From: Candidatus Dojkabacteria bacterium
GTDB taxonomy: Bacteria > Patescibacteriota > Dojkabacteria > B142 > WJKM01
Assembly: GCA_014729085.1 (NCBI GenBank)
Contig: WJKM01000014.1
Location: forward strand, 1-60,731
Length of the DNA: 60,731 nt
Reading direction: 5' to 3'
The notes under the pieces were generated by a model, which saw only the letters and a program-made list of their open reading frames with translations, made no database searches and had not been told where the DNA came from. Below are positions 1 to 60,731 of the stretch, in pieces (positions within the stretch are counted from its first letter, which is position 1; each line of letters begins with the position of its first letter). Made by a program: the position numbers and the translations under genes.

Positions 1-14
1 AGTCAGGAATGACA
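1..14. repeat. partial copy of a short inverted-repeat arm
   Basis: The first 14 bases match the outer end of the right arm of the inverted repeat at 206-231 (positions 218-231). They are probably the end of another copy cut by the window edge. Confidence 0.5.
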
Positions 15-140
15 AAAAGAGGCAAACTCTCTATTCTTAATCCTCTTCGAAATAGTATAAAAGAATAAACGATAAGACTCGAAAGTGCTAACCCCTTCTA
101 GAATCTTCCAAAATAATACGGAATGGCCTCTTCTTCCCTA

Positions 141-231
141 TGTCATTCCTGCGAAAGCAGGAATCTCGTCTTTTTATCTTCACTCCGTCCGTATATTTTA
201 CGCAAGATTCCTGATCAAGTCAGGAATGACA
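141..231. repeat. short inverted-repeat (MITE-like) element
   Basis: Left arm 141-165 begins TGTCATTCCTG and right arm 206-231 ends CAGGAATGACA. The arms are inverted copies of each other, and each also holds an inner palindrome (ATTCCTG...CAGGAAT). About 40 bp separate them. The GTCATTCCTG...CAGGAATGAC pattern is a recurrent mobile palindrome type in several bacterial groups. No transposase is nearby, so it would be non-autonomous. Confidence 0.6.
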
Positions 232-352
232 TAAAACACTAGATTTCTAGTCATAGGGGATACTAGACTCCAATTCTTGAGTATTTGAAAAACACATGTT
301 TTCAATACCAAAAATTTTAATGTATTATAAATTAATTATAAAATTCAACATC

Positions 353-823
353 ATGTTTAACAAAAGCTCCCTTTGTAAATTTCTGGTAGAAGCTAAAAAA
401 GCAACCTATGCCTCTGGTAATCAATCAATAAAAAAAATCAACCCTGACAAATCAACTACAATAGTTTATAAAATTGGAGACTGGAAATATCACGACAACT
501 ACTTTGGAGGAGAACCTTACGGGGGTAGAGAAGTCGTTTTTTATAAAAACAATCCTCTTTATATCATGACTTATTATGGATCAGTAGACTCAAAAGTCAA
601 AAACATAGATAACATATACACTGTATTAATGAATGCTCTAAAACTCATTCCATTAGAACATCCCTTTAGAGGTCCGAAAAAATATACAGAAGATGAATAT
701 GTTTACACCAATAAATTTAAAGGAAAAGTAGATAAATTCTCTGGTAATGAAAAGATCTCAAAGAATGGAGCTATTCTTTACAAAGCCTCATACATGGGGG
801 GATTAGTAAACCAAAGAAAATGA
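353..823 (+). CDS. DUF5680 domain protein
   Basis: Product of 156 residues from the ATG at 353. An earlier in-frame ATG at 296 would add a hydrophobic, low-quality N-terminus and is less likely. The block FLVEAKKATYASG near the start, followed by a DWKYHDNYFGGEPYGGREVVF-like core (about residues 44-64), is typical of DUF5680. That domain is often fused to XRE-type helix-turn-helix regulators, but no DNA-binding domain is present here, so this is the stand-alone form. Function is unknown. It is a single gene between the inverted-repeat element and a strong promoter for the next gene, in a region that looks accessory. It ends in TGA, showing that UGA is a stop in this genome. Confidence 0.7.
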   Translation: MFNKSSLCKFLVEAKKATYASGNQSIKKINPDKSTTIVYKIGDWKYHDNYFGGEPYGGREVVFYKNNPLYIMTYYGSVDSKVKNIDNIYTVLMNALKLIPLEHPFRGPKKYTEDEYVYTNKFKGKVDKFSGNEKISKNGAILYKASYMGGLVNQRK

Positions 824-859
824 GATAAGTGAAAAATATAAGTATAATATCTTTTTAAT

Positions 860-888
860 TTGACACTCCAGTAAACTCTTAATATAAT
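860..888 (+). promoter_or_regulatory. consensus sigma70-type promoter for the phosphoribosyltransferase
   Basis: TTGACA at 860-865 and TATAAT at 883-888 are separated by exactly 17 bp, a perfect match to the housekeeping consensus. Expected transcription start is near 895, giving a leader of more than 100 nt before the phosphoribosyltransferase coding region. Confidence 0.8.
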
Positions 889-915
889 TCCACATCAAAA
901 CACAAATAACAAATT

Positions 916-953
916 TATAGACTTCATTTAACACCAAATAAATGAGGTCTATA
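916..953 (+). promoter_or_regulatory. long hairpin in the 5' leader
   Basis: A 15-bp stem (916-930 with 939-953, one G-U pair) closes an 8-nt loop, ACACCAAA. It starts about 20 nt after the predicted transcription start of the promoter at 860-888. No T-run follows, so it is more likely a stability or regulatory hairpin than a terminator. A weaker second hairpin (ATTGATTA with TAATCAAT) lies at about 975-1010. Confidence 0.5.
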
Positions 954-1091
954 TTTACAATAAAACAAGATACCATTGATTAGTAAATAAAAAAATTTAA
1001 TTAATCAATCAATCCTATCTTAAACGAATCGTTAGAACAAAACGAAAACGAGCCGTTAAAAAGGTATTACTCATTCAAAGAGATAGAGGAC

Positions 1092-1499
1092 ATGTGTTGG
1101 AAGCTAGGGGAGGAGTTAACAGATCTTGAATTTGATGGAATAGTTACAATGCCTTTGGGTGGGATGGTCCCGGCCTGTTTTCTGGGAAAGATTCTTCAAA
1201 TAAAAAATATTATCACTTTAAATACCAATTACTACGATGGAGAAGAGCGGCTCGATACTCTTCTAATACTTGACGATCCCGATATACTCCCCAGAGAGAA
1301 GAAATTACTTTTAGTTGATGACATAGTTGATTCTGGAACAACGATGAGAACCGTTTTGGGAATGCTTGAAGAAAGAGGCAACAGCGTAACTTCAGCAGCT
1401 CTTCATTACAAACCTTCAAAATCCAAAAACATGAAACCAGACTTTTACGGCGAAGCTGTAGATGAGTGGATAGTGTATCCGTGGGAGATTAATGAATGA
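1092..1499 (+). CDS. phosphoribosyltransferase, xanthine-guanine type (unclear start)
   Basis: A phosphoribosyltransferase-fold protein that would transfer a purine or similar base to PRPP. The PRPP-binding loop is LLLVDDIVDSGTTMRT (about residues 71-86), with an early PLGGMVPA block matching the R/L-GG-L-P-A segment of Gpt-like enzymes. The ATG at 1092 leaves the family N-terminus short. In the same frame, sequence from about 1005 reads on as coding and includes RYYSFKEIED, the expected first helix and strand, but contains no ATG, GTG or TTG. Either a rare start (an ATC codon) is used or the 5' end is damaged. Local GC is higher than in neighbouring genes, which may indicate transfer. Substrate cannot be assigned. 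Confidence 0.75.
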   Translation: MCWKLGEELTDLEFDGIVTMPLGGMVPACFLGKILQIKNIITLNTNYYDGEERLDTLLILDDPDILPREKKLLLVDDIVDSGTTMRTVLGMLEERGNSVTSAALHYKPSKSKNMKPDFYGEAVDEWIVYPWEINE

Positions 1500-1701
1500 T
1501 TCAATTAAAACCTTTCCAGCATCTGAATGTTCTTTTCAAATTAGAAACAATCAATTACAGGAAACACTTATCAATTTGCACATTCTTAATTTTTTCGTCC
1601 ATTCTTGTATCACCTGTCCGCCTCTGGAGGAAGACAAAAATGGACATAATCTTTTTACTCAATTAATTCAAGAATACATAACTTCCTTTCATATTCCTTG
1701 A
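1492..1701 (+). CDS. small hypothetical protein (doubtful)
   Basis: A 69-residue ORF overlapping the end of the phosphoribosyltransferase by 8 nt and antisense-overlapping the 3' end of the minus-strand nucleotidyltransferase by 47 nt. It has no recognisable domain; a CxxCPP cluster is present in the middle. The overlap with the upstream stop could mean translational coupling, but composition gives little support. It may be spurious. Confidence 0.25.
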   Translation: MNDSIKTFPASECSFQIRNNQLQETLINLHILNFFVHSCITCPPLEEDKNGHNLFTQLIQEYITSFHIP

Positions 1702-2146
1702 TCTTATCTAAATTTCTACCACAAACCCCGAGTTTATATATCTTAATCAAATCCTCTAAAATTACTGTTTTTATTTCTGTTTCACTAATTATGAATTTCT
1801 TTAATCTCCCCATTCTAATTCCATGATCTTTAAAATAATATTCAAAAGAATCAAAGGATATATCAAAAGGTTTACCATCATTCATCTTAATATTAAGATG
1901 ATTTGCATGTAGATTATGCTTTGTGCGAAAAAATTTGTAAGGTAGTTCAAAATTATCAAATATCTCCATTATCTTATCAAAGTCCTTTTCTTTGACAATA
2001 ATATCTATATCATTAATCTCTGCTTGCTCATCCCTGGTATATAAAAAATAGGCTACGGAGCCATATAGTAAATACTTAATATCTTTAAGGCTTAATTTGT
2101 TTGATATCTCTGCAAACAATTTAATTGCTGTCTTTATATTCTCCAT
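1655..2146 (-). CDS. nucleotidyltransferase-fold (MNT/AbiEii-like) protein
   Basis: Product of 163 residues. The segment YLLYGSVAYFLYTR (about 26-39) followed by INDIDIIV (about 44-51) gives the G-S ... D-x-D signature of the polymerase-beta-type nucleotidyltransferase fold. A further acidic/aromatic segment, PFDISFDSFEY, supplies a possible third carboxylate. Such proteins include antitoxin-associated MNT domains and AbiEii-like toxins, which usually pair with HEPN or AbiEi partners. No clear partner is beside it: the flanking small ORFs do not resemble HEPN proteins. The role is therefore open. Confidence 0.6.
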   Translation of the reverse strand: MENIKTAIKLFAEISNKLSLKDIKYLLYGSVAYFLYTRDEQAEINDIDIIVKEKDFDKIMEIFDNFELPYKFFRTKHNLHANHLNIKMNDGKPFDISFDSFEYYFKDHGIRMGRLKKFIISETEIKTVILEDLIKIYKLGVCGRNLDKIKEYERKLCILELIE

Positions 2147-2209
2147 AATTAAATTTCTAGTAAATTATGCTAAAATTCTTGTGATCTACATATTTTACTA
2201 TTTCATTTT

Positions 2210-2458
2210 ATGGAAACATGTCCATTAGTTCAACAAGAAATAGCATGTATTTCCGACCCCGAAATAGTAGCTTCTGGAGACTCAAAATATAAAATGTTCT
2301 CTATTGTTCCAATTCCCCCTCATGTTGGTGCCGAACAGCCGACGTGTCCAGATAGTTGCCCACATCTTCTTGCATCTGAATGTACCAGTATAAGGCAAAA
2401 CCCACAATTCCCTAAAACTTTATCTGCAACTTTAACCCTTCCCGTAGAGAACAAATAA
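2210..2458 (+). CDS. small cysteine-containing hypothetical protein
   Basis: An 82-residue ORF with six cysteines (including CPDSC) and many prolines. It has no signal peptide and no domain I recognise. It stands alone between the divergent nucleotidyltransferase gene and a roughly 210-bp gap before the SpoU methylase. Coding status is uncertain. Confidence 0.35.
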   Translation: METCPLVQQEIACISDPEIVASGDSKYKMFSIVPIPPHVGAEQPTCPDSCPHLLASECTSIRQNPQFPKTLSATLTLPVENK

Positions 2459-2671
2459 ACAAACTAGAGATTAACTACTCGTATGTTTAGGAAATCAACT
2501 CGGTTCTAGTTATTATTTGGGAAAAATCCACAAAAATTGTTCCCATATTTTCTTTCAATCATTTTAAAGCCTAATCTTAAATGCATTACTAATTTGAAAA
2601 AGGGGAATAAAAGTTATAAACATAATTTCATCCTGATATAATTAAATTCAATATATATTTAATAAGAGATA

Positions 2672-3145
2672 ATGCAAGATGCTTTTCCAATAAACGTAGT
2701 TCTCGATGATATCCGATCCGCACTAAATGTAGGTGCGATTTTTCGGACATGCGAAGCGACAAATATAGACACTTTATACCTAACAGGAATAACGCCATAT
2801 CCACCGCACAATAAAATACCTAAGACTGCTCTTGGTGCAGTCGCAAATGTTAATTGGATACATAATAAAAATAGATTACAAGTACTTAATAAACTGAAGA
2901 AAAAGAATAACAGAATCATATCGGTTGAAATTACAAACAACTCAAAGGATTTGTACCAATTTGATTTTCAGTCCCCCTCAGCCCTCGTTTTTGGGCACGA
3001 AGTCAATGGTGTGGACAACAAAATTCTGGAAATTTCTAATGATATAGTACATATCCCTATGTTTGGTAAAAAAGAATCATTAAATGTAGCAACTAGCTGC
3101 GGTATAGTTTTATATGAAATAATCAGGCAATTAAAATATAGTTAA
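2672..3145 (+). CDS. SpoU/TrmH-family RNA 2'-O-methyltransferase
   Basis: A SPOUT-class enzyme using S-adenosylmethionine to methylate ribose in rRNA or tRNA. All three SpoU motifs are visible in 157 residues: motif 1 DDIRSALNVGAIFRTCEA (about 12-29), motif 2 ALVFGHEVNGV (about 106-116), and motif 3 IPMFGKKESLNVATSCGI (about 129-146), which form the trefoil-knot cofactor site. It lacks the N-terminal substrate-binding domain of RlmB/TrmH, so it is a minimal form and the target cannot be named. It abuts rsmD with no gap, so the two are probably co-transcribed as an RNA-modification pair. Confidence 0.88.
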   Translation: MQDAFPINVVLDDIRSALNVGAIFRTCEATNIDTLYLTGITPYPPHNKIPKTALGAVANVNWIHNKNRLQVLNKLKKKNNRIISVEITNNSKDLYQFDFQSPSALVFGHEVNGVDNKILEISNDIVHIPMFGKKESLNVATSCGIVLYEIIRQLKYS

Positions 3146-3712
3146 ATGATAAGAATTACTGCAGGAAAACTAAAAAATAGAAAACTTGAAGTTCCAAATG
3201 CAGCACGTCCGTTAACGGACCGTATCAGATTATCTGTTTTTGACCTGCTTAGTGATTTCACAGAAGATGCCAAAGTTCTTGATCTTTACGCTGGGAGCGG
3301 AGTAACCGGACTGGAGGCAATAAGTAGAGGAGCAAATAGCTGTACATTTATAGATAAAGATGAAAAAGCAGTCAAAATAATCAAAGCCAACTTAAAACAT
3401 TGTAATTTAAATGATAAGTCTCGATTTAGTGTACTCAAATCTTCGGCTAGAAGATATCTGCAAAATACAAAGGAAAAATTTGATTTAATCTTTCTTGACC
3501 CACCTTTTAATCAAATCAATAGAGTAGACTTAGATCTTATTTCAAATACACTGACCTCTAACGGTATTATAACTGCAAGGCTTCCAAGTAACTTTACAAC
3601 AGAAAGAAAAAAAGATATTAAAATGGACACAATAGAAGAGGTCTACAAGAAAAAATATGGTTCCTCTGAAGTTGCTTTCTATCGTCCGAAAAGTGCAACT
3701 CAAACAAAATAG
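3146..3712 (+). CDS. rsmD: 16S rRNA (guanine-N2)-methyltransferase RsmD
   Basis: Class I SAM-dependent methyltransferase that in E. coli modifies G966 of 16S rRNA. Visible features are the family N-terminus MIRITAGKLKNRKL with the PLTDRIR segment, the SAM-binding VLDLYAGSGVTGLEA (about residues 44-58) and the catalytic LDPPF motif (about 117-121) of N2-guanine enzymes. The length of 188 residues is normal for the family. It starts one base after the stop of the SpoU methylase gene, so translation is probably coupled. Confidence 0.92.
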   Translation: MIRITAGKLKNRKLEVPNAARPLTDRIRLSVFDLLSDFTEDAKVLDLYAGSGVTGLEAISRGANSCTFIDKDEKAVKIIKANLKHCNLNDKSRFSVLKSSARRYLQNTKEKFDLIFLDPPFNQINRVDLDLISNTLTSNGIITARLPSNFTTERKKDIKMDTIEEVYKKKYGSSEVAFYRPKSATQTK

Positions 3713-3861
3713 GGTTTTTCGACCTTTACACTTTCTGATAAACATATTAATATGATAAAATTAACAAGCAAAATTCAAATAGTAAGATAGTAAAGACCTG
3801 TCTATTACATTGAAACTTGCAGAATCGTTAATTGTATATAGTTAATTGTTAATTCTTTATA

Positions 3862-4044
3862 ATGGGAGCACATCCAAAGCGAAAATTACATAGAAAATAC
3901 ACAAGAAGATCACACTTGAGTCTTAAATGGCCTAGCTTTACAAAAGACCCTGATACAGGAAAATTAATTCTTTCACATAGAGTTTCACCTTATACAGGGA
4001 AATACAATGGGAAACAGATCGTTGCTGTAAAAGACGAAGCATAA
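3862..4044 (+). CDS. rpmF: 50S ribosomal protein L32 (zinc-free form)
   Basis: A 60-residue basic protein with the L32 core RRSHLSLKWP near residues 15-24 and LSHRVSPYTGKY in the C-terminal half. In zinc-binding L32 two CxxC pairs flank this segment; here DPDTG and SPYTG replace them, so this is a cysteine-free form. The usual rpmF partner (yceD or plsX) is absent. A strong hairpin terminator follows, so it is probably a single-gene unit. Confidence 0.9.
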   Translation: MGAHPKRKLHRKYTRRSHLSLKWPSFTKDPDTGKLILSHRVSPYTGKYNGKQIVAVKDEA

Positions 4045-4072
4045 ATAAGATTATACCTTTTCATACATTCTA

Positions 4073-4099
4073 AAAAAGCCTTAACTATTGAGGCTTTTT
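4073..4099 (+). terminator. intrinsic terminator after rpmF
   Basis: Stem AAAAAGCCT (4073-4081) pairs with AGGCTTTTT (4091-4099) around a 9-nt loop, with the T-run forming the 3' arm. Confidence 0.8.
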
Positions 4100-4116
4100 A
4101 ATTCAAATTTAGGACC

Positions 4117-4599
4117 ATGAAAAATCGAAAAGATCCACGGCACTTGGCACGTCAACTAGCTCTACAAAAACTTTTCACCTATGATTTTTTTCAAAAAGAT
4201 GAAAATAAAGATTTTGGTTTTTCTTTAGAAGAATTAAAGGAGATAAATTCTAGTGCAAATATTGACCTTGATTCGGAGTTTATCGGCAAATTAATTGAAG
4301 GAGTTCTGCAATTTAAAGAACCAATGAATGAGATTATTATAGAACTAGCTCCTGAAAGACCAATTAAAGATATGGCAAAGGTTGACCTGCAAATTCTATA
4401 TTTAGCAATATATGAAGGTCTTATTGCAAAGCTAACACCCATTAAGGTTGTAATAGACGAAGCCATTGAGTTAGCAAAAGAATTCGGTGGAGATAAAAGT
4501 GGAAAGTTTGTGAATGGTGTTCTTGGCAATCTAATAAAAAATAAAAAACTAACAAAGAAACTCGAAAAATCATGCAAAAACAAGAAGAAAAAAAGTTAA
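4117..4599 (+). CDS. nusB: transcription antitermination factor NusB
   Basis: All-helical RNA-binding protein that joins NusE (S10) on boxA RNA in rRNA antitermination complexes. The N-terminus [17 protein letters not shown] (about 8-24) and the C-terminal block [18 protein letters not shown] with [10 protein letters not shown] (about 108-138) are diagnostic. The length of 160 residues is normal, with a short lysine-rich tail. The stop lies 28 nt inside the downstream rnc gene, so the two are translationally coupled. Confidence 0.93.
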
Positions 4600-5315
4600 A
4601 AAAATTAGAGCAAAGTCTTGAGATAGAATTCAAAGATATAAAACTCTTGAAAAACGCACTTATACATAGATCCTACTTGAATGAGGCTAACCAAAAGGAT
4701 GAACTATCAAATAATGAAAGGCTTGAATTCTTAGGAGATGCCGTACTTGAACTTATCGTTACGGAATATTTATTCATTCAGTATCCAAAGCGACCTGAAG
4801 GAGACCTAACAAGCTTCAGAGCTGCCACTGTTAAAACTGAAACACTAGCTCAAGTATCAAGAGAACTAGACTTAGGAAAATATTTATATATTAGTAAAGG
4901 TGAAGATCTAACCCATGGAAGATCAAAGCCTTATATACTTGCAAATACATTTGAGGCACTTCTTGGAGCTATCTATGAAGATCAGGGATATGAAAAAGCC
5001 AAAGAGTTTGTTTATAATAAATTAATACCAAAAATTAAAAATATTGTTAAATATAGATTGGACATAGATAATAAATCAAAATTGCAAGAAATATCCCAGG
5101 AGATCCTGCATATTACCCCTGTTTATAAACTTGTTAAAGCAGAAGGGCCCGACCATAATAAAACTTTTGTTATGAAAATTGTAATAGGGGAGAGAACGTT
5201 TGAAAAGGGGACTGGGAAAAGCAAACAAGAAGCCGAACAAGATGCTGCAAAATCCGCTTTGAAAAACTGGGATAAGATTGTAGATGAATTTAAAACAAAT
5301 GCCGATAAACAATAA
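4572..5315 (+). CDS. rnc: ribonuclease III
   Basis: Double-strand-specific endoribonuclease that processes rRNA precursors and structured RNAs. The catalytic domain carries [15 protein letters not shown] (about residues 47-61), with the Glu and Asp that bind metal. The second acidic site lies in [13 protein letters not shown] (about 117-129). A double-stranded RNA-binding domain occupies roughly residues 165-238, ending in [14 protein letters not shown]. The length of 247 residues is standard. It overlaps nusB and lies upstream of rpsP-khpA, a common bacterial RNA-processing neighbourhood. Confidence 0.95.
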
Positions 5316-5388
5316 ATATGATAAAATCATCAAAGAATAATACAAACGTATTATCTTTAAAATTAGTTAATTTTTAACAAATAGTATT

Positions 5389-6006
5389 GTGGTTAAATTA
5401 AGATTAAAAAGACTTGGTAAAAGAAACCAACCTCACTTTAGAATAATTGCTGTACAAGCAAGGACTAAAAGAGATGGAAAATCTTTAGAGGATCTAGGAC
5501 ATTATTCCCCAGTATCCAAGAAATATAAAATTAATAAAGAAAGGGTAGAATATTGGCTCTCTCAGGGCGCCCAACCAACAGAAACAGTCGAAAACCTTTT
5601 GATAAAAGAAAAAATATTACCTGAAAAAAAATATAAAAAAGAGTATAAAAAACCTCCAAAGAGAAAAGCACAGGAAAGGGCTAAAAAAGAAAAGACAGAT
5701 GCTAAGGAAGATAAAGAAAAACCTGAAAAAAGTGTAGAGGAAGAAGAGAAACAAAAAAATGAAAATAAAGATAAACAGGAAAAGAAAGAAAAGGAGGAAA
5801 CTAAGGAAAAATCTGAAAAAAGTGCAGAGGGAGAAGAGAAACAAAAAGATGAAAATAAAGACAAACAGGAAAAGAAAGAAAAAGAGGATAGTGCGAAAAA
5901 TAAAGAAAAACCTGAAAATAGTGCAGAAGGGGAAGATAAACAGAAAGATGAAGCTAAAGACAAGAAAGATACTAAGGAAACTAAGGATGCAGAAGAAAAG
6001 GAATAA
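5389..6006 (+). CDS. rpsP: 30S ribosomal protein S16 with long repetitive charged tail
   Basis: Residues 1-85 are S16: VKLRLKRLGKRNQPHFRI, then the DGK..E.LGHYSP segment. Translation starts at a GTG at 5389; no ATG fits. S16 is usually 80-100 residues, but this product is 205. The extra 115 residues are nearly all K, E, D, N and Q and contain about three imperfect repeats of roughly 35 residues (cores EEKQKNENKDKQEKKEKE and EEKQKDENKDKQEKKEKE). The tail is predicted to be disordered. khpA follows 44 nt downstream, as in many bacteria. Confidence 0.93.
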   Translation: MVKLRLKRLGKRNQPHFRIIAVQARTKRDGKSLEDLGHYSPVSKKYKINKERVEYWLSQGAQPTETVENLLIKEKILPEKKYKKEYKKPPKRKAQERAKKEKTDAKEDKEKPEKSVEEEEKQKNENKDKQEKKEKEETKEKSEKSAEGEEKQKDENKDKQEKKEKEDSAKNKEKPENSAEGEDKQKDEAKDKKDTKETKDAEEKE

Positions 6007-6050
6007 TGCAAACCTTGAAATTTTAGACTTTATACTTTAAAACCGAAATT

Positions 6051-6284
6051 ATGAAAGAAACATTAATGTTTATCCTAAAAACAATTTTGGGTGAAGATAA
6101 AAATATTGAATTATCTGAAGAAACCGAATCTAGTGGTACAATAAACTATAATATAGAAGTAAGTGATGACCTAAAACCTCGCCTAATTGGAAAAGGGGGG
6201 AGAACAATATCAGCTGTATATCACCTACTTAATATTCAGGCTAAAAGGGAGAATACAAGAATTCATCTTAAAATTAAAGACTAA
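6051..6284 (+). CDS. khpA: KH-domain RNA-binding protein KhpA
   Basis: A 77-residue single KH domain with the RNA-contacting loop LIGKGGRTISAV (about residues 47-58). The position directly after rpsP is the classical one for khpA, which in Gram-positive bacteria partners with KhpB/Jag in RNA binding and cell-wall or division control. No KhpB is in the window. The gene faces the convergent pilO gene across an 86-bp gap. Confidence 0.88.
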   Translation: MKETLMFILKTILGEDKNIELSEETESSGTINYNIEVSDDLKPRLIGKGGRTISAVYHLLNIQAKRENTRIHLKIKD

Positions 6285-6370
6285 ACCTTTCTATTGAAAC
6301 TTAATCCCGCAAACAAAGAGCAAGCTCTGAGGATCCTATTCTTATCTTCCTGTCTCATCGAATAATGGAA

Positions 6371-7237
6371 TTAAAATCCGCTATCACTTGGTCTTTCATC
6401 AGTAACTTCATATTCTTCCTCAACGGTATCAAAATGTGTTGTGGTATCTGATTTTCTCTCAATAAAATCAATTACTACTTCATCAAGTTTTTCCTTATAG
6501 GAAACTGAATCTAAAAGCTGTCTTTCTTTTTCCCCATCTTCAATTGGTAAATATTGATACTTAGACAATGCAATTTCCATTTTAGAATTTCCCTCTAATT
6601 GGTTCTCCAACTCCATTTCAGTAATGACAATAAAGTCACTTCCTGTATATATCGCAGAAAGAAAATCCCTGAAATTTTGCAACGGAGCCGTCAAACTTAA
6701 TTCTGTTGCGATCTGTACTAACTTCAGCTGAGGTTTTCCTTGACTAGTTTCTCCATCAGGGGATACCTCTGGTTCATTCTCCAGGATTCTTTCCCCTGTA
6801 ATCAGTTCTGGAAGATCTACAATAGTTTCAAATCCAATTTGCCTTAATTTTTCTTCAAAAGAGACGACCTCTGTTTTGGAGGTAGGAATGATCAAGTTCA
6901 ATCTATCAAGCAATTCCGAGTTTAATTGATTAGATTCACGTAACTGTTGTAATTCCGTTAATTCCACTTTTGCCTGTTGTAGTTCTGCTTCAACCTTTTC
7001 TTTATCTTCCAAACTCTTATACATTTCCTTAATTTGAGGAATTGTTGCGTAGAAAAGTATAGCGGCAAAAATTATTAGTGAAAAAATTGGCACATAATAC
7101 AGCTTAATCTTCCTCTCCAAAGACTCAGATTCCATTTTTTGCTGTTGTTTTTTGCGCAGATTATCTTCGATCTGACTCTTGTCTTGCTTTTTTATTTTTG
7201 CCTTTGGAGTATTTTTTTGATTATTCTGTTCGGCCAT
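6371..7237 (-). CDS. pilO: type IV pilus inner-membrane protein PilO-like
   Basis: Product of 288 residues with a charged cytoplasmic N-terminus (1-45), one transmembrane helix (about 47-66, VPIFSLIIFAAILFYATI), a coiled coil (about 70-115) and an extracytoplasmic alpha/beta domain. This is the PilO architecture; PilO dimerises with PilN to link PilM to the pilus platform. Sequence conservation in this family is low, so the call rests on topology and on being third in a pilM-pilN-pilO run. The acidic C-terminal tail is longer than usual. Confidence 0.75.
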   Translation of the reverse strand: MAEQNNQKNTPKAKIKKQDKSQIEDNLRKKQQQKMESESLERKIKLYYVPIFSLIIFAAILFYATIPQIKEMYKSLEDKEKVEAELQQAKVELTELQQLRESNQLNSELLDRLNLIIPTSKTEVVSFEEKLRQIGFETIVDLPELITGERILENEPEVSPDGETSQGKPQLKLVQIATELSLTAPLQNFRDFLSAIYTGSDFIVITEMELENQLEGNSKMEIALSKYQYLPIEDGEKERQLLDSVSYKEKLDEVVIDFIERKSDTTTHFDTVEEEYEVTDERPSDSGF

Positions 7238-7242
7238 TTGAT

Positions 7243-7794
7243 TTAGTCTAGAAGATTAAATGTAATTTGAAATTCTATCGCTCCAGAATTTTCCTCGTTT
7301 TGTAAATATGACAATTCAACATCCAAAATTTCTTCATTATTTCTAAATATTCTATTAATTGAAGCTACAGAAGAAGGAGAGTCGGCAATTGCTTTTATAA
7401 AAAACTTACCAGTTTTCTCACGCCCATATGTTGTAATATGTATATCTAAATTCGAGTCTTTAATAACTCTCTGGACAATGTTAAAAAACTTCTCCGGATT
7501 AACATCCCTAATCACAATATCTTTTAGGACTCTAGTTTTTAAAATTAAAAGGGCTTTCTTATCTTTATCAGATTGATATTCAAGCATTTCTCGCTCAACC
7601 TGACTGATTTCATTTCTAATATTTTTAATACTTCTTTCTACCGAATAATTTAAAAACATAAAAATAATCCATCCAAGTACGGCAACAAAGGGGAGAACTG
7701 CAGCAAACATAGAAGTATTTTCTACAGCGGTTTTAGTCTTTTGCCTTTGTTCAAAAACTTCCTTTGGAAGCAAATTAAAACCTTTGTTTTCCAT
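7243..7794 (-). CDS. pilN: type IV pilus assembly protein PilN
   Basis: Product of 183 residues from the ATG at 7794; a TTG two codons upstream is the only alternative. The short N-terminal GFNLLPKEVFE segment is the PilN peptide that docks into PilM. One transmembrane helix (about 32-50) is followed by a coiled coil and an extracytoplasmic ferredoxin-like domain. The gene lies 27 nt after pilM and 5 nt before pilO, a tight operon. Confidence 0.85.
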   Translation of the reverse strand: MENKGFNLLPKEVFEQRQKTKTAVENTSMFAAVLPFVAVLGWIIFMFLNYSVERSIKNIRNEISQVEREMLEYQSDKDKKALLILKTRVLKDIVIRDVNPEKFFNIVQRVIKDSNLDIHITTYGREKTGKFFIKAIADSPSSVASINRIFRNNEEILDVELSYLQNEENSGAIEFQITFNLLD

Positions 7795-7821
7795 TTCCAA
7801 TTATTATTAATAAATTTTTAA

Positions 7822-8889
7822 TTATTCCTGTTTAAGTCCCAAACCTATTGCTACAGTATAACCTGCTGGAACAACCTCGTTTTTAATGTTGGAAAGTCCA
7901 CCTGTTAACTTTAAATTTGCCATAGGATCAAAAATACTTGTATTTACTCCAAGAGCTGTTTGTATATATTGAGCTAATCCAGGCATCATTGAGCCATTAC
8001 CTGTCAATAATATTTGTTGTGGTTTTCCATATTGAAGTCTGGTTTCGACAAACCCATTTATCTTATGTAATTCATTCACAACAACATCAAGAACAGGTTT
8101 AATTGAATTGTAAATTTTTCCTCCATCCGCTTGATTAGGAAGAACACCGTACGCAGTTTTATATTGTTCAGCTTGACTAGGCTGAATACCAAAATCGGTT
8201 GAAATGGCTTTGGTGAACATAGCTGATCCATTTCGTATACTTTGAGAAAAAATAACTTTTCCGTTATACACAACACAAGCATTAGTAGTATCAGCTCCAA
8301 AATCTATCATCATTGTAAGAGGTTGATTCCCTTGATAAGTGAAAGAAAAAGCCCGAGCAATTGCTACAGACTCTACTTCTAGTGCTACCAATTCTAATTC
8401 TGCCCGGTGGCAAAGTTCTAGATATCCTTCAACCATACTTCTTGGCGCAGCAATAACCATTGCCGAAACAGCATTTGTTCCATCTGAATTTTTCTTCCGT
8501 TCAATTTCTATCCAATCCACCTGGGCTTCTTCAAGAGGAATTGGTAAAACCTGTTTGGCTTCCCAATATATCATTTCCTCTAGTTTTGCTTGATCTACAA
8601 GTGGTAAATTAGGTAACAGCTTTGTAAAAATTGTGCTTTCAGGCATAGAGGTTACAACCTGTTTTAACTTAACACCTGATGATTGAATTAAAGTTTTTAA
8701 TGTCGATACCATCAGTTCTAATTTTTCAGGTTCCTCCTTAGATGGAATTACAGTTTCAAGATCATTTGGGAAATTGATACTCCCAATTGCCTTAAGTCTA
8801 GCAGAATTTGAACCTTTTCTATCAATCTGTACTAATTTTATCGAACTCTGTCCAATATCAAGAGCAAAAAATGGTGTTCCAGAAGCCAT
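7822..8889 (-). CDS. pilM: type IV pilus assembly ATPase PilM
   Basis: Actin/FtsA-fold cytoplasmic protein of 355 residues that binds ATP and the N-terminal peptide of PilN. The start is the ATG at 8889; a TTG lies two codons upstream. Nucleotide-binding motifs are FFALDIGQSSIKLVQ near the N-terminus, MIDFGADTTNACVV (about 193-206) and LLTGNGSMMPGL (about 295-306). It is the first gene of the minus-strand pilM-N-O operon. It diverges from the remnant at 9038-9168 and the plus-strand surface genes. Confidence 0.93.
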   Translation of the reverse strand: MASGTPFFALDIGQSSIKLVQIDRKGSNSARLKAIGSINFPNDLETVIPSKEEPEKLELMVSTLKTLIQSSGVKLKQVVTSMPESTIFTKLLPNLPLVDQAKLEEMIYWEAKQVLPIPLEEAQVDWIEIERKKNSDGTNAVSAMVIAAPRSMVEGYLELCHRAELELVALEVESVAIARAFSFTYQGNQPLTMMIDFGADTTNACVVYNGKVIFSQSIRNGSAMFTKAISTDFGIQPSQAEQYKTAYGVLPNQADGGKIYNSIKPVLDVVVNELHKINGFVETRLQYGKPQQILLTGNGSMMPGLAQYIQTALGVNTSIFDPMANLKLTGGLSNIKNEVVPAGYTVAIGLGLKQE

Positions 8890-9037
8890 ATTCAATTTAT
8901 AATAAATATTACTCTTATATTTTGTACTATTTAATACAAAAAATCAATTAATCTATAAAAGAAATATTGATAAATATAATTCTAGTTGCTAATCTATTAC
9001 TGATAAAATCAATAAATAATTGTGACAAATAAAAATC

Positions 9038-9168
9038 TTGAATTTAGAAGAAATGTTGGTTTGCGAAACAATATTCAACCTGCAGAAATTATACTTTACG
9101 ATCCTAGGTATATTATTCTATTCGAAGATATTTTAGGATATAGTCTATTAACTGTTAGAGAAAAGTAA
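9038..9168 (+). pseudogene. 3'-end remnant of a PilY1-position surface gene; left copy of a 131-bp direct repeat
   Basis: These 131 bp match the last 131 bp of the next gene (11846-11976) with two mismatches and no gaps, and end at the same stop codon. No start codon or upstream coding region is present. Similarity stops right after the stop codon on both sides. It is the trace of a third tandem copy deleted by recombination, or of a partial duplication. The rest of the 303-bp gap between pilM and the next gene (8890-9037 and 9169-9192) is AT-rich with nothing I can name. Confidence 0.85.
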
Positions 9169-9192
9169 TTAATATTATACAAGCATTACTCT

Positions 9193-11976
9193 ATGAAAGA
9201 TCTATTTTATCTCTATAAGAAGACTAAATATATATCTATTCTAATATTAATAATTATTCTGTTTGTCATCATACAAACCAGAAGTATATATGCCCAAGAA
9301 TGTCATGATGGAAATTATAAAAATGTTGGTTGTAATAATTGTGGAGGGGATTGTACTTATCAATATTGTGTAGGGGGTACGTGGATAGATCAACATGCAA
9401 CCTGTAATGATGATAAACCAGAGCCAGGTTGTCAGGGTAAGTGTGGTGGTGGTGGCAGTACACCTAGTTGCGGAGATGGCAGTGTTAATCAAGGATCTGA
9501 AGAATGCGACGATGGAAATACTAATAATGGTGATGGGTGTGATAGTAAATGTAAACTGGAATGCGGAAATATTACAATAAACACAGATGATCAAATGACA
9601 AGATTATCAGGAACACAGCCTTTAGCACTTTCATGGGACTATAATCAAACTAGTACTGACCCTAGATGCAATCCTACTTCCTATACTGTTCACTATGTCG
9701 AAAAACCAAGTTTTGATGTCGCAGATAAATCAGACTGCTTCAAAGATGCAGATGGTAATGATATTACAGGAACAGAAATTATTGTAAACGATACAAGTAA
9801 GACAAACGTAACCGTAGAAATTAATAATGGAACAAATAATATTGACTGGCAAAAACCCTATTGCTGGAAGGTTCAAGTAAATAAAGAAGCTGAGAAGACA
9901 GTAGAAGCCGGACCAAATAGTTTTAGAACAAATTATGCTCCGATTTTTTCAAGAGCAGGTATTCAATTTGTAGATAACACAAGAACTCAATTAGATCAAC
10001 AAACACAGCCCTGGGGTATTGATCCAGTTAATTCTGGCAACCCCGTCTGTTCATCTGGTTGGGATGTCTCCTGTAATACAATTACTAATGATACGGACTT
10101 AAATCTTGGGGGGGAGAATGTCTGTTGGTTAGCGGGGCACGATCCAGTAGATGCTCCAGGACAAGACCATACTATTTACCTTTGGTTCGAATATTTCGAC
10201 CCAGATAACGAACCAGTATCTCAAGAACCTAACGAATCTCAAAGACATCGACTTGCTTTTGTAGAAAAAGATTTTTTTAATCCCATAGAGTCAGCCTCAA
10301 ATATCCAAAATGCAGGGAATGTAAGTTCGGGAAATACATTATTCTACTCACACTTTGCAAACTTATTAAGCACAGAAACGCCTAGCATTACTACCCAAGA
10401 GGGGAATACCAACATTTCCATAGTTGAATCAAAAAGACTCCATTTTAATAATAACAAAGTCCGAATTATATATAAAATTCGATTTAATAGAGACGTATCT
10501 TATACTGGACATTATGATATTTATGAGATGATGGAACATAATGTAGATGATCCAAACATTGGTTTTACAGGAGAAAATTTAGGTGACCACTTTACCGGAA
10601 TTGATCCTTCTACAGGCAAACAATATCAAAAAATAGGTACTTTCAGTATTGATAATGAAGAACCCGAAGTTGGTGTAAACCCTCCTATTATTAACGGATA
10701 TCATTCATTCAATCTTACATGGCTGGACCAAACCGGTACTCAAGGATCTGATCTTAAAACTTTTAAAGGATATTGCTATTCGGACAACAGCCCAAGTTTC
10801 AACCTTATATATCTTGGCCCTTACAGTCCAAATCCAGAAACTAAAACTTTAGACGTTATTGACATAAACAGGGTACCAGCAGGATATAATGAATGCCTTC
10901 CACTTACTGCAAAAATTGAGGTAATTGCAAATGGAACCGCTACAACTAATTATAGTTTTGAAAATAACCTACATTCTTACCGAAGATTTGATGACTTAGT
11001 TATTTCTACCATAGATGCAGAAGACAAAGCTTGTAATGTGAATAATGATCCTTATATTGATCCACAAAAATTATTCGACCCTTGGATAACTACACGACAA
11101 GGAACTGTACATTCTGATGGGAGCATTGATATCAATACACCTTTTGAAGTTGACAGCTCAATTAGAACAGATAATTCTCTGTATTATGGACAATGGCCAT
11201 TTTACAACAACACCCCTCCGGAATTAATTAGGATCTCATCTAATATGTTGAGTAGTCAAGTTGCTACTCTAACTAATCAGTCTTTAAACAATCAGAAAAT
11301 AACAAATTATTTTGATCTGAATTATACACCAAAATTCGGACCTGTTGCCGATAATTGGTATGATTATTTCAAAGGTTTTCTGGAAAATGCAGGACTAAGT
11401 TCAAGTATGAAACAAATAAGTGGGGATAAAAGTATAAATAGTATATCAAGTCTAAACCCATCATGTACGAACCATAGATGCTTTTATGAAATTAATGGGA
11501 ACCTTACTATTGGGCCAGCAAATCCCTCTCGTTGCGACAAACAAAGTTTGATATTTATACAAGGAAATCTTACAATAATTGATGATTTTACTAACAATGG
11601 AAGTCCAAATAATGCTTGTATATTTATTGTAAAAGGAAATATAACATTTGAAAATGGAAGTCAACCTCTAGATGCCGATCCCTCAATGGGCGGAAATACA
11701 GCTCCATACAATGGGGTAGCCGGCTTCTTTATTTCGGACTCAAGTATAGATAAAACAATAAAAGTTAAAAAAGATGCCCAAATGGTAACTGGTAGTCCAT
11801 ATGCTGATGCATTGGTAATTAGAGGTGGACTTGTTTCAGACAATGTTGAATTTAGAAGAAACGTTGGTTTGCGAAACAATATTCAACCTGCAGAAATTAT
11901 ACTTTATGATCCTAGGTATATTATTCTATTCGAAGATATTTTAGGATATAGTCTATTAACTGTTAGAGAAAAGTAA
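9193..11976 (+). CDS. large secreted Cys-rich DUF4215 protein A (PilY1-position adhesin candidate)
   Basis: Product of 927 residues with a signal peptide (hydrophobic 13-28, likely cleavage after IYA at about 34). A cysteine-rich segment (36-90) differs completely from that of the next gene. A DUF4215 repeat (about 93-124, core EECDDGNTNNGDGCDSKC) and a long region rich in beta structure follow. The C-terminal part (about 750-927) has repeated FIVKGNI/FIQGNLTI strands. The two downstream genes encode PilX- and PilW-like minor pilins, so it occupies the place of PilY1, the large tip adhesin of minor-pilin operons. I see no PilY1 beta-propeller, so the analogy is positional. Function is inferred. 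Confidence 0.8.
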   Translation: MKDLFYLYKKTKYISILILIIILFVIIQTRSIYAQECHDGNYKNVGCNNCGGDCTYQYCVGGTWIDQHATCNDDKPEPGCQGKCGGGGSTPSCGDGSVNQGSEECDDGNTNNGDGCDSKCKLECGNITINTDDQMTRLSGTQPLALSWDYNQTSTDPRCNPTSYTVHYVEKPSFDVADKSDCFKDADGNDITGTEIIVNDTSKTNVTVEINNGTNNIDWQKPYCWKVQVNKEAEKTVEAGPNSFRTNYAPIFSRAGIQFVDNTRTQLDQQTQPWGIDPVNSGNPVCSSGWDVSCNTITNDTDLNLGGENVCWLAGHDPVDAPGQDHTIYLWFEYFDPDNEPVSQEPNESQRHRLAFVEKDFFNPIESASNIQNAGNVSSGNTLFYSHFANLLSTETPSITTQEGNTNISIVESKRLHFNNNKVRIIYKIRFNRDVSYTGHYDIYEMMEHNVDDPNIGFTGENLGDHFTGIDPSTGKQYQKIGTFSIDNEEPEVGVNPPIINGYHSFNLTWLDQTGTQGSDLKTFKGYCYSDNSPSFNLIYLGPYSPNPETKTLDVIDINRVPAGYNECLPLTAKIEVIANGTATTNYSFENNLHSYRRFDDLVISTIDAEDKACNVNNDPYIDPQKLFDPWITTRQGTVHSDGSIDINTPFEVDSSIRTDNSLYYGQWPFYNNTPPELIRISSNMLSSQVATLTNQSLNNQKITNYFDLNYTPKFGPVADNWYDYFKGFLENAGLSSSMKQISGDKSINSISSLNPSCTNHRCFYEINGNLTIGPANPSRCDKQSLIFIQGNLTIIDDFTNNGSPNNACIFIVKGNITFENGSQPLDADPSMGGNTAPYNGVAGFFISDSSIDKTIKVKKDAQMVTGSPYADALVIRGGLVSDNVEFRRNVGLRNNIQPAEIILYDPRYIILFEDILGYSLLTVREK
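11846..11976 (+). repeat. right copy of 131-bp direct repeat
   Basis: The 3' end of surface gene A, 129 of 131 bases identical to 9038-9168. Together the copies bracket the whole of gene A as a direct repeat about 2.8 kb apart. The corresponding part of the next paralog (about 14691-14821) is clearly more diverged. Confidence 0.88.
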
Positions 11977-11998
11977 AACTTTTAATTCTTTTTATATA

Positions 11999-14821
11999 AT
12001 GCTACGAAAAACTAAAATAAAGCAGTCAATCATATTTATTCTTATAATAACTCCAGTATTATTATTCATAAGTAGTTTCTTTATATCAAGAATAGTATAT
12101 GCAGGTTGTTGGACTGGATCATGTTCGGCAGGTGGTTGCAGTTCAGGATCAAGTGATGGTGATTACTGTGAATGTCCACATAAAGATGACTGCTGTTCTG
12201 GAAAATGTAGAGATGGAGATGGACTTCCCGGAGCTGAACACTGTCATTGTGGATCTTCTCCTCCTGCAAAAAAATGTGGGGATGGAGATGTAAACAGGGA
12301 TCCAGAAGAATGTGACGATGGAAATACCAATAATGGTGATGGGTGCGATAGTAATTGTAAACATGAATGCGGAGATATAACTTTAAATACCAATGATGAA
12401 TTGACTAGACTATCGGCGACTGAACCTCTTACTTTAAGCTGGACCTATAACCAAACTAAATCCCATGCAGATTGTAATCCTACTTCCTATACATTATGGT
12501 ACGTCGAAAAACCAAGTTTTGATGTCGCAGATAAATCAGACTGCTTTAAAGACGCTGATGGGAACGATATTACCGGTACTGAAATTACTGTAAATAAAAC
12601 AGGTACAACAAACGTAACTAAAATTATCAATAATGGTAGTAATAATATTGATTGGCAAAAGCCTTATTGCTGGAAAGTAAGAGTAAATAAAGATGCAAGT
12701 AAGGAAATAGGTGCCGGCCCCAACTCATTTAGGACAAATTATGCTCCAGTTTTTTCAAGAGCAGGTATTCAATTTGTAGATGCGGGAAAAACAGATATGA
12801 CAGATTCAAGTAATGGTTGGGGAATCAATCCTGTCAATTCTGGAAACCCTGTCTGTTCATCTGGTTGGGATGCAACATGTAATACAGTTACAAATAACTC
12901 AGATTTAAATTTGGGAGGGGATACAGATTGCTGGATAGCTGGTTATGATACAGATGACGCTTCAGGGCAGGACCATACTATTTACCTTTGGTTCGAATAT
13001 TCGGATCCCGATAACGAACTTGTTGCACAAGAACCAAACGAATCACAAAGACATCGCCTTGCCTTTGTGAAAAAAAATTTCTTTAATCCAATCGAAACAG
13101 CATCAAATATACAAAACATGAGTCACTTAAATACAGGAAACACATTGTTCTACACCTATTTTTCTAACCTATTAAATAGCCAAACGCCAACTCTTAGCAA
13201 CCAAGAAGGTAATTTATATGTTCATATCGAAGAGTATAACCGAATCCTTTTTGATAATAATAAAGTCCGCATTATATACAAAATAAAATTTGATCGCCCT
13301 AACCCGAATGCATGGTGGATCTTGCCATACAGCGGGACTTTCGATATCTACACAATGATGGAACATAATGTCGATGATCCAAATCTTGGATTTACTGGAG
13401 AAAATATGGCTGATCATTTTGGAGGAAATGATCCAACTACCGGAAAAAGATATCAAAAAATTGGCAGTATAAGTATAGACACAGAAGAACCTGAGGTAGG
13501 AGTCGAGCCTCCAATTATTGATGGATATCACTCTTTTGATTTAACTTGGAGTGATCAAACAATAACACAAGGATCTGGGCTAAAAAATTTTGAAAGCTAT
13601 TGTTATTCGGACAACCCTCCAAGTTTCGATCTGATTTACCTCGGCCCATATGGTACATTTCCTCAAACCAAAACAATTGAAACTATTGATATAGGAGCTA
13701 TTCCTACTGGTTATAATGAATGTATTCCCCAAGAAGCAAAGACTGAAGTTATCAACAATGGCTCTGCAATAACCGAACACAGTTTTGGAAATGATTTAGC
13801 TTCATACAGAAGATTTGACGATCTTGTTGTAGCTACAATTAATGCAGAAGACAATGCATGTAATAAAAAAGATGATCCATTTACAGATCCTCAACAACTC
13901 TTCAATCCTTGGATTACAACCAGACAGGGGACTGTTCATTCTGATGGAAATATAGACATTAACACTCCTTTTGAGGTCGACAGCTCAATTAGAACAGATA
14001 ACTCCCTTTATTATCATCAATGGGCATTCTATAACAATACACCACCAGTATTAATGCGTATCTCATCAAATATGTTGAGTAGTCAAGATGCAACTTTAAC
14101 AAACCTTTCTCTCAATAATCAAAAACTTCCAGGTTACTATGATCTTAACAATATACCCAGATTCGGTCCAGTCGCCGATAGCTGGTATGATTACTTTAAA
14201 GGCGTTTTGATTAACTCTGGTAATGCCTCAGCTATTTATACGATTACAAACAATCTCTCTATTACGAATATTTCAGAAATTGATGGAAATACATGTTTAG
14301 GCCCAAGATGCTTCTATGAAATAATTGGGAACTTAACAATTGGACCTGCAGATCCTCCGGCTCAATGCAATCGACAAGCATTAATTTTTGTTGATGGTAA
14401 TTTAACAATTATTGAAGATTTTACAAATGGAGGAGATCCTAATAACGGTTGTATATTTATTGTAAAAGGAAATATTTTATTTACAAATGACACAAATACA
14501 GCCCCTCTAGATGCCGACTCTACAATGGCACCTGGATCAAATACAGCCCCTTATAACGGAGTTGCTGGTTTCTTTATCTCAGAAACAAATTCAAATCATA
14601 CAATTAAAGTAAAAAAGGATGTCCAAATAATAAGCAATGTACCGTATGGAGATGGTTTTGTATTAAGAGGGGGTTTGATAGCAGATAATTACGATTTTAG
14701 AAGAAACGTAGGGTTGAGAAATAATATCCAACCTGCAGAAATACTACTTTATGACCCTAGATACATCATTCTTTTTGATGATCTATTTACTTACAGTATG
14801 TTAAATATTAGAGACAAATAA
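11999..14821 (+). CDS. large secreted Cys-rich DUF4215 protein B, paralog of A
   Basis: Product of 940 residues, collinear with the preceding gene: signal peptide (hydrophobic 10-30, cleavage near VYA at about 35), cysteine-rich variable segment (36-90), DUF4215 repeat (93-124), shared long beta-rich body and the same C-terminus ending in Y-D-P-R-Y-I-I-L-F. The variable N-terminal segments share almost nothing except cysteine richness, while the rest is closely similar. Blocks of perfect DNA identity with A (44 nt at 12503-12546 against 9697-9740) suggest gene conversion. It ends 1 nt before the PilX-like gene, so they are co-transcribed. Confidence 0.8.
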   Translation: MLRKTKIKQSIIFILIITPVLLFISSFFISRIVYAGCWTGSCSAGGCSSGSSDGDYCECPHKDDCCSGKCRDGDGLPGAEHCHCGSSPPAKKCGDGDVNRDPEECDDGNTNNGDGCDSNCKHECGDITLNTNDELTRLSATEPLTLSWTYNQTKSHADCNPTSYTLWYVEKPSFDVADKSDCFKDADGNDITGTEITVNKTGTTNVTKIINNGSNNIDWQKPYCWKVRVNKDASKEIGAGPNSFRTNYAPVFSRAGIQFVDAGKTDMTDSSNGWGINPVNSGNPVCSSGWDATCNTVTNNSDLNLGGDTDCWIAGYDTDDASGQDHTIYLWFEYSDPDNELVAQEPNESQRHRLAFVKKNFFNPIETASNIQNMSHLNTGNTLFYTYFSNLLNSQTPTLSNQEGNLYVHIEEYNRILFDNNKVRIIYKIKFDRPNPNAWWILPYSGTFDIYTMMEHNVDDPNLGFTGENMADHFGGNDPTTGKRYQKIGSISIDTEEPEVGVEPPIIDGYHSFDLTWSDQTITQGSGLKNFESYCYSDNPPSFDLIYLGPYGTFPQTKTIETIDIGAIPTGYNECIPQEAKTEVINNGSAITEHSFGNDLASYRRFDDLVVATINAEDNACNKKDDPFTDPQQLFNPWITTRQGTVHSDGNIDINTPFEVDSSIRTDNSLYYHQWAFYNNTPPVLMRISSNMLSSQDATLTNLSLNNQKLPGYYDLNNIPRFGPVADSWYDYFKGVLINSGNASAIYTITNNLSITNISEIDGNTCLGPRCFYEIIGNLTIGPADPPAQCNRQALIFVDGNLTIIEDFTNGGDPNNGCIFIVKGNILFTNDTNTAPLDADSTMAPGSNTAPYNGVAGFFISETNSNHTIKVKKDVQIISNVPYGDGFVLRGGLIADNYDFRRNVGLRNNIQPAEILLYDPRYIILFDDLFTYSMLNIRDK

Positions 14822-14822
14822 A

Positions 14823-15923
14823 ATGGAAAACTTATTTAAAAAAATAAATCATAATTTAAAAGGACAAATACTAGTTATAATCTTGATTGTAATGCTTGTT
14901 TTAGGAATTACAGTTATCACAGTCACCAATAATGTCATTCGGGATATTTCCCAAAGCAAACAAAATACTCAGTATGAATCCTTATATTCAACAGCCGAAA
15001 AACATGTTTTAAATATTGCCCAAAGTCTTCCTTCTGATAATGTAACCCCTACAAATGTACAAACAACTCTTGAAGATTCAGGATTTGATGATGTGTCTTG
15101 CGATACAGCAGACGACGACTCACCAGATAGTCCCTCTGTAATATGTAGTGTTACAGACCCAACAAATCCGGTAGACGATGCCGAACTTCAAATTAAAGTC
15201 AAGGATAGTCCGCATATCATAAGAGCGGTACTTGCAAAAGACGAAATCATAGCATTTAAATTAAATGGTGACCTTGAAGGACATGGACAAACACTGGATG
15301 TAACCATGGAAGGAGAAGGGGACATTGCAATAGAAGTAATACTTGATTTTAAATACAATGGTGCAAGTGAATACAATGCTGTTAGAGGCGTTTATGATAG
15401 GAATTTATCTGTATTCACTAATCTGCAAGATAATGTCTTTGATATGCCTATAACGGGTACTGGCGATGGATTTTATATTGACTATGATTCATTAAAATCA
15501 AATATAGCTTCGAGTTACTTAGCCAATTTTACAACTGGTGATCCTGGAGATATTGAATTATTACAATTTAGATTCAGACCAATTATAAAAACAGGTGATC
15601 CAAATTCAATGCCTACTATTTATTTGTCTGTAATTAACAGTGATACAAACTTTAATCAAGCTATCATGCAAAGTAGGGTATTTGATGCGACCTCATATGT
15701 AATGAAAGATGGAAAAATCTTCGGTTCCCAAGCTTTTGCAACAGCAAGCCTTCCTTTACATAAATATCCAAGTATTTTAGACTACGTTCTTAGAAGCCAC
15801 TCAGATTTAACTCACTTCCAGGATTGCATTCCAACCGGAAATACTTGTGGTGATGAAGCATCTGAATGTTGTTCAGGTGTGTGTCAAGTTATACTAACTA
15901 CAGCTGTTTGCGTTAATAGTTAA
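14823..15923 (+). CDS. PilX-like minor pilin with cysteine-rich C-terminus
   Basis: Product of 366 residues. The N-terminus has LKGQILVIILIVMLVLGI (about 12-29): a G/Q cleavage-like site followed by a hydrophobic helix but no Glu at position 5. PilX and GspK pseudopilins are also atypical at this N-terminus. The SQSKQNTQYESLYSTAEKH stretch after the helix is typical of PilX-like proteins. The body is extracellular, and the last 30 residues hold a C...CGDE...CC...C cluster, perhaps a small disulfide knot. It lies between the two large surface proteins and the PilW-like gene. Confidence 0.7.
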   Translation: MENLFKKINHNLKGQILVIILIVMLVLGITVITVTNNVIRDISQSKQNTQYESLYSTAEKHVLNIAQSLPSDNVTPTNVQTTLEDSGFDDVSCDTADDDSPDSPSVICSVTDPTNPVDDAELQIKVKDSPHIIRAVLAKDEIIAFKLNGDLEGHGQTLDVTMEGEGDIAIEVILDFKYNGASEYNAVRGVYDRNLSVFTNLQDNVFDMPITGTGDGFYIDYDSLKSNIASSYLANFTTGDPGDIELLQFRFRPIIKTGDPNSMPTIYLSVINSDTNFNQAIMQSRVFDATSYVMKDGKIFGSQAFATASLPLHKYPSILDYVLRSHSDLTHFQDCIPTGNTCGDEASECCSGVCQVILTTAVCVNS

Positions 15924-15937
15924 TAACAGATATTAAT

Positions 15938-16504
15938 ATGATTAAAATCTTTAAGTCATTAAAAAAAATAAATCATTTAAAAGCGTATTCATTATTAGAA
16001 GTATTAGTTACACTCCTTATCGTAAACATAATTCTCCTAATGGTATCTCAAATTCTAGTAATTTCTCTCCGCCTATCTGTACAAGCACAAGAAAGATCAT
16101 TTGCACGAGAGGAGTTAACCAATATCATTAATTTGATTAAAGCAGACATAAGAAATGCAGATAATTTAATGAATGATTGTACAAATAGCAATAGCTGTAC
16201 TCTAATGAAAACAAGTGCAGAAATTATGTGGCATCTTTGTGATGCAAACAACGACGGTGTTGATGACCAAATATGTAAAGATAACATTACAAGTGGTAAT
16301 ACCGAGTATATTAGCAATGAAAAGCTTATTATCGATCCAAACACTTTTTCTTTCTTGGAAGTGTCTTCTGGAGGAGCTGGTGGTAATATCAGAGACAGAA
16401 TTTCTATACTGATTACAATATCAGCTGACCACAGAAACGAGGATCTTGAAATAACAAATCTCTATAGACAGGTAATAATTTCTACAAGAAACTTCTACAT
16501 CTAA
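15938..16504 (+). CDS. PilW/PulJ-like minor prepilin
   Basis: Product of 188 residues with a class III prepilin signal: basic leader, then cleavage before YSLLEVLVTLLIVNI (about 17-31). Glu is at position +5, but the residue before the cut is Ala instead of the usual Gly. The body (LTNIINLIKADIRNADNL) resembles the PilW/PulJ group. It ends 3 nt from the convergent PilV-like gene; the two halves of the minor-pilin set meet here. Confidence 0.75.
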   Translation: MIKIFKSLKKINHLKAYSLLEVLVTLLIVNIILLMVSQILVISLRLSVQAQERSFAREELTNIINLIKADIRNADNLMNDCTNSNSCTLMKTSAEIMWHLCDANNDGVDDQICKDNITSGNTEYISNEKLIIDPNTFSFLEVSSGGAGGNIRDRISILITISADHRNEDLEITNLYRQVIISTRNFYI

Positions 16505-16507
16505 ATT

Positions 16508-17062
16508 TTAGGAGAGAGGAAGCTGTCTATAAGTATCAACTCTTTCAACCTGTGGATCATCCTCATTTTGTATATAATACACCACAATGGATGTAATTCT
16601 AATTTTATCACTCATAATATCTGAACCTGCATTTGCACCAGCTGTTACATTCGTAAAGATAATCTGATTACATATATTTACCCCAGGTGTATTTGTAAGC
16701 AGATACGAACTATTATCTAAACAATCAGAAATTATATCCGGATTATTCATATCTACACCACTACATGTCGAATCCACTAATATTAAGTCATTATTATCAT
16801 CAAGTTTATAACAATAAGTTTGGTCCTGTTGACTAAAATCTGCATTCACTAGAGTAGAGGGAAGATCCAACTGGTTATATTCTAACGCCCTAAGCATTAC
16901 ACCTGCTGCCGTATCTCTTATCTCATTATCTTTAGTAGATCTAACCCCAATGGAAACTGTCCTAATTGCTAAAATCATAGTAGAAGCAACCAAAAGTAAG
17001 GCAATTAGAGCCTCTACTAACCCAAAACCTTTTTTAATCGATTTCTCTGAATATATTCCCAT
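16508..17062 (-). CDS. PilV-like minor prepilin
   Basis: Product of 184 residues from the ATG at 17062; a longer in-frame ORF upstream overlaps the previous gene and is not needed. The prepilin signal is KKGFGLVEALIALLLVAST: cleavage after Gly, Glu at +5, hydrophobic helix. The following TKDNEIRDTAAGVMLRALE segment fits the PilV/GspI group. The start lies 29 nt inside the upstream FimU-like gene, so translation is coupled. Confidence 0.78.
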   Translation of the reverse strand: MGIYSEKSIKKGFGLVEALIALLLVASTMILAIRTVSIGVRSTKDNEIRDTAAGVMLRALEYNQLDLPSTLVNADFSQQDQTYCYKLDDNNDLILVDSTCSGVDMNNPDIISDCLDNSSYLLTNTPGVNICNQIIFTNVTAGANAGSDIMSDKIRITSIVVYYIQNEDDPQVERVDTYRQLPLS

Positions 17063-17684
17063 CTGTTTCAAATTTATAATTATGTACTCGTCCTGAAGAA
17101 CCTTTTTGAACGTGACTGACTTCCACATCACATTCAGACCCTGTTAAATTAGATGAAGGATTGATTTGATTTAAAGAACTTGGACTAGAAATCCCCGTCA
17201 AAATATTCATTCTACCAGTCTTGTTTTCGTATAAAATTCCATTACATGCCACACTTCCCGTAGACCCTCCTGGAGAATTAAAATTCACACTTTCTATTGG
17301 CTGACTTTGCAAAGGCTCTACCGTTGAACAATCATACCATCCTTCAACACCTACTCCTGATAATCTTTTGCAACTTCTTACTTCATAGGAATTACCACTA
17401 AAATATATTAAGTATCCATGTATTTGGGTATTAAAAATTTCTTCTGAGGTACTTCCGACTCCTTCGGGATTGGCACGGCTGACAACATTATTTCTTGCAT
17501 TATTCTGTACAGTCTTCACCATATTTTCAAATTGTGCAGAACCTGAAGCAAGTTCCGATCCTACCTTAAAATTATTAATTGCACTAAAACCTATTGATGC
17601 AATCACCATAAATATAAGCATAACCACAAGTATCTCGATGATAGTCATACCTTTATTTAATTTTATTCCATTCTTTCCGTTCAT
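17034..17684 (-). CDS. FimU/GspH-like prepilin
   Basis: Product of 216 residues. The prepilin signal LNKGMTIIEILVVMLIFMV has Gly at -1 and Glu at +5. The body starts with the usual long helix (FSAINNFKVGSELASGSAQFENMVKTVQ), as in GspH/FimU pseudopilins, which have a larger globular head. It sits 14 nt after the prepilin peptidase gene and overlaps the PilV-like gene. It could instead be a main pilin, but its size and neighbours favour a minor pilin. Confidence 0.75.
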   Translation of the reverse strand: MNGKNGIKLNKGMTIIEILVVMLIFMVIASIGFSAINNFKVGSELASGSAQFENMVKTVQNNARNNVVSRANPEGVGSTSEEIFNTQIHGYLIYFSGNSYEVRSCKRLSGVGVEGWYDCSTVEPLQSQPIESVNFNSPGGSTGSVACNGILYENKTGRMNILTGISSPSSLNQINPSSNLTGSECDVEVSHVQKGSSGRVHNYKFETDGNIFREID

Positions 17685-17698
17685 TTATGAAGGACAGG

Positions 17699-18517
17699 TT
17701 ATAAATAAGGAAACAACATATTGAAAACAATCTGATGTTCAAAGTATGCAATTATAAACCCTAAACTAATAAAAGGAATAAATTGAATCATTGTTCCTTT
17801 TATCTTCTGATTAACAAAAATGGCCTTTAATAGTCCTATTAAGGAACCAACAACCGTTGATAAAAAGAATACAACAATTAAACCTTTCCATCCTAAGATA
17901 AAACCTACAAGCCCAAAAATCCATGCGTCTCCGAAACCAAGCCCCCTTCCTTTGGAGAGTGCTATCAATGCTACAATTACAGAAACACCTGTAATTCCTG
18001 ATAAAAAATATTCAACAATTTTTATTAACTCTATCTTACCAAAAAAATATAAAAAAATATAACTTACGGAAAACACAATAAATGCAAAAAGAATCAAATA
18101 TACAGGGACTTCCCAGTATAAATAATCAAAGTAACCTAGATAAATAAAGAAAAAACTAAGCAATAGCCCCACCAAAACAAATTCTAGGGTATATTGCTGA
18201 AATTGAAAAAACAAATAGAAGGGGATAAAGAAAGTAAAACCAGAAATAATCTCAAGCCAGAATAATGACATATTGATTTTTGATTTGCATTTTGTACACT
18301 TACCTTTCTGGAAAATATATGATAATAATGGAATTAATTCTACTGGTTTCAGAATCTTCCCACAATTATCGCAACGTGACCTTGTTAAAAATATTTTAGG
18401 AAATGAGATATTTGACTTTTTTTTTGGATTAAGTCTAGAAGCAATAGCTCCAATAAAACTTCCGATAGAAGCACCAAGGAAGAATATTATTATATAAAGC
18501 GCAAGATACAATATCAC
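17699..18517 (-). CDS. pilD: prepilin peptidase PilD
   Basis: Polytopic membrane aspartic protease that removes the leader of prepilins and methylates the new N-terminus. Two CxxC pairs in the N-terminal cytosolic domain (CDNCGK at about 50 and CTKCKS at about 75) and the GFGDAW motif (about 196-201) with its catalytic Asp are visible, among seven or eight hydrophobic helices. The start is ambiguous: GTG at 18517 or TTG one codon upstream; no ATG fits. It lies about 100 nt after pilC and processes the pilins encoded immediately downstream. Confidence 0.92.
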   Translation of the reverse strand: MILYLALYIIIFFLGASIGSFIGAIASRLNPKKKSNISFPKIFLTRSRCDNCGKILKPVELIPLLSYIFQKGKCTKCKSKINMSLFWLEIISGFTFFIPFYLFFQFQQYTLEFVLVGLLLSFFFIYLGYFDYLYWEVPVYLILFAFIVFSVSYIFLYFFGKIELIKIVEYFLSGITGVSVIVALIALSKGRGLGFGDAWIFGLVGFILGWKGLIVVFFLSTVVGSLIGLLKAIFVNQKIKGTMIQFIPFISLGFIIAYFEHQIVFNMLFPYL

Positions 18518-18614
18518 CAAATATTTACTTAAAACTAAGATAATTTAAGTTTCACACATGTTTCAAAGATATAAATTCCTGTTTCACAAACTATTTCAAA
18601 AAAAATATATGAAA

Positions 18615-19841
18615 CTAAGACATATTTTGTCCAATACTATAAATCGGCAGGTAGATACCAACAGCAAGTAAGGCAACAATTCCTCCAACAATGACCAATA
18701 TTAAAGGCTCCATTAACTTACTTAAATTTTCACTGATTTCGTTTACTTCATCTTCAAAGAACTGTGCCATATCAGAAAGTATTTGATCAAGTTTTCCTGT
18801 TTCTTCTCCAATTGCGACCATTCTAACAATCAAAGGAGGGAATACCTCGTAACGTGATAAGGGTACGGCCAAGGGCGCCCCACTTGAAATATCTTCGATT
18901 GAATCTAGAAGTGCATTTTTAAAAAGAACATTGTCTAAAGAAGTCGAAACAATATTCAAAGTTTCTATTATCGATATTCCACTTCTCATAAGCATGGAAA
19001 CTAATCTGCAAAATTGTGTTATCTGAATTTTAGTGATTAGATTTCCAAAAACAGGCAATTTTAAGATTAATTTATCTGTTGTTAGCCTTCCTCCAGTTGT
19101 AGATCTGTAATACCTGAAACCTAAAATCACACTTGCCAATACAATTATCATAATTGTTGCTCCGACCGGATTAGTCATAAAATTACTGATATTAACGAGA
19201 GTTTTAGTCACAAAAGGCAGATCATCGGCTGTCATGCCAAAGTCCTCATAAAGTTTCTCTACAGCTGGAATCATTGTTGTCATCATTACAACCATGACAA
19301 TACCAATAACTATAAATATTATTACTGGATAAATCATTGCGCTCTTAATCTTTGAAGTCAGTTGTTTAGTCTTATCTAAATCTTCAGCAACTTTAGTTAA
19401 AATGTCATTTAAATTTCCACTTGCTTCACCAGCTCTAATTAAACTTATCTGGACCTCGTTAAACATTTTGGTATGTTCTTCCATTGCATCAGATAAAGGA
19501 ACTCCATTCTTTTGAATATCTTCTAAAACAGCTTCCATATTCTTTTGTAAAGCTTTATCTTGCGTCTGTTGAATAATAATCTCCAATGCTTGAATAATTG
19601 GCAAACCTGCTCCAAGCATAGTTGCAATTTGTTTTGCAAATATTACTTTATTCTTAAGAGAAACTTTTGGGGTTCCACCAGTAAAAATAGTTTCCATATA
19701 ATCTATCTTCTCTTCAATACTCACAATGACTAAGTTTTGCTGATGAAGAAATGTAGCTACGGCATCTCTTGAATTTCCCTCTTGGACTCCTGTAATCTTT
19801 TTTCCATTTGGATTTATGGCTACGTATTTATATTCTGCCAT
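18615..19841 (-). CDS. pilC: type IV pilus inner-membrane platform protein PilC
   Basis: Product of 408 residues with two duplicated GspF domains (about 70-193 and 270-395) and three transmembrane helices, as in PilC/GspF. The N-terminus AEYKYVAINPNGKKITG and the RAGEASGNL and IGEETGKLD motifs (the two equivalent glycine-rich loops) are diagnostic. It couples the PilB and PilT motors to pilin insertion. It lies 30 nt after pilT in the same operon. Confidence 0.95.
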   Translation of the reverse strand: MAEYKYVAINPNGKKITGVQEGNSRDAVATFLHQQNLVIVSIEEKIDYMETIFTGGTPKVSLKNKVIFAKQIATMLGAGLPIIQALEIIIQQTQDKALQKNMEAVLEDIQKNGVPLSDAMEEHTKMFNEVQISLIRAGEASGNLNDILTKVAEDLDKTKQLTSKIKSAMIYPVIIFIVIGIVMVVMMTTMIPAVEKLYEDFGMTADDLPFVTKTLVNISNFMTNPVGATIMIIVLASVILGFRYYRSTTGGRLTTDKLILKLPVFGNLITKIQITQFCRLVSMLMRSGISIIETLNIVSTSLDNVLFKNALLDSIEDISSGAPLAVPLSRYEVFPPLIVRMVAIGEETGKLDQILSDMAQFFEDEVNEISENLSKLMEPLILVIVGGIVALLAVGIYLPIYSIGQNMS

Positions 19842-19871
19842 TACAGTCTCTTACTAAAAAATATCAATAAA

Positions 19872-21320
19872 TTAATTACTACCAATTAAGTTTTTTAATT
19901 CTGATGGTTTATTTGTATACTCTAAAGCTGCTTCGGAAGTAATTTCACCATTTCTAACGAGTTCAGCTAAAGGTTTCTCGATCAAAAACATACCCGCATC
20001 TGCACTTGTTTGGATGATATTGTCGATCTGGTAAGTCTTTCCTTCACGAATAGCATTTCGAACAGCAGCAGTACCAATTAAAATTTCATGAACTGCTTTT
20101 CGGCCACCTCCAATTAAAGGTACCAGTCGCTGGGAAACTACGGCCTGCAAAACAACTGCTAACTGAGCCCTAACCTGATCCTGTTGATGTTCTGGAAAAA
20201 CGTCAATAATACGATCAATCGTTTGTGCTGCCGAGTTAGTATGTAATGTAGCAAAAACTAAGTGTCCTGTTTCAGCTACTGTTATTGTAGACGAAATTGT
20301 TTCGAAATCACGCATCTCTCCAACTAATACAACATCCGGGTCTTGTCGCAAAAGATACTTTAAGGCATTTTTCCAGGACATTGAATCTTTTCCTATTTCT
20401 CTCTGGTCTACCAAAGCTTGCCCCTTACCATACAAATATTCAATCGGATCTTCAATAGTAATAATATGTTTAGGATAAGTTAAATTTATTTCATTTAATA
20501 CAGCTGCCAATGTTGTACTTTTACCACTACCAGTAGGTCCAGTAACTAATACTAATCCATGAGGTAATTTAGTAAAAGATTCAATTACATCAGGAAGTCC
20601 TAATTCAGTAATAGTCCTTATTCGAGCCGGAATTAAACGAAAGGCCCCAGCCATATTTCCCCTTTCAAAGTATAAATTTACACGAAATCTAGATCCTGAA
20701 GTATGCTGATAAGAAAAATCCAACTCTTTATCTTCATGATATCTCTTTAACTGTTTCTTATCTATTATTGAAACAAACAATTCTTCTGACTTTTCCTGTG
20801 TTATAGGTTCAGAACCAACTCTTTCCAACTTACCATCCACCCTTAAGAGGGGAGGATAGCCAACAGTAAAATGAAGGTCAGAAGCATTCCTAGTCTCACA
20901 TAAATCTAAAAATGTACCTATATTAGCATTTTGCACAGATAAAGTTTGTTGAACATTAATATTAGGCTGTTGGGTATTTCCAGAATTAACAACTGGCTGA
21001 TTCTGGGGATTCTGCTGTTGTGCATTAACCATTCCCGCGGGATTATTCATCTGTTGTGTCTGTATATTTGCTGGCGGATTATTCGAATTAAAATCAGGAC
21101 CTTTAACTTCAACCACTTCACCACCTTGTTGTTGATTATTTTGATTCTGTACTGTTGTTTGTTGCTGGGCCTGATTAGTCTGAGTTTGTTGAGATGGAGC
21201 ATTCTGAGCAGATTGCTGAGATGTATTTGGTTGAGGTTGAGCAGAGGCAGATTGTCCATTCTGCTGAACTTGCGAAGATTGCTTGTTTTGGTTTTCATCT
21301 CCAATATTAACAAGGGGCAT
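19872..21320 (-). CDS. pilT: type IV pilus retraction ATPase PilT with Q/N-rich extension
   Basis: Residues about 131-482 form a full PilT: PAS-like N-domain starting at TFLDLCETRNASDLHF, Walker A GPTGSGKSTT (about 263-272), the Asp box, Walker B and the His box. The first 130 residues are an extra low-complexity segment dominated by Gln and Asn, predicted disordered and prion-like in composition. The usual PilT is about 350 residues. The gene lies between pilB and pilC, so retraction and assembly motors are co-expressed. The ATG at 21320 is the first of the frame. Confidence 0.93.
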   Translation of the reverse strand: MPLVNIGDENQNKQSSQVQQNGQSASAQPQPNTSQQSAQNAPSQQTQTNQAQQQTTVQNQNNQQQGGEVVEVKGPDFNSNNPPANIQTQQMNNPAGMVNAQQQNPQNQPVVNSGNTQQPNINVQQTLSVQNANIGTFLDLCETRNASDLHFTVGYPPLLRVDGKLERVGSEPITQEKSEELFVSIIDKKQLKRYHEDKELDFSYQHTSGSRFRVNLYFERGNMAGAFRLIPARIRTITELGLPDVIESFTKLPHGLVLVTGPTGSGKSTTLAAVLNEINLTYPKHIITIEDPIEYLYGKGQALVDQREIGKDSMSWKNALKYLLRQDPDVVLVGEMRDFETISSTITVAETGHLVFATLHTNSAAQTIDRIIDVFPEHQQDQVRAQLAVVLQAVVSQRLVPLIGGGRKAVHEILIGTAAVRNAIREGKTYQIDNIIQTSADAGMFLIEKPLAELVRNGEITSEAALEYTNKPSELKNLIGSN

Positions 21321-21412
21321 GTCAATCTACCTGTTATTAAAATAAATGAATAAATTATTCCAATTAAATATTAGTCTAATTTTGTAATAAATACAAATAA
21401 TAAACCTCTTTC

Positions 21413-23257
21413 TTATGCTACAACTCTTAGTACCTCAGCTAATGTAGTAACACCTTCCAAAGCCTTTAAAAAACCGTCTTGAATCATGGTTATCATGCCA
21501 TCTTCGATTGCCTGTTTGCCAATTTCATGAGCCGACCTTTGTTGCATGATTAATTGGCCAATTTTTTCAGTAGCTTTTAAAACCTCCATTATACCTGTAC
21601 GACCTGAATACCCTGACCCGTTACATTCAGTACATCCTTTACCTTTATACAGTATTACTTTGTCCTTCTTTTCTGCTGGAATAATATTTCCTTGGGAATC
21701 TCTTCTTGGAGGATACGAATATAAATCAAAACCTTTCAAGCCATCTAGGACTTTATGTAATTTTTCTATTTCCTCTTGACTGGCCTCATAAGCTTCTTTA
21801 CATTTCGGACATATCTTTCGAACCAATCTCTGAGCTAAAACTACATTCATAGTAGATGAAAGCAAAAAGGCTTCAATTCCCATGTCCATCAATCTTGGTA
21901 TTGCTCCTGCAGCACTATTGGTATGTAAGGTAGCAAGCACCAAGTGTCCAGTTAATGCAGCTTCAACTGCTAGCTTAGCTGTTTCTCCATCCCTAATCTC
22001 CCCAACCATAATAACATCAGGGTCTTGTCTTAAAAAAGATCGCAAACCAGCAGCAAAAGTCAACCCAATGTCCGGATTTACTTGAACTTGTGTTATACCT
22101 TCCATTCTTATTTCAACAGGATTTTCAAGTGTAAGAACATTTACTTCCGGTTTACTAATAATTTTTAAAGAACTTGCTAATGTGTGAGTTTTTCCGCTTC
22201 CAGTAGGTCCAGTAACTAGTATAATACCTTCAGTTTTTTGTAACCCTTCTTCCAAAAAAGTTTTATACGCATGTCCTCGTAATCCAGTATCTTTCAGATC
22301 CATCTCACCCCCTCCTTGTTCTAAAAGCCTCATTACTACCTTTTCTCCATATACACAAGGCATAATAGATACACGGATATCAAACATTTTATTTCCGGAT
22401 TTAATTTGGAATCGACCATCCTGGGGTAGCCTATGTTCATCTATTTTCAAATTTGAAAGAATTTTAACCCTTGCTACCACTGGTAAACTTAACTTCTTTG
22501 GGAGAGTAAGTTTTTCTACCATCACGCCACTTATTCTAAATCTAACTACAACTTTATTTTCCCATGGCTCAATATGAACATCAGAAGCTTTATACTTAAC
22601 AGCATATTCCATAATCATATTTAATATTCTTGAAACCGGGGCAGAGTCGATTTCTTTTTCGGAAACATCCTCTGCTTTCATTGCAGTTGCGGAAGAATCC
22701 AATTCAACAATATCCTCCTGATCTTCTAAAGCTTCATCTACTTCCTTGGATATACTTCCACCATATTGCCTGTCAATTACTGCTTTAATCTGCGAAGGGG
22801 AGGACATATATAATTCAAGGGGTTTTCCAGCAACTACCTGTAAAAATTTCACTTTCTGTAAGTCTCCAGGATCTGCTAATGCAACTTGAATTTTACCCTG
22901 AGCTTCTCCAAATGGTACAGCCAAATTTTTTTCAGCAACATCTTTATTAATTTTACCTAAGAGGTCCAAAGGTATTTGTTTATTTGCAACATTAATATAT
23001 TTATATCCATGTACCTCGGCTTTGGCTTTATAAAGTTCTTCCTCCTGAATTTTCTTCTGCTCTATCAAAACTTGCTCAATAGGCTTATTTGTATTCATTG
23101 CAGTTGTTTTAGCCTCGTTTACATCCGACTGGCTCACTAAACCTTTAGTCAATAAATGCATAATCAAATTCTGGATCCCACTGCCTCCAACAGCAGAAGC
23201 AGAACTCTGCATTACATTGGTCTGTGAATTTACTTGTTGTGTTGGAAGTTGAGTCAT
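21413..23257 (-). CDS. pilB: type IV pilus assembly ATPase PilB
   Basis: Hexameric extension motor of 614 residues. It has an MshE-type N-terminal domain (about 30-150), Walker A GPTGSGKTHT (about 346-355), the RQDPDVIMVGEIRD Walker B region (about 410-423), a C4 zinc motif (CPKC ... CTEC, about 480-550) and the GRTGIMEVL segment. The first gene of the minus-strand pilB-T-C-D operon; the promoter must lie in the AT-rich 260-bp divergent gap before the delta'-like gene. Confidence 0.95.
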   Translation of the reverse strand: MTQLPTQQVNSQTNVMQSSASAVGGSGIQNLIMHLLTKGLVSQSDVNEAKTTAMNTNKPIEQVLIEQKKIQEEELYKAKAEVHGYKYINVANKQIPLDLLGKINKDVAEKNLAVPFGEAQGKIQVALADPGDLQKVKFLQVVAGKPLELYMSSPSQIKAVIDRQYGGSISKEVDEALEDQEDIVELDSSATAMKAEDVSEKEIDSAPVSRILNMIMEYAVKYKASDVHIEPWENKVVVRFRISGVMVEKLTLPKKLSLPVVARVKILSNLKIDEHRLPQDGRFQIKSGNKMFDIRVSIMPCVYGEKVVMRLLEQGGGEMDLKDTGLRGHAYKTFLEEGLQKTEGIILVTGPTGSGKTHTLASSLKIISKPEVNVLTLENPVEIRMEGITQVQVNPDIGLTFAAGLRSFLRQDPDVIMVGEIRDGETAKLAVEAALTGHLVLATLHTNSAAGAIPRLMDMGIEAFLLSSTMNVVLAQRLVRKICPKCKEAYEASQEEIEKLHKVLDGLKGFDLYSYPPRRDSQGNIIPAEKKDKVILYKGKGCTECNGSGYSGRTGIMEVLKATEKIGQLIMQQRSAHEIGKQAIEDGMITMIQDGFLKALEGVTTLAEVLRVVA

Positions 23258-23517
23258 TAAACGGGCAGTACCAAAATTATTAACTCCAGAACTTAAATAT
23301 TAATTTTTTAGATAAAGTATACATGAATATTATAATAAGCAATAGACATGAATACCATAAAATAGTATACACCAATTAGATTATTTTTATAATACTGTCC
23401 AATTTGAATAAACATTCAATATGACTTTAGGAGTTTTCTTCTAATCTTTACCTATATTTATTAAATTTAATGATAGAATATAGTTATACAAATCTCATTT
23501 TCATTTATACACTATAT

Positions 23518-24234
23518 ATGTATTATCAAAGTATAATTTTAGTTGGCAATAAAAAAGTAATCAGAAAAAGAATACGAAATATTGCTACAAAACTCATAAA
23601 AGTACAAGGAGAAGAATATAGAAATAGCCCAGACTATATAGAGATTACTGAAAAAGAAAAAAAATCAATCGGCATTGATTTAATTCGAGAACTCATTTAT
23701 AGACTACAATCCAAGCCCTATCAAAGTAAAAATCAATTAGCTGTAATTAAAGGGGCTGAAAAACTTACGCTTCAAGCACAGAACTCTTTATTAAAAATAT
23801 TAGAAGAACCCCCAAAAAAAACGCAGATAATACTAACAAGCAGTCATACTGCGAATTTTCTACCCACAGTTCTTTCAAGATGTAAAGCTGTAGTCCTTGG
23901 AAATTCCCAAGAAGACGCAAGATCAATTTTTAAAGAAATTGATGATATAATTGATATTAATGATTTTCTTCAAAAAGATATTCTAGATAAATTTGCAATT
24001 ATTAGTAACTTAACAAAAATAAAACCTCCTTTAAAAAGAGAAAGTATTACTAACAAGCTTTTACTAGAATTGTATAATGAGTTCAGTTCTAAATTAAAGC
24101 AGACTGAATCAAATTCATTTTCAGATGGAGAAAAATTCTTAAATGTATTAAAATTAATTAACCAAACCCACAAAAAATTAAAAGCAAACACTAATTACCG
24201 TTTGACACTCGAACATTTAGTGACTCAACTTTAA
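23518..24234 (+). CDS. holB: DNA polymerase III delta'-like clamp-loader subunit
   Basis: Product of 238 residues from the ATG at 23518; an earlier ATG at 23470 would add a hydrophobic stretch. The N-terminal SIILVGNKK is at the P-loop position but lacks the GxxGxGK sequence, as in non-ATPase delta' subunits. The NQLAVIKGAEKLTLQAQNSLLKILEEPP block (about 75-102), followed by TVLSRCKAV, matches the sensor region of DnaX/HolB AAA proteins. It is short, with a reduced C-terminal collar. The DnaX subunit is also in this window (42087-43613). Confidence 0.75.
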   Translation: MYYQSIILVGNKKVIRKRIRNIATKLIKVQGEEYRNSPDYIEITEKEKKSIGIDLIRELIYRLQSKPYQSKNQLAVIKGAEKLTLQAQNSLLKILEEPPKKTQIILTSSHTANFLPTVLSRCKAVVLGNSQEDARSIFKEIDDIIDINDFLQKDILDKFAIISNLTKIKPPLKRESITNKLLLELYNEFSSKLKQTESNSFSDGEKFLNVLKLINQTHKKLKANTNYRLTLEHLVTQL

Positions 24235-24249
24235 TTTATTTATTACTTA

Positions 24250-25107
24250 ATGATTATGGCTGAATTTCTAACCTGTCTATCCGGTGGAGGTTTTATTGTG
24301 ATAATTATACTGTTAATAGTAATACTCCCAGCCTCAATAAAACAAATCAACCAATATGAAAGGGGAATTTTATTCGCCTTTGGTAAATATATAAAAACAC
24401 TAGGCCCTGGATGGAAAATTGTTATACCAATAATTCAATCCCTGAAAAAAGTAGATATCAGAACGAAAACGATAGATTTATCCGATCAGGAGGCTATCAC
24501 AAAAGATAATGTATCTACAAAACTGAGTGCAGTTTTATACTTTAAAGTGGTGGATGCAGCAAAATCATTATTAGATGTAGAAAATTTTGTATGGGCAACC
24601 TCTCAACTAGCAGAGACTACTATGAGAACTGTTGTTGGAGAATTCTCTTTAGACGAACTCCTTACACATCGAGATAATGTTGCTCAAAATATTGAATCAA
24701 AAGTAGAAAAAACATCTCAAGAATGGGGAGTAGAAATAATAGGTGTTGAACTAAAAGATGTGATTCTACCAGAAAGCATGAAAAGAACTATGGCAAAACA
24801 AGCTGAGGCAGAAAGAGAAAAAAGAGCAACTATAATAAATTCAGAAGGAGAAGTCGTAGCAGCAAAGAATCTTTCAAAAGCAGCTCAAATGATGTCAGAA
24901 AGACCCGGCGCACTACATTTAAGAACATTGAATTCAATTAATGATATTTCTTCAGACCAAAGTAATACCATTGTATTTATGGTCCCAATGGAAATGCTAA
25001 GGGCAATAGAAGCAGTTGGAAATAATTATGGAGCAACTCAAAGTCCTTTATCTAATATTCTCAATGCTGTAAAAAAGAAGAACCCAAATAAAGATAGTAC
25101 AACTTAA
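24250..25107 (+). CDS. SPFH/band 7 (stomatin-like) membrane protein
   Basis: Product of 285 residues with one N-terminal transmembrane helix (about 14-30), then a band 7 domain (INQYERGILFAFGKYIKTLGPGWKI, about 33-57) and the coiled-coil region AEREKRATIINSEGE (about 189-203) typical of slipins. Such proteins form cage-like oligomers and organise membrane microdomains, often with an NfeD partner; none is adjacent. It starts 15 nt after the delta'-like gene. The cellular role here is unknown. Confidence 0.88.
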   Translation: MIMAEFLTCLSGGGFIVIIILLIVILPASIKQINQYERGILFAFGKYIKTLGPGWKIVIPIIQSLKKVDIRTKTIDLSDQEAITKDNVSTKLSAVLYFKVVDAAKSLLDVENFVWATSQLAETTMRTVVGEFSLDELLTHRDNVAQNIESKVEKTSQEWGVEIIGVELKDVILPESMKRTMAKQAEAEREKRATIINSEGEVVAAKNLSKAAQMMSERPGALHLRTLNSINDISSDQSNTIVFMVPMEMLRAIEAVGNNYGATQSPLSNILNAVKKKNPNKDSTT

Positions 25108-25145
25108 GATATAGGAAATAATAGTTTGGTTAAAAACCAGCTAAA

Positions 25146-25174
25146 ACAAGCAATTTCAATCAGAAATTGCTTGT
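25146..25174 (+). terminator. hairpin between the SPFH gene and gyrB
   Basis: A perfect 12-bp stem (ACAAGCAATTTC at 25146-25157 with its complement at 25163-25174) and a 5-nt loop. No T-run follows, so it may be a weak or factor-assisted terminator or an mRNA-stabilising hairpin. Confidence 0.5.
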
Positions 25175-25289
25175 ATGTTGAAAAGGACTTGCCTTATTAA
25201 CAAAATTTCATGATATTATTAAAAGTCAAATTTATCTTGAATCTTTTGAAATATTGACCTAATACTTTAATATATTTAATTCGAACAAA

Positions 25290-27242
25290 ATGACTAAGAA
25301 AAAGAAAAACGATTATTCAGCTGATAAAATTACCATATTGAAAGGTGTAGAAGCTGTAAGAAAGAGGCCAGCTATGTATATTGGCGATTCAAGTACCGCA
25401 GGTCTCCATCATCTAATCTATGAAATTGTAGATAACGCAATAGATGAAGCATTAGCTGGATATGCAAAAAAAGTGTCTATTAAACTTGAAAAAGATGGCG
25501 CAGTAAGAATCGAGGATGATGGAAGGGGAATTCCAACAGATATTCATAAAGAAACCGGAAAAAGTGCACTAGAAACAATTATGACTACTCTACACTCAGG
25601 AGGGAAATTCGATCATGAAGCTTACAAGGTTTCATCAGGTCTTCACGGAGTTGGCGCTTCAGTCGTAAATGCGTTGAGTAAGAAAACAATAATAGAAATT
25701 CATAGAGACGGGGAGGTATTTAAACAAGAATATGAAGAAGGAAAACCAAAAAAAGATGTTGAAGTGGTAGGTAAAACAGATCGAACAGGAACTATCATTA
25801 CTTTTAAGCCAGACCCTAAAATTTTTGATACCACGAAATTCAATCTAAAAACTCTATACACTCGTTTCAGACAACAGGCGTATCTAACAGCAGGGTTAAC
25901 CATTCGTATTATAGATGAAAGAAAAGAAGAAGAGCGTACTGAGCAAGAAAAAAAGATTCCAAGGGATTACTCCTTTCATTTTGAAAATGGAGTACGGGCA
26001 TATATAACCCAAATTAACAAAAGTCATAAACCAATACATAAAAATATATTCTATGTGAGAGATGAGATAGATGAAATTGAAGTAGAAGTTGCGTTGCAAT
26101 ACTCAGACGATATTCAGGAAAAAGTTATGGTATTTGCAAATAATGTTCACAATCCCGAAGGTGGAACTCATCTATCTGGATTTAGAACAGCTCTTACTAA
26201 AACTTTAAACGACTATCTTGACGAGCATGGGTCCGAAAAAGAAAAAGAATATAGACTAGCAGGACAAGACTCTAGAGAAGGATTAACAGCTATAGTATCT
26301 GTAAAATTAAATGATCCTCAATTTGAAGGACAAACTAAAATCAAACTCAATAACCCGGAAGTTCTTGGAGTTGTCAGGAAAGTTGTAGAGAAAGATTTAA
26401 ATACTTTTCTGGAAGAACACCCTAAAGATGCAAAATCAATCCTATCCCGTGCCTTGCTTTCCTTTAAAGCAAGAAAAGCCGCAAAAGCAGCCAGGGAAGC
26501 TGTAGTACGAAAAGGAGCTATGGGTGGAGGAACCTTACCAGGAAAACTTTCTGATTGTTCCTCTAGGATACCTGAAGAATGTGAATTATATATAGTAGAG
26601 GGAGACTCTGCTGGAGGTTCGGCAAAACAGGGTAGAGACAGAAAAAAACAAGCAATACTACCTCTATCTGGAAAACCAATTAATAGCGAAAAATATAGAA
26701 TAGATAGGGTACTTGGTAATGAAAAACTAAAAGACATAGTAATTGCGCTTGGAACTGGGATAGGAGAAACCTTCCAGGAAGAAAAGTTACGATACCACAA
26801 AATCATTATCATGAATGACGCTGATGTTGATGGAGAACATATTACAACTTTAGTACTCACATTTTTCTTTAGACATTTTAGACCCCTTATAGAAAAAGGA
26901 TATTTGTATGTTGCACAACCACCATTGTTTAAAATTGAATTAGAAAGAAGTGGTGGAAGTTTTTATATAAAGGACGAAGGCCAAAAAGAAAAAAGGGTAG
27001 AAGAGTTGAAAAAAGAAGGGAAGAAGATTAAACATATTCAAAGATTCAAGGGTCTTGGTGAAATGAACCCCGAACAGCTTTGGGAAACAACCATGAACCC
27101 AGAAAACAGAACCTTAAAACAAATTACAATTACTGATGCAGAAGAAGCTGATAGAGTATTTGAAATGCTTATGGGAACCGAGGTTAAACCTCGAAGACAA
27201 TTTATTCAAAGATATAGTCAGGAAGCTGAAATAGATATTTAA
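25290..27242 (+). CDS. gyrB: DNA gyrase subunit B
   Basis: ATPase subunit of the type II topoisomerase that introduces negative supercoils. Of 650 residues, the GHKL ATPase domain carries EIVDNAIDEALAG and DDGRGIPTD (about 45-78) and the GLHGVGASVVNAL loop. The TOPRIM domain carries the EGDSAGG motif and the metal-binding MNDADVDG. The C-terminus RRQFIQ is canonical. The length is that of the short Gram-positive-type GyrB. gyrA follows 35 nt later, so the pair is an operon. No parE/parC pair is in the window. Confidence 0.96.
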   Translation: MTKKKKNDYSADKITILKGVEAVRKRPAMYIGDSSTAGLHHLIYEIVDNAIDEALAGYAKKVSIKLEKDGAVRIEDDGRGIPTDIHKETGKSALETIMTTLHSGGKFDHEAYKVSSGLHGVGASVVNALSKKTIIEIHRDGEVFKQEYEEGKPKKDVEVVGKTDRTGTIITFKPDPKIFDTTKFNLKTLYTRFRQQAYLTAGLTIRIIDERKEEERTEQEKKIPRDYSFHFENGVRAYITQINKSHKPIHKNIFYVRDEIDEIEVEVALQYSDDIQEKVMVFANNVHNPEGGTHLSGFRTALTKTLNDYLDEHGSEKEKEYRLAGQDSREGLTAIVSVKLNDPQFEGQTKIKLNNPEVLGVVRKVVEKDLNTFLEEHPKDAKSILSRALLSFKARKAAKAAREAVVRKGAMGGGTLPGKLSDCSSRIPEECELYIVEGDSAGGSAKQGRDRKKQAILPLSGKPINSEKYRIDRVLGNEKLKDIVIALGTGIGETFQEEKLRYHKIIIMNDADVDGEHITTLVLTFFFRHFRPLIEKGYLYVAQPPLFKIELERSGGSFYIKDEGQKEKRVEELKKEGKKIKHIQRFKGLGEMNPEQLWETTMNPENRTLKQITITDAEEADRVFEMLMGTEVKPRRQFIQRYSQEAEIDI

Positions 27243-27277
27243 ACCAATAACTTTTATAAACTTAAATAATCAAAATT

Positions 27278-29899
27278 ATGAATAAAGAAAAAACGGATAA
27301 TAAAAAGAATAGAAATCAACTTGGAATAAAACATCAGGAGATAACCGAGGAAATGAAAGGCAGTTACTTAAATTACGCTATGTCTGTCATTGTTTCGCGT
27401 GCTCTGCCAGATGCGAAAGATGGTCTCAAACCGGTTCAAAGACGCATACTTTATGCAATGAATAAACAGGGTTTTTTGCATAATAAACCCTACAAAAAAT
27501 CTGCAAGAACGGTTGGAGAAGTGATCGGTAAATATCATCCACATGGAGATGTGGCTGTATATGACGCCATGGTAAGACTTACTCAGGATTTTAACGTGAG
27601 ATATCCTTTAGTGGATGGACAGGGAAATTTTGGATCAATTGATGGAGATAATGCTGCTGCGATGAGATACACAGAGGCAAGATTACAACAAATCTCCAAG
27701 GAAATACTTGAAGGAATTAACAATAATACAGTTGATTACAGACCAAACTATGATGGAAGCACCGAAGAACCAGAAGTGTTGCCTTCGAAACTACCTCTAT
27801 TACTCCTAAATGGAGCTGATGGAATTGCCGTAGGTATGGCAACTAAAATTCCCCCACATAATTTAACAGAAGTTAGCGATGCAATAATCGAACTCATAAA
27901 TAATGGAAATAAAGCAGACAAAATAATTCAATCAATACCAAACTATAAAGAGATAATTCAAAACGAAGAAGATTTAAAGAAACTAAATAAGGATAGATTC
28001 CATACATTTGAAACTGATTATACTGTCAATGATTTAATTGAGATAGTTCAAGGTCCTGATTTCCCAACAGGTGGAGAAATATACGATCAAAGCGAAACAA
28101 TCAATGCATACGAAACTGGGAAAGGAAGAATTGTTATGAGGGCCATTGCAGAAATCAAAGATGCAAAAAGAGGAAAATATCAAATAATTGTGACAGAAAT
28201 TCCTTATCAAGTAAATAAAGCGAGATTAGTAAGTAAAATTGCGCAACTTGTAAAAGATGACAAAGTAGACGGTATTTCTGACATCCGAGATGAATCCAGT
28301 AAAGAAGGACTGCGAATTGTAATTGATATAAAACGAGATGGAAAACCAAAGTCTATACTCAACAGACTTTACAAGTATACTGAAATGCAGAAATCGTTTA
28401 ATGCAAATATGCTTGCTCTTGTCGATAACGAACCTCAGGTAATTACCTTAAAAAAGGCGTTGGAACTATTTATTGAACATAGACAAGAGGTTATTGTCAG
28501 AAGAACTGAATATGAATTAGCAAAATCCAGAGAAAGAGAACATATTCTCGAAGGTTTGATGATTGCTCTAGAAAACCTAGATGAAGTCATAAAAACTATT
28601 CGGGAATCTAAAGATGCTGATATTGCAAAAACTGAACTGATCAAGAAATTTAAACTTAGTGAAATTCAAGCCCAAGCAATTTTAGATATGCAGCTTAGAA
28701 GACTTGCTGCGCTAGAAAGACAAAAAATTGAGGATGAATATAAAGAAATTAAAAAGACCATAAAAGATTTATTATTAACACTTTCTAATCCTGAAAAAGT
28801 TCTTGAAATTATTAAGAAGGAAACCGAAGAGATTAAAGAAAAATATGGAGATGAAAGAAGAACAAAAGTAAATAAACAAAAAATAGGCGAAATTTCTGAA
28901 GAAGATCTTGTTCCAAGTGAAGATGTAATCGTAACTGTTAGCCAGCAAGGATATATCAAAAGGATCAAACAAAATTCCTACCAAGTACAAAAACGAGGCG
29001 GAGTTGGGAAGAAATTCATGACAACTAAAGACGATGATAGCGTCAGCCATGTATTCTCCTGCAATACCCATGATGATATATTGTTTTTCACAAATAAAGG
29101 TAAAGTCTATCAAGTAAAAGTATATGATGTCCCAGAATATAGCAGGAGAGCCAAAGGGCAGCCGATCATCAATATAATTAATATTGACCAAGATGAAATT
29201 ATCACAAGTATTCTTACAAGAAGTAAGGAAGGACATTTAATAGATGAAGATGTCCTACAAGAAGAAGAAGTGGATTCGGAACATGAAGGAGCAGCCTATA
29301 AATACCTTATGATGGCTACAGAAAAAGGTACTGTGAAAAAAACAAAAATATCAAAATTTGAAAATATACAAAGCAATGGTTTAATAGCTATTAAATTATC
29401 CAAAGGAGATAAGTTAGCCTGGGTAAAACCAACAACAGGCGACAACGAAATTGTTCTAGTAAGTAAATATGGTAGATCTATAAGATTTCACGAAACTGAC
29501 GTAAGAGATACTGGAAGAGCTACAATGGGAGTAATTGGTATTAAATTTAAAGATCCGAATGACGAAATTATTGTAATGGATTTAGTTAGACATGATGAAT
29601 TTTTAATGCTTTCAATATCCGAAAATGGATATGGAAAAGTCACTACATTAGAGGAATATCCGTTACAAAAAAGAGCGGGACAAGGAGTCTACACTGCCAA
29701 AATCACTAAAAAAACAGGAAATCTTGCAGCCGCCCGAATCCTTGACCATCCTAAAAAAGAATTATTAATAATGTCTGAAAACGGACAGGCTGTTAAAATT
29801 CCTACTGAGGATTTACCTAAAAGACAGAGACAGACACTTGGAGTTAGATTAATTCGTTTAAAAAAGGATGATACTGTAGCTGCAATAGCTATCATTTGA
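27278..29899 (+). CDS. gyrA: DNA gyrase subunit A
   Basis: DNA-cleaving and wrapping subunit, 873 residues. Catalytic Tyr131 lies in [10 protein letters not shown]. The winged-helix QRDR segment reads [12 protein letters not shown] (85-96), with Val92 where E. coli has Ser83 and Asp96 where it has Asp87. A GyrA-box-like QKRGGVGK opens the C-terminal beta-pinwheel (six repeats of TxKGxV...), which supports gyrase over topoisomerase IV. A lysine-rich N-terminal extension of about 15 residues is present. The stop codon is TGA. Confidence 0.96.
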
Positions 29900-29925
29900 C
29901 AAAAATATAGGTTTTTGAATATACT
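29896..29925 (+). promoter_or_regulatory. sigma70-type promoter at the end of gyrA, for the greA leader
   Basis: TTGACA (29896-29901) and TATACT (29920-29925) with an 18-bp spacer. The -35 box overlaps the gyrA stop codon. Transcription would start near 29932. Confidence 0.65.
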
Positions 29926-29931
29926 AAAAAG

Positions 29932-30152
29932 ACAAAATTTTTGTAATGAAATTTCAAATATTTAGTTTCTTATATAAATGAAGGGTACCAAAATAAAAAA
30001 ACAAACAAATTATTCAACACGCCATAATGTCTATATTAAGGCATTTATGGGCATGGATAAGACACCTTTCATTAATCTTATCCATCGTTGTTGAGAGTTT
30101 ATTGAATCCACTAGATACTAATAACCTCTCAAAAAAAATGAGAGGTTTTTTT
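29932..30152 (+). ncRNA. structured greA leader / attenuator RNA (candidate)
   Basis: About 220 nt from the predicted start to a strong terminator ending 33 nt before greA. It contains a small hairpin (CCATAA 30022-30027 with TTATGG 30045-30050) and a perfect 10-bp hairpin (30053-30062 with 30076-30085). TTGAGAG at 30091-30097 is complementary to CTCTCAA at 30126-30132 in the 5' arm of the terminator, so it could act as an antiterminator. There is no room for a complete separate greA promoter after the terminator. A 43-codon ORF (30027-30158) with two Trp codons also crosses this RNA and could be a leader peptide. E. coli greA is also known to have a terminating leader (GraL). Confidence 0.5.
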
Positions 30153-30158
30153 ATTTAA
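30027..30158 (+). CDS. possible 43-residue leader peptide (doubtful)
   Basis: ATG-initiated small ORF inside the greA leader, starting MSILRHLWAWIRHLSLIL, with a hydrophobic N-terminal half and Trp at positions 8 and 10. It reads through the terminator hairpin and stops 27 nt before greA. It has no ribosome-binding site, like most genes here. The overlap with hairpins could be chance; if translated, ribosome position could affect the attenuator. Confidence 0.25.
   Translation: MSILRHLWAWIRHLSLILSIVVESLLNPLDTNNLSKKMRGFFI
30123..30152 (+). terminator. strong intrinsic terminator upstream of greA
   Basis: Stem AACCTCTCA (30123-30131) with TGAGAGGTT (30139-30147), 7-nt A loop, then a run of T to 30152. 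It lies before, not after, greA in the direction of transcription. Confidence 0.85.
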
Positions 30159-30185
30159 ACTAATTTAAAATATTATTAAAGAACA

Positions 30186-30617
30186 ATGGAAATAATTGTT
30201 AAAAGACTTAGAGAACAGATACAGCAGATCAAGGTAGACATTAAAGAAATCACAAACGAAATTGAAACGTATAGAAAAGAGGGGGAAACTGAAGATTCAG
30301 GTGTAACCAGAGAATTTCTTGATAAACTTGAATTTCTAACAGACAAGGTAGCAACTCTAAAGAAAAACTTAAGTATTTATGAGAATGCTAAAAGAACAAA
30401 CTTTGCAGACATTGGCAAGACTGTAGAATTATCTTCAGGTCAAAAAGCCACAAAAGTTTTAACCATAGTACTTCCTGAGGATGCAAATCCGCAAGAAGGA
30501 TTTATATCTGCAGAATCGCCTATTGGAAAAGCTGTATTAAATAAAAAAGAAGGAGAAACTGTTGCTTTTGAAACACCCATGGGATCAAGAGAACTTAAAA
30601 TTTCTAAAATTCAATAA
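30186..30617 (+). CDS. greA: transcript cleavage factor GreA
   Basis: A 143-residue factor that rescues backtracked RNA polymerase by stimulating transcript cleavage. The N-terminal coiled coil (about 1-70) is shorter than usual (GreA is commonly about 158). The C-terminal FKBP-like domain ends SPIGKAVLNKKEGETVAFETP (about 110-130), the family signature. The acidic tip residues should be at the coiled-coil turn near ETEDSGV (about 35-41). It is separated from gyrA by the attenuator-like leader. Confidence 0.88.
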   Translation: MEIIVKRLREQIQQIKVDIKEITNEIETYRKEGETEDSGVTREFLDKLEFLTDKVATLKKNLSIYENAKRTNFADIGKTVELSSGQKATKVLTIVLPEDANPQEGFISAESPIGKAVLNKKEGETVAFETPMGSRELKISKIQ

Positions 30618-30730
30618 TAAATAGAAATTTAAGCAATCTTCTTCTATTTCAAATTTATCAAAATCCATGACATCCTAATTTTGATTTGAATAAGTGAGTA
30701 GGGGAGTACCCTACTCTCATTATCAAAAAA

Positions 30731-31870
30731 TTAATCCTCACCTAAAGGATGGAATTTATGATGTGATTTTTCTGCGAATTTATCTGAAGAATGTACATAA
30801 CGGGTTGTTGTTTGTAAAGATTCATGGCCTAACAGACGCTGTATAGCTGCAGGATTTGCGCCCTTTTCCGCCAAATAGGTTGCGAAACCATGCCTAAGAC
30901 TATGTGGTGTAGTAGGAATTAATATTCCAAGAAGCTTTCTATAGCGCTTAATCATGCTTTGCACATATCTCTGGGAAATACGTACTGATGCTGGTTCATC
31001 TTCAGCTTTTCTAGAGCCTCTATAAGGAATAAATAACGCAGGGAAATCATCTTCTCTAATCTTTAAATATCTTTGAAGATAATTTATACATCTATCTGTT
31101 AAGTAAACATATCTCTGTTTCTTTCCCTTTCCCAATACATATATTTTATTATCTAAAATAGCATTCCGTTCTGGATCATACTTTAAGTCATCTATATCCA
31201 AACTCACTAATTCTGATATACGCATTCCAGTTGAAAATAATAGTTCCAAAATTGCTCTATTACGATATCTTATCTTTTTCCTGCTTTCATATTGTTCCGG
31301 AGCCTCAATTAATTCAACAAGCTGGTCAAACTCTGCGACCTGAGATTCCCGTTTCTCAGTTTTTACTAATTTTATCGATTCTGGAGCAATGGGAACTTTT
31401 TCATCCATATCTATCAAAAAAGCTAAATATGACCTAATCGCTGATAACATACGGTTAATACTACTACCTTTGAGTCCTGCATGATGCTTCGAATGCGTCC
31501 TAGACCCCTTAGAGCGCGTTTTTCTCAAAACATCTGTACCTAAAGCCTTTTCAAGTACTATATTTTCTTTCCCGGTAAATTCTACTTTTTTATCCTGCTC
31601 GGGCAAATCCTCCGAAATAGCCTTTGTCTTCTGTCTTTCAAGAGCTTTTAACCCATCTAAGTCTTCAAGATGCTGGGCATTTCTAAGGTATCCTTTATAC
31701 TCATTAATATTGAGTTTTGAGAGTTTTTGAAATGGAATTTCATATCTTTGTAAAAAAAGTTCAAATATCAATAAATCTCTAGCATATCCTTCAAGGGTAC
31801 GTTGACTGTAATTATTATTTACTAAATTTAATAAAAATTCTTTTTTTTGGGGTAGGGTGAATTTCGTCAA
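30731..31870 (-). CDS. xerC: tyrosine recombinase, XerC/XerD type, with internal insertion
   Basis: Site-specific recombinase of 379 residues, expected to resolve chromosome dimers at dif. The catalytic set is complete: Arg217 in STGMRISEL, Lys in LGKGKKQ (about 248-251), His323-x-x-Arg326 in PHSLRHGFA, His349 in LLGHES and Tyr358 in TTRYVH. The SAM-like N-terminal domain is interrupted by a charged insertion of about 70 residues (roughly 68-138); usual Xer proteins are near 300. Translation starts at a TTG at 31870, because an upstream stop precludes an ATG. A dif-like site lies 156 bp upstream of the gene. The XerC symbol is approximate; it may be the only Xer. Confidence 0.88.
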   Translation of the reverse strand: MTKFTLPQKKEFLLNLVNNNYSQRTLEGYARDLLIFELFLQRYEIPFQKLSKLNINEYKGYLRNAQHLEDLDGLKALERQKTKAISEDLPEQDKKVEFTGKENIVLEKALGTDVLRKTRSKGSRTHSKHHAGLKGSSINRMLSAIRSYLAFLIDMDEKVPIAPESIKLVKTEKRESQVAEFDQLVELIEAPEQYESRKKIRYRNRAILELLFSTGMRISELVSLDIDDLKYDPERNAILDNKIYVLGKGKKQRYVYLTDRCINYLQRYLKIREDDFPALFIPYRGSRKAEDEPASVRISQRYVQSMIKRYRKLLGILIPTTPHSLRHGFATYLAEKGANPAAIQRLLGHESLQTTTRYVHSSDKFAEKSHHKFHPLGED

Positions 31871-32500
31871 AATATATGAAAATTATAAAAAATGATTTAA
31901 TAATACAAAAGAGTTGATTTATAAATTTTATGATTATTAAGTATCTAAAAGACTAATATATAATAATACAAATTACTAATTAAATAATAAAGTTAACGAG
32001 CTCCCCTCACTTGCTCTACTGTTTAATTACGCATAAGGACGATTATACGCAGTTATTTAATGTTATATTTTATATGATTTTCCCAAAAAGAGCAATAGTC
32101 AATACAGATAAGGCTTTCCTCAACTATAGTGGGTACTTTTCTCTTTATAAATTACTATTATTATTCTTGCTTTGTTCTTCTAACTACTAGTGTTCTATCT
32201 CTACCAATAAGTTATCCACAAAAATACCCTATAATAATAATTTTATACCTATAGTATTTTATAACCCTATAGTTTTACTCCTCTACCCCCTCTCCTCTTT
32301 ATATCTTTATACTCACAATTGGCCTATTCAAAATTCCAAAAAAAAATAATTTCAGGAATCATTAATGAATTAATCTAAAACTCTCCTATAAAAGATAAGC
32401 AAAACTACCTATCCCCCAAAAAATCAAATTTTACCTTTTCTGGTTTATATGAAATATTGTATAATTCAAAGACCAATTTCTTTATTATTTGTATTGTATT
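31871..32500. other. gene-free region between xer and rpmE
   Basis: About 630 bp with no supportable gene. It contains the dif-like site (32026-32053), one exact DnaA-box match TTATCCACA (32212-32220), a pyrimidine-rich stretch around 32280-32310, and a -10-like TATAAT at 32460-32465 placed suitably for rpmE. A single DnaA box is expected by chance in this composition, so I do not call an origin. Confidence 0.6.
32026..32053 (-). other. dif: candidate dif site (XerC/XerD recombination site)
   Basis: On the minus strand, an 11-bp left half-site ACTGCGTATAA, a 6-bp centre TCGTCC and an 11-bp right half-site TTATGCGTAAT. This is the 11-6-11 layout of bacterial dif sites; E. coli has GGTGCGCATAA, TGTATA, TTATGTTAAAT. 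The half-sites are imperfect inverted repeats (8 of 11 positions) with the inner ATAA/TTAT conserved. It lies 156 bp from the xer gene in a non-coding region. Confidence 0.7.
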
Positions 32501-32830
32501 ATGAAAAAAGGCATTCATCCACAACTTAAAATGTGTACTTTTACAGATATTAGCTCTGGTAAAAAGTTTGTAATCGGCTCAACAGCCGACGATATGAAGG
32601 TTGAAATCTCCTCTGCATCACATCCATTCTATACTGGAGAAGCAAAAATAATTGATACAGAAAACCGAGTAGATTCATTCACTCGAAAACAAACCGCTGC
32701 AGCTAAAATGAGTGATAAGGTAAAGAAAAAGAAAAAGAAAAAAGAAGACAGAAAGAAAAAAGGCAAAGTATCCAAAATCAAAGGTAAAAAAGCACTCACT
32801 CTTAGAGATATGCTCAAAGATCTTCAATAA
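32501..32830 (+). CDS. rpmE: 50S ribosomal protein L31 (zinc-free form) with basic tail
   Basis: Product of 109 residues from the ATG at 32501, whose MKKGIHPQL is the family N-terminus; the ATG four codons upstream is less likely. SHPFYTG (about 44-50) and R-V-D-S-F (about 60-64) complete the L31 core. The CxxC pairs of zinc-type L31 are replaced (DISSGKK and ISSAS). After residue 70 comes a lysine-rich extension of about 40 residues not found in ordinary L31. prfA follows, a frequent rpmE-prfA-prmC order. Confidence 0.92.
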   Translation: MKKGIHPQLKMCTFTDISSGKKFVIGSTADDMKVEISSASHPFYTGEAKIIDTENRVDSFTRKQTAAAKMSDKVKKKKKKKEDRKKKGKVSKIKGKKALTLRDMLKDLQ

Positions 32831-32914
32831 CTACTTTTATATTTCTTTTAACACCATACTTTTAGTAGATGTATAATTGTATTGCTGGAATCTATTTTTA
32901 AGTTTATTTTTATT

Positions 32915-33988
32915 ATGTCTCTCCAAGAAGTCATTAATGAAATAAAGGAAGAGTATAAAGAGCTTAACGAAAAGCTTGCAGACCCTAATTCTATTCAAAA
33001 CGCTAGTAAATTTAAATTTTATTCTTCGAGATTATCACAGTTAAGACCTGTGTTCGAAGTCATTAAAACATATGACAAAGTTAACCACGATATAGAAGGG
33101 GCAAAAAACATCATTGAAGAGGAATCTTCAGTCGAATTACAAGATCTTGCGGAACAGGAAATGAAAACATTAGAAGACAAGAAAAAGGAAATAATAAAAG
33201 AAATCCGAGAATTACTTACCAAATCAGATCCGAATGATGCACGAGATGGAATACTAGAAATAAGAGCAGGTACGGGAGGTGAAGAGGCTGCCTTATTTGC
33301 TGGAGAACTCTTTCGTATGTATCACAGATTTGCAGAGAATAAAGGATGGAAATTTACTCAATTATCCACTAATAAAACTGGTAGTGGAGGATATAAAGAA
33401 GCTATTGCACATATTTCAGGAGAAAGTGTGTTTGGTACTTTAAAATATGAGAACGGAGTCCATAGAGTCCAGAGAGTCCCCTCAACTGAAAGTTCAGGCA
33501 GGATACACACATCAGCCGTATCAGTAGTCATTCTACCTGAAGTAGACGATGTTAATATAGAAATTAGAAACGAAGACTTAAAAATTGATGCTTACAGATC
33601 CTCAGGTCCGGGTGGCCAAAGTGTAAACACAACAGATTCAGCAATCAGAATTACGCATATACCTACAGATATTGTAGTTACCTGCCAGGACGAAAAATCA
33701 CAACATAAAAACAAATCAAGAGCGTTAAGTATACTAAAAAGCAAATTATATGAACTAGAACAAGAAAAAATCGAATCCAAACAAAGCGATAGAAGAAGAA
33801 ATGCTATAAAAGGAGGAGATCGGTCAGCAAAAATCAGAACATACAATTTCCCACAAAACAGAGTTACCGATCATCGAATAAAAAAATCATGGTACAATCT
33901 CTCCTCCATTCTGGATGGAGATATTCAAGAAATAATTGATGTAACCCATCGCTTGTTAACAAAAAAATACGAGGATTTGTCTATATGA
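32915..33988 (+). CDS. prfA: peptide chain release factor 1
   Basis: Recognises UAA and UAG and triggers peptide release. From the ATG at 32915 (MSLQEVINEIKEEY) it has 357 residues, the normal RF1 size. The codon-recognition motif reads V-P-S-T (PxT type) just before ESSGRIHTSA, and the peptidyl-transfer GGQ motif is in SSGPGGQSVNTTDSA. RF2 is not in the window; UGA is clearly used as a stop here, so RF2 should be elsewhere. It overlaps prmC, whose product methylates the GGQ glutamine, by 4 nt. Confidence 0.95.
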   Translation: MSLQEVINEIKEEYKELNEKLADPNSIQNASKFKFYSSRLSQLRPVFEVIKTYDKVNHDIEGAKNIIEEESSVELQDLAEQEMKTLEDKKKEIIKEIRELLTKSDPNDARDGILEIRAGTGGEEAALFAGELFRMYHRFAENKGWKFTQLSTNKTGSGGYKEAIAHISGESVFGTLKYENGVHRVQRVPSTESSGRIHTSAVSVVILPEVDDVNIEIRNEDLKIDAYRSSGPGGQSVNTTDSAIRITHIPTDIVVTCQDEKSQHKNKSRALSILKSKLYELEQEKIESKQSDRRRNAIKGGDRSAKIRTYNFPQNRVTDHRIKKSWYNLSSILDGDIQEIIDVTHRLLTKKYEDLSI

Positions 33989-34962
33989 AGTTATCCCAAT
34001 TTACAAAACAAGCCCTACCCCTTCTAAAAAGGACCTCCCCTACTCCCTCTCAAGATATTGAGTTATTATTATGTTACGCTCTAAACAAGCCTAAAGAATG
34101 GGTTTTACTGAATCAGGAATACGAAATTCCTCAAAACACAGAAAAAAGATTAAAGAAATATATCCAAGAAAGACTGGACTATACCCCCTTAGAATACATT
34201 ACAAAAGAAAAATATTTTTATTCCAATCTTTTTTACCTCACAAATAATACTTTAATTCCAAGACCAGAAACGGAAATACTTGTAGATGAAAGTATTAAAG
34301 AAATTAATACCCTCCTTAAACAAAAAAATATAGTTCATATCCTTGAAATTGGGACAGGTACTGCCTGCATCCCAATTAGTATAATTCAAGAGATTAAGAA
34401 AGGAATAAAACTCTTTCGAGAAGGAAATTTTAAAATAAACATCACTTCAACGGAGTTATCAAAAAAAGCTCTTCAAGTAGCTTTCAACAATGCAAATCGA
34501 ATATTGAAAGGCTTTTCTACCGTTCAAAAAACCTCCGATTTACTAATCAAGAAGTTTTCAACTAAATCATTTACTTTGAATTTTAATATTGTACATGCTG
34601 ACATCCACATACCCTTTAATAAGAGTAATTTTAAAATTAGCCCTTCAAATATGAACTTCGATCTTTTCATATCTAATCCACCATATATACCTACCCTAGA
34701 AATGAAGAATTTAGATGCTTTTGTACAAAAGGAACCTCCTGAAGCACTAAACGGAGGGAAACAAGGTATTCAAATTATTCAGAAAATTTTTTCAAAAACT
34801 ATTAAACAAAGAGCTGAAAATGCTGTATTTCTGATTGAGATCCATCCCCCCAATGCTCAAATTTTAAAGAAATATATTGAAAAAAATTACGAAATAAGAA
34901 CCTTAAGTTGGATTAAAGATTTGTCTGGCAAGAAAAGATTTATACGAGTAGAGACTATCTAG
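33985..34962 (+). CDS. prmC: release factor glutamine methyltransferase PrmC
   Basis: SAM-dependent N5-glutamine methyltransferase that modifies the GGQ motif of release factors. The SAM-binding motif is ILEIGTGTACIPISI (about 112-126) and the catalytic NPPY motif is at about 231-234, after DLFIS. PRPETEILVD (about 92-101) is also conserved. Length is 325 residues, slightly long because of an insertion of about 40 residues between motif I and NPPY. A GAGGA sequence inside the prfA end lies 10 nt upstream of the ATG. The 3' end overlaps the convergent protease gene by 4 nt. Confidence 0.92.
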   Translation: MKLSQFTKQALPLLKRTSPTPSQDIELLLCYALNKPKEWVLLNQEYEIPQNTEKRLKKYIQERLDYTPLEYITKEKYFYSNLFYLTNNTLIPRPETEILVDESIKEINTLLKQKNIVHILEIGTGTACIPISIIQEIKKGIKLFREGNFKINITSTELSKKALQVAFNNANRILKGFSTVQKTSDLLIKKFSTKSFTLNFNIVHADIHIPFNKSNFKISPSNMNFDLFISNPPYIPTLEMKNLDAFVQKEPPEALNGGKQGIQIIQKIFSKTIKQRAENAVFLIEIHPPNAQILKKYIEKNYEIRTLSWIKDLSGKKRFIRVETI

Positions 34963-36239
34963 TTTGCACCTTTTTCTTCTTTCACTACCTCAATAGCTTT
35001 GTCCATTTGAGGATCACGTTTCGCATTAAAATCTTCGGTAGTATATTCGACTTTAATATCGGGCTTTATAGGCTCCTCAAATGAAATTGCCCTACCTTCT
35101 GGTGTAAACCATCTTTTAAAAACCAAATGTAAGGATGAACCATCACTTAACATTATCACTTTTTGTTCAACACCTTTTCCAACACTATCCTGCCCTATTA
35201 TTTTTGCTCTATTATGATCTTGCAAAGCTCCAGCAACTATTTCTGAGGCTGATGCACTTCCTCTATTCATTAGCACTACCATGGGTATTCCGCTAAATCG
35301 CCCCTTTCTTCTCGTAAAACGCTCTATCTCAGCATCCTCCCTATTCTTCTCTATCATTACTTTTGTATCATATGGTAAAAACTCTTCTAATACGTGTACC
35401 GCACCTTCTACAAATCCTCCAGGGTTATTTCGTAAATCTAGGATTATACCTTTTGGTTCCTGCTTGTCTATCTCTTTCACAATTTCATCCCAACTTTGTT
35501 CAAATTCTGCAAGGGAACCTTCTGTAAATTTATACAACTTTATCTGATAAATTCCATCGCCCAGATCTTCATAAACTATATTGTCGATATCTATAATACC
35601 CCTTGTGACCTCTATTTCATATATCTTCTCGTCAGCTTCTCGGAATATTGTTAATAATACGTTAGTTCCAGCTTTACCTTTTATCTGTTCTGCAACAAAA
35701 TAAGGTCTTTTTTTTGTCATATCTTCCTCCCCAACCTTCAAAATAATGTCTCCGGGAAGCAAACCTGCCTTTTGAGCTGGAAAACCATCTATTGGACTCT
35801 CTATTTCAGTATAATCCCCATTATATCTCAGTGTAACCCCAATGCCCTGAAATATTCCTGCATTCTTCTCACCTACCTTCTCAGTCTCGTCTGGATCATA
35901 AAAAGCACTATAGTAGTCCCCTAATGAATCAATAAATCCCCTAATACTGCCATAGATCATCTCTTCTTCATCCAAATCCTTTTCTACATATTGACTATCT
36001 ACTTTATTCCAGACTTCATAAAACAAAGTCATATCCTTTGAGTCCTTAAGCTCTTGCTGTTTTACGAGTTCATTTAAACTAACATTGGAATATTGTTCGC
36101 TTCGAATTTCTCTAATCTTTATTCCAACATAAAATCCTCCACAAAAAAATAAGGCTAAAAGGAAAAAATTCAATAAAATATTTATCTTCCTGGGTTTTTC
36201 AATCTTTTTATTATCTGATTTGCCAAAAAAGGGCTTCAT
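34959..36239 (-). CDS. S41 carboxyl-terminal processing protease
   Basis: Membrane-anchored serine protease of 426 residues. A basic cytosolic N-terminus and one transmembrane helix (about 22-42) precede a PDZ domain (about 130-215, with GDIILKVGEEDMT) and the S41 domain. The catalytic Ser lies in NRGSASASEIVAGAL and the catalytic Lys in DSVGKGVEQ about 25 residues later, giving the Ser/Lys dyad of CtpA/Prc. It would trim extracytoplasmic proteins such as the many surface proteins encoded here. It is transcribed alone after the rpsR terminator. Confidence 0.92.
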   Translation of the reverse strand: MKPFFGKSDNKKIEKPRKINILLNFFLLALFFCGGFYVGIKIREIRSEQYSNVSLNELVKQQELKDSKDMTLFYEVWNKVDSQYVEKDLDEEEMIYGSIRGFIDSLGDYYSAFYDPDETEKVGEKNAGIFQGIGVTLRYNGDYTEIESPIDGFPAQKAGLLPGDIILKVGEEDMTKKRPYFVAEQIKGKAGTNVLLTIFREADEKIYEIEVTRGIIDIDNIVYEDLGDGIYQIKLYKFTEGSLAEFEQSWDEIVKEIDKQEPKGIILDLRNNPGGFVEGAVHVLEEFLPYDTKVMIEKNREDAEIERFTRRKGRFSGIPMVVLMNRGSASASEIVAGALQDHNRAKIIGQDSVGKGVEQKVIMLSDGSSLHLVFKRWFTPEGRAISFEEPIKPDIKVEYTTEDFNAKRDPQMDKAIEVVKEEKGAN

Positions 36240-36345
36240 ATATTTAATACAATTGGTAAATATTAAACTTCAATTAATAATCCTGCAATCTAAGGATATT
36301 GGATACCTAATCATCATACCATTTGATTTGAATATTAGACAAATA

Positions 36346-36372
36346 AAAACCCCGCTTTATATGCGGGGTTTT
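36346..36372 (-). terminator. intrinsic terminator after rpsR
   Basis: Stem AAAACCCCGC (36346-36355) with GCGGGGTTTT (36363-36372), 7-nt loop. On the minus strand it is followed by TTTTTATTT. It ends the ychF/rpsF-ssb-rpsR unit. Confidence 0.88.
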
Positions 36373-36394
36373 CAATTCAATAATATTGCTGACC

Positions 36395-36634
36395 TTATAT
36401 TAGTTGATTATATGGTAATAAAGCCATATATCTAGCTCTTTTAATAGCTTTGGAAAGCTTTCGCTGGCATCTGTGAGAAACTCCAGTTCTAGAGCTTGGT
36501 ATTATCCTTCCTCTGGTTGTAATATATTTCTTTAAAGTATGCACATCTTTATAATCAATCCTTGAAGGATCATTATTAAATGGACAACTTAAATTCTTTA
36601 CAACTCTACGTCTTCTTTTTCTCTTTTTTCCCAT
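36395..36634 (-). CDS. rpsR: 30S ribosomal protein S18
   Basis: A 79-residue basic protein starting at the ATG at 36634 ([10 protein letters not shown]); the ATG four codons upstream is less likely. The S18 block [22 protein letters not shown]-like (about 30-52), then [26 protein letters not shown], is complete. It is third in the classical rpsF-ssb-rpsR operon. S18 binds S6 on the 30S platform, close to S21 and the 3' end of 16S rRNA. Confidence 0.95.
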
Positions 36635-36655
36635 AATATAAATCAAAAAATATAA

Positions 36656-37129
36656 CTAAAATAATTCGTCTGCCTCTTCTTTAACACTACTTGAAACCTC
36701 CTCCTCTTCATCCTCGTCCACCGGTTCATCATCTTCATCTGTATCTTCCTCCCCTAGCTTAAATGCCTCATCGATTCCAATACCCTGCTTATCCTTTGAA
36801 TCAAGAAGCTTCATGTCGTTAATTTTAATATCTGTCCTATATCTCTTTTTTCCATTATCTTCCCAAACACGAGTTCTAAGCTCGCCTTCCAAATAAACAA
36901 GCATGCTTGTATTTAAAATTTGGGCGCAGATTTCGGCTAGTTTGTTCCATGATACAATATTGTGAAATTCTGCTCTCTCTTTAGGATTGCCGTCTGAATC
37001 CTTCCAAGTAGTATTGGTTGCAACACCAAAAGTACCAACAACCGCTCCATTTGTTGTTTTCTTCAAAACAGGTGGCCTTGTTAGGTTGCCGATAATCATG
37101 ACTTTATTGAGTGATCTTGCTGTAGTCAT
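36656..37129 (-). CDS. ssb: single-stranded DNA-binding protein
   Basis: Product of 157 residues: OB fold at about 5-110 (LNKVMIIGNLTRPPVL; FHNIVSWNKLAEICAQ), then a short acidic tail ending D-E-L-F, the variant here of the conserved acidic tip (usually DDDIPF) that binds partner proteins. The tail is strongly acidic (residues 125-157). It lies between rpsF and rpsR. An AAAGGA directly abuts the ATG, too close to be a working ribosome-binding site. Confidence 0.94.
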   Translation of the reverse strand: MTTARSLNKVMIIGNLTRPPVLKKTTNGAVVGTFGVATNTTWKDSDGNPKERAEFHNIVSWNKLAEICAQILNTSMLVYLEGELRTRVWEDNGKKRYRTDIKINDMKLLDSKDKQGIGIDEAFKLGEEDTDEDDEPVDEDEEEEVSSSVKEEADELF

Positions 37130-37180
37130 TCCTTTAAATTAATATATAAAATAAATTATCCGAATAACAAGTTTATCTTG

Positions 37181-37462
37181 TTAATCTCTCTTAACTCGTA
37201 AAAATCTTAATACCCCATTTATTAAACCAAGTTCACTATCAAACTCCTTAACATTGTCTGTTGGCATTTGCATTTCATATAAAACGTAATAACCTTCATC
37301 ATGTTTCTTAATAGGGTAAGCAAGATGTTTTTTACCCCAGACATCATTTGAAACGATTTCTCCCTGATTTTCTTTTATTAAACCTTCAATTTTGTTTATT
37401 ATTTTGGATTTAATATCCTCAGGTAACAATGGTTTTAAAATAATCATTAATTCGTATTTCAT
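37181..37462 (-). CDS. rpsF: 30S ribosomal protein S6
   Basis: Product of 93 residues from the ATG at 37462 (MKYELMIIL, the family N-terminus); a further ATG lies five codons upstream. GKKHLAYPIKKHDEGYYVLYEM (about 44-65) is the S6 core. It forms a heterodimer with S18, encoded two genes downstream. There is no Shine-Dalgarno sequence. Confidence 0.94.
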   Translation of the reverse strand: MKYELMIILKPLLPEDIKSKIINKIEGLIKENQGEIVSNDVWGKKHLAYPIKKHDEGYYVLYEMQMPTDNVKEFDSELGLINGVLRFLRVKRD

Positions 37463-37549
37463 ATCCAATTTATACAAAGCTAAAATTAATAGAACTTTTA
37501 GATAATACCATAAATACAGGAAAAAATCATCCTTCCAAGGTAATTAAAC

Positions 37550-38617
37550 TTAGTTATGTTTAAAGATAATTATATCGTTTTCTTGGACTGAATATCCTCT
37601 TCCCTCTAATCTAATTTTACCAGCTTCTCTTGCTCCATTCCAACCCCCATTCTCAATAAAATCATCAAGACTGACCACTTCAGCTGCAATAAAATTCTTC
37701 TGGAAGTCAGAATGAATCACACCTGCCGCTACTTCTACAGACACTCCACGTTTTACTGTCCAAGCCCTGACTTCTTTTTCACCCGCGGTATAAAATGAAA
37801 TCAAATTTAATAGTGAATAACACTTTTGAATCAATTTATTAATCCCGCTAGTTTGAAGTCCCAATTCATCAATATAGTCAGACCGCTCATCTGCCGGTAA
37901 TTCAGATAATTCTTGTTCTAACTTAATATTCAAAGTAAGTATTTTTTCCTGTTCAATACCCAAATTATCTATATTATTGTTACTATCATTTGTATTTAAA
38001 AGATAAAGAAAAGGCTTGTCGGTCAATAAAAATAAGGATTTTCTTAAAAGTTGGAAATCCTCTTCCTTAGATTCTGGGAAATTGGTGGCCAATTGACCTT
38101 CACTTAAAAAGGATTCTAACTCTTCCAACCATTTTAAAGTATCTTTATATTCTTGTACTGATAATTTTTGTTGTTTTAAGTTTTCAATTCTTTTATTGAT
38201 TGTTGCTATATCCTTAATAATTAATTCAGTTTCAATCGTTTCTATATCTGAATTAGGATTAATACGACCTTCAACGTGTACAACCTGCGAATCTTGAAAT
38301 TGTCTTATTACATGAACAATAGCTGCAACTTCGCGAATATGAGACAGGAACTGATTTCCAAGACCTGCTCCTTTCGAAGCTCCTTTGACTAAACCGGCTA
38401 TATCTACAAATTCTACAACAGCTGGGACAACGTTAGCAGAGTTAACAATATTATTAATTTTATCTAAGTTATCATCCGGAACTTTAACTATACCCTTATT
38501 GGGTTCAATAGTACAAAATGGATAATTTGAGGAATCAACTGATAAATTAGTTAATGCATTAAATAGTGTGGATTTTCCGACATTCGGAAGACCAATGATT
38601 CCGATTGATATATTCAC
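37550..38617 (-). CDS. ychF: ribosome-binding ATPase YchF
   Basis: Obg-family protein with ATP preference and a ribosome or stress-related role. From a GTG at 38617 the product starts V-N-I-S-I-G-I-I-G, matching the usual YchF N-terminus; an ATG nine codons upstream would add a hydrophobic stretch. The P-loop GLPNVGKST and the DIAGLVKGASKGAGLGN switch region are visible. The coiled coil lies in the middle, and the TGS-like C-terminal domain ends with YSVQENDIIIFKHN. It lies 87 nt upstream of rpsF, possibly in the same operon. Confidence 0.94.
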   Translation of the reverse strand: MNISIGIIGLPNVGKSTLFNALTNLSVDSSNYPFCTIEPNKGIVKVPDDNLDKINNIVNSANVVPAVVEFVDIAGLVKGASKGAGLGNQFLSHIREVAAIVHVIRQFQDSQVVHVEGRINPNSDIETIETELIIKDIATINKRIENLKQQKLSVQEYKDTLKWLEELESFLSEGQLATNFPESKEEDFQLLRKSLFLLTDKPFLYLLNTNDSNNNIDNLGIEQEKILTLNIKLEQELSELPADERSDYIDELGLQTSGINKLIQKCYSLLNLISFYTAGEKEVRAWTVKRGVSVEVAAGVIHSDFQKNFIAAEVVSLDDFIENGGWNGAREAGKIRLEGRGYSVQENDIIIFKHN

Positions 38618-39490
38618 ATACAAAATAATAAAAAATAAATTCAAAAGTTCTAACTATGGTATCAAAATTTGATTCATTTTAAAATAGAAAACGTTTCACG
38701 GCAATACTCAATAATGCTAATAAATAAAAAACAAGAATTTTGGTTGGTGGTTTAGTACAGATCTCATCGGAAAAGAAAACTTAAATTCAATTTTACTTAA
38801 AATCTAAAATTATTTGCATTGGTGGAAAAATTTAAAAAAACATATAAGCTTTAGATTAATTACTAATATAATGAGTATTTTATTTTCAATAATATATTTA
38901 TAGCAATGAAATATATAGTGAAAAACACAAGCTTATAATTTTGATAAGTTTCAGAAATTAAATTGGAAAAATTATAATAATTAACAAAAATACAAATAAA
39001 AAATCTAATATATAAATTTATTAATTACAAAAGACTAAATAAGACGAATAAAAATATAGGAATATTAATAATAGAAAATCTGAGCAAAAGATAAAAGTTT
39101 ACTTACTTATATATACGTATTAGATATAAATCGAAAAAACGTGAATTAATTATTTATTAAATATTAAATATAAGTTTTAAGAATAAATTTAAGAACAATA
39201 ATCACAAGACAGATAAAAGTATAAAACATAAAGGACGAGAGCATGGTGAAAATAGATTAAAACGTAACAAACTTAAAAAAATAGAAATAAATCATTTTGA
39301 AGAAAAAGTATGATATGATAAATTAGAAATATTTACCTAAGGACAACGAGTTAAAACAGTAGTTAATTGTTAAAGTATTATGCACAAAAAAAGCAAAACC
39401 TTTTATAGTAAAGAAAGTTGCAGGAACTAATTTTTCGTTATTCACTAAAAATATACTAATTTGTACGTTAAAATAAATTACACATAGCAT
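38618..39490. other. 870-bp gene-free, extremely AT-rich divergent region
   Basis: The longest gene-free stretch of the window, between divergent ychF and the beta-CASP gene. The plus strand is markedly A-rich over T, with stops in all frames. I see a distant inverted pair TATAAGCTT (38843-38851) / AAGCTTATA (38929-38937), one DnaA-box-type TTATGCACA (39378-39386), and no tRNA, CRISPR or terminator. A non-coding RNA or a decayed gene cannot be excluded. Confidence 0.6.
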
Positions 39491-40855
39491 ATGAATAGTT
39501 TATCAATTAAATTTCTAGGTGCAGCACAAACAGTTACAGGATCCTGTTTTTTGCTTAAATCTAAAGGAAAACAATATATAATTGATTGTGGAATGTTCCA
39601 AGGACCTGATGTATATAAAAGGAACTATTTGGATTTTGACTTTAAACCTTCAGAGATAGACTCTGTATTCATTACACATTCACACCTAGATCATTGTGGC
39701 CTTCTTCCTAAACTTGTAAAGCAGGGTTACGAAGGCAACATATATTGTACGCAGCCTACAACCCCTTTATTAGTCGAAATACTTACTGATTCAGCAAAAG
39801 TACAGAAGAATAACTACAAATACAGAGGTGTCGTTCCCTTGTACGATTCTTCTGATACTCAAAATACCCTAAATAGAGTTAGGTCTACTAAGTTTAACGA
39901 CGCGATAAACATTCATGATATAAATGTAACATTTCGAAAGGCATCACATATTCTAGGTGCCTCCTCAATAGAGATTAGCACAGGATCAGAAAACGTAATT
40001 TTTTCTGGTGATCTTGGAAGACGTGATCCTAGCATTATCGAAGGTTATGATTCAAATTTTTCGAAGGAACAAAATGTTATAATAATGGAATCATTGTACG
40101 GAAACAAAGAACATGAAAACCGAAAGTATGGGGAGGCCCGCTTGTGCAAAATTATCCAACATACCATCGACCGTAACGGTAATGTTATTATACCCGTGTT
40201 TGCTATTCAAAGACATCAAGAAATTATTTCTCTACTTGTAAAATTAATTAAGCAAGGCAAATTGCCTAATTCTGTTCAAATTTTTTCTGACACTCCTTTA
40301 GGACATAACATATTAGACTCATACACTAATAACTCTTTTTATTTTTCGAAAAAATTCAAACGTAACAAAGACCCTTTCGGTTTTTCAATGAAAAATATCA
40401 ACTTTGTTAATTCAATTTCTCAATCAAGAAGATTAAGAAAAAAGAAAGGAGTTATCATATTAGCTGGAAGTGGGATGCTTGAAGGAGGAAGGATCATTAA
40501 TCATATTAGATCCTTTATGAAAGATCCCAAATCTTCTTTTATTATTGTTGGTTTTCAAGCAGAAGGTACACTAGGTCGTGAAATAATTGATGGAGCAACT
40601 TCTATTACTCTTAACAAAAAACAAATCCCAATCAATGCAAAAATTCATGAAATATACTCATTTTCCGCCCATGCTGATAAAAATGATTTGCTTTGGTGGC
40701 TTAAAAGATATGACACATCTAAGATTTCCTCTATATTTTTAGTCCATTCTAAAAAAGAACAAGCTGATGCTTTTAAAAAACTTGCCACCTCAAAACTACA
40801 AATAAAGAGTAACAAATTTACAATACCTTCTATTGGGCAATTACATGAATTGTAA
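39491..40855 (+). CDS. metallo-beta-lactamase/beta-CASP ribonuclease
   Basis: Product of 454 residues. The metal site HSHLDH (63-68), followed by the HILGASSIE and SGDLGR motifs, belongs to the metallo-beta-lactamase domain. The beta-CASP insertion includes IIPVFAIQRHQEII. SFSAHADKNDLLWWL near the C-terminus is the motif 4/RMMBL segment of the CPSF73/YSH1 group. Such enzymes are RNA endo/exonucleases in bacteria and archaea. This type is distinct from RNase J, which lacks this C-terminal segment. It stands alone beside the long AT-rich gap. Confidence 0.9.
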   Translation: MNSLSIKFLGAAQTVTGSCFLLKSKGKQYIIDCGMFQGPDVYKRNYLDFDFKPSEIDSVFITHSHLDHCGLLPKLVKQGYEGNIYCTQPTTPLLVEILTDSAKVQKNNYKYRGVVPLYDSSDTQNTLNRVRSTKFNDAINIHDINVTFRKASHILGASSIEISTGSENVIFSGDLGRRDPSIIEGYDSNFSKEQNVIIMESLYGNKEHENRKYGEARLCKIIQHTIDRNGNVIIPVFAIQRHQEIISLLVKLIKQGKLPNSVQIFSDTPLGHNILDSYTNNSFYFSKKFKRNKDPFGFSMKNINFVNSISQSRRLRKKKGVIILAGSGMLEGGRIINHIRSFMKDPKSSFIIVGFQAEGTLGREIIDGATSITLNKKQIPINAKIHEIYSFSAHADKNDLLWWLKRYDTSKISSIFLVHSKKEQADAFKKLATSKLQIKSNKFTIPSIGQLHEL

Positions 40856-41061
40856 TTTGTTTAGAATGATTTTTCCATAACATATACACTAATTTTCTTC
40901 TTTCTTTAATTAGCCCTTCTTTTTTCTGTCTGCAACATTATCTTTATTCTTTTTTAGAGAATAGAAACCAGTCATTTTTCATAAACCTACTCACCTAACC
41001 CACCTTTTACGAATAATATATCCAGATATTACATCCTTTCCCCCATATATTAAAAAACAAT

Positions 41062-41682
41062 CTACGAAATTTGTTTTCTATCCTCCAGGGCATTCTCTAG
41101 TGTTTTAGAATCTGCATATCCAAGATCTGCTCCCGTAGGTAATCCACGTGCTAGTGACGTAAATGTGACGTTCTTTATGTTCCCCAGCCTTTCTTTAATG
41201 TACGTCAAAGTCGCTTCACCAGCTAAATCTGGCGTTGTAGCAAAAATAATTTCAATATTTTGGTATTTCTCTTTCATTAATTCCTTTATTCTTTTCTCCA
41301 ATTCATCTATTGTCAGGTCTTCAGGACCTATTCCCTCTACAGGTGATAATTTACCACCTAATACATGATACATCCCTTTATATATCCCTATTTCTTCGAA
41401 GGCCGCGGTATCTAATGGATCCTCGACAACTAAAATTTCATTCTTTTCTCTCTCCGGATTCTTACATACACTACACATTTCTTCATCTGAAAAATTACAG
41501 CACACTTCACAGGTTTTAATTTCATTCTTTATTTTTAAAAAAATATTTGCAATCTTGTCCAAATCATCTTTCGGAGTTTTTAAAAAATAATAAGTCAGCT
41601 TTGCTGCCGACTTATTTCCAATACCCGGTAATTTTTTTAATTCGGTTATTAGCTCTATTACAACCTTAGGGAAAATATTCAT
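41062..41682 (-). CDS. recR: recombination mediator RecR
   Basis: Product of 206 residues with an N-terminal helix-hairpin-helix (LKKLPGIGNKSAAKLTYYFL, about 15-34), an intact C4 zinc finger (CEVCCNFSDEEMCSVC, about 58-73), a Toprim domain (ILVVEDPLDTAAFEE, about 83-97) and the GADLGYADSKTLENAL C-terminus. It acts with RecF/RecO in RecA loading. It is the last gene of the dnaX-ybaB-recR operon, a widespread bacterial order. Confidence 0.95.
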   Translation of the reverse strand: MNIFPKVVIELITELKKLPGIGNKSAAKLTYYFLKTPKDDLDKIANIFLKIKNEIKTCEVCCNFSDEEMCSVCKNPEREKNEILVVEDPLDTAAFEEIGIYKGMYHVLGGKLSPVEGIGPEDLTIDELEKRIKELMKEKYQNIEIIFATTPDLAGEATLTYIKERLGNIKNVTFTSLARGLPTGADLGYADSKTLENALEDRKQIS

Positions 41683-41737
41683 ATATTTACCATGAAAAAA
41701 ATGTATTAATTTCTAAAATTAATTTTCCAATTCTTAC

Positions 41738-42040
41738 TTATCCTAACATTCCTTTTAGCTGATCTATGTCCATATCTTTACTCATATCTTTTTGTAATTT
41801 TTTCTGGGCATCTTTAAAAGCTTTCTTTAAACCCTTAATCAAGTATTCTTTTTTCGCGGGATCCAATAATTCATCCTCTATCCCAATTTCCAGAATCTCT
41901 TGAGTCCCATCTATTACTACTTCCACATCTTCATTTTTTGAAAAACCTGAAACACTCATTTTCTTCATTTTCTTTTTCATTTTTCGTGCCTCTTTTTGTA
42001 ATTTATAAAGATCACCCATCTGTCCAAATATATTTGCCAT
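41738..42040 (-). CDS. ybaB: YbaB/EbfC family nucleoid-associated protein
   Basis: A 100-residue small dimeric DNA-binding protein. The N-terminal helix is lysine-rich (LYKLQKEARKMKKKMKKM), followed by V-V-I-D-G-T-Q-E-I-L-E-I strands and a C-terminal helix (LKKAFKDAQKKLQKDM). Its position between dnaX and recR is diagnostic. The C-terminus is rich in methionine and aspartate. Confidence 0.9.
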   Translation of the reverse strand: MANIFGQMGDLYKLQKEARKMKKKMKKMSVSGFSKNEDVEVVIDGTQEILEIGIEDELLDPAKKEYLIKGLKKAFKDAQKKLQKDMSKDMDIDQLKGMLG

Positions 42041-42086
42041 TTTATTTTTTAAATTTAAAATTTAAACTAAATAATTTATTTTTTTC

Positions 42087-43613
42087 TTATACTTCAAAAA
42101 TCTTTTCAACAATTTCCTTATTATTGGATAATGATTCCGAATCCTGATTAAGATTATCTTCCAAACCTATACATAATGTACTATCCACCCTTACTATGTA
42201 CTTCATTTTAAATCCCCAAACCTTATCCATAGCCTTACGAATAATTGTTTTACTCCTTGATTCTTCTAATTTTTTTCTATGAAACTCGAAGGGGACATGA
42301 ATTAAGAGGCCTTCATTAGTTACCTTCATTGGTTTAGATTTTGTCAAGAATGCAGTTAAATGATGATTGTACTGTTTCAATTCAGATAATAATTTGCTCC
42401 ATTTTTCTTTAACTTGGTTTAAGTTTAATCGCATATTTGAATTTTCCACCTCTTCTAGCAAATCACCCTCCTCTCTGCTACTATTTGCAGATTTTTCTTC
42501 CTGTAAAGACTTACGGGGCTTGTCTCTAACCTTCTCTTTTAAGTCTTCTTTGTTTTTCTGAGGCCGACCTAGCTCCTCTACTTTCTTCTCGTTCTCATCT
42601 TCACTATTTATTTTTGTATTTCCCTGGTCCTTATGCATCAAATTTAACAGAGCTAATTCAAAGGGTAATTCGGGAATAATAGCTGTCTTAATGTTATTGT
42701 CAGCCTCTGATAATTCACGTATTATCCTAGATAATTGTTTAATACTCCAATCATCTCTTCTTTTCTCAACTATGTCAAAAAGTATATTTCGTATCTGCTC
42801 AAGGATTTGATATGAAAATAAAGTTAAAGGAATTCCTTTGATACTCACCTTATGCAATACATCCAATGATTTTGACAAATCTGACTCTTTTAGGGCCTTA
42901 ATAAAACACTCAACAAGTTCGAAATCTGCAAATCCCAAAATTGCCTCTACATCTTCTCTTTTAATACTTTTCTTCGATACCCCCTTTACAACTTTATCCA
43001 AAATACTTTCAGCATCTCTGTAACTACCTTTACCTTGTCTAATAACTATTTTCAACGCATCTTCTTCAAATGAAATTCCCTCTTGGTTCAAAATGAATAG
43101 AAGTTTCTTTTCTATTTCATTATTAGTTGCCAAACGAAAATCAAATCGCATAACTCTTGACAATATAGTCATCGGAACCTTATGTGGTTCAGTGGTTGCT
43201 AGAATAAAAATCACATGTTCTGGAGGTTCTTCCAAAGTTTTGAGCAAGGCATTAAAAGCTTCTTTTGTTAACATGTGTACTTCATCAATTATGTACACTT
43301 TATACTTAACCCCTACTGGAACAAAATTAACTCTTTCTCGTAATTCCCTAATCTCATCTATTCCACGATTGGATGCTGCATCGATTTCAATTATATTCAT
43401 ATTTGATTCCACATCTCCTTTAAGACCATTAGCTTCCTTAGCAAACAATCTTGCTACAGTTGTCTTTCCTGTCCCCCTAGGACCTGCAAATAAGTATGCA
43501 TGCGATACATCCTCCCTTTTTAATTGCTCAGTGAGTACTGACTTAATATTCTGAAGTCCAAATAAATCTTCAAAACTACTAGGTCTATATTTTCTATAAA
43601 ATACTTGAGACAT
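42087..43613 (-). CDS. dnaX: DNA polymerase III subunit gamma/tau, lacking the zinc module
   Basis: Clamp-loader ATPase of 508 residues. The N-terminus FYRKYRPSSFEDLFG, Walker A GPRGTGKTT (44-52), DEVH box (110-113) and sensor I ILATTEPHKVP are clear. Between Walker A and the EIDAAS motif, where most DnaX proteins have a four-cysteine zinc module of about 30 residues, only about 15 cysteine-free residues remain. The region after about 340 is a charged linker followed by a C-terminal tau-like domain. A delta'-like subunit is at 23518-24234. Confidence 0.94.
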   Translation of the reverse strand: MSQVFYRKYRPSSFEDLFGLQNIKSVLTEQLKREDVSHAYLFAGPRGTGKTTVARLFAKEANGLKGDVESNMNIIEIDAASNRGIDEIRELRERVNFVPVGVKYKVYIIDEVHMLTKEAFNALLKTLEEPPEHVIFILATTEPHKVPMTILSRVMRFDFRLATNNEIEKKLLFILNQEGISFEEDALKIVIRQGKGSYRDAESILDKVVKGVSKKSIKREDVEAILGFADFELVECFIKALKESDLSKSLDVLHKVSIKGIPLTLFSYQILEQIRNILFDIVEKRRDDWSIKQLSRIIRELSEADNNIKTAIIPELPFELALLNLMHKDQGNTKINSEDENEKKVEELGRPQKNKEDLKEKVRDKPRKSLQEEKSANSSREEGDLLEEVENSNMRLNLNQVKEKWSKLLSELKQYNHHLTAFLTKSKPMKVTNEGLLIHVPFEFHRKKLEESRSKTIIRKAMDKVWGFKMKYIVRVDSTLCIGLEDNLNQDSESLSNNKEIVEKIFEV

Positions 43614-43758
43614 CTAATTAAATAATCTGATTCTGAGTAAAATTTAAAGATCCATATCAATCAAGGTTTTATATATAATTCAATACATACTCAAAAGTTA
43701 CCATGGATACTATATTATATTATCATGAAAAATTGGATTTGAAACTGAAAAAAACAAG

Positions 43759-43786
43759 AAACCCTTGAGAGTTTTCTCAAGGGTTT
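43759..43786 (-). terminator. intrinsic terminator after rpsU
   Basis: A perfect 12-bp stem AAACCCTTGAGA (43759-43770) / TCTCAAGGGTTT (43775-43786) with loop GTTT, 20 nt after the rpsU stop. A T-rich stretch follows on the minus strand. Confidence 0.88.
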
Positions 43787-43805
43787 TGTTTAATTCACAT
43801 TTATA

Positions 43806-44033
43806 TTAGAAAGTTCTTCTTAATATTCCTTTTCGTCTAATTTTTCTTCTATGTGCCCTTCTCTTTTTTTTAGTTTTTTTCCATAGCTTTTTTTTATTGT
43901 GTTTTTTCTCAGCTTCTTTAATGTAATATTGTGTTTTTCGTATTACATTAGGAATATCTTCTCTAATTGCTTCCCTCCATAGAAGCTTTAACGCCTGATC
44001 TATAGGCATTCCATCTGGTACTACTACTGACAT
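43806..44033 (-). CDS. rpsU: 30S ribosomal protein S21
   Basis: A 75-residue, very basic protein starting MSVVVPDGMPIDQALKLL, followed by the family WREAIREDIPNVIRKTQYYIK core and an arginine/lysine-rich tail ending G-I-L-R-R-T-F. S21 sits on the 30S platform beside S18 and S6, near the anti-Shine-Dalgarno sequence of 16S rRNA. It is the only gene in the window with a full Shine-Dalgarno sequence. It lies between rseP and dnaX and ends in its own terminator. Confidence 0.93.
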   Translation of the reverse strand: MSVVVPDGMPIDQALKLLWREAIREDIPNVIRKTQYYIKEAEKKHNKKKLWKKTKKKRRAHRRKIRRKGILRRTF

Positions 44034-44037
44034 TATT

Positions 44038-44048
44038 TCACCTCCTTT
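44038..44048 (-). promoter_or_regulatory. full-length Shine-Dalgarno sequence of rpsU
   Basis: On the minus strand AAAGGAGGTGA, with GGAGG ending 7 nt before the ATG. This is an 8-9-base complement to the usual 16S 3' end. The other genes of the window have no comparable site, so its presence at the gene for S21 is unlikely to be accidental. Confidence 0.9.
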
Positions 44049-44074
44049 AAAGAATTGTAACTTAAATGAAAAGA

Positions 44075-44080
44075 ATTATA
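44075..44080 (-). promoter_or_regulatory. -10 element for rpsU
   Basis: TATAAT on the minus strand, 42 nt upstream of the rpsU ATG. No good -35 sequence is visible at the proper distance, so this is a tentative call. Confidence 0.4.
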
Positions 44081-44127
44081 CTATAAAAATCGAATTTTAA
44101 CTACCTTAAATGTATTTTCCCAGCTCT

Positions 44128-45699
44128 TCAACTAAAAAAAACTGTCCATATATCTTTTAATGTAACTAATAAAGATAAACCAATAATAAATACCAACCCA
44201 ATAATATTATAAATTTGTTGAGATCTTTCTGATAAAGGCCTGCCCCTTATTTTTTCAAAAATTAACAATACTACATGTCCTCCATCAACCACTGGTAAAG
44301 GTAATAGATTCATAAATGCTAGAGTCAAACTGATCAATCCTGTTAAATTGATAATATCAATGAAATTATCACCTTTTACTAAAGTGTTAACTTCAGCTCC
44401 TACTCTAATAGGACCAGATACCGTCTCAACAAGTAAACCCGGATCTTTAGTCTCAATGGCGGTCTGGATAAACTCAGATAGGACTCTCACCTGAAACCCG
44501 ATCATATTGACAGAGTGATAAACAGATCCTAATATACTATCCTTATAATTGAGATAATAACTCTCAAAGACATCAAAAGGAACATAATTAACATGTCTTG
44601 TTCCTAATATGGGTTCATCATTTGATTCAGGATCGTTCAATTCTACATCAGTCATATTCAATATTCCTTTATCCTGTCTATATATCTTTATATCAACACT
44701 CTTCCCTTTGAAGTTCTCTAAAACGGACTTTAGATTATCATAATATACTTCTTGGTCATTTACAGACAAAATAATATCTTCTTTTTCTAGACCCCCAATG
44801 CTTGCTGGTTCCTCCTCGAGAACTTCAGTTAAATATGGCCTATCTAGAAGAAAATAATCGGAAAATAGTAAATCTATTGTTTCATTATCAAGGACGATGC
44901 TTTCTTCTTTAAATCTGCCTTCTCTAATCTTAAAAAAAGTTATATGTACCTCTTCGTCTATATTCTGATCAATAATATCTTTCAATTCTTGTAGCTCTGT
45001 TACAAAATGATTATTTATTTTTAATATCAAGGTTTCCTGAAACTTTTCCTTTGGGTTGCTGGCAGGAACATATGTGGTAAGAACAGATCGATAATCTGCG
45101 CCTAAAAAATTATAATCCGCCCATTTGGGTATAACTACTTGCCCACTTACTAAAGAAAGATATATAAAGTATACGAAAATCCCAAGTAAAAAATTCATTA
45201 ATGGTCCCCCACATACAATTATTAAACGACGCCATACAGGCTGATTTGAATATCTTCTTACATCCTCAAGCCTTTCTTTTTTACTCATTTCAATAATCCA
45301 CATCCAATCCTTTTCTTCTTGGGGTATATCCTTAAGTCCTGTAATTTTTTCTTTTAACTTCTCATCATCTTTGATATTTCCAAGTTTGTGTTTTTTAATT
45401 AGCTTGTGAATTTTTTCTTTAAATTTTTTCTCTAATCCCTCAAATTCTTCTAATAAATCTTTATTCTTTAAAATACTTTGCTCCCCAAACAACTTTACAT
45501 ATCCTCCCATAGGAATTAGACTAATTTTATATTTAGTCTCTCCGATTTGTTTTGAAAATAAAGTGGGACCAAAACCAAACGAAAACTCTTGAACCCAAAC
45601 GCCTTGCAATTTGGCTGCAAGAAAATGTCCCAATTCGTGTAGCCCTACTAGTATTCCAAAAATCAAAGTCAAAATAACTATTGTTAAAATCACACTCAT
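44128..45699 (-). CDS. rseP: site-2 zinc metalloprotease RseP-like
   Basis: Intramembrane protease of 523 residues. The zinc motif HELGH (21-25) lies in the first transmembrane helix. The conserved second site NLLPLPVVDGGH lies near residue 460, and a PDZ domain spans about 275-345. The product is about 70 residues longer than the common form because of a lysine/glutamate-rich insertion (about 75-145) between GGYVKLFGEQ and the NQPVWRRLIIVCGGPLMNFL segment. It probably cleaves membrane-bound regulators or signal-peptide remnants. It lies between frr and rpsU. Confidence 0.93.
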   Translation of the reverse strand: MSVILTIVILTLIFGILVGLHELGHFLAAKLQGVWVQEFSFGFGPTLFSKQIGETKYKISLIPMGGYVKLFGEQSILKNKDLLEEFEGLEKKFKEKIHKLIKKHKLGNIKDDEKLKEKITGLKDIPQEEKDWMWIIEMSKKERLEDVRRYSNQPVWRRLIIVCGGPLMNFLLGIFVYFIYLSLVSGQVVIPKWADYNFLGADYRSVLTTYVPASNPKEKFQETLILKINNHFVTELQELKDIIDQNIDEEVHITFFKIREGRFKEESIVLDNETIDLLFSDYFLLDRPYLTEVLEEEPASIGGLEKEDIILSVNDQEVYYDNLKSVLENFKGKSVDIKIYRQDKGILNMTDVELNDPESNDEPILGTRHVNYVPFDVFESYYLNYKDSILGSVYHSVNMIGFQVRVLSEFIQTAIETKDPGLLVETVSGPIRVGAEVNTLVKGDNFIDIINLTGLISLTLAFMNLLPLPVVDGGHVVLLIFEKIRGRPLSERSQQIYNIIGLVFIIGLSLLVTLKDIWTVFFS

Positions 45700-45754
45700 A
45701 ATGATAAATAATAAAATTTATTAAATTTGAAAATATAACTTAAAAGAGGAAGTA

Positions 45755-46312
45755 TTATACTGTCATTAACTCCTTTTCTTTTTTTTCAGCCATTTCATCT
45801 ATTAAGTCGTTGGCCTCGTCAACTTGCTTTTGCAATTCTTTTTGCAAACGTGCATATTCATCTTCAGATATTTCTCCTTCATCTTTTTCATTGTTAATAC
45901 CGACCAACACATCTTTCCTTAAATTCCGGATAACTATCTTAGCTTGCTCGACTTCTTCTTTCATCATCTTTACATATTCTTCTCTTCTCTCTTCCGTCAA
46001 TTGAGGTAAAGGTAACCTTACCATATCACTGTGCGGAACAGGATTAATCCCAATATTTGCCTCTTGAACAGCCTGCACAATAGAATCCAGCAGGGATTTA
46101 TCCCAAGGTTGAATTGTAATCTGCTGTGGGTCAGGAATATTTATAGTAGCTACATTTTTCATAGGTTGTTGTTCACCATACGCTTCAACTTTGATATCCT
46201 CAACCATAGATGGGTGAGCACGTCCGCTCCTAATTTTCAACAAATTATCTTTTAAAACTTTTATTGCTGTAGCTGCTTTTTCTTTGAAATCAGAAAGTTT
46301 TGTTCTTGACAT
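45755..46312 (-). CDS. frr: ribosome recycling factor
   Basis: A 185-residue two-domain protein that splits post-termination ribosomes with EF-G. The LLKIRSGRAHPSMVEDIKVEAYG block (about 24-46) and the C-terminal EEQAKIVIRNLRKD segment are typical. It follows the tsf terminator and precedes rseP; the usual pyrH is missing between tsf and frr. Confidence 0.95.
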   Translation of the reverse strand: MSRTKLSDFKEKAATAIKVLKDNLLKIRSGRAHPSMVEDIKVEAYGEQQPMKNVATINIPDPQQITIQPWDKSLLDSIVQAVQEANIGINPVPHSDMVRLPLPQLTEERREEYVKMMKEEVEQAKIVIRNLRKDVLVGINNEKDEGEISEDEYARLQKELQKQVDEANDLIDEMAEKKEKELMTV

Positions 46313-46402
46313 GGGGTAAAAATAATAATTAATAACAATAATTATCTTATTGTATCAAAAACTTTAAAAATTTACCTGCAAAATTCCAATACTTTAACAA
46401 AA

Positions 46403-46429
46403 AAGCAGATATTGTAATAATATCTGCTT
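46403..46429 (-). terminator. intrinsic terminator after tsf
   Basis: An 11-bp stem AAGCAGATATT (46403-46413) / AATATCTGCTT (46419-46429), 5-nt loop, followed on the minus strand by a TTTTTT run. It closes the rpsB-tsf operon. Confidence 0.87.
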
Positions 46430-46452
46430 CCTATAATGTATCCATTATTTAG

Positions 46453-47064
46453 CTAGAAACCACACTTTGATGCTGGAGCTGCTATTTTAATTCTTGCAAT
46501 TCTTCCAATCATAATTTTTTCACCTACAGCGGCTACTACTTCATTAATCATATCTTTTACCTTTTTATCTTCGTCTTTTAGGTAAGTTTGCTCCTCAAGT
46601 ACAACCTCTTCATAAAACTTTTTCAGCTTCCCTTCCACAATTTTTTCAATTACATCTTCTGGTTTACCTTTTAATTCTTTTTTAAAGACCTCTTTTTCTT
46701 TTTCAACAACCTCCTCTGGAACATCTTCAATTCGTACATATTGAGGATCATTTGCTGCAACATGCAGAGCTAAATCATGAGCAAATTCTTTTATATGATC
46801 ACTTTTAGCTGCAAAGTCGGTTTCAGTATTTACCTCTACCAAAACTCCCATAGATCCGTTTCCATGTATATAACTAGCTATATGTCCTTGATTTGCAGTT
46901 TTTCCTGCTCTTTTAGCCGCCTTTGCTATACCCTTTTTACGTAAATATAATATTGCCTTATCCATATCTCCATCCGACTCTTCTAAAGCCTCCTTAACAT
47001 GTTTAATTCCAACACCGGTTCGTGATCTTAATTCTTTAATTTGATCTAGACTAATATCGCTCAT
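46453..47064 (-). CDS. tsf: elongation factor Ts
   Basis: Nucleotide-exchange factor for EF-Tu, 203 residues. The N-terminal UBA-like domain is IKELRSRTGVGIKHVKEAL (about 9-27) and the core has VEVNTETDFAAK (about 76-87), the EF-Tu contact. This is the short form, with a single core subdomain, common in bacteria other than proteobacteria. It follows rpsB by 27 nt. Confidence 0.95.
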   Translation of the reverse strand: MSDISLDQIKELRSRTGVGIKHVKEALEESDGDMDKAILYLRKKGIAKAAKRAGKTANQGHIASYIHGNGSMGVLVEVNTETDFAAKSDHIKEFAHDLALHVAANDPQYVRIEDVPEEVVEKEKEVFKKELKGKPEDVIEKIVEGKLKKFYEEVVLEEQTYLKDEDKKVKDMINEVVAAVGEKIMIGRIARIKIAAPASKCGF

Positions 47065-47091
47065 TATTTTTATACTAATATATAAAATTTA

Positions 47092-48285
47092 TTATTCTAA
47101 TACTTCTTCGGCCGATTTTTCCCCAATTCCCTTAATTTCCATCAATTCTTCTTTTGTCATCTTCCGAGCTTTTTCTACACTAATATCTGCATCGTCCAAT
47201 GCATTCTGAACTCTTGAAGAAAGCTTCTTTTCCCCCTTTGTTTTTTTGGAAGTTTTGGTCTTTTCCGCTTTTTTCTTAGCCTCTTTCTCCTGTTTTTTTC
47301 TTTGCTTTTCAGTTTTTTCTTTTTTAGAAGTTTCCTTCTTGCTTGACTTTTCTTTCTTCTTATCAAGCATTTTTTCTTTCTTATCTATTTTATTTGTTTT
47401 GTTACCCTTTTTGATTCTGAATTTACCGACTGTCTTCTTTTCTTGCTCAACTGATTCTTCGTCCTCTTTTTTATCTTCATTTTGCTTCACAATTTTTACT
47501 TCCGTTTCAGAATAATCTTTGAATGTATGTTTCACTCCTTCTCCTCCATTGCCTACCAATACAGCATCTGCAAATAATTTCATAAATAGTCCAACAGACC
47601 CAAGGGCATCATCATTTCCAGGTACAACATAATCAATAACTTCGGGATTGCAATTAGTATCAGTTACTGCAATAATCGGAATATCCAGCCTATTGGCTTC
47701 GACTACCGCCCCTATTTCATACCTTGGATCTATAACAACCAAGGCTGTAGGAAGTCTTTTCATTCCTTTTATTCCACCATATAATCTATCTAATCTACCC
47801 CATTCTATCTTAAGTTTTGAAATTTCATATTTAGTTCTTCCTTCAATACCTTTATCAAATCTTTCTTCTAGTTTATCTAACTTTTTTAAACTCTTCTTAA
47901 TAACTTTGAAATTAGTAAGTAATCCCCCTGCCCATCTATGAATTACATAATATGCGCCCGCCCTTACGGCTTCCTCTTTTACAATTTCTGCGGCTTGTCT
48001 TTTAGTTCCAACAAACATAACTGGACCTTGCCTAGCCGCTTCTGTTAGAAATCTTAAAGCTTTCTTTAGAAGTACAACTGTCTGAGATAAATCAATTATA
48101 TGGATATCCTTTTTAGAAGCAAAAATAAATTTCTCCATTTTTGGATCCCATCTTTTTGTCTCATGACCAAATTGCGCCCCTGCTTTTAAAAAGGTTTGGA
48201 GCTCTGGAATCTCGACTGGATATCCCTTTTTTGACTTTTTGGGAGATGTACCCGAAGATTTATTAGTATCTTTTTTATTACTCAT
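47092..48285 (-). CDS. rpsB: 30S ribosomal protein S2 with charged linker and C-terminal HhH-like domain
   Basis: Residues 1-245 are S2: QTFLKAGAQFGHETKRWDPKM, HIIDLSQT and TNCNPEVIDYVVPGNDDALGS are clear. Then come about 110 residues of lysine/glutamate-rich linker. The final 40 residues (SVEKARKMTKEELMEIKGIG and G-E-K-S-A-E-E-V-L-E) resemble a helix-hairpin-helix, a nucleic-acid-binding fold. S2 proteins are normally 230-260 residues; this has 397. It is the first gene of the rpsB-tsf operon, and a weak AAAGG lies a few nt before the ATG. Confidence 0.93.
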   Translation of the reverse strand: MSNKKDTNKSSGTSPKKSKKGYPVEIPELQTFLKAGAQFGHETKRWDPKMEKFIFASKKDIHIIDLSQTVVLLKKALRFLTEAARQGPVMFVGTKRQAAEIVKEEAVRAGAYYVIHRWAGGLLTNFKVIKKSLKKLDKLEERFDKGIEGRTKYEISKLKIEWGRLDRLYGGIKGMKRLPTALVVIDPRYEIGAVVEANRLDIPIIAVTDTNCNPEVIDYVVPGNDDALGSVGLFMKLFADAVLVGNGGEGVKHTFKDYSETEVKIVKQNEDKKEDEESVEQEKKTVGKFRIKKGNKTNKIDKKEKMLDKKKEKSSKKETSKKEKTEKQRKKQEKEAKKKAEKTKTSKKTKGEKKLSSRVQNALDDADISVEKARKMTKEELMEIKGIGEKSAEEVLE

Positions 48286-48376
48286 GTTTGACCTTTAATA
48301 AATAAACTTCCCATTATCCATCCCTTCAATACTTTCAGGGACAAGGCTTTGACAATGGTGTTGGATTTTGCTCACT

Positions 48377-48382
48377 ATTATA
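48377..48382 (-). promoter_or_regulatory. -10 element for rpsB-tsf
   Basis: TATAAT on the minus strand, 92 nt upstream of the rpsB ATG; no clear -35. It would give a leader of about 85 nt, in which S2 autoregulation could act as in other bacteria. Tentative. Confidence 0.4.
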
Positions 48383-48397
48383 TCAAAGTAAATATAT

Positions 48398-51300
48398 TTA
48401 TTCCACAACTTCAACATCATCTGATTGTTCTTCTGCGTATGATTCTACTATTTCATTTGTAGTAGAAGTTTCATCTATTTGTGTCTCCTCATCGCTTTTA
48501 AACAGATTCTTATTTTCGTCTTCAACATCTGAATCGTTTGAAATTACTTCTAATTCTTTCTTTTTGTCAAATATGATTGTTTCAGGCCCAGCTTGAAGAT
48601 TAGATTCCTCTTCTCCTTTTGTTCGTGCATCTAATTCAGATCCGACAGTTGAGCTAGAAGTCTGACTTAATTGTTTATCTGTATCCTGATCCTGTTTTAT
48701 AGTCGTAGTTTCGCTATCTATAATGACAACTTCTTTATTTTCACTACCTGTACTATTTTCCTGATCTGATTCACTATAACTCGTATTTACGCCCCAAGAA
48801 GAAAAGGAATGCCAATTAAACCAAACATCAAATCTATAACTCCTTTCTAATTGAATACTAAAACCATCCTTAGAAATATCTAATACTTTGTATTTACCGA
48901 CGAAATCAATAGGGGTAACTGTAATGATAGGTTCATATACATATTGATTCTGGAATTTAATTTTAATTAACTTATCACCACTTTTAATAACAGCTCTTCC
49001 AACAGTATCTTCGTTAAACAACACTGCACCTTTCATTTCCACATCTCCTTCAAATACAGCATCACCTAAGACTAGAAGTTCCCCTACCGTAATATTTCCT
49101 AAAATGTTTCCTTGAATCTCATCTCCAGATAATGAACCTTGAATGTTATCACCCATAACAGTTGAAACTTGATTCAAAAACCCTATCTCATGCTCTTCTA
49201 GAGCTCCTACATAAGTTAGATTCACAAACATCATAACTCTACCCTCGCCTAAATTAGTTTGCTCTACTTCTTCGATTGGTTTAGTAAGTTGATCTACGAC
49301 CTTTTCAACTTTCTCTATCTCTTCGATATCTTCTTTTATCGTATCATCTACCTTATTGAACCCGTTACCATAAGAATACAAGTTTTCTTGTAATTCGGAA
49401 TTTTTCTGATCCTTCAATTCCTCAATTTCTTCCATTAATATTTTTTCTCTAACTTTGAGTTCAGAACTTACCTCTTCACTGTCACCGCTAGTATTTTCAT
49501 CAAAATCTTCTAGTGCAATACCAATAATAATAGATGGTTTACATGTTTTTTCTCCGCATTGCTTCATTGCATACCCTGCTTTTGAGGAAGGAACTAATCT
49601 ATCACCTTTTTCAATTGGTCCATTTTCTGTAGTTACTTTCACGGGTACCCTACCTGCAAGAGCAACAGGTCTCATCTTGTCAACCTGATCTTCTTCCTCT
49701 ATCAGATCTGACAAGGTAATACCTGGATTACTTGAAACTACACCTATAACACTACTTTGATAACTGTATTTGGTCTTATCAAGTATTATTCCTGAACCAT
49801 AAATTGGAGCAACAACATCACCAGCAGAAATCGAGTCATTCATAACTTTATATTTCTCGGATAGATTCCTATTTCCAATCGTTGTAGAATCTGAGTGATA
49901 CTGATTTGCATATACATTGTTGAAGCTTTTCTCTTTTGAACCAATATTTATACCTCCAACATACTCTCCTTCAGCTTCATCATATTCCGCTATATCAGAA
50001 GGCAAAAGGTCCTGATAAACCATACCGTCATTTGGATCATAAAAAGCTGTTCCTACGAATATCATTACCGTATCATCGCCTTTGTCAGGATCCCATCTTT
50101 CCAAAGCCTTACCTATGACAATTCCAGGTTTATCTGCCTTCATAGCAAAGCCAGATGTATCCGAACTTGTCACATAATCTCCGACCTCAATAGGCTTTGA
50201 ATCCGATACTACCTTTACAGGAACTCTACCAGAAAGAGCAACTAAAACAGGTCTTCCTTCCTTTATGCCTCCATCATTTCCAATAACTTTTGCTGGCTTT
50301 GTAGAAACTACACCTATCAAACTATTCTCATATTCCATTTTACTCTTCCTAACTCCTGCTTCAATTGTTCCATCTATTGCCAAAACATCCCCAGCCTCAA
50401 CACCTTCGTCATTTGTGTAGTAAATTTCAGCTAAATCAGCCCCAGCTGCAAGAACCTTTTGAATTGTTAAAGAGGTCCCGCCTGAAATTGTCGTTAAAAC
50501 ACCTTGCCCTCCACTTTCACGTATTGCTTGTAATCTTATATCATCTCCACTATTTAAATCTAGAACCACCGTCCTTCCGCAACTGTTTTCCCCATTATTA
50601 CCGTCCTCGCTATAGACATAACAAGTAGATGCATCTACATCTGAAAAACCTGTTCCTGTATCTACTTGTAACCATACAGCACCATTTGTTTCTGTATTAC
50701 CACCAGTTTGATCAATACCAAAATCGAAAGTAACTTCATATAAGCCATCTGAGTTAACTGTAACCTCATCATTTGCTAATGTATAGTTTGAGTTACTTTG
50801 TCTCTCTGTATCAATATTTATAACAGTAGGCTGATTATCCAAATCTTGGCCTCCTGCATTATCGTATCCATCCCATACAAACCCTTGCCCAGTTCCGCAC
50901 TGTAAATCCCCATCTGCATCAGAATATATCAGATCACAACTTGCTAAGCTTGTTATTCTTGCATTCCCTTCCACATGCAACTCACTGTTTGGTGTTGTAG
51001 TACCTATACCAAGCTTTCCACTGGAATCTATTACAACTGGACTTGTATCAGAAACTTCGTCATTAAATCTTATACTCCCAGTTCCCTCATTAGTGATTGT
51101 AAAAGAAGGATTATCAACATTATCTAAGGAATAATCAAAGCCTCCGTTATCTGCAATAGTTAAGAAGTCCGTATCATTATCTTGCAAAACAAAATCGCCT
51201 GTTGACTGAAGATCAAATACAACATTACCAGTACTTGAAGATGCAAACTCAAGCCCATCTACATCCTCTATATTCATAACTTTGTCTCCATCGTTGTAGT

Positions 51301-53017
51301 AAACATTATCAAGAGTTGCTTGAGAGGCAAGAGTACTCCCCCCAATTTTTTCTATTTGTGTCCAAGACTGATTGCTAATTGTATTAGCAGCACTTACTCC
51401 AACGTCCTCTCCTTCCCCATTACACATTACTTCATAATATTCGTCTCCTGAAGTTGTTTCGAAAATTAAACTAGTGGAATTTGTAGCCCACTCATCTACA
51501 TTATCAAAAGAAAAAGAATACGAGTCGGATGGAGTAACATAATTTGATCCATTAAGCCTAACTCTACAGCGAATATTTTTCTTCCTATTATTAGATTGAT
51601 TTTCATGGGATATACTATAATCAACTCTATACCAACCAGCTTCATCCATATATACACGAGAATTATTTATAGTATTATTATGAGTAATTCCAGAATCCTT
51701 TCTAACTTCTTGATTCCAAGAAATTGCAACCGGAGTTGCTAAATTTAGATCTTGACCGCCAGCACTATCATAAAACTCACCTAAAACGAAAACTGGAATT
51801 GCCGATGATTTTATGACTTCGGTCCAAATGGCAGAACCCGTTGTATTATCAACAAGAATGAATATTTTATCGTCTAATGTATTCACCCAAACAGTTCCTA
51901 CTGCATAACCATCTCCTGCATCTTCATCTACTGTTGGATCAACAGTTGAATCCACTCTTGAAGTAAAATTAAACCACTCATAAACACTTCCCGGTAACTC
52001 AACACAAATATACCCTTTATCATCTGAAGTATCATAATATTGGCGGCCTACCGTACTTGCATCACAGGTTGGAGCTGCTCCTAAATTCTCAAGCCTAAAC
52101 TGCTCTGCTTCATTATTGTAAAAGACTATATTTCCTCCATCTAGCACAGAAAAGACATCTGTACTATCATCTTGCAGATTTAAAATATTGTTAGAAGTTG
52201 TTCCATTGCTTACATCAAGCGAAGCGTTAGGAGTACTATTTTGAATTCCTACATTTCCGTTATTATCTATAACAAACGGAGTACTATCTAGAGATTCATC
52301 ATCAACCTGCAGACTATTACCACTACCCAAATTTTCCACAAAAACAACATCCCCTGTTGAATCGCCATCCTGTTGCTCTATTGACACTAATGCAGAACTC
52401 ATTATATTTGTAGCATCATTTTGTTGAAGAATCTTTAACACTTCCGAAGTTCTATTCCCCGAAGACAAATCCGACTCAATATTTAAAGTTTGGTCATTTT
52501 GTCCCTCAAAAGTATCACTTTCTTTTGAATGCAAGAAATCACTTTCTTCTAGACCTCCAAGAGACTTTGAATTAAATGAATATGGAACTGCCGAAAAACG
52601 CAGTCTTGGATTATCGAATACCTCTTCAAAAGTACCACCAGTATCATCTGCATCCATTGCAATTTCTAAATACAGACTATCATCATTAAAATCAATTGAA
52701 GTTCCAAATGGATTTGAGCTTCCTAGTTTTACATTAATAATTCCGTTTTGGACAGAAACATTGTTCTGAGTTTCTGACCAAAGCAGGGTCCCCCCAGAGG
52801 ATGCATCATAAATTCTGAAATTAAAATTGCAGGTGTTCCCACAACTTGCCTGAGAATTTGTACCATCAAGTTCCACAATTTTGGCCTGGAAATTAATTGT
52901 TTCATAGATTCCAGTCGCTCCAAATATTGTGAAACGGAAACTTAGAAAAAATAGAATTATGAAAAGAATAGAAAGAATATATTGGTTGTACTGTTTATGA
53001 TGTTTATTCAAAACCAT
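48398..53017 (-). CDS. giant trimeric-fibre-like surface protein with two Peptidase G2-like domains
   Basis: From the ATG at 53017 the product has 1539 residues, with a signal/anchor helix at about 15-33. The N-terminal half has stretches like GIGTTTPNSELHVEGNA and GNVGIQNSTPNASLDVSNG, typical of phage tail-fibre and CPR fibre proteins. Two beta-jelly-roll (C1q-like) regions begin at GGQDLN (about 51780 and 50860). Two tandem domains of the Peptidase G2/IMC type (about 50430-50030 and 49840-49480) carry IGVVSTKPAKVIG / IGVVSSNPGITLS and GRVPVKV. Then come a coiled coil, an FNWHSF-type domain shared with 60064-60731, and an acidic Ser/Thr/Glu tail. There is no sortase motif. Probably a cell-surface fibre. 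Confidence 0.7.
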   Translation of the reverse strand: MVLNKHHKQYNQYILSILFIILFFLSFRFTIFGATGIYETINFQAKIVELDGTNSQASCGNTCNFNFRIYDASSGGTLLWSETQNNVSVQNGIINVKLGSSNPFGTSIDFNDDSLYLEIAMDADDTGGTFEEVFDNPRLRFSAVPYSFNSKSLGGLEESDFLHSKESDTFEGQNDQTLNIESDLSSGNRTSEVLKILQQNDATNIMSSALVSIEQQDGDSTGDVVFVENLGSGNSLQVDDESLDSTPFVIDNNGNVGIQNSTPNASLDVSNGTTSNNILNLQDDSTDVFSVLDGGNIVFYNNEAEQFRLENLGAAPTCDASTVGRQYYDTSDDKGYICVELPGSVYEWFNFTSRVDSTVDPTVDEDAGDGYAVGTVWVNTLDDKIFILVDNTTGSAIWTEVIKSSAIPVFVLGEFYDSAGGQDLNLATPVAISWNQEVRKDSGITHNNTINNSRVYMDEAGWYRVDYSISHENQSNNRKKNIRCRVRLNGSNYVTPSDSYSFSFDNVDEWATNSTSLIFETTSGDEYYEVMCNGEGEDVGVSAANTISNQSWTQIEKIGGSTLASQATLDNVYYNDGDKVMNIEDVDGLEFASSSTGNVVFDLQSTGDFVLQDNDTDFLTIADNGGFDYSLDNVDNPSFTITNEGTGSIRFNDEVSDTSPVVIDSSGKLGIGTTTPNSELHVEGNARITSLASCDLIYSDADGDLQCGTGQGFVWDGYDNAGGQDLDNQPTVINIDTERQSNSNYTLANDEVTVNSDGLYEVTFDFGIDQTGGNTETNGAVWLQVDTGTGFSDVDASTCYVYSEDGNNGENSCGRTVVLDLNSGDDIRLQAIRESGGQGVLTTISGGTSLTIQKVLAAGADLAEIYYTNDEGVEAGDVLAIDGTIEAGVRKSKMEYENSLIGVVSTKPAKVIGNDGGIKEGRPVLVALSGRVPVKVVSDSKPIEVGDYVTSSDTSGFAMKADKPGIVIGKALERWDPDKGDDTVMIFVGTAFYDPNDGMVYQDLLPSDIAEYDEAEGEYVGGINIGSKEKSFNNVYANQYHSDSTTIGNRNLSEKYKVMNDSISAGDVVAPIYGSGIILDKTKYSYQSSVIGVVSSNPGITLSDLIEEEDQVDKMRPVALAGRVPVKVTTENGPIEKGDRLVPSSKAGYAMKQCGEKTCKPSIIIGIALEDFDENTSGDSEEVSSELKVREKILMEEIEELKDQKNSELQENLYSYGNGFNKVDDTIKEDIEEIEKVEKVVDQLTKPIEEVEQTNLGEGRVMMFVNLTYVGALEEHEIGFLNQVSTVMGDNIQGSLSGDEIQGNILGNITVGELLVLGDAVFEGDVEMKGAVLFNEDTVGRAVIKSGDKLIKIKFQNQYVYEPIITVTPIDFVGKYKVLDISKDGFSIQLERSYRFDVWFNWHSFSSWGVNTSYSESDQENSTGSENKEVVIIDSETTTIKQDQDTDKQLSQTSSSTVGSELDARTKGEEESNLQAGPETIIFDKKKELEVISNDSDVEDENKNLFKSDEETQIDETSTTNEIVESYAEEQSDDVEVVE

Positions 53018-53161
53018 TAGTTTTAGTTGCAAACAGTAAAATACTTTAAAAAGTGCATATAATATGCTCTTTAGCATAAAAATTTTTCGAAGAAAAGTCA
53101 AGAGGAATACCAGAATAACAAAATTAGTTCAAGCTTGTTTAACATAATGCACTCATTAAAT

Positions 53162-53190
53162 TTGACACTATAACAAAAAGAATTTATGAT
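53162..53190 (+). promoter_or_regulatory. sigma70-type promoter for the WxL-like gene
   Basis: TTGACA (53162-53167), 17-bp spacer, TATGAT (53185-53190). Start expected near 53197, giving a leader of about 75 nt before the ATG at 53272. Confidence 0.75.
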
Positions 53191-53271
53191 AGATTAGTAT
53201 ATATTGTTATGTATAAATATGTTATACGTAATCCAATCCATATTTGCACTTTAAATCTTAACCTACTGCCA

Positions 53272-54324
53272 ATGAAAAAGCATTTCGTAGCAAAAAAAAG
53301 TATTGCAGTTTTTACATGTATAGCAATTTTTGTTATGCCCCTTTTAACAGGCTTTCCCAAACATGCTTATGCTGCAACTTTAACAGATGTGTCTGTATCT
53401 CTTACAAACGAATCTGTTTCATCAACAGATAATATCGTAATTACATTTACTCCAAATACTGCAATTTCAAGTGGTTCAATTTTAGAAATAGCTTACGAAG
53501 AAGATTCAGCAGGTCCTGATGGGTTTGATGGAGGAGCGCAACTAACTAATGGAGATGTAGTAGTGACTGGTACGAATATTACTTCTTCAACAGAATCTGA
53601 CTTTGCAGATGGATATTTTAAAAGTACTATTCAAGCATCTGCTAATGTAACCACTACAGTAACAATTACAATAGACGGTGCTAACGAACTAACAAATCCA
53701 ACTGCTTCAGGAAACTTTAATTTCTCTGTATCTGTAGATATAGGAGGTGCAGGTAGTACATATGATTATGGCGCTGGGCTAGCCTATGTTGGAGACGATA
53801 ATGATGTTGAGATTACAGCTATTGTCCCTCCCGTTATTGATATGGAATTATATCAAACTGGAACAGACTCTGAACTTGTTGATCCAAACACATGCAGCCT
53901 TGGAACTCTTTCTTTGAACCATGTAAAAGACTGTGACTATGATTTGGGATATGCTACAAATAATACAGCTGGATTAACAGTACAAGTAGAAAGAGATGGA
54001 TTATTAGATGACGGGCTAGGAAATGATATTAATAATGTAACAGACGGTGCTGTAACTGCAGGTATTGAAGAATACGGCTTTCAAATTACAGATCCTGGTG
54101 CTGGAAATTGTTACACAACATTAACGTCAAGTTATGATGATGGAAGTGATGAAGAAGTTCCAGCAGGGCCAGCTAATTTCTTTATAACCGATGCAACTTG
54201 TAATGGTACTACAGTTGGACAATCAGCTGAACGGATTGAGGTTTCTCATAGGGCGTCAATGGATACGAATACAATCGTTGGAAGTTATGATCAACTAGTC
54301 ACCTATACTGCCTATACAAATTAG
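53272..54324 (+). CDS. secreted WxL-like surface protein
   Basis: Product of 350 residues from the ATG at 53272 (MKKHFVAKKS); upstream codons do not form a signal peptide. A clear signal peptide is cleaved near HAYAA (about 34). The mature protein is rich in Thr/Ser/Asn and acidic residues, with no lysine clusters. It has an N-terminal Ig-like repeat region, and the C-terminal part (about 215-350) ends with GSYDQLVTYTAYTN, resembling the end of WxL cell-wall-binding domains. The downstream DUF916-like protein supports this. Single-gene unit with its own promoter and terminator, suggesting high expression. Confidence 0.6.
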   Translation: MKKHFVAKKSIAVFTCIAIFVMPLLTGFPKHAYAATLTDVSVSLTNESVSSTDNIVITFTPNTAISSGSILEIAYEEDSAGPDGFDGGAQLTNGDVVVTGTNITSSTESDFADGYFKSTIQASANVTTTVTITIDGANELTNPTASGNFNFSVSVDIGGAGSTYDYGAGLAYVGDDNDVEITAIVPPVIDMELYQTGTDSELVDPNTCSLGTLSLNHVKDCDYDLGYATNNTAGLTVQVERDGLLDDGLGNDINNVTDGAVTAGIEEYGFQITDPGAGNCYTTLTSSYDDGSDEEVPAGPANFFITDATCNGTTVGQSAERIEVSHRASMDTNTIVGSYDQLVTYTAYTN

Positions 54325-54340
54325 TACTTAATAATTTTTT

Positions 54341-54374
54341 AAAAAAGAACTCTCGACATTGAGAGTTCTTTTTT
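54341..54374 (+). terminator. strong terminator after the WxL-like gene
   Basis: A perfect 14-bp stem (54341-54354 with 54361-54374), loop GACATT, ending in a T-run. Confidence 0.9.
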
Positions 54375-54418
54375 ATATATTTTAATATACGTATTTTTAC
54401 TTTTTGATTTCTTTTTTA

Positions 54419-55459
54419 ATGATAAAACGATCTACTAGATATATAATAACCATTTTTACAATCTGTATTTTTTACTTATTCTTACTTATAACAAAAACAT
54501 ATGCCTTACCAATTGGACCTGACAAATACTATATAGATGGAATTTTAGGGGAAACTGTAGAAAAAGAACTAACAATTTATGGAAAACAAGATTTAGATCA
54601 AGAACAAAAATTATATATTTCAGCAGTCGGTATGGAAAAAATTGGAGAAGAACATGAAAGGACCTTTTACTATCCTGACCCAAACGACATGTCTGAGCCT
54701 GCAAATTGGATTACAATAAATAAAACAGAAGGTATTATTAGACCTGGCGATACAATCGTAGTACCATGGAGAATCACAATCCCAGAATCAGTAGGTGAAT
54801 GCGGGACTTCCTTAGCAGCTATAATGGTTTCAAATAAACCAACAGAGGATCAACAAAAAACAAGTAAGATTGATGTGGCCAAAGAAATAATTAGCCAAAT
54901 TCATATAAATCTACCTTCTCAAGAAGGTGAGAATTGCGAGGAAATACTTTCTGTGTTTGACTTCTATGTCAATAAGAAAAGCATACTTGGATTTAAAATT
55001 TTCAACTATGATAACGTCCCTTTTGTTACCAAGCTTGAGAATAACGGCAAAAAACTTGTAAAAGCCCCAAAAGGATATATAGAAATCTTTGGAATTGGTG
55101 ACAGAGAAAGTGTTCCCTTTAATGATGCAGAACTAGATGTATACCCGGAGTCAACAAGGAAATTTGAGAATACTTGGCTAGATGAAGAATATCCTCATGA
55201 CGGCAACTTTTTTAATAAGCTTGGCTACGAATTAACTCATCTAAAAATTGGAAGGTATAAAGCAAGACTTGGTATTACAAAAAATGTTGAAACACAAATT
55301 ATTGCTCATGATACTTTTTGGATTATTCCATGGAGAATTGTGCTATTTATTCTGTTTGTATTTGCAGGAGGCTATGGAATTAGTAAAATCGCAAATAAGA
55401 AAAAAGAATCCAAACTGAAGAAAAAAATTAAAGAGGAGATAAAAGCCAAGAAAAAATAA
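54419..55459 (+). CDS. DUF916-like membrane-anchored surface protein
   Basis: Product of 346 residues from the ATG at 54419; the ORF opens five codons earlier with TTG. A signal peptide (hydrophobic 9-29) is followed by a beta-rich ectodomain starting LPIGPDKYYIDGILGETVEKEL, then ITIPESVGECGTSLAAIMVS (a DUF916-type strand), a C-terminal transmembrane helix (about 300-325) and a lysine-rich cytosolic tail (K-K-K-E-S-K-L-K-K-K). This matches the topology of WxL-interacting DUF916 proteins in Firmicutes. It lies just downstream of the WxL-like gene, which is the usual pairing. Confidence 0.55.
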   Translation: MIKRSTRYIITIFTICIFYLFLLITKTYALPIGPDKYYIDGILGETVEKELTIYGKQDLDQEQKLYISAVGMEKIGEEHERTFYYPDPNDMSEPANWITINKTEGIIRPGDTIVVPWRITIPESVGECGTSLAAIMVSNKPTEDQQKTSKIDVAKEIISQIHINLPSQEGENCEEILSVFDFYVNKKSILGFKIFNYDNVPFVTKLENNGKKLVKAPKGYIEIFGIGDRESVPFNDAELDVYPESTRKFENTWLDEEYPHDGNFFNKLGYELTHLKIGRYKARLGITKNVETQIIAHDTFWIIPWRIVLFILFVFAGGYGISKIANKKKESKLKKKIKEEIKAKKK

Positions 55460-55472
55460 ATTAATACACTTG

Positions 55473-56666
55473 CTAATAAGTTCCAATCAGAGTGAATGTA
55501 AGTTCATCTTTATAATCAGATTCTGATGGAGTATTGGTATCTGATTTTGCTTTAACATATAAAGCCGCCCTACCCTCGTAAACAGGGTTTCCTGAAGTAT
55601 TGTAGATATTTTTAGGAGTAGTTGACAAACCACCAACAATGTCTCCTCCGTTTCCAAAACCAGACTCAACATTTAATGGCCCCAACATTGTTTCGTAAGA
55701 AAGATATTCAACTAATCCAAAACCACTTGCAACAGAAGTCAAATCCACATCCCAAGAAGAAATTGTGTAGTTAGTGGTATTACTTCTAAGTCCATTATAA
55801 TCATCTTCGATTTGTACAAATAAACCACCTTCTGCATTAGTACCAATATCAAGCCAAATTAAATTTCCAGCAGTATTTATTATCCCTGGATTAAGCACCT
55901 TTAAATTTACTGAATAAGGACTCATTGTCTCAACAGAATTACCGGTATTATCGGCGATATCAATATCAAAATAAATTTGTGCATTTGCTGTTGTTGCTGT
56001 TTCTGTGGGACCAGGTGGAGACTGAGTAAAATCACCATGCAAAGCTATAGCTCTAATTTCATAAGATGTATTCATTCTTAACCCTAAGATATTAAAATTA
56101 GAAGCTGTACTTTCCCATGAACTTTCTGTTAAAAAATCATTAATATCGTGGGAACTAATATCTTCAACAATAAAAGTAGAGCCATCAATATAACTCCACT
56201 CTGAGTCTCCGACTTCTTTAATTTGGATTGTATACAAAGTATCTGGTGGATTATTTTGTGTATCTATTTCAAATCTTGCCCTATCATAACAACCGCCTTG
56301 CCCACAAAGCATAACCATGCCATCAGGATTCACATCTACATCTGTACACTGAGTAAATCCATCCGTAACAGTTTCAAAACAAGAAATTATTGGGACATTT
56401 GCAACAAGAACGTTTGGTGCTCCAGGAAGAGCTTTGTAATTCGTAGACTCGAATCTATCATCACTTATTGGCTCACCTGCAAGTCCTAGTAACTTATATT
56501 CATCTCCCCCATCATTAGTACCACTCACTCCTCCTGCTGAGCCAAAACTAACTCCTATCATCTTGTAATTTGAAGATTGTGTTTCTTCGGCAGAAATTTT
56601 AAAAACTGATAGAAAGAAAAAAGTGAAAATAACTATAGCAGCGACTAAATATAGAATTCTTTTCAT
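55473..56666 (-). CDS. secreted surface protein with fibronectin-like domain
   Basis: Product of 397 residues from the ATG at 56666 (MKRILYLVAAI); a longer ORF upstream would add a second hydrophobic segment and is less likely. The signal peptide ends near KISAEE (about 27). The N-terminal segment SSNYKMIGVSFGSAGGVSG recurs in related surface proteins. A fibronectin type III-like region (about 130-230) follows, and the C-terminal domain ends YKDELTFTLIGTY, similar to the end of the WxL-like protein 53272-54324. Cysteine pairs suggest disulfides. Confidence 0.6.
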   Translation of the reverse strand: MKRILYLVAAIVIFTFFFLSVFKISAEETQSSNYKMIGVSFGSAGGVSGTNDGGDEYKLLGLAGEPISDDRFESTNYKALPGAPNVLVANVPIISCFETVTDGFTQCTDVDVNPDGMVMLCGQGGCYDRARFEIDTQNNPPDTLYTIQIKEVGDSEWSYIDGSTFIVEDISSHDINDFLTESSWESTASNFNILGLRMNTSYEIRAIALHGDFTQSPPGPTETATTANAQIYFDIDIADNTGNSVETMSPYSVNLKVLNPGIINTAGNLIWLDIGTNAEGGLFVQIEDDYNGLRSNTTNYTISSWDVDLTSVASGFGLVEYLSYETMLGPLNVESGFGNGGDIVGGLSTTPKNIYNTSGNPVYEGRAALYVKAKSDTNTPSESDYKDELTFTLIGTY

Positions 56667-56740
56667 TTTCAGAATCAAGTCTGATAATATTAAGATAATT
56701 AAATATAAAATAACAGATTCCAAGATACTAATCAATTACT

Positions 56741-57418
56741 ATGAAATCATCGAATCAACATGTTCTAGATAAAAAATTCAAATTACAAATAATTGGTCTG
56801 TTGTGCACAACAATAATTTCTACAATAGTATCAATTCTTCTTTTCTACAACAAAAAAAGCACTCCAGAAGTTTTGGGAGATATTGCAACCCAGGCTAATG
56901 TTTATGGTTGCCGTCTAGATCTAACAGTTAAACCAGAAAAACGAGAAATAAATAATTGGAGTACAGATCTAGATATTGAAATATACGATGAAACAAATAC
57001 TATTCTTAAAGGTACATATTCAACTACAACAAATAATTTAGGAAAGGATAGTACTAATATTTGCGAAGACCTAATCCCCCCAATCTATTTAGATACTGGA
57101 TACTACTATTTTTATATTAAAGGTAAATCACATATTTCTAAAGAATACTCTCTTGTTTATGCATTCGAAAGAGTACTTACAACAATTGATTTCAGTACAA
57201 ATAATAAACTTTTAATTGCAGGAGATACTAATTCTTCCAGAGACGATGAAATAAACTCACTTGATATTACACATTTAATTAGGACGCTTCATAAAAGAAA
57301 CGGGATAGACCCTGAATATAATGATTCATATGATTTGAATTTAGATGGAATAATTAATTTCGATGATACAAATATTTTAATTGATAACTTTTATCTAGTT
57401 GGACAAAACATACATTAA
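56741..57418 (+). CDS. dockerin-like secreted/membrane protein
   Basis: Product of 225 residues with one hydrophobic segment near the N-terminus (about 17-37), serving as anchor or signal. The C-terminal 70 residues carry two calcium-loop/helix repeats: GDTNSSRDDEINSLDITHLI and then YDLNLDGIINFDDTNILI. The second matches the D-x-N-x-D-G-x-x-N-x-x-D pattern of type I dockerins; the first is longer by two residues. The neighbouring overlapping gene encodes a cohesin-like domain, so the two products are probable partners. Confidence 0.75.
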   Translation: MKSSNQHVLDKKFKLQIIGLLCTTIISTIVSILLFYNKKSTPEVLGDIATQANVYGCRLDLTVKPEKREINNWSTDLDIEIYDETNTILKGTYSTTTNNLGKDSTNICEDLIPPIYLDTGYYYFYIKGKSHISKEYSLVYAFERVLTTIDFSTNNKLLIAGDTNSSRDDEINSLDITHLIRTLHKRNGIDPEYNDSYDLNLDGIINFDDTNILIDNFYLVGQNIH

Positions 57419-58316
57419 AAAATTATTAAAAATTTTTATAATATCGTTTTGGTTTTTATTAATATCTATTAAATATTCGAACGCTGCTACCTTCGAATTG
57501 GTACCCTCAACCGCTATATTTACTGATTGCACTAATACTATACAATTAATCATTGATTCAACTGAAGAAGATGTGAATGCAGCAGATATTGAAATTTTCT
57601 TTGATCCAAAAAGAGTAAAAATACAGGATAGAAATTACATTAAACCAAAAATTCAAATACAGGAAGGAGATGCATTCGAAACTTATTGGGGAAATAAAAC
57701 TAACAACGAGACAGGACAAATACTACTTGCTGCAGGATCTCTCCCAGATCCATCAATAACTTTATCATCAAGAGTAGTATTTGCTGAAATTACTTTTTCA
57801 TATCGCGGACCTGAGGGACACTCCACAACTTTTGAAATCAGATTTAACGGAATTGGGAATACTATTGATAGTAATATTGCAGATACAACTACTGGTAATG
57901 ATCTTCTCACTTCCGTCCAAAATGGAGTTTATTCATTCGTAACAGGGAATAAATGCTTTGAGGACCACCCACAACTCACTCCCTATCCTTTCGATAATGA
58001 GTATACAAGTTCAACAGTCTCTCCCGAATCTACTACAACTCCCACAACTACAGAAATAAATTGCCCCGAATGTCTTCCATCTATTAGTTCAACACCTCCA
58101 AGTGCAACTGAATATATTCAAACTCAAGAACAAATTACAACTAAATGGTATGAAAAATTAAAAAATAGAATGCTAGAGAGTACTCAAACTTCAGTAATAT
58201 CAATTCTATGTTGCTGCCTTACAATCCAAATACCTTTATTATTGATTGTTATTAAAAGAAGAAATAAACAAAAGGAAAGGAAGATTAATTACCACCTTGC
58301 TTCTGAGATAAAATAG
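57399..58316 (+). CDS. cohesin-like domain protein with C-terminal membrane anchor
   Basis: Product of 305 residues from a TTG at 57399, 20 nt inside the previous gene. It has a signal peptide (hydrophobic 10-23, cleavage near SNAA). A cohesin-like beta-sandwich spans about 30-180: DVNAADIEIFFDPKRVKIQ, GQILLAAGSLPDPSITL and VVFAEITFSYRG are typical strands. A Thr/Ser/Pro-rich linker (about 190-245) follows, then a transmembrane helix (about 260-285) and a basic cytosolic tail. The overlap with the dockerin-like gene implies one transcript and coupled translation. Confidence 0.7.
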   Translation: MDKTYIKKLLKIFIISFWFLLISIKYSNAATFELVPSTAIFTDCTNTIQLIIDSTEEDVNAADIEIFFDPKRVKIQDRNYIKPKIQIQEGDAFETYWGNKTNNETGQILLAAGSLPDPSITLSSRVVFAEITFSYRGPEGHSTTFEIRFNGIGNTIDSNIADTTTGNDLLTSVQNGVYSFVTGNKCFEDHPQLTPYPFDNEYTSSTVSPESTTTPTTTEINCPECLPSISSTPPSATEYIQTQEQITTKWYEKLKNRMLESTQTSVISILCCCLTIQIPLLLIVIKRRNKQKERKINYHLASEIK

Positions 58317-58740
58317 CATTTACTACCTTTGAATCTTTTTGCAAATCCTCAATAAATAAAACATGTTCTAAATTAATTCTCATTTCGTTGGATGGGCCAT
58401 GAACCTCCCTGCCCAAAGCAACCAAGGATAATTTTTCTCCCTCCTTCTCATATTCTTGGAGATTCTGTGTTTTTTTGTCGGCCTGAAGATAGTACACATC
58501 ACGTAAAGTAATGAACGTCGAATCAATTCTCGCAACTTTCCCAAAATAAACTTGATTATTATCCAAAAATACCGCTTGATATTCCGACAAATTATCTGAA
58601 GTTAATCCAAGAACTTTCTTCTGTTTATACTCGATTGTTTTTGAAATACCTACATAACCCAGCAATAATGTAGTAATAACTACAGTAATAATAATTAAAG
58701 CAGGACGAATTTTTTTATTATTATTTTTGTCCGAATCCAA
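58285..58740 (-). CDS. conserved CPR-type membrane protein
   Basis: Product of 151 residues with a single transmembrane helix (about 13-33) and a small soluble domain (NLSEYQAVFLDNNQVYFG, then LRDVYYLQ). This domain is recurrent in candidate-phyla genomes, but its function is unknown to me. The start is a TTG at 58740; no ATG fits. The 3' end overlaps the convergent cohesin-like gene by 32 nt. Confidence 0.7.
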   Translation of the reverse strand: MDSDKNNNKKIRPALIIITVVITTLLLGYVGISKTIEYKQKKVLGLTSDNLSEYQAVFLDNNQVYFGKVARIDSTFITLRDVYYLQADKKTQNLQEYEKEGEKLSLVALGREVHGPSNEMRINLEHVLFIEDLQKDSKVVNAILSQKQGGN

Positions 58741-58776
58741 AACGAACTTATATAATATATAATTTGAATCTAACTA

Positions 58777-58805
58777 ATATTAGAAAGGATTGTAAAACTT
58801 GTCAA
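58777..58805 (-). promoter_or_regulatory. sigma70-type promoter for the CPR-type membrane protein
   Basis: Minus strand TTGACA (58805-58800), 17-bp spacer, TAATAT (58782-58777). It is placed about 35 bp upstream of the TTG start. Confidence 0.7.
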
Positions 58806-58811
58806 TATTAT

Positions 58812-59924
58812 TTATGGAACCTGTTGCGGAGTTGCTTCCGGTATTGGAGTAGGAGTAGGGGTACTACCATAATAATAATCGAAATAACCTAAAGGTTGCG
58901 GAGTCGGGGTTTGAGAATGTAAGCCACCTGTCTGCTCATCATAAAGGAAGTCATTGCCAGTATATGGAAAACCTGGTTGTACTTCTAGGCAATAATATCC
59001 ATCCTCACAACCTACAGACTCGTCATATTCAGGTAGTAAAACCTCATATCCAGATGCCCCTGCATCCCCCCAAACTAAAACAGAAAGAGTAGGATCTGGT
59101 TCACCATCACCATCAGCATCACACGATGCATCTACATTCACAGAAAAGTAACCTTCGTCTGTAAATGAGTATGTATTTTGACATGGGCTAGATGCGTATA
59201 TCATTTCTCCATTAAGGGGAGTATCAATATCCCAATCAAACTCTCCATTGCCATTTGTATCCAAAAAAACATTTCCGGATATATAAATATTCTCCGGAAA
59301 AGGTGTAGGGGTTGATGGTGGTGCACCTGTTGCGGTAGCAATAGGTGTAGGTTCCTCTGTTGGTGTAGCTGTTGGTGGAAGTATCCACTCACAAGTATCA
59401 TTATTACAATTAGGTTCACTATCACATTCTTCCGTGCCTTCCCAAACAAATCCGTCACCGCAAGAAGCTTCAACACACATTAAATCATTTTCTTCGTCTG
59501 TTATACAAGCATCTGTATTTATCCAGTTGCCATCATCACACTCTTCGCCTATTTCCACTTCACCATTTGGGCATTCTGGGGGTACCCACTGCGAAGTAAT
59601 TGAAGGTAAATATAAATAATAAGTCATTGGATTAGTTATAGTTATTGTACCTGAGCTTGCAAGAGATGATGTTGCTTCAATTGTAGGAGGAGTAAACAAA
59701 GGCAGATATTCAATATCCAACTGAGATGCCATATCCCTATATCCTATTTCCTCTAGGTCTTTTACAGGTGGATCCTCATATCCATGAATACTGTTGCTTC
59801 CTGCAAACTCAAAATCTCCAATGCCAACCGTATCGACTAATTCTGGATCCGTACACATATCATCATGTAGAGATGAATTGTATTCTGGGAAAAAGGCATC
59901 AAAGTTTTCCATAGTATTTCTCAT
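58812..59924 (-). CDS. DUF4215 / SdrD-like repeat protein without a signal peptide
   Basis: Product of 370 residues: two DUF4215-like cysteine repeats (about 115-180, cores [15 protein letters not shown] and [14 protein letters not shown]), a Pro/Thr-rich linker, one SdrD-B-like domain (about 208-310, [18 protein letters not shown]), and a Pro/Thr-rich end. These modules are extracellular in other proteins, yet the N-terminus [16 protein letters not shown] is not a signal peptide. A good promoter ends about 12 bp before the start codon, so the N-terminus is not simply missed. Export route unknown; perhaps the 5' end was lost. Confidence 0.65.
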
Positions 59925-59935
59925 TAATATATTAA

Positions 59936-59964
59936 ATTTTATCCAAGACTATAAGAGATGTCAA
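59936..59964 (-). promoter_or_regulatory. sigma70-type promoter directly before the DUF4215 protein
   Basis: Minus strand TTGACA (59964-59959), 17-bp spacer, TAAAAT (59941-59936). Expected start at about 59929, only 5 nt before the first ATG (59924) and 17 nt before a second ATG (59912); the mRNA would be leaderless or nearly so. Confidence 0.7.
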
Positions 59965-60063
59965 CTAAAAATAGAATAGTGCTATTGAATTGTTATATAT
60001 ATCTATAGTCAATATTTATACAAATATTATGGGTTTATACTAAATCTAGATTAATTCATATTT

Positions 60064-60731
60064 TTAATAATCATCAAGCAAATCCCCAGAGGCTGATACT
60101 TGCATCTCCTCCTTATTAGCTGAATCTATTTCAATCAAATCACCTTCTTGAATCTCATTTCTTTCTTCTTCGTCCTTTTCGTCTTCAGTATCCTTCTGCT
60201 GCCTAATACATTCCGGATCCGCTCTATCACACTCCTTAAACACCTCTATCTCCTCTATACTTCCATCACTTATAAATATATTCCCTTCCTCCACACCAAA
60301 TGCATGCCAATTAAACAATATCTCGGCATCTAACTTTCTGTCTATTTCAATTAAAAAGCCACGAGTGGTTTCTTCTGCAATTCTATATTTAAAATCCTCA
60401 TCAAAGACCACATCTCCTTTCGGATTAATTAACACAATCGGCTGGTATTGGTATTCATTCTCAAACTCTACATATACCTCTCTGTCTCCCTTCAGTATCT
60501 TAGCCTGTCCCACTGTGTCTTTGTTGAATGTAACTTGCTCTTCCACTACTATACTTCCTATAAATAATGCATCTCCTGTAACTCGTATGCTGTCTACTTC
60601 TATACCTCCCATCATATAGTAATTCATGTCCATACTCATCAACTTCTCTCCTAATAACTCTTCTCCTTCTCTCTCCTCAAGTATCTCATTTGCTCCTACC
60701 TCTCCACTCATGTCCTCTACTTCCTCTGGAT
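60064..60731 (-). CDS. C-terminal part of a second fibre-like surface protein (cut by the window end)
   Basis: The frame is open to the window edge, with acidic codons (P-E-E-V-E-D) preceding the first ATG at 60711, so the 5' part lies outside. The visible part shows DALFIGSIVVEEQVTFNKDT, then strands ending ILFNWHAF. It aligns with the C-terminal domain of the giant protein at 48398-53017 (DAVFEGDVEMKGAVLFNEDT ... WFNWHSF). A long acidic tail ends the protein. The two are paralogs bracketing the surface-protein island. Confidence 0.75.
   Translation of the reverse strand, partial: PEEVEDMSGEVGANEILEEREGEELLGEKLMSMDMNYYMMGGIEVDSIRVTGDALFIGSIVVEEQVTFNKDTVGQAKILKGDREVYVEFENEYQYQPIVLINPKGDVVFDEDFKYRIAEETTRGFLIEIDRKLDAEILFNWHAFGVEEGNIFISDGSIEEIEVFKECDRADPECIRQQKDTEDEKDEEERNEIQEGDLIEIDSANKEEMQVSASGDLLDDY

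Follow-up and report, generated by a model that had tools for sequence, protein, structure and literature searches.

Whether ribosomes are specialised is disputed, and the feedback on rpsU in Flavobacterium is among the few clear bacterial cases. The structure of the bS21/16S tail system of the Flavobacteriales is reportedly the subject of a paper by Jha et al. from 2021. In Flavobacterium johnsoniae the 3' tail of 16S rRNA is held by bS21, bS18 and bS6, rpsU is the sole gene with an extended Shine-Dalgarno (SD) sequence, and ribosomes without bS21 translate rpsU better, the feedback having been shown experimentally (PMC9976891). Autoregulation by bS21 is described for the Flavobacteriales and other Bacteroidota, with the Chlorobia predicted, the criteria being that rpsU has the strongest SD among the ribosomal protein genes and a dG below -13 kcal/mol (McNutt et al. 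2023, PMC9976891). A genome-classifying SD study also covers genomes that keep CCUCC and have few SD genes; Dojkabacteria, Patescibacteria and CPR are not mentioned in its main text.

The DNA examined here belongs to Candidatus Dojkabacteria (WS6), a member of the CPR/Patescibacteria and not of the Bacteroidota; among named genomes, the relatives of its S21 come mostly from Candidatus Dojkabacteria or candidate division WS6. The window is the whole stretch of 60,731 nucleotides that was analysed, and the genome that contains it (G000; 1.6 Mb, 23 contigs) is 95% complete. A sequence-only reading had proposed that rpsU is the only gene with a full SD in an SD-poor region, as in Bacteroidia, and that S21 may control its own synthesis.

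The rpsU locus and its rank in the genome

Genes (1,422) were called with a hexamer model holding no SD information, the starts coming from our own caller, and for 1,415 of them the 20 nt before the start were scored against the 13-nt 16S tail with duplexfold of ViennaRNA. The features of the window are as follows.

43806..44033, minus strand: rpsU, ribosomal protein bS21, 75 aa (Pfam PF01165, 37.5 bits, cut-off 27; translation)
44038..44048, minus strand: extended SD, AAAGGAGGTGA (from the sequence and the genome's own 16S tail; dG -17.9; kept in the order)
44075..44080, minus strand: TATAAT, likely the -10 box of the rpsU promoter (read from the sequence; no good -35 match)
43759..43786, minus strand: intrinsic terminator after rpsU, 12-bp stem and CTTGTTTTTT tail (terminator scan)
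36395..36634, minus strand: rpsR, bS18, start codon ATG at 36634, without a strong SD (Pfam PF01084, translation)
37181..37462, minus strand: rpsF, bS6, start codon ATG at 37462, without a strong SD (Pfam PF01250, translation)

All three proteins that hold the tail in Flavobacterium are thus encoded in the window, as had been read from the letters and as Pfam bears out. The sequence upstream of rpsU on the minus strand is CTTTAAAGGAGGTGAAATA-ATG, in which 7 nt lie between the GGAGG core (44045-44041) and the ATG (44033). The 16S rRNA gene on contig C2 ends in GGATCACCTCCTTTCT, CCUCC being intact as the sequence-only reading had required, and the rpsU SD is complementary to this tail (UCACCUCCUUUCU). 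Eleven consecutive bases pair perfectly, with a duplexfold energy of -17.9 kcal/mol. The promoter-like TATAAT upstream and the intrinsic terminator after the stop codon suggest that rpsU is probably a single-gene transcript; the terminator scan found two terminator-like structures against 0.2 expected. The leader predicted from the TATAAT is some 35 nt long and unfolded in RNAfold, and the window holds no Rfam elements.

Within the window rpsU has the strongest SD by far, the runners-up being those of an ORF at 1092 (-8.0), of another site (-6.5) and of prmC (-5.9), so that the strong site in SD-poor surroundings is confirmed. Across the genome its uniqueness does not hold. Four of the 1,415 scored genes are at or below -15, rpsU tying for the top with the genes for a pyrimidine-dimer glycosylase (-18.1, with the SD 11 nt from the start and inside the end of the upstream gene), for HU (hup, -17.7) and for an Hsp20 (-15.0); the fifth strongest reaches only -11.7. 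Among the ribosomal protein genes rpsU does stand alone, none other at or below -5 being recognised among the scored genes of this genome, where those outside the cited clusters and Pfam matches were identified by eye from their translations. The relatives G287 and G229, both sampled in part, agree in giving rpsU the strongest SD among these genes.

The Hsp20 gene (G000:C8:117487-117897) has no orthologue in the sampled relatives, nor has the single strong-SD gene for a short unidentified protein in G287 (G287:C9:108285-108749); both were perhaps recently acquired.

Conservation of the rpsU and hup sites

The terms order, class and the family numbers (f3, f5, f133 etc.) are labels of the genome collection used. 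A search with an S21 profile found rpsU in eight of the ten genomes of the order. True loss from the other two (G292 and G294) was rejected, as dnaX, which adjoins rpsU, is either lacking there or broken off where a contig stops, and the absence is probably an assembly gap. The SD is kept in all eight genomes with an assembled rpsU, our own included, at -17.9, -17.4, -16.0, -15.4, -15.0, -14.1, -11.6 and -11.6. Six of these, with our own at -17.9, are below -13 kcal/mol, a comparison across programs since our energies are from duplexfold and that criterion was set with free_scan; the two weakest (G289 and G290) share an identical leader and are not independent. The GGAGGT core is constant in these leaders and the flanks have diverged. 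Likewise, the 16S end could be located in seven members of the order (G000, G294, G229, G291, G292, G293 and G287), and every one of them has an intact anti-SD.

Two observations concern the partners of this pairing. In the WS6 genome G293 the S21 gene (G293:C14:67687-67830; L025, L128) stops after 54 residues, either because the protein is truncated or because sequencing introduced a frameshift. The 16S trailer, for example at about 2018-2042 of G229:C3 (CTCCTTTCTAAGGAG), could pair back on the anti-SD (CTCCTT/AAGGAG) and so could, as read from sequence, mask it in the precursor; a similar arrangement occurs in Bacillus.

Comparison with relatives also brought out a second gene. Among 383 genes of our genome with reciprocal-best orthologues in the relatives sampled in part (G287, 556 kb; G229, 337 kb; G293, 110 kb), the strong SDs that are conserved are those of rpsU and hup alone. 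The hup loci are these.

G000:C8:195359-195631 (L141): hup with extended SD and upstream hairpin
L142-L150, L202, L204 and L206: further loci of the same kind

The hup SD lies between -17.7 and -21.5 in nine of the ten genomes of the order, in which it equals or beats that of rpsU, and at -10.1 in the tenth. The likeness to Bacteroidia therefore stands only in part: rpsU of our genome is as McNutt et al. 2023 describe, and yet it is not unique, hup being equal or stronger. The 16S tail of G287 shows CCUUUUA where the others have CCUUUCU (UUUUA for UUUCU), and in the hup SD of this genome AAAAGG replaces GAAAGG (AAAAGGAGGTGA for GAAAGGAGG). Because the hup SD carries the change that matches its own tail, the extended pairing seems to follow the tail, which supports real extended pairing at hup; one such matching change was found for hup and none for rpsU, in a comparison of the 16S ends of the order, few being located in the rest of the class. 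Just upstream of the hup SD is a hairpin, often followed by AAATC, of which the stem sequence varies between genomes and the pairing is kept. Nine of the ten hup leaders in the order fold with z at or below -1.9, compared with 9% of random leaders from our genome. No Rfam match was obtained at the hup loci, and the hairpin is possibly an unnamed hup leader element. The conserved hup SD partner appears to be new.

In the wider class, a broader S21 profile found the protein in 54 of 58 genomes. Fifty-two rpsU starts were read and scored with the 16S tail of our own genome rather than that of each genome; 26 have an SD at or below -11, and nearly all the others have none. The site is present in every start read in the order (8/8), f5 (8/8), f136 (2/2) and f6 (1/1), in some of those in f3 (5/12) and f135 (2/9), and in none from f133 (3), f134 (1), f4 (1) and f7 (7). 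The expectation that relatives keep the rpsU SD is thus borne out within the order and fails beyond it, where f7, f133, most of f135 and over half of f3 keep S21 without a strong SD. In f7 (loci L020 and L258-L263) there is no SD, and in several genomes the end of a TATAAT box is only some 6 nt from the rpsU start, so that these mRNAs look leaderless from their sequence. The hup SD is present in the readable genomes of f133, f3 and f5 and absent from those of f135, f133 having it on hup and not on rpsU. Since the family distributions differ, the two SDs have been gained or lost separately. No relatives of S21 were found in viral contigs with the S21 query used.

These distributions bear on whether the sites are functional at all. 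SDs left over from an SD-using ancestor, or arisen by chance, and without present function could account for the lack of an rpsU SD in half of the class genomes read. They would hardly be retained in eight of eight genomes in the order and again in f5 while the flanks diverge, and SDs of this strength occur in about 0.3% of leaders, with a distribution that is strong or absent; we consider this very improbable. At or below -14 there are four of 1,402 real leaders, against 0.3 per 1,402 letter-shuffled ones and none in 20 column-shuffled sets. The comparative data support a conserved, selected set of two SD genes, rpsU and hup.

Scarcity of SD sequences and its cause

Judged from their leaders, translation in Dojkabacteria begins at nearly every gene on AT-rich sequence without SD:anti-SD pairing, with the anti-SD intact. 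Only 15 of 1,415 genes are at or below -8 in the SD windows, compared with 55 in mock windows, which would suggest specific avoidance; this was rejected by shuffling the leaders, 14 being observed at that threshold against 8.8 expected from letter-shuffled leaders and 4.0 with columns permuted between genes. As shuffled leaders give as few SDs, the scarcity is explained by AT-rich leaders. AGGAGG-N3-11-TG occurs 380 times in our whole genome and 367 times in the reversed control, and AAGGAGGT-N3-9-ATG was overall not above its reversed control in the 58 class genomes. SD scarcity alone is no demonstration of a hidden anti-SD.

The idea that an SD marks highly expressed genes was also rejected for our genome. 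The genes tuf (EF-Tu), fusA (EF-G), rplL (L7/L12), groL and those of the S10-spc-alpha operon have none, and their leaders are AT-rich. That rpsU and hup keep a very strong one in such a genome suggests that the SD serves in Dojkabacteria as a special control rather than a general rule.

Control by S21 and other explanations

The resemblance to bS21 autoregulation in the Bacteroidota lies in an SD-scarce genome with an intact CCUCC anti-SD, and in an exceptionally long rpsU SD that in our genome is top among the ribosomal protein genes with a dG below -13. There are also differences: the rpsU site of Flavobacteriales is typically alone and that of Dojkabacteria has hup beside it, there is no specific SD avoidance once leader composition is allowed for, and the case is in another phylum and known from sequence alone. 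A further one is in the protein. In Bacteroidia Tyr54 of bS21 stacks on A1534, a feature that Chlorobia lack, and the sequence-only reading had proposed a comparison of such S21 residues. This tyrosine is not matched, the aligned position in Dojkabacteria being Lys53 with Trp51 as the nearest aromatic; the aromatic two residues before Lys53 is conserved and does not differ between S21 proteins whose rpsU has an SD and those whose rpsU has none.

The likeliest reading, to which we give an even chance, is S21 feedback at rpsU as in Flavobacterium. In 30S subunits that lack S21, or have lost it, the 16S tail would be easier to reach and initiation would favour the extended SD of the rpsU mRNA, whereby S21 would restore its own level. 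This supposes that the tail is hidden in ribosomes with a full complement of S21, that the signal is S21 itself and that hup answers to this same state. What was observed in its support is the rpsU site itself, its exceptional strength, its conservation and the absence of SDs from other genes of high expression. It is favoured mainly because the same ribosomal protein gene, of about fifty, is singled out as in the Bacteroidota. Counted against it, on the sequence comparisons, would be the hup SD, the missing Tyr54, the separate gain and loss of the two sites, the rpsU genes of f133 and f135 without SD and the two members of the order at only -11.6, and in addition SD scarcity needs no occlusion.

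Most of these points would fit a constitutive boost, in which every ribosome would have its anti-SD free and a strong SD would simply help rpsU and hup, whose short mRNAs encode small, basic and abundant proteins, to win ribosomes among mRNAs that have no SD, with no sensing of S21. Such a boost would be a feature common to two unrelated genes, it agrees with hup keeping its SD in f133 where rpsU has none, and it is favoured too by the leader composition that accounts for SD scarcity and by the absence of the Bacteroidia Tyr54. It does not predict that rpsU should again be the ribosomal protein gene chosen, as in the Bacteroidota, nor that highly expressed genes such as tuf, rplL, groL and the ribosomal operons go without. 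We hold a boost of these two small proteins to be nearly as likely as S21 feedback, though short of an even chance.

An extension of S21 feedback, possible but put forward tentatively from the sequences, is a regulon of two SD genes in which S21-short ribosomes with an exposed tail would selectively translate rpsU and hup, making the supply of HU depend on the condition of the 30S subunit, and which would have evolved independently of the Bacteroidota.

Era binds the same 16S tail in other bacteria. The loss of era and rbfA has been reported for Dojkabacteria (PMC12641178), and in our genome BLASTP with E. coli Era found no Era-like GTPase, the best match being IF2 and the rest weaker and partial. 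The anti-SD is thus probably not kept for Era. Both observations also bear on the idea that access to the SD is set by some other state of the tail, a 3'-end maturation or assembly step, to which rpsU and hup respond rather than to S21. It would explain the inclusion of a gene for a DNA-binding protein; set against it, Era is absent from many CPR as well, and our check was BLASTP on one 95%-complete genome. We regard this as improbable.

It is plausible that use by rpsU and hup is the reason why the anti-SD is kept. Such use would give an SD-poor lineage, reportedly without Era, cause to retain it. The retention of an extended SD by this same gene, rpsU, in a lineage that is SD-poor but unrelated would point to two origins of self-control by S21 or to an earlier one than supposed, and the hup partner raises the question whether the state of the ribosome also sets the supply of HU.
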